Source: Myxococcales bacterium (GTDB taxonomy: Bacteria; Myxococcota_A; Polyangia; Haliangiales; Haliangiaceae). Taken from it: DNA of 49,863 nt. The position numbers were made by a program, and so were the translations under genes. How positions within the stretch are numbered: the stretch's first letter is position 1; each line of letters starts with the position of its first letter. Below are positions 1 through 49,863 of this stretch, piece by piece. The notes under the pieces were generated by a model. The model was not told the origin of the DNA, did not search any database, and was given only the letters and a program-made list of their open reading frames with translations. The stretch is from NCBI GenBank assembly GCA_016794545.1, contig JAEUJX010000553.1, positions 1 through 49,863 on the forward strand, in the 5' to 3' direction.

Positions 1-1608
1 GAAGGGCCCCAGGACCGCCCGGGCCGTCCACCGGAGAAGCTCGGACTCCCCGACGACGAGGGCGACCGGCGGAGAGAAGGTGTAGTACGCCTCGACCGCG
101 AGCTCGCCGAGCACGGTGCGGCGCAGCAGCGCGTCGCGGACATGGCGCAGCATGTCGACATCGGCGGCGAGGACCGAGCCGTAGGCCGCGGTCGCCACGA
201 AGCAGGCGTCGACCTCGCCGTTCGCGCGCTCCGGGGTGCGGAACGCGAGCACCCTCACCGGGCCGTAGTTCTTGCAGTCGTCGTAGGGGCGGATCGCGAC
301 CGAGTACGGGGTGTCGGGCAAGAGGCGCTCGAGCTGGAAGCTGTGCTCGCTCCCCGGCTCGCCCATCTCGATGAACACCTTCGGATCGATGCTGTTCTGG
401 TCGAACGTCTCGGCGGTCAGCGGGATATCGCCGACGCGGTACCGGATGTCGTAGCCCTTCACCTTGCCGTGCCCCTCGTCCTCGAGCGGCGAGCGGAACT
501 TGATCGTCGCGGCGCGGCTGCCCGGCGTGTCGGCCTCGAGCTCGCTGACGGAGTCGGGCACGACGGACGCGGTCTGCGGGCTCGCGACCACGCGGACGCG
601 GAAGTTGTCGCCGCCCTCGGTGATGATCGCGAGGCGGCCCGCGCCGGAGCCCGCGATGTTCGTGGTGATCGTGTTGTCCGGCGAGCGGACGTTACCGTCC
701 AGCCCGTCGGGATCGCCGTAGCCGACGTAGTCGAGGGCGGTCCCGGTCGACGACGTCGCGCCGATCATGAACGGCACCTTGTAGACCACCGACGGCTGGC
801 CGCGGTAGGCGTCGCCGTACTCCTTCCACGGGATGGTCGTCGGGCTCGGCCGCGCATCCGCGGTGTACGTGGCGTTGTGGTCGAACTCCTTCGAGACCTC
901 GAGCCACAGCACGTACGGCCCGGCCGGCAGCGTCGGCGGGATCGGCCACGAGAACTGCGCGAGCACGTCGTTCTTCGCGGTCGCCTGCGAGACCGCGTCG
1001 AACGGGTTCATCGTCGGGAACATGTCGACGTCGTTCGAGTCGTTCATCGGGACGCGCTTCGCGTCCTGGCGCGGCGGATACAGGCTCGAGCCGGTGCCGA
1101 CGCGGCCCTTGTCGGTGTAGACGCCGTTCGGCGATGCGCAGGTCAGCGCGTCCCACGACGCCTCGGTCGTCATCATCGGGCGGCAGTACCGGATGTCCTT
1201 CGACGACTCGTTGAACGGATGCGACAGGTTGTTCTCGTCGCCGTTCTGGAAGATGATCTCCGGGAACGTCTGACCGTGGCGGTGTGCCCACACCGGGAAC
1301 ACCGTGAGGCGCCGGCCGTACGGCCAGAACGGTCCCGAGTTGAAGTCGACGCGGCCCGGGCGGTTGCCGAGGCCGTACGTTCCGGTCTGCGCGGTGATGA
1401 AGATGGTGTCGACGAACACGCCGTTGCCATCCTCGATCCACGCGACGATCTGGCTCCCCGGGTTCTTGCCCGGCGGCAGGTCGGGCCGGGACACCGGCTT
1501 GTAGTCGACGTGGACGCAGCGCTTGTCCTCCGCGAGCGCGGGAGCGCCGATCAACGCGAGAGCGGCGGACAGAGCCGCAGCACGGCGAGCGACGAGCATC
1601 CCTCGCAT
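1..1608 (-). CDS. Secreted FnIII-like protein with C-terminal CFI-box domain (partial, runs off left edge)
   Basis: The frame stays open from ATG 1608 to the left edge, giving 536 codons with no stop, so the C-terminus lies outside the window. Residues 1-26 form a signal peptide ending in an ALA cleavage site. The middle part has no recognised motif; about residues 360-460 look like a fibronectin type III domain (the stretch SVAIRPYDDC near its end). From Cys469 the sequence reads CFVATAAYGS, followed by an Asp/Arg-rich helix and SPPVALVV, which matches the myxobacterial CFI-box C-terminal domain as I know it. Role unknown; probably a cell-surface or exported protein. A second ATG at 1599 is an alternative start. 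The gene is divergent from the exonuclease gene at 1729. Confidence 0.85.
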   Translation of the reverse strand, partial: MRGMLVARRAAALSAALALIGAPALAEDKRCVHVDYKPVSRPDLPPGKNPGSQIVAWIEDGNGVFVDTIFITAQTGTYGLGNRPGRVDFNSGPFWPYGRRLTVFPVWAHRHGQTFPEIIFQNGDENNLSHPFNESSKDIRYCRPMMTTEASWDALTCASPNGVYTDKGRVGTGSSLYPPRQDAKRVPMNDSNDVDMFPTMNPFDAVSQATAKNDVLAQFSWPIPPTLPAGPYVLWLEVSKEFDHNATYTADARPSPTTIPWKEYGDAYRGQPSVVYKVPFMIGATSSTGTALDYVGYGDPDGLDGNVRSPDNTITTNIAGSGAGRLAIITEGGDNFRVRVVASPQTASVVPDSVSELEADTPGSRAATIKFRSPLEDEGHGKVKGYDIRYRVGDIPLTAETFDQNSIDPKVFIEMGEPGSEHSFQLERLLPDTPYSVAIRPYDDCKNYGPVRVLAFRTPERANGEVDACFVATAAYGSVLAADVDMLRHVRDALLRRTVLGELAVEAYYTFSPPVALVVGESELLRWTARAVLGPF

Positions 1609-1728
1609 GATGGCAGGTCGAACCGCCCGCTGGCGAGGGTTTGTCGTGACTACGGCTGACTGCGGGCCCCCCCGACCGAGGTGGCGACTCGCGCGGTGGA
1701 TGTCACACCGCGGATCTAGCGTCCCGCC

Positions 1729-2427
1729 GTGGCCCGCACCGCCGAGTACCTGGTCGTCGACATCGAGACGATCCCGGACACCTCGCGCTGGCAACGTCCC
1801 GAGGACCAGCACGCATTTCCGCCGCTGTGGGCCCACCGGGTCGTGACGATCGGCTACCTGCGACTCGATGCCGCGTATCGTCCGCTCGGCTGCGGCATCG
1901 TCGCGTCGGCCCCGGGGGCCGGGAGTGATGATGCCCGCGAGGCCGCGCTGCTCGCCGCGTTCGGCGCCGCCGTCGGCAGGGCGACGCTCGTCACGTACAA
2001 CGGCCGCAGCTTCGACCTCCCCGTGATCGCCCTCCGGTCGCTCGCGCACGCCGTGCCCCAGCCCTGGTACTACCGCGAGAGCAGCACGCGCTATCGCTAC
2101 AGCGAGCACGGGCACCTCGATCTCTGCGACTGGCTCGCCGATCACGGCGCGGTGCGCGCCGGCTCGCTCGACGCGCTCGCGCGGCTCGTCGGCCTGCCCG
2201 GCAAGGTCGGCGTCGACGGCTCGCAGGTGGAGGGGCTCCACGCCGCGGGGCGCCTCGCGGAGATCGAGCGCTACTGCCTCGCCGACGTCGCGCAGACCGC
2301 GCTGCTGTTCCTCCGCTTTCGCCTGCTCCAGGGTCAGCTGTCTCCCGAGGCCCATGCCGCGCGCGAGGCCGAGCTCCAGGCGTGGCTCCCGGCGCACGGC
2401 GTCCTGCTAGGGTCCCCGGCATCCTGA
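1729..2427 (+). CDS. Predicted 3'-5' exonuclease, PolB-like (DNA_pol_B_exo2 family)
   Basis: A 232-residue DEDDy-type exonuclease. Exo I is VVDIETIPD (D11, E13), Exo II is [10 protein letters not shown], and Exo III is the YCLADVAQT stretch, giving the expected Asp-Glu-Asp-Asp-Tyr set. The length fits the family, which resembles the proofreading domain of DNA polymerase B without a polymerase domain. It probably trims 3' ends in DNA repair or RNA processing; the substrate is not known. The start is GTG 1729. The next gene, a DNA glycosylase, begins 46 bp before this one ends, so the two probably form a repair operon. Confidence 0.85.
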
Positions 2428-3005
2428 GCCGCCTGCCCGCCGAGTTCTTCCGCCGCGACGCGCGCACGGTCGCGCGCGCGCTGATCGGCTGCGCGCTCGT
2501 TCACGGCGAGCGCGCCGGGATGATCGTCGAGACCGAGGCGTACCTCGGCCCCGAGGACGCCGCGAGCCACGCGCGCTTCGGGCCCACCGCGCGCACGAGC
2601 GTGATGTTCGGACCGGGCGGCGTCTCGTACGTCTACCTCTGCTACGGCATCCACGAGATGTTCAACATCGTCACCGGCGACCAGGGCCAGGGGCAGGCGG
2701 TGCTGATCCGCGCGATCGCGCCGTACGTCGGCCTACCCGACGACGATCGCGTCGGCCGCGGTCCCGGCAAGGTGACGAAGGCGCTCGCGCTGACGCGCGC
2801 GCACGACCGCCGCGATCTCTCGCGCGGCGACCTCTACGTGGCGCACGGCGAGACGCCGCGCACGATCGCGCACGGGCCGCGGATCGGCGTCGACTACGCG
2901 GGCGACTGGGCGAGCAAGCCGTGGCGGTTCTGGTGGAAGGATCACCGCGCGGTGTCGGGCTCGCCCGCCGCCGGGCGCAGCGTGTCGACGCGGCGCAAGC
3001 GCTGA
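2382..3005 (+). CDS. mpg: DNA-3-methyladenine glycosylase (AAG/MPG family)
   Basis: Removes alkylated purines such as 3-methyladenine from DNA as the first step of base excision repair. The family signature is clear: [16 protein letters not shown] carries the catalytic Glu, then [15 protein letters not shown], and [13 protein letters not shown]. It has 207 residues, the usual size for bacterial AAG. The only usual start codon ahead of the conserved region is GTG 2382, inside the exonuclease gene, so about the first 15 residues are uncertain. Its 3' end overlaps the convergent unknown gene by 64 bp, although both reading frames look real. Confidence 0.88.
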
Positions 3006-3793
3006 CGGTACAGCTCCTCGCCGAGCTTCTTGCGGTCGCGCGTCTTCGGGCCGCGGTAGTGGAAGTGCGGCACGCTCGTGATCCGCGCGAGCTTGCCGGC
3101 GCGCGGCACCTTCAGCTCGGTGAGCCACCGCGTCACGTCGCCCTCGAGCCCGCGGTCGTCGGCGAGCCACACGATCGTCTTGTGCTCGGTGAGCCGCAGG
3201 GTCGCCTTCGCCGCGCGGATGTAGATCGAGAGCTGGACGTGGCCGTTCTCGATCAGCTCCGTGTCGAAGTCGTCGAGGAACGACAGGATCTTCTTCGCGT
3301 TGACGCGCGAGGTGAGCCACACGTCGGTCGTGCCGGCGTCCTCGAAGTGATCGAGCACGCGGACCTCGAGGTTGTCGGCCGCGGGCAGCCGCTCGATGAG
3401 GCCGAGGAACGTGTCGATCACGGCGTCGGCCTCGGTCATCGCCTCGAGGATGAAGAGCTTCGGATCGGCGTGCTCCACGAAGCCCGCGCGCGCCGCGGCG
3501 AGGCTGGCCGCGGCGCCGAGCTGCGGCAGCACGCCCGGCGGCCACGAGAACCCGGCGTGCTCGGTGGCCGCACCGAGCTCGACGACGTGCTGCTTGCCGA
3601 CGCTCTCGCCGAGCGGCACGAGGTCCGCGGCGGCGAGGTCGGCGGCGAGCGCGCGCCCACCACCCGCGTGCTTCTCGGCCGCGGCGATGGCGACGCCGAG
3701 GTGCTCGCCCTGCGTGGCGAGCAGCACCGGCGCACCCGACGGCGGGGCGACCGCGATGCGGTACCAGGTCTTCGTCACGGGGGCGCGTGCCAC
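2942..3793 (-). CDS. Conserved-looking protein of unknown function (283 aa)
   Basis: I do not recognise this family. The 283-residue protein has no signal peptide or membrane segment and shows an alternating alpha/beta pattern typical of a soluble cytoplasmic protein. Its C-terminal 60 residues are very basic ([19 protein letters not shown]), which could bind nucleic acid. Codon usage matches the neighbours and the opposite strand in this stretch is Arg/Ala-rich shadow, supporting a real gene. It converges on mpg with a 64-bp overlap and lies 25 bp downstream of the barrel-like gene. Confidence 0.65.
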
Positions 3794-3818
3794 GGGCGCA
3801 CCCTACCCCAGATCGCCG

Positions 3819-4373
3819 CTAATCGAAGGGCACGCCGATCGCGAAGCCGCTGAGGTAGTACGCGAACGTCGCATCGAGCTCCGCGGGCAGCAGGTACGAC
3901 GCCTCCGCACCGACCTCGACGATCACCGAGAGCGTGAGCGAGTACTTCTCGACCGGCGCCTGCACCTGGGCTCCCGTCGCGAGGCCGACGCTCGGCCCGA
4001 CCTGCGCCCCGTCGAGCAGCACGAGGCCGAACGATCCGCGCGCGTACAGCGCGACGTGCTCGCTCATCCGCTTGAACCGCTTCTTCGCGAGGCTGTAGCC
4101 GACGAGGTTGTGGTGCGCCTCGCCGTCGCCGCCGCCGTCCCACGTGAGCGTCTCCTCGCGCGCCCACCCGTCGTAGCGGCGCCCCGACACGACGCGCAGC
4201 CGGCCCGCGCCGCCCATCCGATCGTCGAGGTCGCCGCCGAGGTCGCCGCCGCCGAACAGGAACGCGGCATACTCGCCGTCGGCGCTCGCCGGTTCGGCGG
4301 CGAGGACGACGAGACAGGCGAGCCAGCGCACGCCTCGAGCGTCGGCGACGCCGCGGGTGACGGCCAGTGACAC
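3819..4373 (-). CDS. Secreted or outer-membrane protein of unknown function, barrel-like
   Basis: The mature part is short (about 150 residues) and rich in alternating hydrophobic and glycine strands, for example HVALYARGSFGLVLLDG and YSLTLSVIVEVGAEASYL, and ends in hydrophobic residues plus Phe-Asp. This resembles a small outer-membrane beta-barrel, though no family is recognised. The signal peptide WLACLVVLAAEPASA begins 15 residues after the longest start, so GTG 4331 is an alternative start. It is the last gene of a co-directional set with the lipoprotein and the PEGA protein upstream, 48 bp after the lipoprotein gene. Confidence 0.6.
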   Translation of the reverse strand: MSLAVTRGVADARGVRWLACLVVLAAEPASADGEYAAFLFGGGDLGGDLDDRMGGAGRLRVVSGRRYDGWAREETLTWDGGGDGEAHHNLVGYSLAKKRFKRMSEHVALYARGSFGLVLLDGAQVGPSVGLATGAQVQAPVEKYSLTLSVIVEVGAEASYLLPAELDATFAYYLSGFAIGVPFD

Positions 4374-4421
4374 CCGGGCGCCACGTGCGACGTGACCGCC
4401 GCGTCGCGCGTCGCAGCGGCC

Positions 4422-5645
4422 TTACCCGCCCGTGCCCTGGCCGTACTGGAGCACCACGATCGTCACCTTGCCGACGATCGCACCGCCGACGCGCGTGACC
4501 GGGAAGCCGGCGCCCGACGACGCGCTGAAGATCGTGCCGAACGGCGCGTCGACCGAGGCCCACGCGCCGCTGGTCGTCGTCCGCGTGCCGCCGATCGTCG
4601 AGCGGAAGTCGTCGAAGTACTCGATCGTCACCGGCGGGCCAGGCGCCCCCGGAGCGACGGCGGTCACCGTCTGGTCGCGCACCGGCAGGCCGTTCTGGTC
4701 GAGGACGAGGCCGATCGTGAGGCCGTTCGTCGGGAACGCCGCGAGCGACAGCGCGGAGAGCATCTGATCGAGGGCCGCCTTCGAGAGCCGGACGCCGGCG
4801 CTCGCGCGCTTGCCGGGGACCGCGTCGGCCGGGTTGGGCCACGACACGATCGCATCGCCGCTGCCGGCCTGGCGGCACACCACCGAGCTGGTGCTCTGCG
4901 GCGCGTCGTCGAGCACCGAGAGACACGCCCAGTTCTGGAACGCCTTCTCGCGCGTGCCGATCCAGCTCGGCCCCGGGGCGGGCTCGAGCGGATCGAGCTG
5001 CATCGAGGGCAGCACCCAGAACGGATCGGCGGGGGCCGGCTCGCCGACGGCGACGGAGATCGGCGCGATCGAGATGACGCGCGAGTCGAAGTCGATCACC
5101 TGCGCCGTCGCGGTCACCGCGCCCGCGCCGCCGCAGCTCGCGATCGACTCGAGGTCCGTGCAGCCGAGGTTGACGACGACCTTCTCGTCGCCGGGCCGGT
5201 AGAACGAGCGGCCGCCGACCGCGGGCGTCTCCCCCGACGCGATCGGGAAGCCGGTCGTCGCGTCGTACTTGGTGTTCGCCGGGCAGATCGGATCGCCGGT
5301 CATCGGATCGGTGCCGATCATCTCCTCGGGGAACAGCGATACTTGAACCTCGAGCGTGGTGAGCGGCAGGCTGTCCGTCTTCAGCTCGACGCTCGCGAGC
5401 GAGCACATGTCCTTCTTGCGATCCTGCGGCACCTCCTCGCACTGCGAGAGGTACGGCGCGGTCGGATCCGACGGATCGACGACGCGGATCGAGATCCACG
5501 TCCGGCACGTCATCGGCACCATCGCGCAGTCGGTCGACGGGCACTGGCCCGCGCCGTCGTCGAGCCGGAGCCGCATCAGCGGCGCCGGCGGATCGCACGC
5601 CGCCAGGACGATCGCGAGGATCGCGGGGATCGCGGGGCGCATCAT
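4422..5645 (-). CDS. Lipoprotein of unknown function (407 aa)
   Basis: The N-terminus MMRPAIPAILAIVLAAC is a lipoprotein signal peptide with lipobox cysteine at residue 17. The mature protein is rich in Pro, Thr, Ser and paired Cys residues (for example the CPSTDC stretch) and looks like an exported beta-rich protein; I recognise no family. The double ATG (5645, 5642) overlaps the stop of the upstream PEGA protein gene (ATGA), which fixes the start and implies translational coupling. The two probably work together at the cell envelope. Confidence 0.8.
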   Translation of the reverse strand: MMRPAIPAILAIVLAACDPPAPLMRLRLDDGAGQCPSTDCAMVPMTCRTWISIRVVDPSDPTAPYLSQCEEVPQDRKKDMCSLASVELKTDSLPLTTLEVQVSLFPEEMIGTDPMTGDPICPANTKYDATTGFPIASGETPAVGGRSFYRPGDEKVVVNLGCTDLESIASCGGAGAVTATAQVIDFDSRVISIAPISVAVGEPAPADPFWVLPSMQLDPLEPAPGPSWIGTREKAFQNWACLSVLDDAPQSTSSVVCRQAGSGDAIVSWPNPADAVPGKRASAGVRLSKAALDQMLSALSLAAFPTNGLTIGLVLDQNGLPVRDQTVTAVAPGAPGPPVTIEYFDDFRSTIGGTRTTTSGAWASVDAPFGTIFSASSGAGFPVTRVGGAIVGKVTIVVLQYGQGTGG

Positions 5646-6880
5646 CGCCGGCCCGTCGTGGGTTGGTCGTACCCGAAGTCGGGGTTGAAGGAAAACGAAT
5701 CCGCGCCCGCTCGCGCGGCGAAGTAGATGCCGACGACGGCCGCGACGACGCCGGCGGCGATGCCGAGCTGGACCGGCCGGCGCTGGTACCACTTCTTCAC
5801 GACGATCGGCTTCACCGGGATGACCGGCGGTTCCACGACGTCCTGCTTCGGCGGCTCGAGCGGCTTCAGGATCTCGACCGGCTTCTCGAGGTCGCTCGCG
5901 CGCAGCGCATACAGCGAGCCGAAGCCCGGCGATCGGCTGCCGCGCCCGCCCCACGTCTGCACCACGACCTTGTCCTTCGAGACGTGGAGGAGCACGGCGT
6001 CGTCGGCGCCGACCAGCTTCACGAGCTGGTTCATCGCGCCGGCGCGCGCGGTGGCGTCGGGTGTCTTCGCGAGCGCGGTGCGCGCGAGCTGCACGATGCG
6101 GCTGCGCGGCGCGTCGGGCGGCTTGATCGTCGCGACCGCGACCTGGTTCGCGGTGACGGTGACGGCCTCGCCGCCGGTGTCGTGCGCGGGATCGGTGACC
6201 CACACGACGTGCGGGCCCTCGGGCACCGCGAAGCCCCCCGGCGCGGTGCCGGTGTCGACGCCGTCGATCCACACGCGCCCGACCGCGTCGACCGTGATCG
6301 AGCCGGGCTGCGCGGGCAGCGCCTTCGCCTGCGCCCACGCCTTCACGACGTCGGGGAGGAAGCGCTTCGGATCGACGGTGCGCTCGGGATCGAGCCGCGC
6401 GACCAGCGCGAACGAGGCCAGCGCGTCGGGCACGCGGCCGTCGCTGACGAGCGCCTGACCGCGCACGAACGCGAGATCGGCGTAGAGCTTCGCGGCGGCG
6501 GGCGGCGACACCGAGAGCAGCGCCTTCTGGCCGGTCTCCGTGTACATGACGACGCTGCCGTAGTTGAACGCGACCAGCTCGGCCTCCGCGCGGGCGAGGA
6601 AGTCGCGGGCGGTCTGGAGGGCCTGGCGATCGGGATCCTCGATCGGGTCCTTCAGCGCCGCGGCGTCGGTCGCGCTCGTCAGGCGGTCGAGATCGGGGTG
6701 CGCGGACAGCACGCCGTCGAGCCGATCCGCCATCGTCTTCGCGGCCGACTGGTCGGCGAGGTCGAGGTTGACGACGGCCACCCGGCGGCGCTCCGCGTGC
6801 GCCGTCCCCCCGAACGAGGCGATCATCGCCCCGATCAGGGCACAGACGAGCGCCCAGCGGGCCGCCATGGCGGGCGACAT
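5642..6880 (-). CDS. Exported PEGA-domain protein with C-terminal membrane segment
   Basis: A signal peptide is followed by RRVAVVNLDL, an N-terminal fold like TolB/adventurous-motility periplasmic proteins, then a helical TPR-like stretch, then a PEGA-type domain (the DGVDTGTAPGGF stretch). Near the C-terminus, after a Pro-rich linker, VQLGIAAGVVAAVVGIYFAA is a membrane segment. It may be anchored in the envelope and act as a scaffold or sensor. ATG 6880 (MSPAM...) is chosen; ATG 6868 is also plausible because the AAGGGA motif sits directly before 6880. It is divergent from the PEGA kinase gene, which suggests a related function. Confidence 0.8.
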   Translation of the reverse strand: MSPAMAARWALVCALIGAMIASFGGTAHAERRRVAVVNLDLADQSAAKTMADRLDGVLSAHPDLDRLTSATDAAALKDPIEDPDRQALQTARDFLARAEAELVAFNYGSVVMYTETGQKALLSVSPPAAAKLYADLAFVRGQALVSDGRVPDALASFALVARLDPERTVDPKRFLPDVVKAWAQAKALPAQPGSITVDAVGRVWIDGVDTGTAPGGFAVPEGPHVVWVTDPAHDTGGEAVTVTANQVAVATIKPPDAPRSRIVQLARTALAKTPDATARAGAMNQLVKLVGADDAVLLHVSKDKVVVQTWGGRGSRSPGFGSLYALRASDLEKPVEILKPLEPPKQDVVEPPVIPVKPIVVKKWYQRRPVQLGIAAGVVAAVVGIYFAARAGADSFSFNPDFGYDQPTTGRR

Positions 6881-6941
6881 TCCCTTACTATATGGCACCT
6901 TGAGGGCCGGTCCCAGTGTGCGGGGGACCACGCCCGTTCCC
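6881..6941. promoter_or_regulatory. Divergent promoter region between the PEGA protein and the Ser/Thr kinase
   Basis: This 61-bp gap holds the most AT-rich patch of the area, around 6888-6897. On the minus strand it reads TATAGT, a fair -10 element that would place transcription start at or just before ATG 6880. No convincing -35 is present. The assignment rests only on composition and position. Confidence 0.3.
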
Positions 6942-9095
<2,154 letters not shown>

Positions 9096-9195
9096 CGCGG
9101 TCCCGTCACCGGCGGGGCTGAGAGATTCTCCGCCGCGTGCGCGGCGCGCGCCGACGGTGCCACGGCCTCCCAGGCCCGGCTGTGGGGCGACTGCG

Positions 9196-9507
9196 TCAGC
9201 GCTTCCGCCGCACGACCTGGATCGTGACGTCACCGGAGACCTTCGACCGGCACGACAGGCGCACCTTCGTCAGGTGATAGACATTGCCGAGGTGCTTGCG
9301 CTCCTCGTCGGTGAACGGATTCAGGTGCTCCGCCCCGGCGAGGATCTTCACGCGGCACAACCCGCACGTCCCCTTGCCGACGCACGACGTGTCGATGCCC
9401 GCGCTCACCTTGGCGCCGGCCTCGAACAGCGTCGCGCCCGCCGGGACCTCCGCCACCTTCGGCTCGGCGCCGTCGGCTCCGGGCTCGACGATCGTGACTA
9501 GCGGCAT
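9196..9507 (-). CDS. 2Fe-2S ferredoxin
   Basis: A 103-residue plant/adrenodoxin-type ferredoxin. The cluster ligands are C42, C48 and C51 (CX5CX2C in [11 protein letters not shown]) plus C86 (LSCRSKV). It transfers single electrons to an unidentified partner. The start ATG 9507 lies within the last codons of the upstream PLP decarboxylase gene (10-nt overlap), so the two are translationally coupled. Downstream, 100 bp separate it from the convergent kinase gene. Confidence 0.93.
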
Positions 9508-10925
9508 AGCGCCTGGAGGTGCGCGACCAGCTCGTCGAGATCGCGATCCTCGATCAGCGGGTTCATGATGGTCGAGCGCAGGTGATAGCCACCCGGCAGC
9601 TGCGTGCCCACGATGTAGAACGTCCCGTCATCCACCACGCGCTGGCGGACCATCCGGTTGTGCGCGTCGAGCGCCGCGCCGGTCAGGCCCGGCGGACGGT
9701 GCCGGTAGCACACGATGTTCGCGGTCGGCGCGAGCGGCACCTCGAAGCCCGCCGCGGCGAGCTTCCGCGCGAGCGTCGCCGTCAGCGCGATCTGCCGGTC
9801 GACGCACGCGCCGAACCACGCCTCGCCGTGCACGCGCAGCGCGGCCCACAGCTCGAACGACATCGCGCGCTTCGTGCACTCGAGCGTGCGCTGCCCGAGG
9901 TCCCACCACGTGTCGCTCGGCTGCGTCCCCGCGAACAGGTACGACGCCTGCTGCGCGAACGCCTCGTACGAGCTCGCCTCGGCCTTGTAGAGCACCGCCG
10001 TGACGAGCGCGGGCATCATCAGGAGCTTGTGCGCGTCCCACACGACGGAGTCGGCGCGCTCGATCCCGGCGAGCCGGTGGCGGTGCGCCGCCGACAGCGC
10101 GAGACCACCGCCGTGCGCGGCGTCGACGTGGAGCCACAGCCCGCGCGCGGCCGCGAGGTCCGCGAGCTCGGGGAGCGGATCGAACGCGCCCGTCGCCGTC
10201 GAGCCCGCCGCCGCGACGAGGCCGATCACGCGCCGGTCGCCCGCGCGCGCGAGCGCCGCCTCCACGGCCGCCGCGGTCATCCGGTGCTCGCGATCGACCT
10301 GCGCGGGGATCACGCCCGCGTCGCCCCAGCCCATGATCCTCACCGTGCGCGCCACCGAGTAGTGCGCATCGCTGCCCACGATCACCGCGAGCGGCGGCCC
10401 GGCGTGCGCGCCGTCGCGCCACACGTTCCACCCCGCCTTCGCCTGCCGCATCGCGAGCAGCGCCGTCAGGTTGCCGAGCGACCCGCCGCTCGTCAGCACG
10501 CCGCCCGCGCCCGCCGGCAGTCCGAGCGTCTTGCACATCCACTGGATCACCACCATCTCGATCGGCACCGCCGCCGGGCCCATCTCGGCGACCGCCATCC
10601 CGTTGTTGACGAGCGCGCTGACCAGCTCGGCGAGCGCGGAGCTCGGCAGCGGCGGCGGCACCTGGTGGCCCATCACGCGCGGATTCGCGAGCGCCGTCGA
10701 CGCGCGCGCCGCCGCCATCAGGTCGCCGACGAGCTCGCCGCCCGCGAGGCCCTGCCCCGCCCATGCCGCGCGCGCCTCGTCCATCGGCCGCCACGGCACC
10801 GCCACGCCCTCGCGGCGCTGCCACGCGGCGAGCTGATCGGCGAGCGCGTCGACCAGCCGGTGGCCATCGGCGCGGAGGCGCTCGGGATCGTAGGCGTCGC
10901 GGATCGCCGCGGGGACGTCGGACAT
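9498..10925 (-). CDS. PLP-dependent group II amino-acid decarboxylase family protein
   Basis: A 475-residue member of the DDC/glutamate decarboxylase family (fold type I). H188 in SDAHYS stacks on the cofactor, D268 in [10 protein letters not shown] binds the pyridine nitrogen, and K300 in VWDAHKLL forms the Schiff base. The substrate (aromatic amino acid, Glu, or Asp) cannot be told from sequence. The start ATG 10925 is followed by the family N-terminal helix. It overlaps the ferredoxin gene by 10 nt, an unusual pairing because these decarboxylases need no redox partner. It begins 10 bp after the upstream IgGFc-type lipoprotein gene ends. Confidence 0.9.
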
Positions 10926-10935
10926 CCCCGGCAGA

Positions 10936-12831
10936 CTACAGGATCGGGTTGATGATCTTCACGTCGCTGCCGCCGACGAACGCGTACGACCCGACGTTGT
11001 AGTAGCCGTAGACCGAGAGTCCGAACGGCTTGTCGCCCGAGACGACGTGCGCGCCGTCGGCCATCGGGCACGTCACCTGCTCGTACATCGTACCGACCAG
11101 CATGCCGATCGGCGCCTTGACGCAGTTCGAGAACTCGACGCCGTCGAGGGCGACACCGTCGACCGTGATGTGCGCGTCGACCGGCTTCGCGAACACGGCG
11201 TAGTCGTACTGGAACGTCGGCGGGACGAGGAACACGTAGTCCTTGCGGTGCTGCTCCGCCGCCGGGATCGTGATCTGCGCCGGGTCGCCGGTGTAGCCGT
11301 ACTTCACGAAGTGCTGCGAGACGAGGTACGTGGTGATCTGCACCGGCGCGCTCGCGGACAGCGTGAAGCCGGTGGTGGCGGCGAACGTCTTGTCCTGGCG
11401 CGCGTTCAGCGTGAAGCTGTTCCACGGCGCGGGCAGGTTCGTGGTGACGGTCGTGCCATCGGCGGTGCCGAGCACGCGGACGATATCGGGCTCCTTCCAC
11501 GTGGCGTGCGTCGAACGGATCGGGCTGCGCGCGACCGCGAACTCCTTGCCGAGCGCGGTCACCGGGAGCAGCTGCTCCTCGAGGTGATCGGTGCAGCAGG
11601 TGTCGTCGCCGTTCATCGGATCCCAGCCCGGCGGGTACTCGACGTTCGGCGCGTTGCCGAAGCCGGCACCGCGCTCGTTCGAGGTGAACACGACGATCGG
11701 CTTGTCGCTCTTGATGTACGTGCCGGTGAAGTCACCGTCGGCGCCGCCCATCACCGCGCTCGAGCAAGCGCCGATCGAGCCGACCGTCATCTGGCTCTCG
11801 AGGTTCGCGACCGCGTAGCGCGACAGCGTGAGGTTGAGCGTGCCGCCCTTCGCGGTCATCGGGATCGCGATCCCGCTCGGACCGGCCGAGGCCTTGATCG
11901 CGTGCGAGGCGGTCACCGTCACGTGGGTGTCGTCCTCGATCGGGATGATCGTGACCGCGCCGTGATCCGGGATGCTCGGATCGGTCATCGGCAGGCCGGA
12001 GATGGCGCACGGGTTCGCGGTCTCGTAGCCCGACACGATGTAGTCCATGCCGACCGCGTGGCGCGGGATCAGCGTCGAGGCGTCGTTCGAGAACTGCTGG
12101 ATGATCGGGTTGAACTGGTAGAGCACCATCGGGCCGGTCGACACGACGTGATACGCGTGCGGCGACACGAACGTGCCGGAGCCGCTGTTCTGGGTGTACG
12201 TGCCGTTCTGGCCCATCGACCCGTCGACCTCGCGCTGCGGGAGGTCCATGCGGCGGGCCGTGCGCGGCGGGACGCTGACCTGGAGGATCACCTGCTCGTT
12301 GACGGGCTGCCCGATGTTCGCCGCGTTCTTGGTGACGCTGACCATGATCGGGTAGTCGTTGTTGTTCGCGGCGACGAGGGCGAACTGCTGCGCGGCCGCG
12401 TCGTTCGAGATGAGGCCGCTCGTCGCCTCGTTGTCGAGGTCGGCCGCCCAGAAGTCGCAGCCGACGTTCGACGGCTTGTCCTCGGCCGCCTGACACGGGG
12501 TCTTGCACTGACCGCCGGAGCACACGCTGTCCGCGGGGCACGACTCGACGACGGTGCCGCCCGTGCCCTCGGAGTTGCAGCGCAGCACGTCGTTCGCGGT
12601 GGGGCCGCCGCAGTAGAGCCCGTCGGGCACGCACACCACGCAGCCGTGGAGCGGATCGCAGGTCTCGTCGGGGCCGCAGGCCTGCGGAGGATCGAACGTG
12701 CCGTCCGCGTGGCACTGCTGGAAGCCGAACGACGTGCAGACGCTCGTGCAGTCCGGTCCGTTATCGCGAGAGCTCGGACCGCACGCGGCGGTCACGATCG
12801 CCCATAGAACAAGCGCGAGCTGTCCCCTCAT
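10936..12831 (-). CDS. IgGFc-binding-domain lipoprotein with Cys-rich N-terminus
   Basis: A 631-residue surface protein. MRGQLALVLWAIVTAAC is a lipoprotein signal peptide with the lipid Cys at 17. Residues about 25-115 are Cys-rich with repeated CxPDxxxC-like pieces, as in many myxobacterial surface proteins. The rest matches the IgGFc-binding N-terminal domain: FNPIIQQFSNDASTLIPR, YIVSGYE, PIVVFTSNERG, EQLLPVTALGKEFAV and FGLSVYGYYNVGSYAF. In this family the name is historical; the bacterial role is thought to be adhesion or extracellular matrix, not antibody binding. Start ATG 12831. Confidence 0.88.
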   Translation of the reverse strand: MRGQLALVLWAIVTAACGPSSRDNGPDCTSVCTSFGFQQCHADGTFDPPQACGPDETCDPLHGCVVCVPDGLYCGGPTANDVLRCNSEGTGGTVVESCPADSVCSGGQCKTPCQAAEDKPSNVGCDFWAADLDNEATSGLISNDAAAQQFALVAANNNDYPIMVSVTKNAANIGQPVNEQVILQVSVPPRTARRMDLPQREVDGSMGQNGTYTQNSGSGTFVSPHAYHVVSTGPMVLYQFNPIIQQFSNDASTLIPRHAVGMDYIVSGYETANPCAISGLPMTDPSIPDHGAVTIIPIEDDTHVTVTASHAIKASAGPSGIAIPMTAKGGTLNLTLSRYAVANLESQMTVGSIGACSSAVMGGADGDFTGTYIKSDKPIVVFTSNERGAGFGNAPNVEYPPGWDPMNGDDTCCTDHLEEQLLPVTALGKEFAVARSPIRSTHATWKEPDIVRVLGTADGTTVTTNLPAPWNSFTLNARQDKTFAATTGFTLSASAPVQITTYLVSQHFVKYGYTGDPAQITIPAAEQHRKDYVFLVPPTFQYDYAVFAKPVDAHITVDGVALDGVEFSNCVKAPIGMLVGTMYEQVTCPMADGAHVVSGDKPFGLSVYGYYNVGSYAFVGGSDVKIINPIL

Positions 12832-12880
12832 CGGCCGGGAACGTCGCGCTGCGAGCGTCCCCGGTCAAGGGAATTCACTA

Positions 12881-13096
12881 TCAGAGACCGTCGTCGTCGC
12901 CCGAGGCGGGGGCAGCGGCGTCGGGGTCGCGATCGGCGAACGCGCACCACGCGAGCAGCTCGAGCAGGTAGCCCTCGGCCGCGCGGATCTCGCCCGCGGC
13001 GACGGACATCGACGCCATCCACGACAGCGTCTTCGCGCGCGCGCGGAGGTCCTGCCCGGTCTCGACGGTCTCACTGGCTTCCGTTGCAGTCAGCAT
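12881..13096 (-). CDS. Small protein of unknown function (71 aa)
   Basis: From ATG 13096 this encodes 71 residues: an amphipathic helical core with motif LSWMASMSVAAGEIRAAEGYL and a very acidic tail ending in DDDGL. No family is recognised and no signal peptide is seen. It sits 50 bp upstream of the IgGFc-type lipoprotein gene on the same strand. No strong ribosome binding site is visible. It could be a genuine small gene, but chance reading frames are common at this GC content. Confidence 0.4.
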   Translation of the reverse strand: MLTATEASETVETGQDLRARAKTLSWMASMSVAAGEIRAAEGYLLELLAWCAFADRDPDAAAPASGDDDGL

Positions 13097-13269
13097 GACC
13101 AGGGGTTCTTCACGGACGGTGCCAGGAGGGCCTCTCCCGCGCCGGCTTCGGTCCCCTGCCATTCAGCCCACTTGGGCCCGGTCCGATCGAGCGCATCCGC
13201 TCGCGCGCGCCCTCGCTCGCGAAGACCGCGAACGTGTGCGGCGCGCCGTCCTCCTGCGGCTCGCCTTGC

Positions 13270-14235
13270 TCACGGGGCGAAGGCGCGAGTCGGGAGGAGC
13301 GCGCGCGAGCGGCGCAGGGCGAGGACGGTCTCGATCCGCTCGGGGCGGCCCCAGTCGCTCCACTCGACGCCGTCGAGCTCGAGCGCGGCGAGCCGCTCCG
13401 GCGCGCGCTCGAGCATGTCGCGCGAGAAGCTGACCGGCAGGTAGGCGCGGTAGATGTGCTCGATCGCGTCGTCCTCGTCCTCGGTGCCGATCAGGGGCAC
13501 CAGCGAGTCGAGGATGTCGAGCAGCTGCGGCTCGGTCGCCCGGCCGAGCTCCCACAGCGCGTCGACGGTGGCGCAGGTCACCATGGTGTTCCACAGCGCG
13601 CCCTTCGCGCTCAGCGCGGTGGCGGCGGCCACGCTCGGATTCTCGACGAAGCCGATCAGGCGGCGCACCTCGGGCACCTCGGTCAGCCGGTCGCCGAGCG
13701 AGAGGTAGCCCAGCTCGGGGTCCGGCTCCGTCGGCCGCGCGCCGAGGATCACGACGGCGTCCCGGAGGCGGTGCGCGACGGTCTGCGCGAGCCGGACCTG
13801 GGACACGTAGGCCGCGCTCGGCGCCACGTAGTGATCGGTCGGCGTGATCGTGATGACCGCGTTCGGGGTCCAGCGGCGGATCATCGCGATCGCGACGTAG
13901 AGCGCCATCCCGGTGTCGCGCGACGACGGCTGCCGGAACACGTGGTCGCAGCTGCCCGCGAGCTGGGGAAGCGCCAGCGCCGCATGGCGGGTCCCGATCA
14001 CCGTGAGCGTGCGGCTCGGCGGGGTCAGCTTGGTGAGCCGCTCGAGCGTGTGCTGGAGCATCGACCGGCTGCCGAGCAACCGGCAATACTGCTTGGGCAT
14101 CCGCTGGCCGAACCGGCGCTCGACGTACTCCGAGAGCCGCATGCCATCGCCTCCCGCGAGCGCCACGGTCCAATCCAGATCGGGAGACTCGTCCTCGCGC
14201 GGCGCGGACGAAGACATCCGAAGACGGTCGGTCAT
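13270..14235 (-). CDS. Sugar-phosphate nucleotidyltransferase, mannose-1-phosphate guanylyltransferase-like
   Basis: The NTP-transferase signature LAGGDGMRL (residues 26-34) and a FVENP stretch mark this as a nucleotide-sugar pyrophosphorylase: sugar-1-phosphate plus NTP gives NDP-sugar. Other supporting pieces are TITPTDHYV (the Asp binds metal) and KGALWNTMV. At 321 residues it lacks the C-terminal beta-helix of bifunctional ManC/RfbM proteins. The likely product, GDP-mannose, is inferred only from similarity. ATG 14235 is taken as the start because conserved sequence begins just after it; ATG 14217 and an upstream GTG are alternatives. Confidence 0.75.
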   Translation of the reverse strand: MTDRLRMSSSAPREDESPDLDWTVALAGGDGMRLSEYVERRFGQRMPKQYCRLLGSRSMLQHTLERLTKLTPPSRTLTVIGTRHAALALPQLAGSCDHVFRQPSSRDTGMALYVAIAMIRRWTPNAVITITPTDHYVAPSAAYVSQVRLAQTVAHRLRDAVVILGARPTEPDPELGYLSLGDRLTEVPEVRRLIGFVENPSVAAATALSAKGALWNTMVTCATVDALWELGRATEPQLLDILDSLVPLIGTEDEDDAIEHIYRAYLPVSFSRDMLERAPERLAALELDGVEWSDWGRPERIETVLALRRSRALLPTRAFAP

Positions 14236-14403
14236 CGGTGCGCGGTCATGCGACGGGCGTGCCGATGCGTGATGGCCCGTACCTCGCAAGAGCCCGTGTC
14301 GAGCCGACAACTTGGCGATCGCACGTTCACGCGGTCGATCCGGGAGCGTGACGCCAGCGCTCGAACGAGCGTGGACGCGCGTGCGATGCAGTACCTCACG
14401 AGA

Positions 14404-14496
14404 TCACGCACGTCGCCCGAGAAGCCCGCGGCCGGTGAACAGCACGGCGTCGCCGCTCCGCACGGTTCGCGCGAGCTCCTCGAGCACCTGGCTCAT
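14404..14496 (-). pseudogene. Very short ORF (30 aa), possible SIR2-like gene remnant, coupled to the FAD oxidoreductase
   Basis: The ATG at 14496 overlaps the TGA of the FAD oxidoreductase gene in an ATGA arrangement. The reading frame gives 30 residues including SGDAVLFTGRGLLG and then stops. That segment resembles the first strand and glycine loop of SIR2-like NAD-binding proteins (VLFTGAG). It could be what remains of a coupled downstream gene after truncation, a real micro-ORF, or chance. The 168 bp downstream to 14236 hold no other convincing reading frame. Confidence 0.25.
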
Positions 14497-15947
14497 CCGG
14501 TGGCGCCCATCGCCGCCTTGCAGGTCTTCGTGTAGATGTCGCGGAACAGGTTCTTCGGATCGGTGACGCGCTTCACCGCCTCGTAGTTCGGCTTGTTCCA
14601 GGTCTGCCAGAACTCGTCGGGCGTGTAGTAGTTGTGCGAGATCAGCGTCTTCATTCCGCCGAGCTCGGCGAGCTTGCGCTCGAGCAAGCGGTGCACGTTG
14701 ACCTCGCCGGTCTGCTTCATGCCGTAGATCGCGAGATCGATGAACATGTCGTCGTCGAGGCCCTTGTAGAAGCGCTCCGAGAGCCACTCGTAGTCGCGCA
14801 CGCGCCGGTACGGCACGCACCACAGCGGGAAGAACCCGACCTCCCGCTCGTACCAGGCGAGGAACTCCTCGACCTTCGTGCTCGGCACGAAGACGTCGAG
14901 CGTGACCGTCGGCTTCTCGCTCCTCTCGAGCAGGAAGTGGAACTTGTCGGCGAGCCGCAGCAGCGTCCCCGAATCGAGGAACTTGCCGAGCACGAGGCGC
15001 GCGAGGAAGGACTTCGGGCGGACGTTGGTGACGCCGCGGTCGTAGCGGAACAGGTAGTCCGGCGTCTTCAGGTAGTCCTCGCGGCGATCGCGGGTCGACG
15101 TCCAGTACACCCGCGTCCAGTCGTACGCGTGCGTGTAGGGCGCCTCGGGAACGAACCGGCCGATCGAGAGGACCAGCAGGTCGGGCGCGTGGATGATGCC
15201 ATCCATGAAGTCGCAGTCGCGCGCCTGCGCGTGGCGCAGGATCGCGGCGCGGTAGTCGGCGATCGACGTGTAGCGCTCGTAGACGACGTGCACGTACGGC
15301 GTCGCCGGCACCAGCTTGAACGTCAGCTTCGAGAGGATGCCGAGCGTGCCGAACGCGCCGTGCATCATCTGGAACACGAGCTGGTTGTCGTTCTCGGGGG
15401 TGCAGTGCAGCACCTCGCCGGTCCCGGCGATGACCTCGTAGGCCAGGCACGTGTCGTGGAACCCGCCGTGCACGAACGACATCGACTCGATCGAGCAGCC
15501 GCTGACCGCGCCGCCGATCGTGATCGTCGCGAGCTCGGGCACGACGATCGGCACGAGGCCGTGCTCGAGCGTCGCGGCGACGACGTCGGCGAACATCGCT
15601 CCCGACTCCGCCGTGCACGTGCGCGCGACCGGATCGACCGCGATGATGTCCGTCAGATCGCTGACGTCGATCTTCTGGTCGTGGCGGCGCAGGTCGCCGA
15701 ACTTCGGCACCTGGTGCGGCGGCGCGGCCTTGCGCAGCGACACCGGCGAGCGGCCGTCGTGCGCCCTCAGCTGCGCCGCGATCCGCGCGACCTTCGCGTC
15801 GTGGCGCGCCGCGAGCCCGGCCGGGTCCAGCCGGTCCGCGAGCACGGTGCGCCGCGCCTTCCGCCGGAAGCGCGACACGGCGCCCGCGACGACCATCGAG
15901 CCGACGGCGCTCGCCGCGAGCGCCGCCATCGTACGTCCTCGGTTCAT
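14493..15947 (-). CDS. FAD-binding oxidoreductase, DWARF1/DHCR24-like
   Basis: A 484-residue flavoprotein. Residues 1-25 form a membrane anchor (AALAASAVGSMVVAGAVS). The PCMH-type FAD domain occupies about 80-235, with IGGAVSGCSIESMSFVHGG as its binding loop and MMHGAFGTLGILSKL. The C-terminal half matches eukaryotic delta-24 sterol reductase (DHCR24/DIMINUTO): ERFYKGLDDDMFIDLAIYGM, HNYYTPDEFWQTWNK and a C-terminal DPKNLFRDIYTKTC. It probably reduces or oxidises a lipid-like isoprenoid or sterol side chain at the inner membrane. Whether sterol is the substrate cannot be told here. Start ATG 15947. Confidence 0.82.
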   Translation of the reverse strand: MNRGRTMAALAASAVGSMVVAGAVSRFRRKARRTVLADRLDPAGLAARHDAKVARIAAQLRAHDGRSPVSLRKAAPPHQVPKFGDLRRHDQKIDVSDLTDIIAVDPVARTCTAESGAMFADVVAATLEHGLVPIVVPELATITIGGAVSGCSIESMSFVHGGFHDTCLAYEVIAGTGEVLHCTPENDNQLVFQMMHGAFGTLGILSKLTFKLVPATPYVHVVYERYTSIADYRAAILRHAQARDCDFMDGIIHAPDLLVLSIGRFVPEAPYTHAYDWTRVYWTSTRDRREDYLKTPDYLFRYDRGVTNVRPKSFLARLVLGKFLDSGTLLRLADKFHFLLERSEKPTVTLDVFVPSTKVEEFLAWYEREVGFFPLWCVPYRRVRDYEWLSERFYKGLDDDMFIDLAIYGMKQTGEVNVHRLLERKLAELGGMKTLISHNYYTPDEFWQTWNKPNYEAVKRVTDPKNLFRDIYTKTCKAAMGATG

Positions 15948-16077
15948 GGCGCGGGATAGTGCAACGGCACGGCCGTCCTGTCTGGCTTGCCAGCGCCTTC
16001 TGCCCCCGCCACCTCCAGATCGCCACGGCCCGACCCGCTCCCGATGACCGTCCTCGAGCCGAACGGAGGATCCGCCG

Positions 16078-18039
16078 CTAGTCGGTCAGCTGCGCGAGCA
16101 GGTTCGCGGCGTCCACCGGCTTGACCAGGTGGACCGCGAAGCCCGCGCGCGCGCTCTTCGCGCGGTCGGTCGGCTGCGCGTAGCCCGAGAGCGCGATCAG
16201 CCGCGGCGTCGCTCCCTCGAGCCGATCGCGGAGCTTCTGCGCGAGCTCGAACCCATCGACCACGGGCAGCCCGAGATCGAGGACGGCGACATCGGGCAGG
16301 AACGCGCGCACGACCTCGAGCGCGGCGAACGCGTCTCCCGCGGTCTTGACCTGGTGGCCGGCGGTCTCGAGGATCTCGCTCAGCAACGTCCGTGCGTCCT
16401 CGTTGTCGTCGACGACGAGCACCTTCAACGAGCTCGCGGCGCGAGGGAGCCGCGCGTTCGAAGCACCCCCGCTGATGGCCGCGTGCGCGCCGTCGATCGG
16501 CAGGATCACGCTGAACGTGCTGCCCTGGCCGCGGCCCGAGCTCGTCGCCGCCACGCGGCCGCCGTGCTGGTGCACGAGCGAGCGCACGATCGTGAGGCCG
16601 AGCCCCAGCCCGCCGGCGGCGCGCTCCGACGTCTGGTCGCCCTGCACGAACAGGTCGAACACCTTCGGCAACAGCGCCGGATCGATGCCCTGGCCGTCGT
16701 CCTTGACCGCCAGCAGGGCCTCGCCCCCATCGGAGCGCAGCGACACGATCACGTTCCCGCCGGGCGGCGTGTAGCGCGCGCTGTTCGTCAACAGGTTCGA
16801 GACGACCTGCGCGAGCCGGCTCTCGTCACCGTTGACCATCACCGGCTCCGCCGGCTGGTCGACGGCGACGTGGTGCTTACGCTGCTCCATGAGCGGCGCC
16901 GCCATCTCCAGCGCCCGCGCGAGCACCTCGCGGAGGTCGACGCGCTTGCGCTTGAGCTCGACCTTGCCGCGGGCGATGCGCGACACGTCGAGGAGATCGT
17001 CGACGAGCCGCAGCATGTGCCCGACCTGGCGCTCGATCACCTGGTGCTCCTTCGTCATCGCATCGCCGCTGCGCAGCTTGATCAGCTCGAGGGCGGTGAC
17101 GATCGGTGCGAGCGGGTTACGCAGCTCGTGCCCGAGCATCGCGAGGAACTCGTCCTTGGCGCGACTCGCGTGCTCCGCGGCCAGGCGAGCCGTCCGCTCC
17201 TCTTCGGCGCGCTTGCGGTCGGTCAGGTCGCGCGTGACCTTCGAGAACCCGACGAGGTTGCCGCGGTCATCGCGCACCGCGCTGATCACGACGTTCGCCC
17301 AGAACGTCGAGCCGTCCTTGCGCACACGCCACCCCTCGTCCTCGAACCGGCCCTCGCGCGCGGCGACCTCGAGCTCCCAGTCGCACTTGCCGGCGCGCAC
17401 GTCCTCGGGCGGGTAGAACCGGGAGAAGTGCTGGCCGACGATCTCGGGCGCGGAGTAGCCCTTGATACGCTCGGCGCCGGCGTTCCACGTCGCGACCTTG
17501 CCATCCCGATCGAGTGCGAAGATCGCGTAGTCGCGCACGCTCTCGACGATCAGGCGGAACCGCTCCTCCATCGCCCGGCGCTGCTCGTCGGCCTTGCGCT
17601 GCTCGGTGAGATCGCGCGTGACCTTCGAGAACCCGAGCAGTGCCCCGCTCCGGTCGCGCACCGCGCTCAGCACGGTGTTGGCGAAGAACCGCGTGCCGTC
17701 CTTCCGCACGCGCCAGCCGAGGTCCTCGAACCGCCCCTCGCGCTGCGCGACGACGAGCTCGAGCTCGGTCTTGCCGGCCTTCACGTCGTCGGGCGGGTAG
17801 AACGTGGCGAAGTTCTTGCCGACGATCTCCTCGGCGCGATAGCCCATGATCTTCTCGGCGCCGACGTTCCAGGTCGCGACCCGGCCGTGGGGATCGAGCA
17901 TGAAGATCGCGTAGTCCTTGACGCTGTCCACGATGAGGCGGAACACCTCGGCGTCCGCGGCGGCGTCGTGCGCGCGCTCGACGAGCTCCTCTCCGAGCTC
18001 TCTCACCTCCGCGGAGGCTGGCTCCCTGGGCAGTGGCAC
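16078..18039 (-). CDS. Hybrid sensor histidine kinase: PAS-PAS-HisKA-HATPase-receiver
   Basis: A 653-residue soluble hybrid kinase. Two closely similar PAS/PAC units lie at about 33-155 and 161-283, joined by a short coiled coil. HisKA has H304 in LGHELRNPL; the ATPase domain has N415/N419, DDGQGI (447-452) and GGLGLGL (476-482). The C-terminal receiver has D588 (AVLDLGLP) as phospho-acceptor and K640. No membrane helix is present, so it senses a cytoplasmic signal; the PAS units lack clear cofactor motifs. The start is GTG 18039. It is divergent from the small ORF at 18189, and the single-domain response regulator and dual-GAF kinase lie just beyond. Confidence 0.93.
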   Translation of the reverse strand: MPLPREPASAEVRELGEELVERAHDAAADAEVFRLIVDSVKDYAIFMLDPHGRVATWNVGAEKIMGYRAEEIVGKNFATFYPPDDVKAGKTELELVVAQREGRFEDLGWRVRKDGTRFFANTVLSAVRDRSGALLGFSKVTRDLTEQRKADEQRRAMEERFRLIVESVRDYAIFALDRDGKVATWNAGAERIKGYSAPEIVGQHFSRFYPPEDVRAGKCDWELEVAAREGRFEDEGWRVRKDGSTFWANVVISAVRDDRGNLVGFSKVTRDLTDRKRAEEERTARLAAEHASRAKDEFLAMLGHELRNPLAPIVTALELIKLRSGDAMTKEHQVIERQVGHMLRLVDDLLDVSRIARGKVELKRKRVDLREVLARALEMAAPLMEQRKHHVAVDQPAEPVMVNGDESRLAQVVSNLLTNSARYTPPGGNVIVSLRSDGGEALLAVKDDGQGIDPALLPKVFDLFVQGDQTSERAAGGLGLGLTIVRSLVHQHGGRVAATSSGRGQGSTFSVILPIDGAHAAISGGASNARLPRAASSLKVLVVDDNEDARTLLSEILETAGHQVKTAGDAFAALEVVRAFLPDVAVLDLGLPVVDGFELAQKLRDRLEGATPRLIALSGYAQPTDRAKSARAGFAVHLVKPVDAANLLAQLTD

Positions 18040-18112
18040 GGAGATCAGATCTATCGCATTTCGCTCCCGCTGCCGATGTGCGGTGTCGCCACACTGTTAC
18101 GAACTGCGAACC

Positions 18113-18127
18113 CGGGCGGCCCGCCCG
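18113..18127. promoter_or_regulatory. 15-bp palindrome in the divergent region upstream of the PAS hybrid kinase
   Basis: Arms CGGGCGG (18113-18119) and CCGCCCG (18121-18127) flank one C, a perfect inverted repeat in the 149-bp divergent gap 18040-18188. It could be an operator for the kinase gene, the small ORF at 18189, or both. GC-rich palindromes arise by chance in such DNA, so the assignment is weak. Confidence 0.25.
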
Positions 18128-18188
18128 AGCGGCGCCGCTGGCGTACGCGGGCAAGTCCCATGCAACTCCACCGCGCGAGGAGACACCC

Positions 18189-18458
18189 ATGAGCGATGAC
18201 ATGAACCAGCGAGGACCTCCGGATCGGAGCCGGATCGCCGACGGCGAGGGGCACGAGGTGTCGATGAGCGCCCTCGCTCAGCTCGAGCGGAAGCCCTGCC
18301 GCGAGCTCTCGCAGAGCGAGCACTCGGCGATCGCGGAGCGCGACGGCGACGCGCCGCTCGCGGTGTTCTGCCGGAACTGGGTCGAAGGCCGGCTCGCGCT
18401 GGTGTCGGGTCTGCCCCGCGCGCTGGCGCCGCCGCGTCAGCCCGCCGGCGTGCAGTAG
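18189..18458 (+). CDS. Small hydrophilic protein of unknown function (89 aa)
   Basis: ATG 18189 follows a good ribosome binding site, AGGAG with a 6-nt spacer. The 89-residue product is hydrophilic, with one Cys pair (C39, C61) and no recognised domain, signal peptide or membrane segment. The frame is open further upstream, but the binding site supports this start. It ends 22 bp inside the convergent single-domain response regulator gene. It may belong with the surrounding signalling genes; no function is proposed. Confidence 0.55.
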   Translation: MSDDMNQRGPPDRSRIADGEGHEVSMSALAQLERKPCRELSQSEHSAIAERDGDAPLAVFCRNWVEGRLALVSGLPRALAPPRQPAGVQ

Positions 18459-18793
18459 GTCGACACCGTCGAGACGAGCTCGGCGAGCGTGACCGGCTTC
18501 TTCAGGAGGCAGGCAACACGGGCCGGCGGCGGCGTGCGATCCTGCGCGCTGATCACGCAGACCGGCACGCTGGCGAGGACTGGATCGGCCTCCATCGCGG
18601 TGACGAGCTGCCAGCCGTCCATCACCGGCATCATCAGGTCGAGCAGCACCACGCACGGGGCGGCCGCTCGCATCTTGTCGAGTGCGACCTGCCCGTTCTC
18701 GGCCTGATCGACGACAAAGCCGGCCTCCGCGATCGCCTCCGCGACGATGCCGCGGAGCGCGTCGTCGTCGTCGACCACCAGCACCTTGCCCAT
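18437..18793 (-). CDS. Single-domain response regulator (receiver only)
   Basis: A 118-residue CheY-like receiver with no output domain. The acidic pocket is VDDDD (8-11), the phospho-acceptor D52 lies in VVLLDLMMP, and K99 in LLKKPV is the conserved lysine. It probably relays phosphate from one of the two neighbouring histidine kinases or acts by protein contact. ATG 18793 (MGKVLVVDDDD) is the right start; the longer frame adds unrelated residues. It is divergent from the dual-GAF kinase gene across only 41 bp. Confidence 0.9.
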   Translation of the reverse strand: MGKVLVVDDDDALRGIVAEAIAEAGFVVDQAENGQVALDKMRAAAPCVVLLDLMMPVMDGWQLVTAMEADPVLASVPVCVISAQDRTPPPARVACLLKKPVTLAELVSTVSTYCTPAG

Positions 18794-18834
18794 GGGCCGC
18801 GAGAATATCTCGCATCCCGGCGATCGGCCATTCC

Positions 18835-20670
18835 ATGCGAACATGCTCGCGGTCGATGCCCTCGCCACCCGGCCCACCGCCCGCCGTCCCCGAGCGGCGG
18901 CTGGCGCTCCTCCTCGAGCGCACGGCCCGGCTGCACCGTCTGACCGCGCACCTCTCGACCGCGATGAGCCTCGAGGACGTCGCCGCGATCGTGGTCGACG
19001 AGGGCACCGACGCGCTGGCCGCGCACAGCGGCGCGCTGTGGCGCATCAGCGAGACCGGACACGAGCTCGAGCTGGTGCGGTCGCTGCGCTACCCGCCGGA
19101 GGCGATCGCGCGCGTGCAGCGCCTGGCGATCGATCCGCGCGTTCCGATCGCGGACGCGGTGCTGCGGGGCAAGCCGGTGTGGCTGTCGTCGCGCGCCGAC
19201 TATGCCGCGCGCTACGCCGAATCCGCCTCGCGCACGGAGGCGCTGACGCAGCCGCTCGACTACTCGGTCGCGGCGCTCCCGATCATGCTCGAGGGCCTGC
19301 CCGCCGGCGTGATCGCCCTGACGTTCGCCGGCGAGCGGCCGTTCGACGCGGACGAGCGCAGCTTCCTCTCGTTCGTCGCGCTCCACTGCGCGCAGGGCTT
19401 CGAGCGTGCGCGCTTGTACGAGGCCGAGAGCCGCGCTCGCAGGCGCGCGGAGGCGGCGCAGCAGCGCGCCGCGTTCCTCGCGAAGGCGAGCGCGCTGCTC
19501 GGGACGTCGCTCGACTACGAGGAGACGCTGCGCACCGTCGCGAGCCTCGCCGTGCCCGGGATCGGTGACTGGTGCGTCGTCGAGCTGGCGGACGACCACG
19601 GAGGCAGCAGGCAGGTCGCGGTGGCGCACGTCGAGCCCGAGAAGATCGAGCTGGCGTACGACGTGCGTCGCCGCTACCCGCCGGATCCGAACGGGCGGTC
19701 GGGTGTCCCGAACGTGCTGCGCACCGGCGAGTCGGAGCTCTACGAGGAGATCCCGGACGAGCTGCTCGTCAGGGGCGCGGTCGACGAGGAGCACCTCCGG
19801 ATCTCGCGCGAGCTCGGGCTGCGCTCCGCGATGTGCGTCGCGATCAAGGACCGCGGCACCGTGCTCGGCGCGATCACGTTCATCCTCGCCCGCGACGACC
19901 GCCGGTACACGCGCGACGACCTGCTGATGGCCGAGCAGCTCGCCGAGCGCATGGGCGCGGCGATCGCGAACGCCCTGCTCTACCGCAGCGCCCGCGAGGC
20001 GATCCGTGCACGCGACGACTTCATGCTGGTCGCGGGCCACGAGCTACGCACGCCGATCGCCGCGATCTCGCTGCTTCACGAGTCGCTGATCGCCGTGAAG
20101 GACGGAACGCCGCTCGAGAAGATCCGCGAGCGAGGCGAGAAGCTCCGGTCGCAGACCACGCGCCTCGCGCGCCTGGTCGAGGAGCTGCTCGACGTCTCGC
20201 GCTTGTCGGCGGGCCGGCTCTCGCTCGACCGCGACCAGGTCGACCTCGCGCAGGTCGTGCGGGACGTCACCGACCGGATGCGCGAGGAGCTCGAGCGTTC
20301 GAGGACCCCGCTCTCGCTGTCCCTCGAGCCCGTCGACGGCGAGTGGGACCGCTCGCGCCTCGATCAGATCGTCACGAACCTCGTGGGCAACGCCGGGAAG
20401 TACGGGAAGGGCGCACCGATCGACGTCGTGGTCTCGCGGCGCGGTCCTCGTGCCGAGCTGCGCGTGATCGATCGCGGCATCGGCATCGCGATCGACGATC
20501 AGCCGCGGATCTTCGAGAGATTCGAGCGCGCGGTCTCGTCGCGCCACTTCAGCGGCCTGGGTCTCGGGCTGTGGATCACGCGGCAGCTCGTCGAGGCGCA
20601 CGGCGGCACGATCCACGTCGACAGCCGCCCGGGCGAGGGCGCGACGTTCACGGTCACGTTGCCGATCTAA
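18835..20670 (+). CDS. Sensor histidine kinase with two GAF domains
   Basis: A 611-residue soluble kinase. GAF 1 spans about 40-195 and GAF 2 about 215-385, joined by an Arg/Ala-rich helix. HisKA carries H402 in VAGHELRTPIA; the ATPase domain has N515/N519, DRGIGI (546-551) and GLGLGLW (574-580). GAF domains bind small molecules or redox cofactors; the ligand cannot be predicted. No receiver is attached, so the divergent single-domain regulator is an obvious candidate partner. The start is ATG 18835, and ATG 18856 is possible. Its stop codon overlaps that of the convergent treZ gene. Confidence 0.92.
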   Translation: MRTCSRSMPSPPGPPPAVPERRLALLLERTARLHRLTAHLSTAMSLEDVAAIVVDEGTDALAAHSGALWRISETGHELELVRSLRYPPEAIARVQRLAIDPRVPIADAVLRGKPVWLSSRADYAARYAESASRTEALTQPLDYSVAALPIMLEGLPAGVIALTFAGERPFDADERSFLSFVALHCAQGFERARLYEAESRARRRAEAAQQRAAFLAKASALLGTSLDYEETLRTVASLAVPGIGDWCVVELADDHGGSRQVAVAHVEPEKIELAYDVRRRYPPDPNGRSGVPNVLRTGESELYEEIPDELLVRGAVDEEHLRISRELGLRSAMCVAIKDRGTVLGAITFILARDDRRYTRDDLLMAEQLAERMGAAIANALLYRSAREAIRARDDFMLVAGHELRTPIAAISLLHESLIAVKDGTPLEKIRERGEKLRSQTTRLARLVEELLDVSRLSAGRLSLDRDQVDLAQVVRDVTDRMREELERSRTPLSLSLEPVDGEWDRSRLDQIVTNLVGNAGKYGKGAPIDVVVSRRGPRAELRVIDRGIGIAIDDQPRIFERFERAVSSRHFSGLGLGLWITRQLVEAHGGTIHVDSRPGEGATFTVTLPI

Positions 20671-22322
20671 CGGCGGACGATCACGCAGGCCGGCGACGCG
20701 AGCACGACGTCACCCTCGATCGGGAGCGGGCGCTCGTCGAGGCTCGCGAGGATGTGAAACGGCCCGCGCGTGACCTCGAGCGCCGCGCCGCGCGTGCGAA
20801 CGGAGATCGAGTCCGGCGCCGCATCGCGCAGCGCCGCGTGCTCGCGCCGGAGCGCGATCAGCGACCGATACCAGGCGAGCATCTCGGCGTGGTCGCCGCG
20901 GTCGCGCTCCTCCCACCGCAGCACGCTCGCCTCTCGCGCCCCGGGCTCCGTCGGATCCGGGCACGCATCGTCCCAGCCGGTCAGGCCGTGCTCCCGCTTC
21001 CGGCCCTCGCGAACCGCGGTGCGCAGCGCTTCGCTGCCGAGGTCGGTGAAGTAGAGGAACGGCGTCGACGCGGCCCACTCCTCGCCCTGGAACAGCATCG
21101 GCACGAATGGCGACGTCAGCATCAGCGCCGCGGCGACCTTCGCGCGCTCGGGGCCCGCGAGCTGCCCGAGTCGATCGCCCCTCGCGCGGTTGCCGACCTG
21201 ATCGTGCGACTGGATGTACGCGACGAGCCGATCGCGGGGCAGGTCCCCGAACGGCGTGCCGTGCGGCTTGCCGCGAAACGGGGAGTGGCCGCCATCGAGC
21301 GCGTACCCGCGGGTCAGCACCTTCGCGAGGGTGTCCGGCGCCGCGAAGTCCTGGTAGAAGCCACCGTGCTCGCCGGTGACGAGCGCGTGAACCGCGTGGT
21401 GGAAGTCGTCGTTCCAGTGCGCGTCGAGCCCCCAGCCGCCGGCGCCGCGGCTCCGCACCGCCTTCGGATCGTGCTCGTCCCACTCGCCGATCAGGATCAG
21501 CGGCCGCTGCAGCTCGCGCTCGAGCTCGCGCACCGCATCGGTCAGCTCGGCGACGAAGTGGAGCTCGCCGTCGTCGCGCAGGGCGTGGAGCGCGTCGAGC
21601 CGCAGCCCGTCCGCGCCGTAGTCGCGCAGCCACGCGAGGGCGCTCTCGATCAGGAGGGCGCGCACCTCGGCGCTGCCGTCGCGATCGAGGTTGATCGCCG
21701 GCCCCCACGGGGTCATGTGCTCGGGCGTGTGATACGGACCGAGCTCGTCGACGTACGCGCCCTCCGGACCGAAGTGGTTGTGCACGACGTCGATCAGCAC
21801 GGCGAGCCCGCGCGCGTGACAGGCGCCGATCAGCTCGTGGAGACCGGCCGGCCCGCCGTAGCCGGCATGGGCCGCCCACAGATCGACGCCGTCGTAGCCC
21901 CAGCCGTGCGTGCCGGGGAACTGGGCGACCGGCAGAAGCTCGACGTGCGTGATGCCGAGCTCGACGAGGTGATCGAGGTGCTCGATCGCGCCTGCGAACG
22001 TGCCCGCGCGCGAGAACGTGCCGACGTGCAGCTCGTAGATCACCGCATCGCGGAGCGGGATGTGGCACGCGAGCGGGGCCGGCGAGAGCCCACCCGCATC
22101 GACCCAGCGCGAGGCGCCGTGGACACCGTGCGGCTGCCAGCGCGAGCGCGGATCGGGCCGCGGCGGGCCGCCGTCGATCGCGATCGCGTAGTCCTCTCCC
22201 GGGGCGAGGACCGGCCCCGCCCACCACCCGCCGCGCTCGGCGGCGGCGGGAGTCGGATCCGAGCCGCGGATCACGTCGATCCGGGATGCGCGAGGCGCCC
22301 ACACGCGGACCCGGGACGTCAT
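20667..22322 (-). CDS. treZ: Maltooligosyltrehalose trehalohydrolase (TreZ)
   Basis: Cleaves trehalose from maltooligosyl-trehalose (EC 3.2.1.141), the second step of the TreY-TreZ route from glycogen. This GH13 enzyme of 551 residues has an N-terminal beta-sandwich and a catalytic barrel with YELHVGTFS, IDVVHNHFGPEG, nucleophile D243 in DGLRLDALHA, acid E280 in LIGEWDEHD and D374 in SHDQVGN. The length fits TreZ. TreY, its usual partner, is not in this window. The start is ATG 22322 at the FHA-activator side; the stop overlaps that of the dual-GAF kinase gene. Confidence 0.92.
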   Translation of the reverse strand: MTSRVRVWAPRASRIDVIRGSDPTPAAAERGGWWAGPVLAPGEDYAIAIDGGPPRPDPRSRWQPHGVHGASRWVDAGGLSPAPLACHIPLRDAVIYELHVGTFSRAGTFAGAIEHLDHLVELGITHVELLPVAQFPGTHGWGYDGVDLWAAHAGYGGPAGLHELIGACHARGLAVLIDVVHNHFGPEGAYVDELGPYHTPEHMTPWGPAINLDRDGSAEVRALLIESALAWLRDYGADGLRLDALHALRDDGELHFVAELTDAVRELERELQRPLILIGEWDEHDPKAVRSRGAGGWGLDAHWNDDFHHAVHALVTGEHGGFYQDFAAPDTLAKVLTRGYALDGGHSPFRGKPHGTPFGDLPRDRLVAYIQSHDQVGNRARGDRLGQLAGPERAKVAAALMLTSPFVPMLFQGEEWAASTPFLYFTDLGSEALRTAVREGRKREHGLTGWDDACPDPTEPGAREASVLRWEERDRGDHAEMLAWYRSLIALRREHAALRDAAPDSISVRTRGAALEVTRGPFHILASLDERPLPIEGDVVLASPACVIVRR

Positions 22323-22408
22323 GGCGCGGTCCCCATCACGACCAGCGATGCACGCGCGATGCCATGCGAGCCCGCCCGTCGCCCGGCGACGAACCGTGCT
22401 CCGGTGGC

Positions 22409-23824
<1,416 letters not shown>

Positions 23825-23860
23825 GGCCGCGGACGTTAGCACAACGTCCGGATTTACCGT

Positions 23861-24046
23861 CTAGATCACGTGGTCGGCGACGGCCTTCCTGGTCGCCCGG
23901 AACGCGGCGTCGACCTGGCGGGCGAGGTCCTTCCCCATGCAGTCCTGGGCCTTGGGGAAGATCTCGCTCTCCTCCTCGGCGGCATGGTGGAGGACGGTCT
24001 CGACCCGCTCGGAGTAGCGGTCCTTGCGCTCGAGCCGGTTCGCCAC
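23861..24046 (-). pseudogene. C-terminal half of a hemerythrin/HHE protein (truncated)
   Basis: The 61-residue product matches only the second half of HHE hemerythrin-like proteins: VLHHAAEEESEIFPKA carries the second histidine pair and Glu ligands, followed by the last helix. The first half, with the N-terminal metal-binding His residues, is absent, and the region upstream belongs to the divergent metallo-beta-lactamase-fold gene. Without the missing ligands a diiron site could not form in the normal way. It is most likely a gene fragment, though a short translated protein starting at GTG 24046 cannot be excluded. Confidence 0.5.
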
Positions 24047-24078
24047 GGGGCTACTGGGGAGCTGCTACCCTCGGCGGC

Positions 24079-25185
24079 ATGACGCTGCCTCCGGGGATGA
24101 CTCGTCTGACCGCGCTCGACGCCGCGTGGGCCACGCGCGGCGCCGGTGCGCGCCTCGACGCCGTGCGCAAGGCAGGGCGCCGCGCGAGAGAGACGATCCT
24201 CGCGTCGGGGATGGTGCGCTGCGTGCGCACGGTCGACATCGCGACGTTCCCCTACCCGACCGCGTTCGGCCTCCAGGGCGTCGCGAGCTCGCCGGCGCCG
24301 TACGTGTTCATGCGCAACCGCATGCAGCTCGTCCAGACGCAGGCGTCGGGCACGACGATCACGATCCTCGTGAACCCCACCGACAGCGAGCGCTCGGCCG
24401 CGGCGCCGTTCTTCGCGAGGCTCGAGGAGCGCTACGGCAAGACCGTGCGCAAGCTGCTCGCGTCGTTCCACAGCTCGATCCCCGCGGCGCTCTCCGCGTG
24501 GGGCGTCTCCCCGGCCGACGTCGACTACATCACCTACGATCATCTGCACGTGCAGGACGTGCGCGGCTTGCTCGCGCCAGGGCCGAGCGGTGCGGCGTTT
24601 CTCCCGCGCGCGAGGCTCCTCGTCCAGAAGGGCGAGCTCGAGACGCTCGCGAAGCTGCACCCGCTCCAGGCGTACTGGTACATCCCGCAGGCGCTCGCGG
24701 GGATCCCGGCCGATCGGATCGTCGAGCTCGACGGCGACTACCTCGTCGGGGCCGGGTTCGCGCTCGTGCGCACGCCGGGCCACACGGCCGGCAACCACTC
24801 GCCGGTCCTCGTCACCGACCGCGGCGCGTGGACGATCAGCGAGAACGGGATCTGCGTCGATGCGTACGCGCCGGGGATCAGCGACATCCGCGGCGTCGCG
24901 CGCCACGCCCGCGACGCCGGCGTCGAGGTCATCCTGAACGCCAACACGCGTGAGGCGACGCTCGATCAGTACACGTCGATGGTGCTCGAGAAGACGATCG
25001 CCGACCCGGTGCCCGACCGGCCGGAGCTCCCGCAGCACTTCCCGTCGTCCGAGCTCGTGGCCCACGCGCTCGCTCCCGGCCTCCGTCCCACCTTCTCGCA
25101 CGGCGCGATCCGGTTCGGCGAGCTGGTGACCGCGCGGGCCGCCGCGGCGAGCCCGGCCACGATCACCGGGGCGCTGCCAGCGTGA
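24079..25185 (+). CDS. Metallo-beta-lactamase-fold protein with altered metal motif
   Basis: A 368-residue protein of the MBL-fold superfamily. The region TYDHLHVQD (H155, H157) aligns with the HxHxDH metal motif, and PGHTAGNHS gives the second His (H235). However the motif reads HxHxxD: the Asp and His expected at the third and fourth positions are Q159 and D160, so the second metal site looks changed. The C-terminal part contains RGVARHARDAG and KTIADPVP, probably completing the active site. The substrate is unknown; such proteins hydrolyse esters, lactones or phosphodiesters. Start ATG 24079, divergent from the hemerythrin fragment. Confidence 0.8.
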   Translation: MTLPPGMTRLTALDAAWATRGAGARLDAVRKAGRRARETILASGMVRCVRTVDIATFPYPTAFGLQGVASSPAPYVFMRNRMQLVQTQASGTTITILVNPTDSERSAAAPFFARLEERYGKTVRKLLASFHSSIPAALSAWGVSPADVDYITYDHLHVQDVRGLLAPGPSGAAFLPRARLLVQKGELETLAKLHPLQAYWYIPQALAGIPADRIVELDGDYLVGAGFALVRTPGHTAGNHSPVLVTDRGAWTISENGICVDAYAPGISDIRGVARHARDAGVEVILNANTREATLDQYTSMVLEKTIADPVPDRPELPQHFPSSELVAHALAPGLRPTFSHGAIRFGELVTARAAAASPATITGALPA

Positions 25186-25259
25186 CGCGGGCGCATCGCA
25201 CCGCTGCCAATCTGGCGTGCGGCGCCGTCGCCCCCGACGACGATCCGCGGCGTTGGCGG

Positions 25260-25274
25260 TGGCGCGCGCATTGC
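25260..25274 (+). promoter_or_regulatory. Sigma-54 (-24/-12) promoter match upstream of the PilT-like gene
   Basis: The 15 bases read TGGCGCG, four unconstrained bases, then TTGC, with correct spacing and one mismatch to the TGGCACG-N4-TTGC consensus. Transcription would start about 25286, only a few bases before ATG 25288, implying a leaderless message or a later start (ATG 25318). Sigma-54 control fits type IV pilus genes in general. A chance match is possible. Confidence 0.4.
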
Positions 25275-25287
25275 TGATCGATCGCGC

Positions 25288-26781
25288 ATGTCGGCGATCC
25301 AGTCCCTGCTCCGCGTGATGACGCTGCGCGACGCCGAGGCGATCATCCTCGAGGCCGGCAAGGTGCCGAGCTTGCGCCGCCGTGGCCAGGTCGAGCAGAT
25401 GGCGATGCCGCCGATCGAGGGCAAGCTGCTCGCCGACTTCGCGGAGCCGCTGACCGCGGGCCGCCCCGCGTCGGACTGGCCCTCGTCGATCCCGTTCACC
25501 GACACCGACGGCGCGACCTACTCGGTCACCGTCGAGCGCGGCGCCGCCGGCCTGCGGATGGTCGTGCGGCGCGCGAAGGCACCGCCGCCTCCCGCGCCGC
25601 CACCTGCCAGCCCGCCTGCCCCGCCGGCGACGACCGCGGGAGCCGACCCGAAGCCGCAGGCGTGGTGGGCGAAGTCGCGTGCCGCGGACCCCGGGCGCGT
25701 GCCGGCTCCCGCGCCGGCCGCCGCCGCGGCAGGCGCGAATGGCGACGCGATGGCGCGGCTCGCCGCGCTGCTCCATCCGCCGATCGCGATCGCGAAGGAC
25801 CGCGGCGCGTCGGACGTCATCGTCTCGACGGGACAGCCGGTGCGGATGCGCACCGGTGGCTACCTCGAACAGCTCGAGCTCGCGGTCGACGACGCCGAGC
25901 TCGCGGCGTGCGTCGCGCAGCTCGGCTCGAGCACCGATCACAGCGCGGAGATCGATGGCACGCGCGTGCGGATCAACGTGTTCGATCACCTCGGCGGCTT
26001 CGGCGTCGCCGCGCGCCTGATCCGCGACACCGTCCCGACGCTCGCCGAGCTCGCGCTGCCGCCGGAGATCGCGCCGGTGATCGAGCTGCGCGAGGGCCTC
26101 GTGCTGGTCTGCGGCCCGACGGGCTCGGGCAAGTCGACCACGCTCGCCTCGCTCGTCGACCTCCTGGATCAGCGGCGTGCCGCGCACGTGATCACGCTCG
26201 AGGATCCGATCGAGTACCGGTTCGCCGCGCGGCGCTGTCTGATCCACCAGCGCGAGCTCGGCACGCACATCCCCACGTTCGCGGCCGGCCTGCGGGCCGC
26301 ACTGCGCGAGGCTCCGGACGTGATCCTGCTCGGCGAGCTGCGCGACCGGGAGACGATCGCGGCCGCGCTGACCGCCGCGGAGACCGGGCACCTGGTCCTG
26401 GCGACGCTGCACGCGCCGAGCGCGGCCGGCGCGATCGACCGCGTGATCGATGCGTTCCCCGAGACCGCGCAGCGCCAGGTCCGCTGGCAGCTCGCGACGT
26501 GCCTGCGCACGGTGATCACGCAGTACCTGCTGCCGCGCAAGGACGGCGGCCGCGCGCCCGCCGCCGAGGTCGTGCCGGTGACCGCCGCGGTCGCGAACAT
26601 CATCCGCAAGGGCGACCTCCACACGCTGCCGACCGCGATCAGCACCGGCCGCGACGCCGGCATGGTCCCCCTCGAGCGCTCGCTCGCGCGGCTCGTCGAG
26701 AGCGGCGCGGTCTCGCCGCAGGTGGTGAAGAAGATCGCGGCGGATCACGATCTCCTGAGTGTGCTAACGAAGGGGAAGTGA
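25288..26781 (+). CDS. PilT-family twitching-motility ATPase with extra N-terminal domain
   Basis: A 497-residue secretion-type ATPase. Walker A is GPTGSGKS (276-283); LEDPIEYRF (about 305-312) is the Asp box; Walker B is VILLGELRD (345-353); the His box includes H375 in LATLHAPS. This fits PilT/PilU retraction ATPases of type IV pili. Residues about 1-95 look like a second, degenerate copy of the PilT N-terminal domain found at 160-250, joined by a Pro/Ala-rich linker (98-150), making it about 140 residues longer than normal PilT. It overlaps the malQ start by four bases (GTGA). The start is ATG 25288; ATG 25318 would fit the promoter match better. Confidence 0.85.
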   Translation: MSAIQSLLRVMTLRDAEAIILEAGKVPSLRRRGQVEQMAMPPIEGKLLADFAEPLTAGRPASDWPSSIPFTDTDGATYSVTVERGAAGLRMVVRRAKAPPPPAPPPASPPAPPATTAGADPKPQAWWAKSRAADPGRVPAPAPAAAAAGANGDAMARLAALLHPPIAIAKDRGASDVIVSTGQPVRMRTGGYLEQLELAVDDAELAACVAQLGSSTDHSAEIDGTRVRINVFDHLGGFGVAARLIRDTVPTLAELALPPEIAPVIELREGLVLVCGPTGSGKSTTLASLVDLLDQRRAAHVITLEDPIEYRFAARRCLIHQRELGTHIPTFAAGLRAALREAPDVILLGELRDRETIAAALTAAETGHLVLATLHAPSAAGAIDRVIDAFPETAQRQVRWQLATCLRTVITQYLLPRKDGGRAPAAEVVPVTAAVANIIRKGDLHTLPTAISTGRDAGMVPLERSLARLVESGAVSPQVVKKIAADHDLLSVLTKGK

Positions 26782-28439
26782 CGATCGCGGATGGCCTCGC
26801 GCAGCTCGGCATCAAGCGCCTCTTGCTCGCGATCCACGACCCCAGCTTCCCCGCCGATCCCGACGAGGACCTCGGCCGCGGCTCTCCGACCACGCGCGCC
26901 GCATTCCGCCTGCTCGCGATGGTGCGCGCGATGGGCTTCACCGGGCTGCAGCTCGGCCCGCAGGGCCAGACCGCGCGCGACAACCCGTCGCCGTACGACG
27001 GCACGATCTTCAGCCGTCACCTCGGCAACGTCTCGGCGGCGGCGTGGGCGGAGGTCGCCGGGGAGAGCGTGGTGGCGGCCCACCTGCTCCGGGCGCCCGG
27101 CGGACCGGCCCGGCACGGGCACGCCCACGACGCGGCGCAGGCGCTGCTCGACGCGGCCCACGCGACGCTGCCGACCGATCGCGGGCTCGCCGCGCGCCTC
27201 GCGTCGTTCTCCACCACGCACGCGACGTGGCTCGCGCGCGACGGCGCCTACGAGGCGAACGCCCACCACAACGGCGGCGCGGGCTTCCGTGGGTGGACCG
27301 AGCCCGCGGCCCCCGACGACGATCTGCGCCGGCGCGTCGTGGAGCGGTTCGCGCTCGGCCAGTTGCTCGCCCACGAGGAGCTCGCGCGGTTTCGCCGCGA
27401 GGCGCAGCGGCTCGGGCTGGCGCTCTACGGCGATCTCCAGGTCGGCTACTCCGACCGCGACGCGTGGGCGTTCCAGGACCTGTTCCTCGCGGGCTATGCG
27501 ATGGGCGCGCCGCCGTCGCGCACGAACCCCGACGGCCAGCCCTGGGGCTACCCGGTCCTCGATCCCGATCAGCTCGACGGTGCCGCGCGGGCGTTCGTCG
27601 TCGCGCGCGCGGCGAAGGCGTTCGCCGAGTACGACAGCCTGCGGATCGACCACCCGCACGGCCTGGTCTGCCCGTGGGTCTACACCGACGACGTCCGGAC
27701 GGGCGCACGGCTGTTCGATTCGCCGGACCTCCCGGATCACCCCCGGCTGGCGCGCTTCGCGATCGCGCGTCCCGACCAGCTCGATCGCACCCTGCCCCGC
27801 TACGCGGATGGCTGGGTGAAGGAGCTCTCGCCCGCGCAGATCGAGCGCTACGCGCGCGTGTTCGACGCGTTGATCGGCACCGCGCGCGCGCACGGTCGCA
27901 GGCCCGAGGACCTGTCGTGCGAGGTGCTCTCGACGATGCCGCGCCCGCTCGCCGACGTGCTCGCCCGCCACGGCCTCGGCCGGTGGCGCGTGCTGCAGAA
28001 GGCGAACCTCGACGACCCGCGCGACGTCTACCGCAGCGAGAACGCGGAGCCGCACGACTGGATCATGCTCGGCAACCACGACACCGCGCCGATCATGGGC
28101 CTCATCGCGTCGTGGCCCGCCGGCACGAGGGAGGCGTGGGCGCGTCACCTGGCGGCACGCCTGCGCCTGCCGCGGCCCGAGCGGCTCGCGTCACCGGCGT
28201 ACCTGGCGAGCTGCATGCTCGCGGAGTGCTTCGCATCGCGCGCCGAGAACGTGTCGATCTTCTTCGCCGACCTGTTCGGCTACACCGAGCGGTTCAACGT
28301 GCCCGGCGTGATCTCCGCCGACAACTGGACGCTGCGGCTGCCCCACGACTTCTCCGTGCTCCACGCGGAGCGCGTCCACGCCGGCCTCGCCCCCGACCTC
28401 GCGCTCGCCGTGCAGCTAGCGCTGTCGGCACAGCAATAG
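26778..28439 (+). CDS. malQ: 4-alpha-glucanotransferase (amylomaltase, GH77)
   Basis: Transfers maltooligosyl units between alpha-1,4-glucans (EC 2.4.1.25), recycling short glucans in glycogen and trehalose metabolism. From GTG 26778 the protein is 553 residues. Family markers are YGDLQVGYSDRDAWAF, MGAPPSRTNPDGQPWGYP, nucleophile D291 in LRIDHPHG, acid E382 in the SCEVLS segment and D435 in GNHDT. The GTG overlaps the stop of the PilT-like gene (GTGA), so the start is well set. It converges on glgB with a 24-bp overlap. The pairing with a pilus ATPase looks fortuitous; its metabolic partners are on the other strand. Confidence 0.92.
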   Translation: MTIADGLAQLGIKRLLLAIHDPSFPADPDEDLGRGSPTTRAAFRLLAMVRAMGFTGLQLGPQGQTARDNPSPYDGTIFSRHLGNVSAAAWAEVAGESVVAAHLLRAPGGPARHGHAHDAAQALLDAAHATLPTDRGLAARLASFSTTHATWLARDGAYEANAHHNGGAGFRGWTEPAAPDDDLRRRVVERFALGQLLAHEELARFRREAQRLGLALYGDLQVGYSDRDAWAFQDLFLAGYAMGAPPSRTNPDGQPWGYPVLDPDQLDGAARAFVVARAAKAFAEYDSLRIDHPHGLVCPWVYTDDVRTGARLFDSPDLPDHPRLARFAIARPDQLDRTLPRYADGWVKELSPAQIERYARVFDALIGTARAHGRRPEDLSCEVLSTMPRPLADVLARHGLGRWRVLQKANLDDPRDVYRSENAEPHDWIMLGNHDTAPIMGLIASWPAGTREAWARHLAARLRLPRPERLASPAYLASCMLAECFASRAENVSIFFADLFGYTERFNVPGVISADNWTLRLPHDFSVLHAERVHAGLAPDLALAVQLALSAQQ

Positions 28440-30325
28440 CGCGCCCAGCGGCGGCACCGTCACGTTGATCGACAGGTCGCGGCGGTGCGCGCGGACCGGT
28501 ACGGCCTCGACCGCGCCGAGGTTGCCGATCCCCGAGCCGCCGAACGCGGTGGCGTCGGTGTTGAGCAGCTCGACCCAGGCCCCCGGAGCGCGCACGCCGA
28601 TGCGGACGTTCGGCCGCGGCACCGGCGTGAAGTTGAGCGCACAGACGATCGCGTCCGCGCCGGCGCCATCGCGCGCGACGCGCTCGTACAGCAGGATCGA
28701 TCGCTCGGCGTCGTCGGCGTCGAGCCAGTGGAACCCGCCGGGCTCGCAGTCGAGCTCGTGGAGCGCGGGATGATCCTTGTACAGCCGGTTGAGCTCGCCG
28801 ACGAGCAGCGCGATCTGCGCGTGGGCCGGCTCGCGCTCGAGGTGCCAGTCGAGGCTCGCGTCGTGATTCCACTCGCGGTCGGGCGCGAGCTCGGAGCCCA
28901 TGAACAGGAGCTTCTTGCCGGGCTGGCTGAACATGAACGCGTAGAGCAGGCGGAGGTTCGCGAGCTGCTGCCAGCGATCGCCGGGCATCTTGCGCAGCAG
29001 CGAGCCCTTCCCGTGCACGACCTCGTCGTGCGACAGCGGCATCACGAAGCGCTCGGAGAACGCCCACAGCCCGCGCATCGTCAGCTGGCCGTGGTGGAAC
29101 CGCCGGTGCACCGGATCGCGCGACAGGTAGCTCAGCGTGTCGTGCATCCAGCCCATGTCCCACTTGTACGTGAAGCCGAGGCCCCCCTGCGCCGGGGGCT
29201 GCGTCACGCGGGGCCACGCCGTCGACTCCTCGGCGAACGTCACGGCGTCCGGCACCTCGCGCGCGATCGCGGTGGTGAGCCGCTGCAGGAGCTCGACGGC
29301 CTCGTGATACTCGTTGCCGCCGCTGGCGTTCGGGATCCACTCACCCGGCCCGCGCCCGTAGTCGCGGTACAGCATCGACGCGACACCGTCGACGCGGAGC
29401 CCGTCGACGTGAAACTCCTCGAGCCAGTAGAGCGCGCTCGACAGGAGGAAGCTGCGGACCTCGGGCCGTCCGAAGTCGAAGATCATCGTGTTCCAGTGCG
29501 GGTGGAACCCGAGCCGCCGGTCGGGGTGCTCGAACAGCGGCGCGCCGTCGAAGCTCGCCAGCCCGTGCGGGTCATCCGGGAAGTGGGCGGGCACCCAGTC
29601 CATGATCACCGCGATGCCCGCCTGGTGGAGCGAGTCGATCAGGAACTTGAGGTCCTCCGGCGTGCCGTAGCGCGCCGTCGCCGCGAAGTAGCCCGTGGTC
29701 TCGTAGCCCCACGAGCCGTAGAACGGGTGCTCGGTGAGCGGCATCAGCTCGAGGTGCGTGAACCCGAGGTTCGTCGCGTGCTGGACGAGCAGCGGCGCCG
29801 CCTCGCGATACGTGAGCGAGCGGCTGCCCTCCTCGGGCACGCGCCGCCACGAGCCGAGGTGGACCTCGTAGATCGAGATCGGGGCATCGGGCCGCGACCG
29901 CGGCGCGCGCGCCGCCATCCACGCGGCGTCGCCCCACGCGTACTCGCCGGCCCAGACGATCGACGCGGTCTCGGGCTCGCGCTGGCTTCGGCGCGCGAAC
30001 GGGTCCGCCTTGAACAGGCCGTCGAGGTGATACTTGTACAGCGCCCCGTGTCCCACGCCGGGCACGACGGCGGTCCACACCCCGCCGGTGTGCGGGACCC
30101 GGCGGAGCCGCGTCGCATCGGGCTTCCACTCGTTCCAGTCGCCGACCACGCTGACGTTCGTCGCGTGCGGCGCCCACACCGAGAACCGCGTCCCGCCCGC
30201 GACGACGTGCGCTCCGAGCGTGTCGTACAGCCGCGGATGCGTGCCCTCGCGCATCAGGTGGGCGTCGAGCTCGCCGAACGCGTGCTCGTGGAGGGACGCG
30301 GGCTCCTGCGCCGCCGCCGCGCGGC

Positions 30326-30329
<4 letters not shown>
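28416..30329 (-). CDS. glgB: 1,4-alpha-glucan branching enzyme (GlgB, GH13)
   Basis: Introduces alpha-1,6 branches into linear alpha-glucan (EC 2.4.1.18), the last step of the GlgE pathway. The 637-residue protein has a CBM48 domain (about 45-120, FSVWAPHATNVSVVGDWN) and a barrel with nucleophile D314 (LRVDGVASML), acid E367 (TFAEESTAWP) and D435 (PLSHDEVVHG). The length is usual for GlgB lacking the first N-terminal module. The start GTG 30329 overlaps the stop of treS-mak (GTGA), showing coupling. It is the last gene of the operon and converges on malQ. Confidence 0.95.
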
Positions 30330-35601
<5,272 letters not shown>

Positions 35602-35687
35602 CGGGAGACCTTAGCGACCCCGCGAGCCATGGGCCGTCGGGATCCTCTCGACCTTACCGCTGTCTCACGCGGGCGTCTGCGCCACAG

Positions 35688-37052
35688 CTACGCGGTCTCG
35701 CGCTCGACGAGCTCGACCTTCGCGCCGACCTCGAGCGCGAACCTCCCGCGCTTCGTCGGAACCAGTCGCAGGTCGGGGCACTTCTGCTCGAGTCGCTTGC
35801 GCAGGAGGATGAGCCGGCTCTCGAGGTTGTCCTTGTAGGCCGGCAGGCCGAGCGAGGGATCGAGGCGCAGCTCGCGGTTACTGAACTCGTTGCGGCCGCT
35901 CGTCTCGTGCGCGCGGAGCAGCTTCCACAGGATCTTCGCCGGGACGTTGCGGATCAGATACTCGCCGTCGACGAACACGCAGTCATCGTTGCGGAAGTAG
36001 GTCAGCGAGATCCGCCGGTTCACCGAGATCTGCGATGCGCTCGGCCGGGCGGGCGGCTCGTCGTCATCGTCGTCGGCATCCGTCATCCGCTCGATGCCCG
36101 CGGCGATCTGGTTCGCGAGGATCTGCAGGAACGACTCGTGCCACTGCGCGAACGTCCCCGTGTCGCGGCACTCGAGCGCGAGCACGCCGATCAGCCGGTC
36201 CTGCATGAGGAGCGGGATCGCGAGCTGGCTCTGCGCATCGGGCAGCCCGGGCAGCGGGATCTCGGCGGCGAGGCGATCGCCGGCGGATGCGTACTCGGCG
36301 CGCACGGCCCGGCCGTAGCGCAGCTCGGTGTCGAGCGAGGCGATCCGCACGAGGCGCTTGCCCTGCGCGACCGTGCCGATGAGGCCCTCGCCGAACCGCA
36401 CCTCGGCGCCGATCGCCGCGTCGCCGTAACCGTGGCTCGCGAGCGTGACCAGGCGCGTGCCGGTTTCGTCGGGCACGAGGATCATCGAGTGCGAGAACCC
36501 GAACACCTCGTCGAGGGCCGCGAGCGAGCCGCCGAGCATCGACTCGAGCCCGCACGAGCGGCTGATCCGATCGGACACGAGCTGGAGGCCGCGGATCTCG
36601 GTCATCGGTCCGTCGACGAAGTTCCGCCGCTCGTCGACGGGAGGCTCCGCGATGTAGCCCTCGCGCTTCTCGATGACGAGCACCTCGCAGACATCCGCCG
36701 AGCGCAGCTTGAAGACGCCGCTCATCCCGGTGACCGACGCGATCGCCTGGATCCGCAGCGCCATCGTCTCGAACAGCGGGCCCGAGGTCTCCGAGCGCAG
36801 GAACGTCACGCGCAGGCGATACGCCTGGAACGTGACCGGGTCGTAGACCTCGATCGTCGCGCGCGGGTTCACGTCCAGGTTCTGGCGCGTCTTGTTGAAG
36901 AACTGGCAGGACAGCGCGACGTGCCGGTCGTCGACGAGGTGGACCTGGCTGACGTAGCTGACGTTCGGCGTGCCGTCCCGATCGGCGGTCGCGACGACGC
37001 CGGGGAAGATGCCGTGGAAGCACGGCTCGAGCGTGTGCAACGCGACGCTCAC
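35688..37052 (-). CDS. PPOX-GAF-winged-helix predicted transcriptional regulator
   Basis: A 454-residue protein of unusual build. Residues about 1-130 are a pyridoxamine-5'-phosphate-oxidase-like split barrel (NVSYVSQVHLVDDRHVALSCQ), a fold that binds FMN, F420 or haem. Residues about 165-325 are a GAF domain. After an acidic spacer (TDADDDDDE), about 345-445 form a winged-helix DNA-binding domain like the OmpR C-terminus (FRNDDCVFVDGEYLIRN). It probably couples a redox or gas signal to transcription; ligand and targets are unknown. The start is GTG 37052, overlapping the stop of the upstream PPOX gene (GTGA). It is the last gene of the cytochrome/hemerythrin operon. Confidence 0.82.
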   Translation of the reverse strand: MSVALHTLEPCFHGIFPGVVATADRDGTPNVSYVSQVHLVDDRHVALSCQFFNKTRQNLDVNPRATIEVYDPVTFQAYRLRVTFLRSETSGPLFETMALRIQAIASVTGMSGVFKLRSADVCEVLVIEKREGYIAEPPVDERRNFVDGPMTEIRGLQLVSDRISRSCGLESMLGGSLAALDEVFGFSHSMILVPDETGTRLVTLASHGYGDAAIGAEVRFGEGLIGTVAQGKRLVRIASLDTELRYGRAVRAEYASAGDRLAAEIPLPGLPDAQSQLAIPLLMQDRLIGVLALECRDTGTFAQWHESFLQILANQIAAGIERMTDADDDDDEPPARPSASQISVNRRISLTYFRNDDCVFVDGEYLIRNVPAKILWKLLRAHETSGRNEFSNRELRLDPSLGLPAYKDNLESRLILLRKRLEQKCPDLRLVPTKRGRFALEVGAKVELVERETA

Positions 37053-37543
37053 AGCACCTTCACCTGCACGGGCATGCGCGCGCCGGCGGTGGGCCCCGGC
37101 GTCTGCGCGAACACCATGCGGATCGCGACGTCGACCGCCCACAGCGGCCAGATGCCGAGCCGCTCGACCAGCTCGATCGGCGGCCCGACCGAGCCGAGCT
37201 CGCGCGCGAACGTGCTGCGGTACGCGGTCGCGCGCGCGCGGTCGTCGTCGCCGCCTTCGCGCACCGCGAGGACGTCGCCCTTGAGCTGCATCGTGCGATG
37301 CGACGGGATCTCGGACAGCGTCAGCGCGAGCCGCGGGTTCGCGCGGACGTTCCGCGCCGCATCGGCCCCGGTCGCCTGCGGGATGAGGATCGTCACGTGC
37401 GACGCGTCGGGCCACACCCGCACCCCGACCGCGCGGACGCAGTCCGGCACGCCGTCGGCGCTGCACGTCCCCACGAGCAACGACCGGCCCGTCTCGCAGA
37501 ACGTGACGAGCTCGGGCGGCAACGGTGGGAACGAGTGGGACAA
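37049..37543 (-). CDS. Pyridoxamine 5'-phosphate oxidase-like flavoprotein
   Basis: A 164-residue split-barrel protein of the PPOX family (LLVGTCSADGVPDCVRAVG, NVRANPRLALTLSE, MQLKGDVLAV). Relatives bind FMN, F420 or haem and reduce small molecules or bind gases. No canonical start precedes the domain; TTG 37543 is the best choice, 11 bp after the hemerythrin stop. Its own stop overlaps the start of the PPOX-GAF regulator, so the two may share a ligand or form a complex. Confidence 0.75.
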   Translation of the reverse strand: MSHSFPPLPPELVTFCETGRSLLVGTCSADGVPDCVRAVGVRVWPDASHVTILIPQATGADAARNVRANPRLALTLSEIPSHRTMQLKGDVLAVREGGDDDRARATAYRSTFARELGSVGPPIELVERLGIWPLWAVDVAIRMVFAQTPGPTAGARMPVQVKVL

Positions 37544-37554
37544 GCCCGGGCATG

Positions 37555-38106
37555 TTACCCGATCACGGCCGCGCGCTCGACGGGGCTGAGCGCCGGCGCC
37601 ATCAGCGCCCGCCACTCGACCATGCGTTCCGCCGGGATGCCGCCGAGGATGCGCCCGCGGATCTCCGCGAGCTCGGGATCCCCGAGCGAGCCCCACAGGG
37701 CGTCGTTGACCTCGGTCTCCTCGCGGTTCATGTGGACGAGCTGCACCGCGACCAGGTGATTGACGAGCCGCGCGAGCTGCGCCCCCGCCGCCGGCCGCTC
37801 CGCGGCGCCGGCCGTCGCGAGTGCGTGCGCGGCCCGCTCGACCTCGATCGCGACCACGTCGAGCGCCCGGTGGTCCTGGGCGAGGGACGCCGCGAGCTCG
37901 GGCGCGACCGTGCGCACCGCGCCGAGGATGTGGTTGTCCTCGTGGTGCGCGTGCTCCTCGAGGTACCCGACCGTGCGCTCGACGTGGGCGACGAGCGCGT
38001 CGACGTCCTCGGTCGATCGCAGGTCGCAGCGCGCGGCCTCGCGGGCGAGGTCGAACAGGTCCGCGCGGATCGCCTTGTGGATCGTGGTGAACAGATCGAC
38101 GCGCAT
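37555..38106 (-). CDS. Hemerythrin-like HHE domain protein
   Basis: A 183-residue four-helix protein expected to hold a non-haem diiron site that binds O2 or NO. Candidate ligands are H10, the HAHHEDNHI segment (H52, H55, E56, H59), H79, H125 and E129/E130. The start ATG 38106 shares one base with the stop of the upstream monoheme cytochrome gene (TGATG). The pairing with cytochromes and a redox-type regulator suggests oxygen or nitric-oxide handling. It is unrelated in sequence position to the truncated HHE fragment at 23861. Confidence 0.82.
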   Translation of the reverse strand: MRVDLFTTIHKAIRADLFDLAREAARCDLRSTEDVDALVAHVERTVGYLEEHAHHEDNHILGAVRTVAPELAASLAQDHRALDVVAIEVERAAHALATAGAAERPAAGAQLARLVNHLVAVQLVHMNREETEVNDALWGSLGDPELAEIRGRILGGIPAERMVEWRALMAPALSPVERAAVIG

Positions 38107-38690
38107 CACGCGCCTCCCCCGAGCATCGCGGTCGGGGCGCTCGGCGGCGCGATCGGCTCCGGGACCTTGTTCGCGATCGCGGGGATGGTCCGGAGGTACG
38201 CGTAGACCGCGCGCAGATCCTCGTCGGTCATCTTCGCGTAGTTGAACCACGGCATCGGCGGGTTCAGCGGACGGCCCGCGCCCATGTGGCGGCCGTTGCG
38301 GATCGTCGCCATGAACGTCTCGACCGACCACGCCCCGATGCCCGTGTCCTGGTCGGGCGTCAGGTTCGCGGTGAACGACACGCCCCACGGCCCGGCGTGG
38401 GCGGTGTTGGTGCCCGCCGAGGCGACGAGCCACGGCCCGGTCGGCGCGGGCGCGGGCGGCATCACGAGCTCCGCCGGGTGCCCCGACAGCATGCGGGTCA
38501 TGTCGGGCTCGGGCCCGTTCGGCCCGAGCTTGAACGGGGTGTGGCAGTCGTTGCAGCCACCGACCGTCACGAGGTACTGGCCCCGCTCGACGGCGCTCTG
38601 CACCGGCGGGCGCACTTCCTCCGGCGTCCCGTTGTTGCTCCGGCACGCGGCGATCCCGACGACCATCACGAATGCAAACGACCGATTCAT
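38106..38690 (-). CDS. Monoheme c-type cytochrome lipoprotein
   Basis: A 194-residue periplasmic electron carrier. GIAAC is a lipobox (Cys16) and CNDCH (46-50) binds one haem c; NPPMPWFNY holds the likely Met ligand, as in cytochrome subunits of membrane dehydrogenases. A good Shine-Dalgarno (AGGAG, six-base spacer) precedes ATG 38690, which overlaps the diheme cytochrome stop (ATGA). It probably passes electrons from the diheme protein to the respiratory chain. Confidence 0.88.
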   Translation of the reverse strand: MNRSFAFVMVVGIAACRSNNGTPEEVRPPVQSAVERGQYLVTVGGCNDCHTPFKLGPNGPEPDMTRMLSGHPAELVMPPAPAPTGPWLVASAGTNTAHAGPWGVSFTANLTPDQDTGIGAWSVETFMATIRNGRHMGAGRPLNPPMPWFNYAKMTDEDLRAVYAYLRTIPAIANKVPEPIAPPSAPTAMLGGGA

Positions 38691-39601
38691 ACCTTTCTCC
38701 TCTGGTTGGTGAGCTGGGTGATCCAGCGCCTGACAAGCTCGACAGCCTCCCGGTCGACGACCTTCGTCCCGAGCGGCGGCATCTGCGAAACGGGGGTGCG
38801 CGACGACATGCGCGCGACGACGACGCTGGCCTCCGGCGCGCCGGGCGCGATGCGCACCGTCGCCGTCGCCGTGGTGAAGCGCGCGCCGCGATCGATCGTG
38901 GTCTCGGCGGCATTGCCGTGGAGATCCATGCCGAGCGCCGCGAGCGGCCCCTCGGTGCGGTGGCAACCGCCGCAGTTCGCCATGAGGTACCCGCGCGCCG
39001 CGCGCTCCTCCGGCGTGGCAGCGGCGATCCGCGGCGCGGGGTTCTGCGGCACGACGTAGCCCTCGGCGACGAGCGCGGTCAGGTCGAGGGCGCCGACCGG
39101 CGGCGGATCGGCGTGCGGCGCGAGCGGATCGCGGTCCGCCGACAGCTGGAGCGCCGTGAAGCCGAGCACCGGCGACGCGGCGTTGCCGTGGCACGCGACG
39201 CAGTCGGTCTTGCTCGGGATGTCGTGGCGCGCGCCGCGCCGGCCGGCGTCGGGGACGAGCCCGCCGCCCGCGTCGTACGTCGCGTAGAGCCAGCCCGCCT
39301 CCGCGTGCTCCATGTACCGGGTCTCGACGACCGCGCCGTCGACCGAGAACTCCTTCCAGAGCTTCGTGCCGACCGGGAGCTCCCACGGCGCGCCGATCGG
39401 GCCCGGCAGGTGGATCCAGCGCCGCTTCGCCGCGCCATCGGACCACAGCGGGTACTGCGGTGCGAACGGCCGGACCGGGAGCTCACGGAGACCGGTCGCG
39501 AGCAACGTCGCAGGTGCAACGGTCGGTTGCACGTCGGCCGCGTCGCTCGCGCAGCCGACGAGCAGCGCGAGCGCGGTGGCGATCCGAACGGTGAGTTGCA
39601 C
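38687..39601 (-). CDS. Diheme c-type cytochrome lipoprotein, SO2930-like
   Basis: A 304-residue lipoprotein (lipobox LLVGC, Cys17) with two haem motifs, CVACH (134-138) and CGGCH (210-214). The N-terminal part (FAPQYPLWSDGAAKRRWIHLP) fits the SO2930 family of diheme cytochromes, whose function is unclear. The start GTG 39601 follows an AAGGTGAGG binding site. It is the first gene of a five-gene operon of cytochromes, hemerythrin and two PPOX proteins, with every junction overlapping or within 11 bp. Confidence 0.85.
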   Translation of the reverse strand: MQLTVRIATALALLVGCASDAADVQPTVAPATLLATGLRELPVRPFAPQYPLWSDGAAKRRWIHLPGPIGAPWELPVGTKLWKEFSVDGAVVETRYMEHAEAGWLYATYDAGGGLVPDAGRRGARHDIPSKTDCVACHGNAASPVLGFTALQLSADRDPLAPHADPPPVGALDLTALVAEGYVVPQNPAPRIAAATPEERAARGYLMANCGGCHRTEGPLAALGMDLHGNAAETTIDRGARFTTATATVRIAPGAPEASVVVARMSSRTPVSQMPPLGTKVVDREAVELVRRWITQLTNQRRKV

Positions 39602-39658
39602 GCCCTCACCTTGCCCATTCCCGCGCGCCGCCGTTCCTAAGCGGCTCTTGAGGGTTCC

Positions 39659-40056
39659 CTAAATGTTTCCTACGGCCCGTAACTTCAGTCGCTTGGCCAC
39701 CCTCGGCGCGATGATCGCGCGGTGACACGTCGCGGGATCCGCCTCGTAGCAGAGCAGCGCCGCCCGGTGTCCGCGCACGACCTCGGCGACCTCGTCGACG
39801 ACCGCGTCGCCGAGCGCGGCCGCGTACTTCGCGAGCGCATCGTGTTCCTTCCGGAACGGATTGCCCGCGGAGCGCAGGTGCACGTACTCGATCTCCGCGC
39901 CGGCGAGCGCGTCGGCGAGCGGCGACTTCGAGAAGCCGCGGCGGCGCGACAGCGGCAGCTCGCGGATGTCGATCAGGCGATCGATCCGCTCGTGGCGGAG
40001 GCGGTCGAGGAACTCGTCGAGGGCGAGGCCCTCGTAGCCGACGGTGTACAGCGCGG

Positions 40057-40060
<4 letters not shown>
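39659..40060 (-). CDS. DUF488 family protein
   Basis: A 133-residue protein with the DUF488 signature: YTVGYEG, LIDIRELPLSRRRGFSKSPL and CYEADPATCHR with C104, C112 and H113. DUF488 proteins are widespread, and their role is unknown; the conserved Arg, Cys and His suggest nucleic-acid or metal binding. The start GTG 40060 overlaps the stop of the upstream sigma-54 activator (GTGA), a tight coupling that links the two. The gap to the cytochrome operon (39602-39658) has only weak hairpins. Confidence 0.85.
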
Positions 40061-41415
<1,355 letters not shown>

Positions 41416-41449
41416 GCGCCGAGTCTATCGCTTCCGCGCTCCGTGCGGA

Positions 41450-42541
41450 CTACCAGTCCTTCTCCGGGTCGCTCGCCTTGCCGGTCGCGCGGCGACGCGC
41501 CTCGTCGCGCTGGAGGCGGCGCGACTGATCCTCGAGATCGTCGAGCTTCTTCTCGGTCTTCGACTTCTGGCCGGGGTTGTCGCGCAGATCGCCGGGGCTG
41601 CCCTTCTGGTTGCCGCCCGGCTGGCCCTGGCTCGGGTTGTTGCCGGCCGAGCCCGAGCCTCCGCCCGAGCCGTTCGAGCCGTTCGAGCCGTTCTGGCCGT
41701 TCGAGCCCTGGCGGTTCGAGCCGTTGCCCTGCTGCCCGTTCTGCTGCTGGTTCGAGCCCTGCCCGTTCGAGCCGTTCTGCTGGTTACTGCCCTGGCCGTT
41801 CGAGCCGTTCGCGTTCGAGCCCTGACCGTTCGAGCCCTGCTGGTTGTTCGAGCCCTGGCCCTGCTGGCCCTGCTGTTGCCCCTGCTGGCCTTGTTGCCCT
41901 TGCTGGCCTTGTTGCCCCTGCTGGCCTTGTTGCCCCTGCTGGCCTTGTTGCCCCTGCTGGCCTTGCTGGCCCTGCTGGCCCTGCTGGCCCTGCTGCCCCT
42001 GCTGGCCCTGCTGCCCCTGCTGGCCCTGCTGGCCCTGCTGGCCCTGCTGGCCCTGCTGCTGCCGCTTCTGCTCCTGCTTCTGACGCCGGCGCAGCGCGAG
42101 CTCGAGGTTCAGGCGCGCGTCCTCGTTGTTCGGGTCGTCGCGCAGCGCCTGCTTGTACGCCTCGATCGCGTCCTCGAGCTTGTCCATGCCCATGAGGGCG
42201 TTGCCGCGGTTGTAGTGCGCCGAGCTGCGCAGCTTCGGATCCTTCAGCCGGGCCGCCTGCTTCAGATCCTCGAGCGCCTGCTCGGTGAGCTTCTGGCGCT
42301 CGGCGGCGTCGTTCGTGGTCTGCGCCTTCTTGAGCTTCGCGGTGCCGCGGTCGTACGCGAGACCATCGGGATCGACATCCGGATCCTTCGCGGCGCGGTC
42401 GTACGCGGCGAGCGCGTCGTCGATCCGGCCCTCGGCGTACGCCTTGTTCCCCGCCTCGACGTCGGCGTTCGGAGACCGGAACGGCTCCCACGCGCCGAGC
42501 GCGAGGACGAGCACGACCGCGATGCTTCTCCGGGCCTTCAC
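41450..42541 (-). CDS. BatC-like TPR protein with long Gln/Gly repeat tail
   Basis: The last gene of the Bat-type operon. Residues about 1-20 are a signal peptide; about 25-155 form TPR repeats (NADVEAGNKAYAEGRIDDAL, HYNRGNALMGMDKLEDAI), as in BatC/BatE aerotolerance proteins that scaffold the vWA partners. The C-terminal half is low complexity: about 20 QQG units, then Gly/Ser/Asn-rich sequence (NGSNGQGSN) and a basic-acidic tail. Its start GTG 42541 overlaps the BatB-like stop (GTGA). Total length 363 residues. The tail may phase-vary in length or mediate assembly. Confidence 0.85.
   Translation of the reverse strand: MKARRSIAVVLVLALGAWEPFRSPNADVEAGNKAYAEGRIDDALAAYDRAAKDPDVDPDGLAYDRGTAKLKKAQTTNDAAERQKLTEQALEDLKQAARLKDPKLRSSAHYNRGNALMGMDKLEDAIEAYKQALRDDPNNEDARLNLELALRRRQKQEQKRQQQGQQGQQGQQGQQGQQGQQGQQGQQGQQGQQGQQGQQGQQGQQGQQGQQGQQGQQGQQGQQQGQQGQGSNNQQGSNGQGSNANGSNGQGSNQQNGSNGQGSNQQQNGQQGNGSNRQGSNGQNGSNGSNGSGGGSGSAGNNPSQGQPGGNQKGSPGDLRDNPGQKSKTEKKLDDLEDQSRRLQRDEARRRATGKASDPEKDW
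41857..42060. repeat. 9-bp tandem repeat coding for QQG units
   Basis: About 20 units of a CTGCTGGCC/TTGTTGCCC-type nonamer run through the BatC-like gene. Because the unit is three codons, copy changes keep the reading frame. The array is far too short in period and lacks spacers, so it is not a CRISPR. Confidence 0.9.
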
Positions 42542-43761
42542 GTTGCCTCCGGGTAACGCTGACGCCGCCGGGTGCTGATCGCAACCTCGATCACGAGCAG
42601 CATCAGCCCGGCGAACAGGAACGGCTCGAACACGTCGCGCATCTCCTTGATCTTCTTCGTCGCGAGGCCGCGATTGACCGCCTTCAGCGAGTCGATCACC
42701 GGGGTCGGATCGAGCTCGCCGCGCTCGGCCGCGACGAGGTAGCGCTTGGCGTCGCCGCTCGCCTGCGCGAGCGCGGTCATGCCGGCGTCCTCGCGCTTCG
42801 AGGTCACGGTCGAACCGTCCGGCATGCGCTTCGGCGTCGTCGTTCGCCGGCCGGTCGTCGGATCGATCTCGTAGACGATGCCGCCCGCCTCGGTCCCGAC
42901 GCCGACGAACAGCACGGCGATGCCGAGCTCGCGCGCGTTGACGACCTCCTTCAGCGTCTCCTCGTCGGGCTCGCCGCCGTCGGTGAGGACGAGGATCGCC
43001 TTGCCGCGCTCGACCTTCTCGACGAGCGCGTCCTCCGCGGCGATCGGAGCGCCCGGCTCCGGCTTCGGATCGAGGCTCTCGCCGCGCAGCGGGTCGCCGC
43101 CGTGGCCGCGGCGGCCGATGCGCGAGCAGCCGAGGTCGTCGTAGAGGTCGGGTCGGAGCAGGCAGCGCGACACGCGCAGCACCTCGCCGAGGTTCGAGCC
43201 CTGCGGCAGATCCGCCGGGCCGAGGTCGCCGAGGAAGCGGATCGCGACCTCGTGGTCCTCCGTGAGCGGGAAGTGCGCGGCCGCCCCCGCGAACACCACC
43301 GGGCCGATGCGATCGCCGGGCAGGCCATCGATCACCAGCGTCGCGAGCTCGCGCGCGCGCTCGAGCCGCGTCGTCGGCAGCTTCTTCTTCGTCATGCGCG
43401 CGGTCGGCCCGACGTCGTCGACCAGCATCGACTTCGAGACATCGACCGCGACGACCACGTCGAGCCCGCGCACCTCGATCTTGCGCTTGCCCTCGATCTG
43501 CGGCCGCGCGGCCGCGACGAGGATCAGGACGAGCGCGCCCGCCGCGATGCCGTCCTTGACGAGCCGGCGGCGCGGCGACTGCGACGCCATCAGCCCCTTC
43601 AGCACCGGCAGCTCGCCCATGCGCCGCGCCATCACGCCACGGCGCCACCGGTCCCACAGGTGGAGCAGCGCGACCGCGACCGGCGCCGCGGTGATCGCGA
43701 CCCAGAACAGCCACGGCGTGGCGATCTCGATCGACGTGATCCACGTCCACAGCTTCGTCAC
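42538..43761 (-). CDS. vWA-domain membrane protein, BatB-like
   Basis: A 407-residue membrane protein. Helices lie near 16-34 and 71-85, and a C-terminal helix near 380 (VFEPFLFAGLMLLVIEVAI). The vWA domain has the metal site DVSKS (107-111) and ILVLTDGGEPD. This matches BatA/BatB proteins of the aerotolerance operon, which face the periplasm. Residues after about 200 are a long insert relative to a minimal vWA fold. The start GTG 43761 has a GGAGG binding site five bases upstream and overlaps the BatA-like stop (GTGA). Confidence 0.88.
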   Translation of the reverse strand: MTKLWTWITSIEIATPWLFWVAITAAPVAVALLHLWDRWRRGVMARRMGELPVLKGLMASQSPRRRLVKDGIAAGALVLILVAAARPQIEGKRKIEVRGLDVVVAVDVSKSMLVDDVGPTARMTKKKLPTTRLERARELATLVIDGLPGDRIGPVVFAGAAAHFPLTEDHEVAIRFLGDLGPADLPQGSNLGEVLRVSRCLLRPDLYDDLGCSRIGRRGHGGDPLRGESLDPKPEPGAPIAAEDALVEKVERGKAILVLTDGGEPDEETLKEVVNARELGIAVLFVGVGTEAGGIVYEIDPTTGRRTTTPKRMPDGSTVTSKREDAGMTALAQASGDAKRYLVAAERGELDPTPVIDSLKAVNRGLATKKIKEMRDVFEPFLFAGLMLLVIEVAISTRRRQRYPEAT

Positions 43762-45011
43762 GGCAGCCTCCGGAACCGCGTGTGCGACAGGAGGAGGTCG
43801 AGCCCGAGAAGGATCGCCGCGAGCACCGCGAACGGCAGGAACAGCTGCTTGTCGGGGATCCGCTCGATCGTCGTGCGCTTGATCTTGTCGAGCTTGTTGC
43901 GCACCGCCTGGAAGCCCTTGTCGAACGTCTCGTAGTCGGTCGCGCGGAAGAACTCGCCGCCGGTGAGGCTCGCGATGCTGCGCAGTGTCGCCGGGTTCAC
44001 GCTCATGCCGCCGAAGAAGTCGTTCTCCTCGCGGCCGACGAGCACCGTGTACACCTTCACGTTCATCTTCGCGGCCGCGCGCGCCGCCTCGTCGGGCTCG
44101 AACCGCGTCACCCAGTTCGAGTCGCCGTCGGAGAGCAAGATGACGACCTTGTGGCGCTTGCCGTTGTCGACCTCGCAGTACCCTTCCGTCGAGCACGAGA
44201 AGCCGCTCGCGCACGTGTTGAGCGCGCCCGGCGTGCCGTCACAGACGCCGTCGCTGCGGCGCAGCTGCGCGAGCGCCAGCGCGAGGCCGTCGCCGATCGC
44301 GGTGCCGAGCTCGGGCACGTCGCCGATCGTCAGGTCGCTCACGATCTGCTCGAGCATCTTCATGTCGCCGGTCAACGGCGCCTGCAGCATCGCCTGCTGG
44401 CCGAAGATCACGAGGCCAACGCGGTCGTGCTTCGTGCGCCGCAGGAAGCGCCGCACCACGCGCTGGGCGGCATCCATGCGATCGCGCGGCATGTCGGTCT
44501 CCTCCATCGACTTCGACATGTCGAACACGATCATGATGTCGACGGAGTCCTCCTCGTGCTTGATCGTTCGGAACGTCTCCGGCCGCATCAGCGCGACGCA
44601 CAGCGCGCCGATCGCGAGCACGCGGAACACCCCCGGCAGATCGGAGAACCACGCGAGCAGGCCGCGCTTCCGCACCAGCGCGGTCTGCGAGAACCCGAGC
44701 GCGGCGCTGCGCCGCCGGTGCAGGTGGAACGAGATGAACCCGACGAGCCCCGCGCCGGCGAGCAGATGGATCGCGTTCCACGACCGCCACACGATCTTCT
44801 CGCCGGCCCGCAGCTGGTCGACGTACCGGTACATCCCGTACGCGAGCGCGCCGCCGATCGCCGCGACGAGCACCCACGGGATCGAAGCCTGGATCGCGAT
44901 CGCCGCACGGCGCCGCCGCTTCGCCGGATCGATCATCACCCACACCACCATCCCGATGATCAGGGCGCCGAGCGCGAGCGCGCCGATCGTGATGCCCGTC
45001 CGGACCTTCAC
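43758..45011 (-). CDS. vWA-domain membrane protein, BatA-like, with four-cysteine insert
   Basis: A 417-residue protein with helices near 7-26, 42-62, 79-97 and 125-142, a vWA domain with metal site DMSKS (164-168), Thr237 and LSDGDSN (D295), and a C-terminal helix near 393-409. Between the third and fourth strands an insert (about 254-285) carries C257, C267, C273 and C279 with EGF-like spacing, not known to me in BatA. The start GTG 45011 overlaps the BatD-like stop (GTGA). It likely works with the BatB-like and TPR proteins in the envelope. Confidence 0.88.
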   Translation of the reverse strand: MKVRTGITIGALALGALIIGMVVWVMIDPAKRRRRAAIAIQASIPWVLVAAIGGALAYGMYRYVDQLRAGEKIVWRSWNAIHLLAGAGLVGFISFHLHRRRSAALGFSQTALVRKRGLLAWFSDLPGVFRVLAIGALCVALMRPETFRTIKHEEDSVDIMIVFDMSKSMEETDMPRDRMDAAQRVVRRFLRRTKHDRVGLVIFGQQAMLQAPLTGDMKMLEQIVSDLTIGDVPELGTAIGDGLALALAQLRRSDGVCDGTPGALNTCASGFSCSTEGYCEVDNGKRHKVVILLSDGDSNWVTRFEPDEAARAAAKMNVKVYTVLVGREENDFFGGMSVNPATLRSIASLTGGEFFRATDYETFDKGFQAVRNKLDKIKRTTIERIPDKQLFLPFAVLAAILLGLDLLLSHTRFRRLP

Positions 45012-46381
45012 GCCGCCTCCCGCCGCGCCGCCTGCTGCGCCGCCTGGCGCAGCTGCGTCGTCGTGACGATGAGACCGCGCGCGTCGTCGAGCACTCCGTT
45101 CGCCTGCGCCGCCGTCGCGCGCTGCGCCGCATACTTCACGAGGTCGCACTGCCCGAGCCACACCTCGACCAGCTCGCGCTCGTCAGCGGGCGCCACCTTC
45201 GAGAGCGCCTTCACCAGCTCGACCGACGTCAGGTCGCGCGACGCCACCTCGTACCGCGCCCCGACGTAGTCGCGGATCACGTCGACCATCTCGGTGTAGC
45301 CCTTCTTGCGGTCGACCTCGCGATCGAGCACGCCCGACTCCTTGATCTTGTGGAGCGCCGCGAGCGCCTTCTCCGCGGTCATGTCGATCTTGCGCTTCGG
45401 CATCGCCATGATGCCGCCGGTCAGCTTCACCGTCTTCTTCTTGAACGACAGCGTCCGCGCGTACGCCCAGCCACCGAGCAACAGGAGCACCGCCCCGATC
45501 GCGCCGCCGATCCACAGCCACGTCCAGTCGCGCGTGACGAGCGTGGTCGGCGGATGCGCCGGCCGCAGCGCCTTCGGATCGTCGACGACGTCGCCGAGCA
45601 CGCCGTCGACGCGGAGGCGCACCGCGTTGGTCTGCACCTGCCCGACCTTGCCCTGGAACGTGTACGTGATGACGATGCCGGGGATCTGGAGCTCGCCCAG
45701 GTCCCACGCGGTGACATCGATCTGCCACTCGCGGATCGTCTTGCTGTCCGCGCGCAGCGTGTCGTGGCTGTCCTTCTTCTTGATCTCGAACTGAGGTCCG
45801 AGCTCGAACGGCTCGCGCAGGTTCGCCACTACCCCCTGATCCACCACCGCCGTCACGAACAGCGTGAACCGGCCGCCGAGCCGGATCGCCGTCGGGCTCG
45901 CCGACGCGTCGACCTCCGGCGCATTGACGTCCGTCGGCAGCTGGATGATCCGCGGCCCGGAGCCCGAGCCCGAGCCCGACGCCGAACCCGAACCCGACGC
46001 CGAACCCGACGCCGAACCCGACGCCGAACCCGACGCCGAACCCGAACCCGAACCCGTTCCCGACGCCGAACCCGTTCCCGACGCCGACGCCGAACCCGAC
46101 GCCGAACCCGTGCCGGCCGCGGAGCCACTGCCGACCGCCGAGTCACTCCCCACCGCTGCGCCAGAGCCCGCACCCGGATCCGCGCCCTGTGCGTGCGCCG
46201 TCGCCGCCGCGAGCAGGACGACGAGCGCCGGGACGATGACGCCTCTCCCGCGAGCGCCGGACAAGGAAATGGGGGACGGGCCCCCGTTTCCGCGTGTCCC
46301 GCGAGCGCCGGACAAGGAAATGGGGGACGGGCCCGCGTTTCCGCGTGTCCTCCCGGACATCGTCGCGGAGCGTCGGGTCAT
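45008..46381 (-). CDS. BatD-like membrane protein with REP insertion and Ser/Gly linker
   Basis: A 457-residue protein. ATG 46381 overlaps the DUF58 stop (ATGA), fixing the start. Residues 12-28 and 29-45 are two copies of a 17-residue unit encoded by a palindromic repeat; the signal peptide core VIVPALVVLLAAATAHA follows. Residues 66-145 are an Ala/Ser/Gly repeat linker. About 145-265 form one immunoglobulin-like BatD domain (GVVANLREPFELGPQFEI), residues 288-307 a membrane helix, and the rest a cytoplasmic helical domain. BatD proteins act with BatA/BatB in an incompletely understood envelope-stress role. Confidence 0.82.
   Translation of the reverse strand: MTRRSATMSGRTRGNAGPSPISLSGARGTRGNGGPSPISLSGARGRGVIVPALVVLLAAATAHAQGADPGAGSGAAVGSDSAVGSGSAAGTGSASGSASASGTGSASGTGSGSGSASGSASGSASGSASGSGSASGSGSGSGPRIIQLPTDVNAPEVDASASPTAIRLGGRFTLFVTAVVDQGVVANLREPFELGPQFEIKKKDSHDTLRADSKTIREWQIDVTAWDLGELQIPGIVITYTFQGKVGQVQTNAVRLRVDGVLGDVVDDPKALRPAHPPTTLVTRDWTWLWIGGAIGAVLLLLGGWAYARTLSFKKKTVKLTGGIMAMPKRKIDMTAEKALAALHKIKESGVLDREVDRKKGYTEMVDVIRDYVGARYEVASRDLTSVELVKALSKVAPADERELVEVWLGQCDLVKYAAQRATAAQANGVLDDARGLIVTTTQLRQAAQQAARREAA
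45957..46120. repeat. Short tandem repeats coding for the Ser/Gly/Ala linker
   Basis: A hexamer/dodecamer-type repeat (units such as CGAACCCGACGC) runs through the linker part of the BatD-like gene. It codes for SGSASG-type sequence and lies just after the signal peptide. It is likely to vary in copy number. Confidence 0.85.
46247..46297. repeat. REP-like palindromic repeat, copy A
   Basis: A 51-bp unit directly repeated with copy B. Its centre is an inverted repeat with arms GGAAATGGGGG (46265-46275) and CCCCCGTTTCC (46281-46291) around loop ACGGG; outer arms GGACA (46259-46263) and TGTCC (46295-46299) extend it. This looks like the palindromes spread by REP-associated Y1 transposases. It is in frame (17 codons) with the BatD-like gene. 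Confidence 0.75.
46298..46348. repeat. REP-like palindromic repeat, copy B
   Basis: The second 51-bp copy, identical to copy A except for one C-to-G change that weakens the stem. The two abut head to tail, so together they add 34 codons to the BatD-like gene ahead of the signal-peptide core. Confidence 0.75.
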
Positions 46382-47265
46382 CCGTGCGCCATCCTCTTGG
46401 CGCGGGCGCGGAAGAACGCGATCAGCGCGTCGACGTACGGCTCGTTGGTGAACACCTTGACGACGTCGACGTTGAGGCGCCGCAGCGCCTGCTCGCGGAT
46501 CATCGCCTGCGACTGCGCGCGCTTCGCGAAGTCGCGGGCGACGCGGCTCGTGGTGTCGACCTCGACGAGCTGGCCGGTCTCGAGGTCCTCGAGGAGGAGG
46601 AGCCCGACCTTCGGCAGCACCTGCTCCATCGGGTCGGAGACGACGACCGGGACGAGCTCGTGGCGCTGGCGCGCGATCTTCATCGGCTGCTCCCAGCCCT
46701 CGCTGAGGAAGTCGGAGACCAGGAACAGCACGCTCCGGCGGCGCGCGACCTTGGCGAAGAAGTCGAGGCCCTTCGCGAGGTCGGTGGCGCGCGATTGCGG
46801 CTTGAACGCGAGGATCTCGCCGATCACGCGGAGGACGTGGCGGCGGCCCTTCTTCGGTGGCACGTAGCGCTCGACCTTGTCGGTGACGATGTAGAGGCCG
46901 ACGCGGTCGTTGTTCTTGATCGCCGAGAACGCGACGACCGCGGCGAGCTCGGCGGCGAGCTCGCGCTTCACCGAGCCCTGCGAGCCGAAGTACTCGCTCG
47001 CGCTCATGTCGATCATGAGGTTGACGGTGCGGTCGCGCTCCTCGATGAACTGCTTCACGTGCGGCGCGTTCATGCGCGCGGTGATGTTCCAGTCGATCGC
47101 GCGGACGTCGTCTCCCGGGTAGTACGGGCGGACGTCCGAGAAGATCAGGCCGCGGCCCTTGAACACCGAGTGGTACTGGCCGGCCAGCGTCTCGTCGACG
47201 AGGCGGCGCGAGGCGATCTCGATCTTCTTCGCCTTCTTGAACAGCTCGGCCGTGTTCAGGGCCAT
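46378..47265 (-). CDS. DUF58 family protein
   Basis: A 295-residue cytoplasmic protein with the DUF58 signature FSDVRPYYPGDDVRAIDW (43-60) and a vWA-like site DMSAS (86-90). DUF58 proteins are almost always next to MoxR ATPases and vWA proteins and are thought to act in their assembly. The start ATG 47265 comes two bases after the moxR stop. Its stop overlaps the BatD-like start (ATGA), so it anchors the operon. Confidence 0.92.
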   Translation of the reverse strand: MALNTAELFKKAKKIEIASRRLVDETLAGQYHSVFKGRGLIFSDVRPYYPGDDVRAIDWNITARMNAPHVKQFIEERDRTVNLMIDMSASEYFGSQGSVKRELAAELAAVVAFSAIKNNDRVGLYIVTDKVERYVPPKKGRRHVLRVIGEILAFKPQSRATDLAKGLDFFAKVARRRSVLFLVSDFLSEGWEQPMKIARQRHELVPVVVSDPMEQVLPKVGLLLLEDLETGQLVEVDTTSRVARDFAKRAQSQAMIREQALRRLNVDVVKVFTNEPYVDALIAFFRARAKRMAHG

Positions 47266-47267
47266 CG

Positions 47268-48323
<1,056 letters not shown>

Positions 48324-48422
48324 GGACCCCCCTGAGGGTGTCACAAAGAATGGCGAGATGCCCGTCTCCACTCGGGGGCAACCCCCAGCGGGGTGCCGGT
48401 ATTCCGGGTTATGGTGTGGCCC
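48324..48422. promoter_or_regulatory. Divergent promoter region between moxR and the DUF1844 gene
   Basis: This 99-bp gap must carry the start sites of both gene sets. It holds an inverted repeat, GGGGG (48374-48378) and CCCCC (48382-48386), three bases apart. No clear -10 or -35 is recognised. Confidence 0.35.
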
Positions 48423-48731
48423 ATGGCGGAGCAGCCGGTCGCACCCGCGCCCGTGGATTTCTCGACTCACGTGCTATCGCTGGCTTCCACGGCGCTCATC
48501 GCGCTTGGAAAGATGCCAGCTCCGGACGGGGCTACCCAGCCGGTCGATCTCGAGACCGCGCATCATCTGATCGATGTGCTCGCGATGCTCGAGACCAAGA
48601 CCAGGGGCAATCTCGACGAGGCGGAGGGCAAGCTCCTCGCGAGCCTGATCTACGACCTGCGCGTCGGGTACGTCGACGCCCAGAGGGCGCAGGGAGCGAG
48701 TCGTTCGCCGAGCTCGCGAGGCGACAAGTAA
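48423..48731 (+). CDS. DUF1844 family protein
   Basis: A 102-residue protein with the DUF1844 pattern: VDFSTHVLSLASTALIALG, then VDLETAHHLIDVLAML and EGKLLASLIYDLRVGYV. Its function is unknown; it is common in myxobacteria, planctomycetes and relatives. ATG 48423 is chosen over GTG/ATG codons just upstream because conserved sequence follows. The HtrA-like gene starts three bases after its stop, so they form an operon. Confidence 0.88.
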   Translation: MAEQPVAPAPVDFSTHVLSLASTALIALGKMPAPDGATQPVDLETAHHLIDVLAMLETKTRGNLDEAEGKLLASLIYDLRVGYVDAQRAQGASRSPSSRGDK

Positions 48732-48734
48732 GCC

Positions 48735-49859
48735 GTGCGCAGGCGCGGCCAGATCGCGGCGATCGCGGCGATCGCTGCAACCGCGCCGCTCGGCGCGTGT
48801 CGGGAGCGGACCGATGGAGAGCCGTCCCGCGGCAGCGCGAGCCCCGGTGTCGCCACCCGTCCCGCGGAGACCCCGCGGATGTACACCTCCGGCGCGCCCG
48901 GCTCGTTCGTCGATCTCGTCGCGAGCGCGCGGCGCGGCGTCGTCGCGATCCGCGCCGCGACGCCCGTGAAGTCCGGCCCCGCGGCCATGTTCCCCGGCGC
49001 GCCGGAGACCACCGCCGACGTCGGCCTCGGCACCGGCTTCCTCGTCGAGGCGAAGGGCACGTTCGTCGTCACCACGTACAATATCGCGACCGCGGCGCCC
49101 GAGCTGCGCGTCGTGCTCGACGACACCACCGAGATCCCCGCGAAGGTGATCGGCCGCGATGTCGATCTCGACATCGCCCTGCTCTCCGTCGACCGCCCGC
49201 GCCTCACGGCGCTGCCGCTCGGCGACTCGAACGATCTCAAGATCGGCGAGTGGATCGTGGTGCTCGGGAACCCGTTCGGCGAGGAGGTCACCGCCTCCAC
49301 CGGCGTGATCGCCTCGACCGGCAAGGAGGCCGCGGGCTCGCTCATGCAGGACCGCGGCATGGCGTACCGCACGTTCCGCCTGTTCCTGCAGACCGACGCA
49401 CGCATCCACCGCGGCAACTCCGGCGGCCCCGTGCTCGACACCGCCGGCCAGGTGATCGGCATGGCGGTCGCCACCGGCGATCGGATGGGCGAGCTGTCCT
49501 TCATCCTGCCGATCAACCGGTTCAAGGAGATCGTCGGCCAGCTCCGCGACAGCGGCCAGGTCGCGCGCAGCTGGCTCGGCGCGAAGGTGAAGCCGGTCAC
49601 GTCCGACGTCGCGCAGCAGCTCGGCCTGCCCGGCACGAGCGGCGCCTACGTCACCGAGATCGTCGCCGGCTCCCCGGCGATCCGCTCGGCGCTGCGCGCC
49701 GGCGACGTGATCATCCGCTGGGGCGAGCGCCCGGTCGACAACCGCTCGCTGCCCTGGCTCGTCGCCTCCGCGCCCGCCGGTCAGCCGGTGTCGCTCGCGG
49801 TCTGGCGCAACCGCGCCGAGATCATGATCCCCGTCGTGCCCGAGCGCATGCCGCAGTAG
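48735..49859 (+). CDS. HtrA/DegP-like PDZ lipoprotein, catalytic His replaced by Asn
   Basis: A 374-residue trypsin-fold plus PDZ protein. APLGAC is a lipobox (Cys22). The protease domain keeps D146 (VDLDIALL) and S229 (HRGNSGGPV), but the His of the usual TNNHV motif is replaced: the sequence reads TTYNIAT with N116. It should therefore be inactive as a serine protease, perhaps a chaperone or sensor. The PDZ domain covers about 280-370 (AYVTEIVAGSPA, LRAGDVIIRW). The start is GTG 48735. It is separated by three bases from the DUF1844 gene and diverges from moxR. Confidence 0.88.
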   Translation: MRRRGQIAAIAAIAATAPLGACRERTDGEPSRGSASPGVATRPAETPRMYTSGAPGSFVDLVASARRGVVAIRAATPVKSGPAAMFPGAPETTADVGLGTGFLVEAKGTFVVTTYNIATAAPELRVVLDDTTEIPAKVIGRDVDLDIALLSVDRPRLTALPLGDSNDLKIGEWIVVLGNPFGEEVTASTGVIASTGKEAAGSLMQDRGMAYRTFRLFLQTDARIHRGNSGGPVLDTAGQVIGMAVATGDRMGELSFILPINRFKEIVGQLRDSGQVARSWLGAKVKPVTSDVAQQLGLPGTSGAYVTEIVAGSPAIRSALRAGDVIIRWGERPVDNRSLPWLVASAPAGQPVSLAVWRNRAEIMIPVVPERMPQ

Positions 49860-49863
49860 CGCC

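Follow-up and report, generated by a model that had tools for sequence, protein, structure and literature searches.

A species-specific REP-like palindrome, duplicated in tandem and in frame, at the start of a batD-position gene in a Myxococcales bacterium

The window, a 49,863-nucleotide stretch of DNA from a Myxococcales bacterium (contig JAEUJX010000553.1 of assembly GCA_016794545.1), carries a gene for an exported protein in which two palindromes sit between the start codon and the signal-peptide core. This arrangement raises the questions of where the palindromes came from and whether they are translated as part of the protein. The gene is accompanied by genes encoding a MoxR-type ATPase, a DUF58 protein, and two VWA proteins (BatA/BatB-like). 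Because its product matched no Pfam family at E 0.001, BatD included, and nothing meaningful in NCBIfam, the name BatD rests on operon position, and we refer to the gene as the batD-position gene. Its most likely start codon, an ATG, overlaps the TGA stop codon of the upstream DUF58 gene, forming ATGA. The features are collected in Table 1. The encoded protein also contains a long Gly/Ser/Ala-rich low-complexity linker (window 45950-46120), and the contigs of two congeners, G004 and G006, stop inside this linker.

Table 1. Coordinates in the window of the duplicated palindrome and the features around it
Feature	Position	Strand	Basis or description
batD-position gene	45008..46381	-	ORF; exported protein with Gly/Ser-rich linker and trans-membrane segment; homologues behind DUF58 in congeners
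Most likely start codon, ATG	46379..46381	-	ATGA/GTGA in 11/11 readable junctions (this genome and ten congeners)
Candidate alternative in-frame start, TTG, inside copy 1	46262..46264	-	Minus-strand reading; would give MSGARGRGVIVPALVVLLAAATAHA
Signal-peptide hydrophobic core and cleavage region, VIVPALVVLLAAATAHAQG	46184..46240	-	Translation; position as in ordinary signal peptides of congeners
REP-like palindrome, copy 1 (nearest signal-peptide core)	46257..46299	+	43 bp, CCGGACA...GTGTCC; stem and ACGGG loop
REP-like palindrome, copy 2	46308..46350	+	One base differs from copy 1
51-bp tandem duplication	46246..46350	.	Palindrome and 8-bp spacer CGCGAGCG; 2.1 copies
Upstream DUF58 gene (VWA-like)	46378..47265	-	Pfam DUF58, E 5e-79
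MoxR-type AAA ATPase gene	47268..48470	-	Pfam AAA_3, E 9e-66

The tandem repeat was reported by Tandem Repeats Finder with a period of 51 and 98% matches. Each 51-bp unit contains the 43-bp palindrome CCGGACAAGGAAATGGGGGACGGGCCCCCGTTTCCGCGTGTCC, whose inner arms, GGAAATGGGGG (46265-46275) and CCCCCGTTTCC (46281-46291), and outer arms, GGACA (46259-46263) and TGTCC (46295-46299), pair with each other, respectively. The second hairpin (46316-46342) differs from the first by a single base change of C to G. These results confirmed a preliminary description of the locus, which had noted two abutting 51-bp copies with one mismatch and had placed the arms at the same positions. The palindrome is a short hairpin in the general sense of a REP, with 90.5% of cells pairing compared to 25-58% in slid versions, and the DNA hairpin alone departed only mildly from what its composition would give (z -1.7). 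The trinucleotide TCC flanks the duplication at both ends and may represent microhomology. It is highly improbable that the tandem pair is a draft-assembly artefact or a site of variable copy number in the population. In favour of such a reading, the assembly is a draft in 780 contigs and several family copies lie near contig ends. Against it stand the one-base difference between the copies, the normal continuation of the contig with intact genes on both sides, and the length of the pair, 105 bp, which is below common read lengths.

To describe the family in this genome, a covariance model, R1, was built from 14 copies. It gave 38 matches, which merged into 25 places on 11 contigs. Copy 1, itself one of the 14 training sequences, matched at 46256-46302 with 54.9 bits (E 2e-9), and copy 2, which lay outside the training set, matched at 46307-46353 with 41 bits (E 5.8e-6). 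A 27-letter hairpin pattern with up to three mismatches, which copies 1 and 2 matched with zero and one mismatch, respectively, matched this genome 15 times on the forward strand and 15 times on the reverse, whereas the reversed control pattern matched neither strand. A direct DNA search yielded 18 matches in the genome, and weaker copies were found at C605 and C157. The palindrome thus exists in many dispersed copies, as REPs in the general sense do, and absence of the unit elsewhere in the genome, which the preliminary description had named as a refutation, does not hold.

In our own codon scoring, which was trained on six genes of the window and is not a curated annotation, the coding signal was low at the copies of most sites, falling there and often changing strand across them (C230, C471, C274, C738, C605, C157, C608, C777, and others). 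Most copies therefore lie between genes, in keeping with the earlier remark that REPs are normally intergenic. At C753 (L079:2425-2467, equal to G000:C753:8424-8466), a diverged copy of 44 bits lies in frame within the Ser/Gly-rich linker of a SnoaL-domain protein of 762 residues; the orthologues in G004 and G013 have the linker and lack the SPDKKPGPGPISVSG peptide. At C677 (L043:1616-1840), a copy directly follows a GST-like gene, whose end occurs twice together with the palindrome, 178 bp apart, so this gene reads through the first palindrome; the 178-bp repeat comes from reading the translated copies and was not reported by Tandem Repeats Finder. Tandem duplication together with flanks was also observed at C230 (periods 53 and 135) and C777 (periods 93 and 202), a habit of the family with which the 51-bp duplication at batD agrees. 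The copies read stop-free in all six frames. By our own estimate, many 45-bp palindromes in GC-rich DNA would lack stops by chance, and the copies belong to one family; this property was accordingly set aside as not special.

Outside this genome, the palindrome was not detected. The R1 model gave 0 matches in 55 relatives. When 379 genomes from the phylum were searched with the hairpin pattern, this one alone contained it and the remaining 378 did not. Among the genomes compared, the family is therefore confined to this species. At the DUF58-batD junction, ATGA or GTGA is followed immediately by a normal signal peptide in 8 of the 10 readable congeners (G001, G003, G005, G006, G010, G011, G012, and G014), and this compact junction is likely the ancestral state. 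None of the readable congeners has the palindrome, which speaks against the 34 residues being an ancient part of the protein.

The other two readable congeners, G004 and G013, are the closest species, with batD identities of 76% and 64%, respectively. In G004 (L102, G004:C37, bases 78-264), an 86-bp segment of the batD signal peptide is duplicated in 2.2 copies; the ATGA frame runs into a stop codon, and the apparent new start of batD is a GTG adjoining the signal peptide, with GGAAGGAG upstream. In G013 (L013, G013:C12, about 1080-1290), approximately 200 bp in open frame separates DUF58 from the batD signal peptide. This insert is a different dispersed repeat with 41 matches in the G013 genome, and an ATG stands immediately before the signal peptide, after the repeat. 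Three species, including the present one, have thus lengthened the junction in three unrelated ways. Since the closest species, G004, is rearranged at that very junction, it does not provide an exact empty site.

In the window, the minus-strand frame is free of stops across both copies and reads MTRRSATMSGR-TRGNAGPSPISLSGARG-TRGNGGPSPISLSGARG-RGVIVPALVVLLAAATAHAQG; an example of the peptide encoded if the copies are translated is GNAGPSPISLSGAR. The unit length of 51 is divisible by three and the palindrome has no stop codon, so both copies remain in the open ATGA frame, although an in-frame length by itself has a one-in-three chance. The preliminary account of 17 residues per copy, in frame and ahead of the signal-peptide core, was thus borne out by the translation. 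Its signal peptide after removal of both units, MTRRSATMSGRTRG-VIVPALVV, was slightly in error and should read MTRRSATMSGR-RGVIVPALVV. The base that differs between the copies changes an amino acid, so nothing indicates selection on the encoded peptide.

The main rival reading, possible though less likely, is that the copies are effectively extragenic, with batD starting at the TTG inside copy 1 and the copies serving as a structured leader that separates the two genes, DUF58 and batD. Such a start would yield an ordinary signal peptide (Table 1), but direct reading of the minus strand revealed no Shine-Dalgarno-like sequence just 5′ of this TTG, a strong hairpin precedes it, and the ATGA frame has no break. 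The weakness of TTG as a start codon also counts against its use here. The apparent GTG restart right before the signal peptide in G004 and the similarly placed ATG in G013 show the kind of relocation that this reading requires, and the caution in PMC3733652 that many N-terminal REPs may go untranslated also supports it. Considering the junction expansions and the relocation of the start in G004, and possibly in G013, we regard translation of the palindromes as likely and not as established. Accordingly, the earlier proposal that the gene absorbed a mobile palindrome in frame holds insofar as the palindrome is dispersed, lineage-specific, and in frame, and its translation from ATGA is rivalled by a shift of the start.

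The predicted RNA folding across the region was stronger than that of shuffled sequences (z -2.5; 3 of 200 shuffles were as good), and the strong structure begins 39 nt behind the start. This strength would suit palindromes kept for a function, with mRNA hairpins that retard the first steps of translation, or that protect the operon transcript or attenuate it. We regard such a role as improbable, because the palindrome is species-specific and recent, most copies are intergenic, and the copies of the family showed no covariation pointing to a selected structure. Covariation was accordingly dropped as support for a selected structure.

A candidate enzyme for movement of the palindrome was sought among Y1 transposases. 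This genome has two Y1 (RAYT-like) genes, L051 on C709 and L052 on C350, as the preliminary description had suggested looking for. Both proteins are nearest to REP_Tyr_transpos, with scores under the NCBIfam cut-off. No palindrome copy was found on the contigs of either gene in this 96.6% complete genome, and the idea that this family is the REP flanking a RAYT gene of the same genome was rejected; a Y1 gene with the palindrome beside it may be missing from the assembly. The two Y1 genes share an upstream AAATATCTGCC stretch.

With a looser pattern, palindromes with the core GGGGAC-NG-NCCCC were found in eight genomes of other groups, six of which have Y1 genes. Related-core palindromes occur near 4 of 18 Y1 loci in those genomes, most closely at L150, where one lies 22 bp behind the Y1 frame, and at L151, where they lie on either side. 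As these genomes were picked for carrying the palindrome, the association between the core type and Y1 is a lead and not proof. Movement of the present family by a Y1/RAYT enzyme is plausible. Palindromes with a GGGGACAGACC-type core adjoin Y1 transposase genes in unrelated bacteria (L150, L151, L147, and L160).

Taken together, the most probable history, to which we assign a probability of roughly 0.6, is that one palindrome inserted, 51 bp duplicated in tandem, and translation continues from ATGA. The species-specific REP-like palindrome of about 43 bp would have inserted at the junction between DUF58 and the batD-position gene, and a 51-bp segment containing it would have duplicated. Ribosomes re-initiating at ATGA most likely translate both copies, since the frame started there stays open. 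The protein would gain 34 arginine-rich residues ahead of an intact signal-peptide core. The insert may be close to neutral, with the exported protein still made, perhaps in smaller amounts owing to the mRNA hairpins.

On this history, the locus would be a clean example of an apparently mobile palindrome that extends an export signal while the gene remains unbroken. The more useful point is that the unrelated junction expansions of three neighbouring species constitute a natural test of the ways in which start codons and signal peptides shift. A wider generalization is doubtful and is offered as speculation: an untagged, stop-free palindrome with no adjoining transposase might enter or survive in coding frame, as at the batD start and in the C753 linker, and the DUF58-batD junction might be a repeated landing and expansion site in neighbouring species.

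A search of one open-licence literature library found no earlier report of REPs in this lineage, and no such family from it appears in the available part of PMC3733652. That 2013 report documents intragenic in-frame REPs, many of them N-terminal, so the preliminary description of an in-frame coding copy within an export signal as unusual was too strong. The present family resembles the GTAG and CGTC REP superfamilies treated there in being a dispersed hairpin palindrome that is often clustered, mostly intergenic, and sometimes in frame, often at the N-terminus; like the CGTC REPs, it has no flanking transposase. Unlike these superfamilies, it has no GTAG or CGTC end tag: no conserved tag was present at the ends of 15 copies, with GACG, CTAC, or CGTC scattered at a few. 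Because this tag is missing and neither Y1 gene is flanked, we call the family REP-like and not a proven REP.

Similarity to RAYT systems lies in the two Y1 genes resembling REP_Tyr_transpos and in the related-core palindromes beside Y1 genes elsewhere, whereas the sub-threshold scores and the absence of flanking palindromes set it apart. The Rickettsia palindromic elements (RPE), about 150 bp long with dozens of in-frame insertions in unrelated protein genes (PMC10969869), were known to insert in this manner before the 2013 REP report. The present palindrome shares with RPE the insertion in frame into protein genes, at C753 and, if translated from ATGA, at the batD site, but it is 43 bp long, shorter than RPE, and was found at two intragenic sites. 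The locus is thus a clear local instance of an insertion type known from other bacteria.

Follow-up and report, generated by a model that had tools for sequence, protein, structure and literature searches.

Several described HtrA proteins resemble the one that we have studied. DegP, DegQ, MucD and AlgW, in which a trypsin fold is followed by PDZ, are its closest matches in both sequence and fold; unlike them, our protein lacks the catalytic His, carries a lipid anchor and has one PDZ domain. DegS is another similar case, anchored to the envelope and with one trypsin and one PDZ domain; it differs in being proteolytically active and in having a transmembrane anchor. Degenerate HtrA triads are found in MamO and in the inactive MamE paralogues of magnetotactic bacteria. 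According to PMC4794232, these triads have several independent origins and the proteins are kept for non-catalytic work. Their origin lies in duplications next to an active MamE within magnetosome islands, and MamO has a di-His site that binds metal. DegP S210A and the S221A form of H. pylori HtrA are catalytically dead but are reported to act as chaperones or to protect against stress (PMC6892219 and PMC11642142).

The gene analyzed here is found at one end of the window, which is the whole stretch of 49,863 nt that we have studied (contig JAEUJX010000553.1 of a Myxococcales bacterium, assembly GCA_016794545.1). It is an open reading frame of 374 amino acids with a GTG start. The contig stops four bases past the gene, and the locus of this genome has been read on its upstream side. 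The main features are the following:

48735 to 49859, plus strand: HtrA-type lipoprotein with trypsin and PDZ domains, triad N116-D146-S229, probable pseudoprotease
48735 to 48800, plus strand: signal peptide and lipobox LGAC (residues 19-22) with Cys22, recognized by eye
49080 to 49082, plus strand: Asn116 at the catalytic His position, codon AAT, placed by alignment
49170 to 49172, plus strand: catalytic Asp146, kept, codon GAC
49374 to 49382, plus strand: three-residue insertion, approximately FRL 214-216, before FLQTDA, clade-specific
49419 to 49421, plus strand: catalytic Ser229, kept in GNSGG, codon TCC
49557 to 49856, plus strand: PDZ domain with the W-L-G loop kept, from Pfam and alignment
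48424 to 48731, plus strand: DUF1844 gene (PF08899, 6.3e-27), three bases upstream of the HtrA GTG
47268 to 48323, minus strand: divergent MoxR-family AAA ATPase

A sequence-only reading of this DNA had described a lipoprotein with an HtrA fold and a PDZ domain, with Asn at the His position and the other two triad residues kept, and had proposed that it may be a pseudoprotease. The description agrees with our results. The trypsin-like domain (Trypsin_2, 3.9e-30) and the C-terminal PDZ domain (PDZ_2, 3.3e-8, 34.1 bits with a cut-off of 27) are both present, and the W-L-G loop of the latter is presumably of the carboxylate-binding type. DegP, MucD and DegQ are the best solved relatives; in the alignments, the YNIA motif of the window protein faces their His-containing NHV motif. 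The triad is thus read as N-D-S, not as the His-Asp-Ser of the HtrA/DegP family (S1C serine proteases). The only His in the whole protein is H225, four residues before Ser229, and the only Cys is C22, in the lipobox which, together with the signal peptide, marks a bacterial lipoprotein by eye. The lipobox Cys is present in 31 of 32 aligned sequences. The exception, L053, also lacks the linker found in the other aligned orthologues, possibly due to an indel or an assembly fault at the N-terminus.

The protein does not fall within any of the curated NCBIfam families that we have compared. It scores 236.5 bits with the Do family serine endopeptidases (TIGR02037), below the cut-off of 416.2, 136.9 bits with DegS (TIGR02038), far below the equivalog cut-off of 422.95, and 41.5 bits with MamO (NF040961), whose cut-off is 800. 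With its single His, it lacks the surface di-His metal site of MamO. It also differs from MamO and MamE in being a lipoprotein paired with DUF1844. The AlphaFold2 model (32 sequences) has a pLDDT of 84.8, and VIA-align places it on MucD (Z 28.9, with 277 residues aligned at rmsd 5.0) as well as on many further HtrA proteins. The changes might be concentrated in the sensor loop (S194, D206 and G208 as fixed differences, plus the insertion at 214-216), a suggestion that we consider weak because this loop is variable and residues 200-213 are a low-confidence part of the model.

The surroundings of the gene are also as the earlier reading had stated: it is divergent from a set of moxR/Bat genes and lies three bases from a DUF1844 gene. 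The mechanical reading frame of DUF1844 begins at 48393, and the ATG at 48424 is the likelier start. The minus strand genes code for MoxR, DUF58, two VWA proteins and a TPR protein, which we take to be the usual make-up of a moxR/Bat cluster. Low-complexity repeats are found in two minus strand stretches of the Bat-like genes: the TPR protein (41450-43750) has long GQQ repeats, and the product of 45008-46381 has GSGSASG repeats. A phage origin has been rejected, since the viral scan found no relative; the plasmid search gave only partial DegQ-type matches.

DUF1844 is upstream of HtrA in all 27 family orthologues with upstream sequence; the 28th, L026, begins at the contig end. Of the 30 orthologous loci from the family and its nearest relatives, 24 have the divergent MoxR gene, and some of the rest are short of upstream sequence; among the 93 other DUF1844 loci, the gene is found at 12. 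The constant feature is the DUF1844-HtrA pair, not the moxR neighbour. The proposal of an envelope-stress unit thus finds partial support, and is weak when moxR/Bat is included: the pair is conserved across the class, and its moxR neighbour less so. No obvious export signal is seen by eye in the DUF1844 protein, which is probably cytosolic, so that DUF1844 and HtrA are more likely to be co-regulated than in contact. At 30 of 123 loci in several families (for example L116, L129, L140 and L156), DUF1844 appears without a downstream HtrA gene, some of these loci being truncated where the contig ends; DUF1844 could therefore have a role that is independent of HtrA. The one paper found for DUF1844 in the open-licence literature, PMC9425974, lists it in a table.

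The His loss is shared with three related genomes; the relatives that carry names are metagenome-assembled Kofleriaceae, Myxococcales and Deltaproteobacteria. An HtrA match was found in all 36 genomes of our first search for relatives, and with a threshold of 1e-50 a match is given by 28 of 30 family genomes. Three orthologues, L008, L009 and L010, are 71-83% identical to the window protein and likewise lack the His, having K, T and K respectively in its place, with Asp and Ser kept. They form one clade with the window protein, with support of 97/93 in a tree of 36 rows and 97/95 in a tree of 27 rows, so that a single His loss, followed by drift at position 116, explains the whole clade. The codons at this position (AAT, AAG, ACG and AAG) are compatible with drift from an AAx codon. 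The insertion before FLQTDA is common to the four sampled species of the clade and absent from the other aligned orthologues. When compared with 86 positions which are invariant in 17 intact orthologues, the clade has changed ten, and position 116 is the only one of the 86 with three different replacements.

In order to cover the class, we have used DUF1844 as an anchor; it is carried by 244 of 289 class genomes. Of the 128 loci that we have read, 90 belong to the class (the 30 best returned, and 60 more picked to spread over families), 37 come from protein searches, and one is the window. DUF1844 was found at 123 of them, and at 93 of these an HtrA gene with the same orientation lies no more than 1.2 kb downstream. 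Removal of four loci which repeat the same gene leaves 89 distinct HtrA genes. The triad is His-Asp-Ser in 79 genes, lost in nine and unreadable in one, figures which should not be read as a rate since the sample is not random. In the unreadable gene, L107, an ambiguous base immediately precedes the Ser motif and the frame changes there; Glu is read at the Asp position. The intact genes of the same family and class share the neighbour, the lipobox and the architecture of the window gene.

The nine lost triads read N-D-S, K-D-S (twice), T-D-S, Q-G-S, H-G-A, H-G-T, A-G-V and S-G-V. They correspond to four or five independent events: parsimony on a quick tree of 90 rows, without L107, gives five triad changes, which become four if L023 (Q-G-S) belongs with the window clade. 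L023 is joined to this clade with support of 80/92 in the 36-row tree and 37/75 in the 27-row tree, and is apart from it in the 90-row tree. All nine genes are in one part of the 90-row tree, with 32 rows; none was found among the 53 readable rows of the sister group. Two genes, L088 and L108 (genomes G085 and G090), have lost all three triad residues (A-G-V and S-G-V); they are 77% identical to each other. In L054, the only changes among the 86 invariant positions are D146G and S229T, both catalytic. Two random changes among 86 would both hit triad positions in 3 of 3655 cases, a figure that was noticed post hoc and is not a formal test.

A recent duplication that left an active twin has been rejected: no such twin was seen in the nine genomes with a lost triad, where the next-best HtrA never exceeds 45% identity to the query used. 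Identity between the window protein and the next HtrA proteins of its genome is 29-36%; for the next-best matches in G009 and in the genomes of the other clade members it is approximately 29-34%. The second match to the A-G-V protein is at 45% in G085 and 42% in G090. When G042 is compared with an intact orthologue, its second match falls far short of its first. In G021 the gene with the lost triad is itself only 36% identical, and the comparison says little there. The window's genome also encodes intact HtrA proteins of other kinds. As a control for background loss, 40 paralogous HtrA loci were read in related genomes; all of them are His-Asp-Ser, a count which is biased to intact triads by being drawn from the higher-scoring matches.

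A second, separate degenerate HtrA is found in Kofleriaceae genomes, in tandem with an intact HtrA (G000:C754:8685-10366, which is L213, and L214-L223). It has Asp, and Ala at the Ser position, in all 11 loci fetched, ten of them with the motif RGFAGGP, and it reads F-D-A where the His position can be aligned. The intact partner is in the same stretch at nine of the 11 loci. This arrangement resembles the active/inactive pair of MamE and MamO, and means that triad losses exist outside the DUF1844-linked group.

The genes which have lost the triad do not look abandoned by selection. Nei-Gojobori dN/dS values inside the window clade are 0.16-0.34 (six pairs), and those of intact pairs are 0.19-0.38 in nine of ten cases, the tenth being 0.06 with a saturated dS. 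For the protease domain alone we obtain 0.18 (L001-L008), 0.12 (L009-L010) and 0.11 (L088-L108, A-G-V and S-G-V); the range of twelve intact pairs, 0.02-0.24, includes these values. Purifying selection thus acts on the former protease domain as it does in intact relatives. The PDZ domain is not singled out as the key part, since its dN/dS in two clade pairs (0.38 and 0.27) exceeds that of their protease domain; PDZ is in fact looser in most pairs, intact or lost.

With an HtrA fold, a lost His and no replacement His, the window protein is very probably a pseudoprotease, as had been proposed; its homology to HtrA, its missing triad residue and the purifying selection are those expected of one. 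On sequence grounds, proteolytic inactivity is strongly indicated. Its conservation despite the lost triad, together with several separate losses, points to a useful job without cutting. The explanation that we favour, with modest confidence, is that it is a selected pseudoprotease, its loss independent of duplication, which binds envelope proteins or peptides without cutting them. An active HtrA protease would have given rise to an envelope lipoprotein without catalysis, in which selection keeps the protease fold and the PDZ domain along with most of the active-site cleft. Anchored by its lipid, the protein might use this cleft and the PDZ domain to hold or sense envelope proteins that are unfolded, or C-termini that are exposed, acting as a holdase or scaffold, and the genome's other, intact HtrA proteins would do the cutting. 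What distinguishes this case from known ones is that a syntenic orthologue, a lipoprotein, has lost catalysis and that no recent duplicate of it was seen. We have not found a description of a DUF1844-linked HtrA pseudoprotease group in the open-licence papers searched.

The main rival to a holdase or scaffold is a regulator: the protein could bind another HtrA that is active in the cell, or co-assemble with it, and switch the activity of that HtrA on or off. The intact HtrA proteins elsewhere in the genome would provide partners, the Kofleriaceae tandem shows that intact and degenerate copies do occur in pairs in this lineage, and MamO promotes MamE-dependent proteolysis (PMC4794232). Nevertheless, we consider this role rather unlikely: at the loci read, the gene is not linked to an active HtrA, its partner being DUF1844.

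It is more doubtful still that some residual or unusual catalysis persists, in which Ser229 would be aided by His225, by the Lys of the relatives or by a His of the substrate. Asp146, Ser229 and GNSGG are intact in all four clade members, which speaks against a complete abandonment of catalysis, although they may be kept for a structural reason. The replacements N, K, T and K, however, fit no shared mechanism, and other lineages have lost Asp and Ser too. His225 has been rejected as a substitute catalytic base, because most of the family orthologues whose triad is intact have it too, while two (L014 and L018) have Thr there: it is not compensatory.

Neutral decay toward a pseudogene is very improbable. 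Some support might be seen in L023 and L033, which evolve fast (end branches of 0.98 and 1.27), but all nine genes with a lost triad have frames free of stops and keep the PDZ domain and the pairing with DUF1844, and the values of 0.11-0.18 for the protease domain come from three pairs in which both members are triad-less. As for a sequencing or assembly error at codon 116, the genome is fragmented (780 contigs), but four separate genomes without the His, with the codons given above, leave it a negligible chance.

Binding without cutting, the explanation that we favour, may have deeper roots. A tentative suggestion, to which we give about one chance in three, is that the DUF1844-linked HtrA lipoprotein was already a scaffold, for which proteolysis was optional, in an ancestor of this part of the class, and that cutting was actively selected against in several descendants. 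L054 would show this most cleanly, as only Asp146 and Ser229 have changed among the 86 invariant positions. If this is true, HtrA orthologues can lose catalysis convergently even when no duplication is involved, and the DUF1844-linked HtrA family would have a mainly non-catalytic function.

HtrA proteins are both proteases and chaperones, roles which have so far been separated mostly by laboratory Ser-to-Ala mutants. Nature appears to have repeated this type of experiment four or five times in a single syntenic orthologue group. The existence of closely related intact and inactive versions makes HtrA function without cutting directly testable, and the uncharacterised DUF1844 family gains a conserved partner gene.
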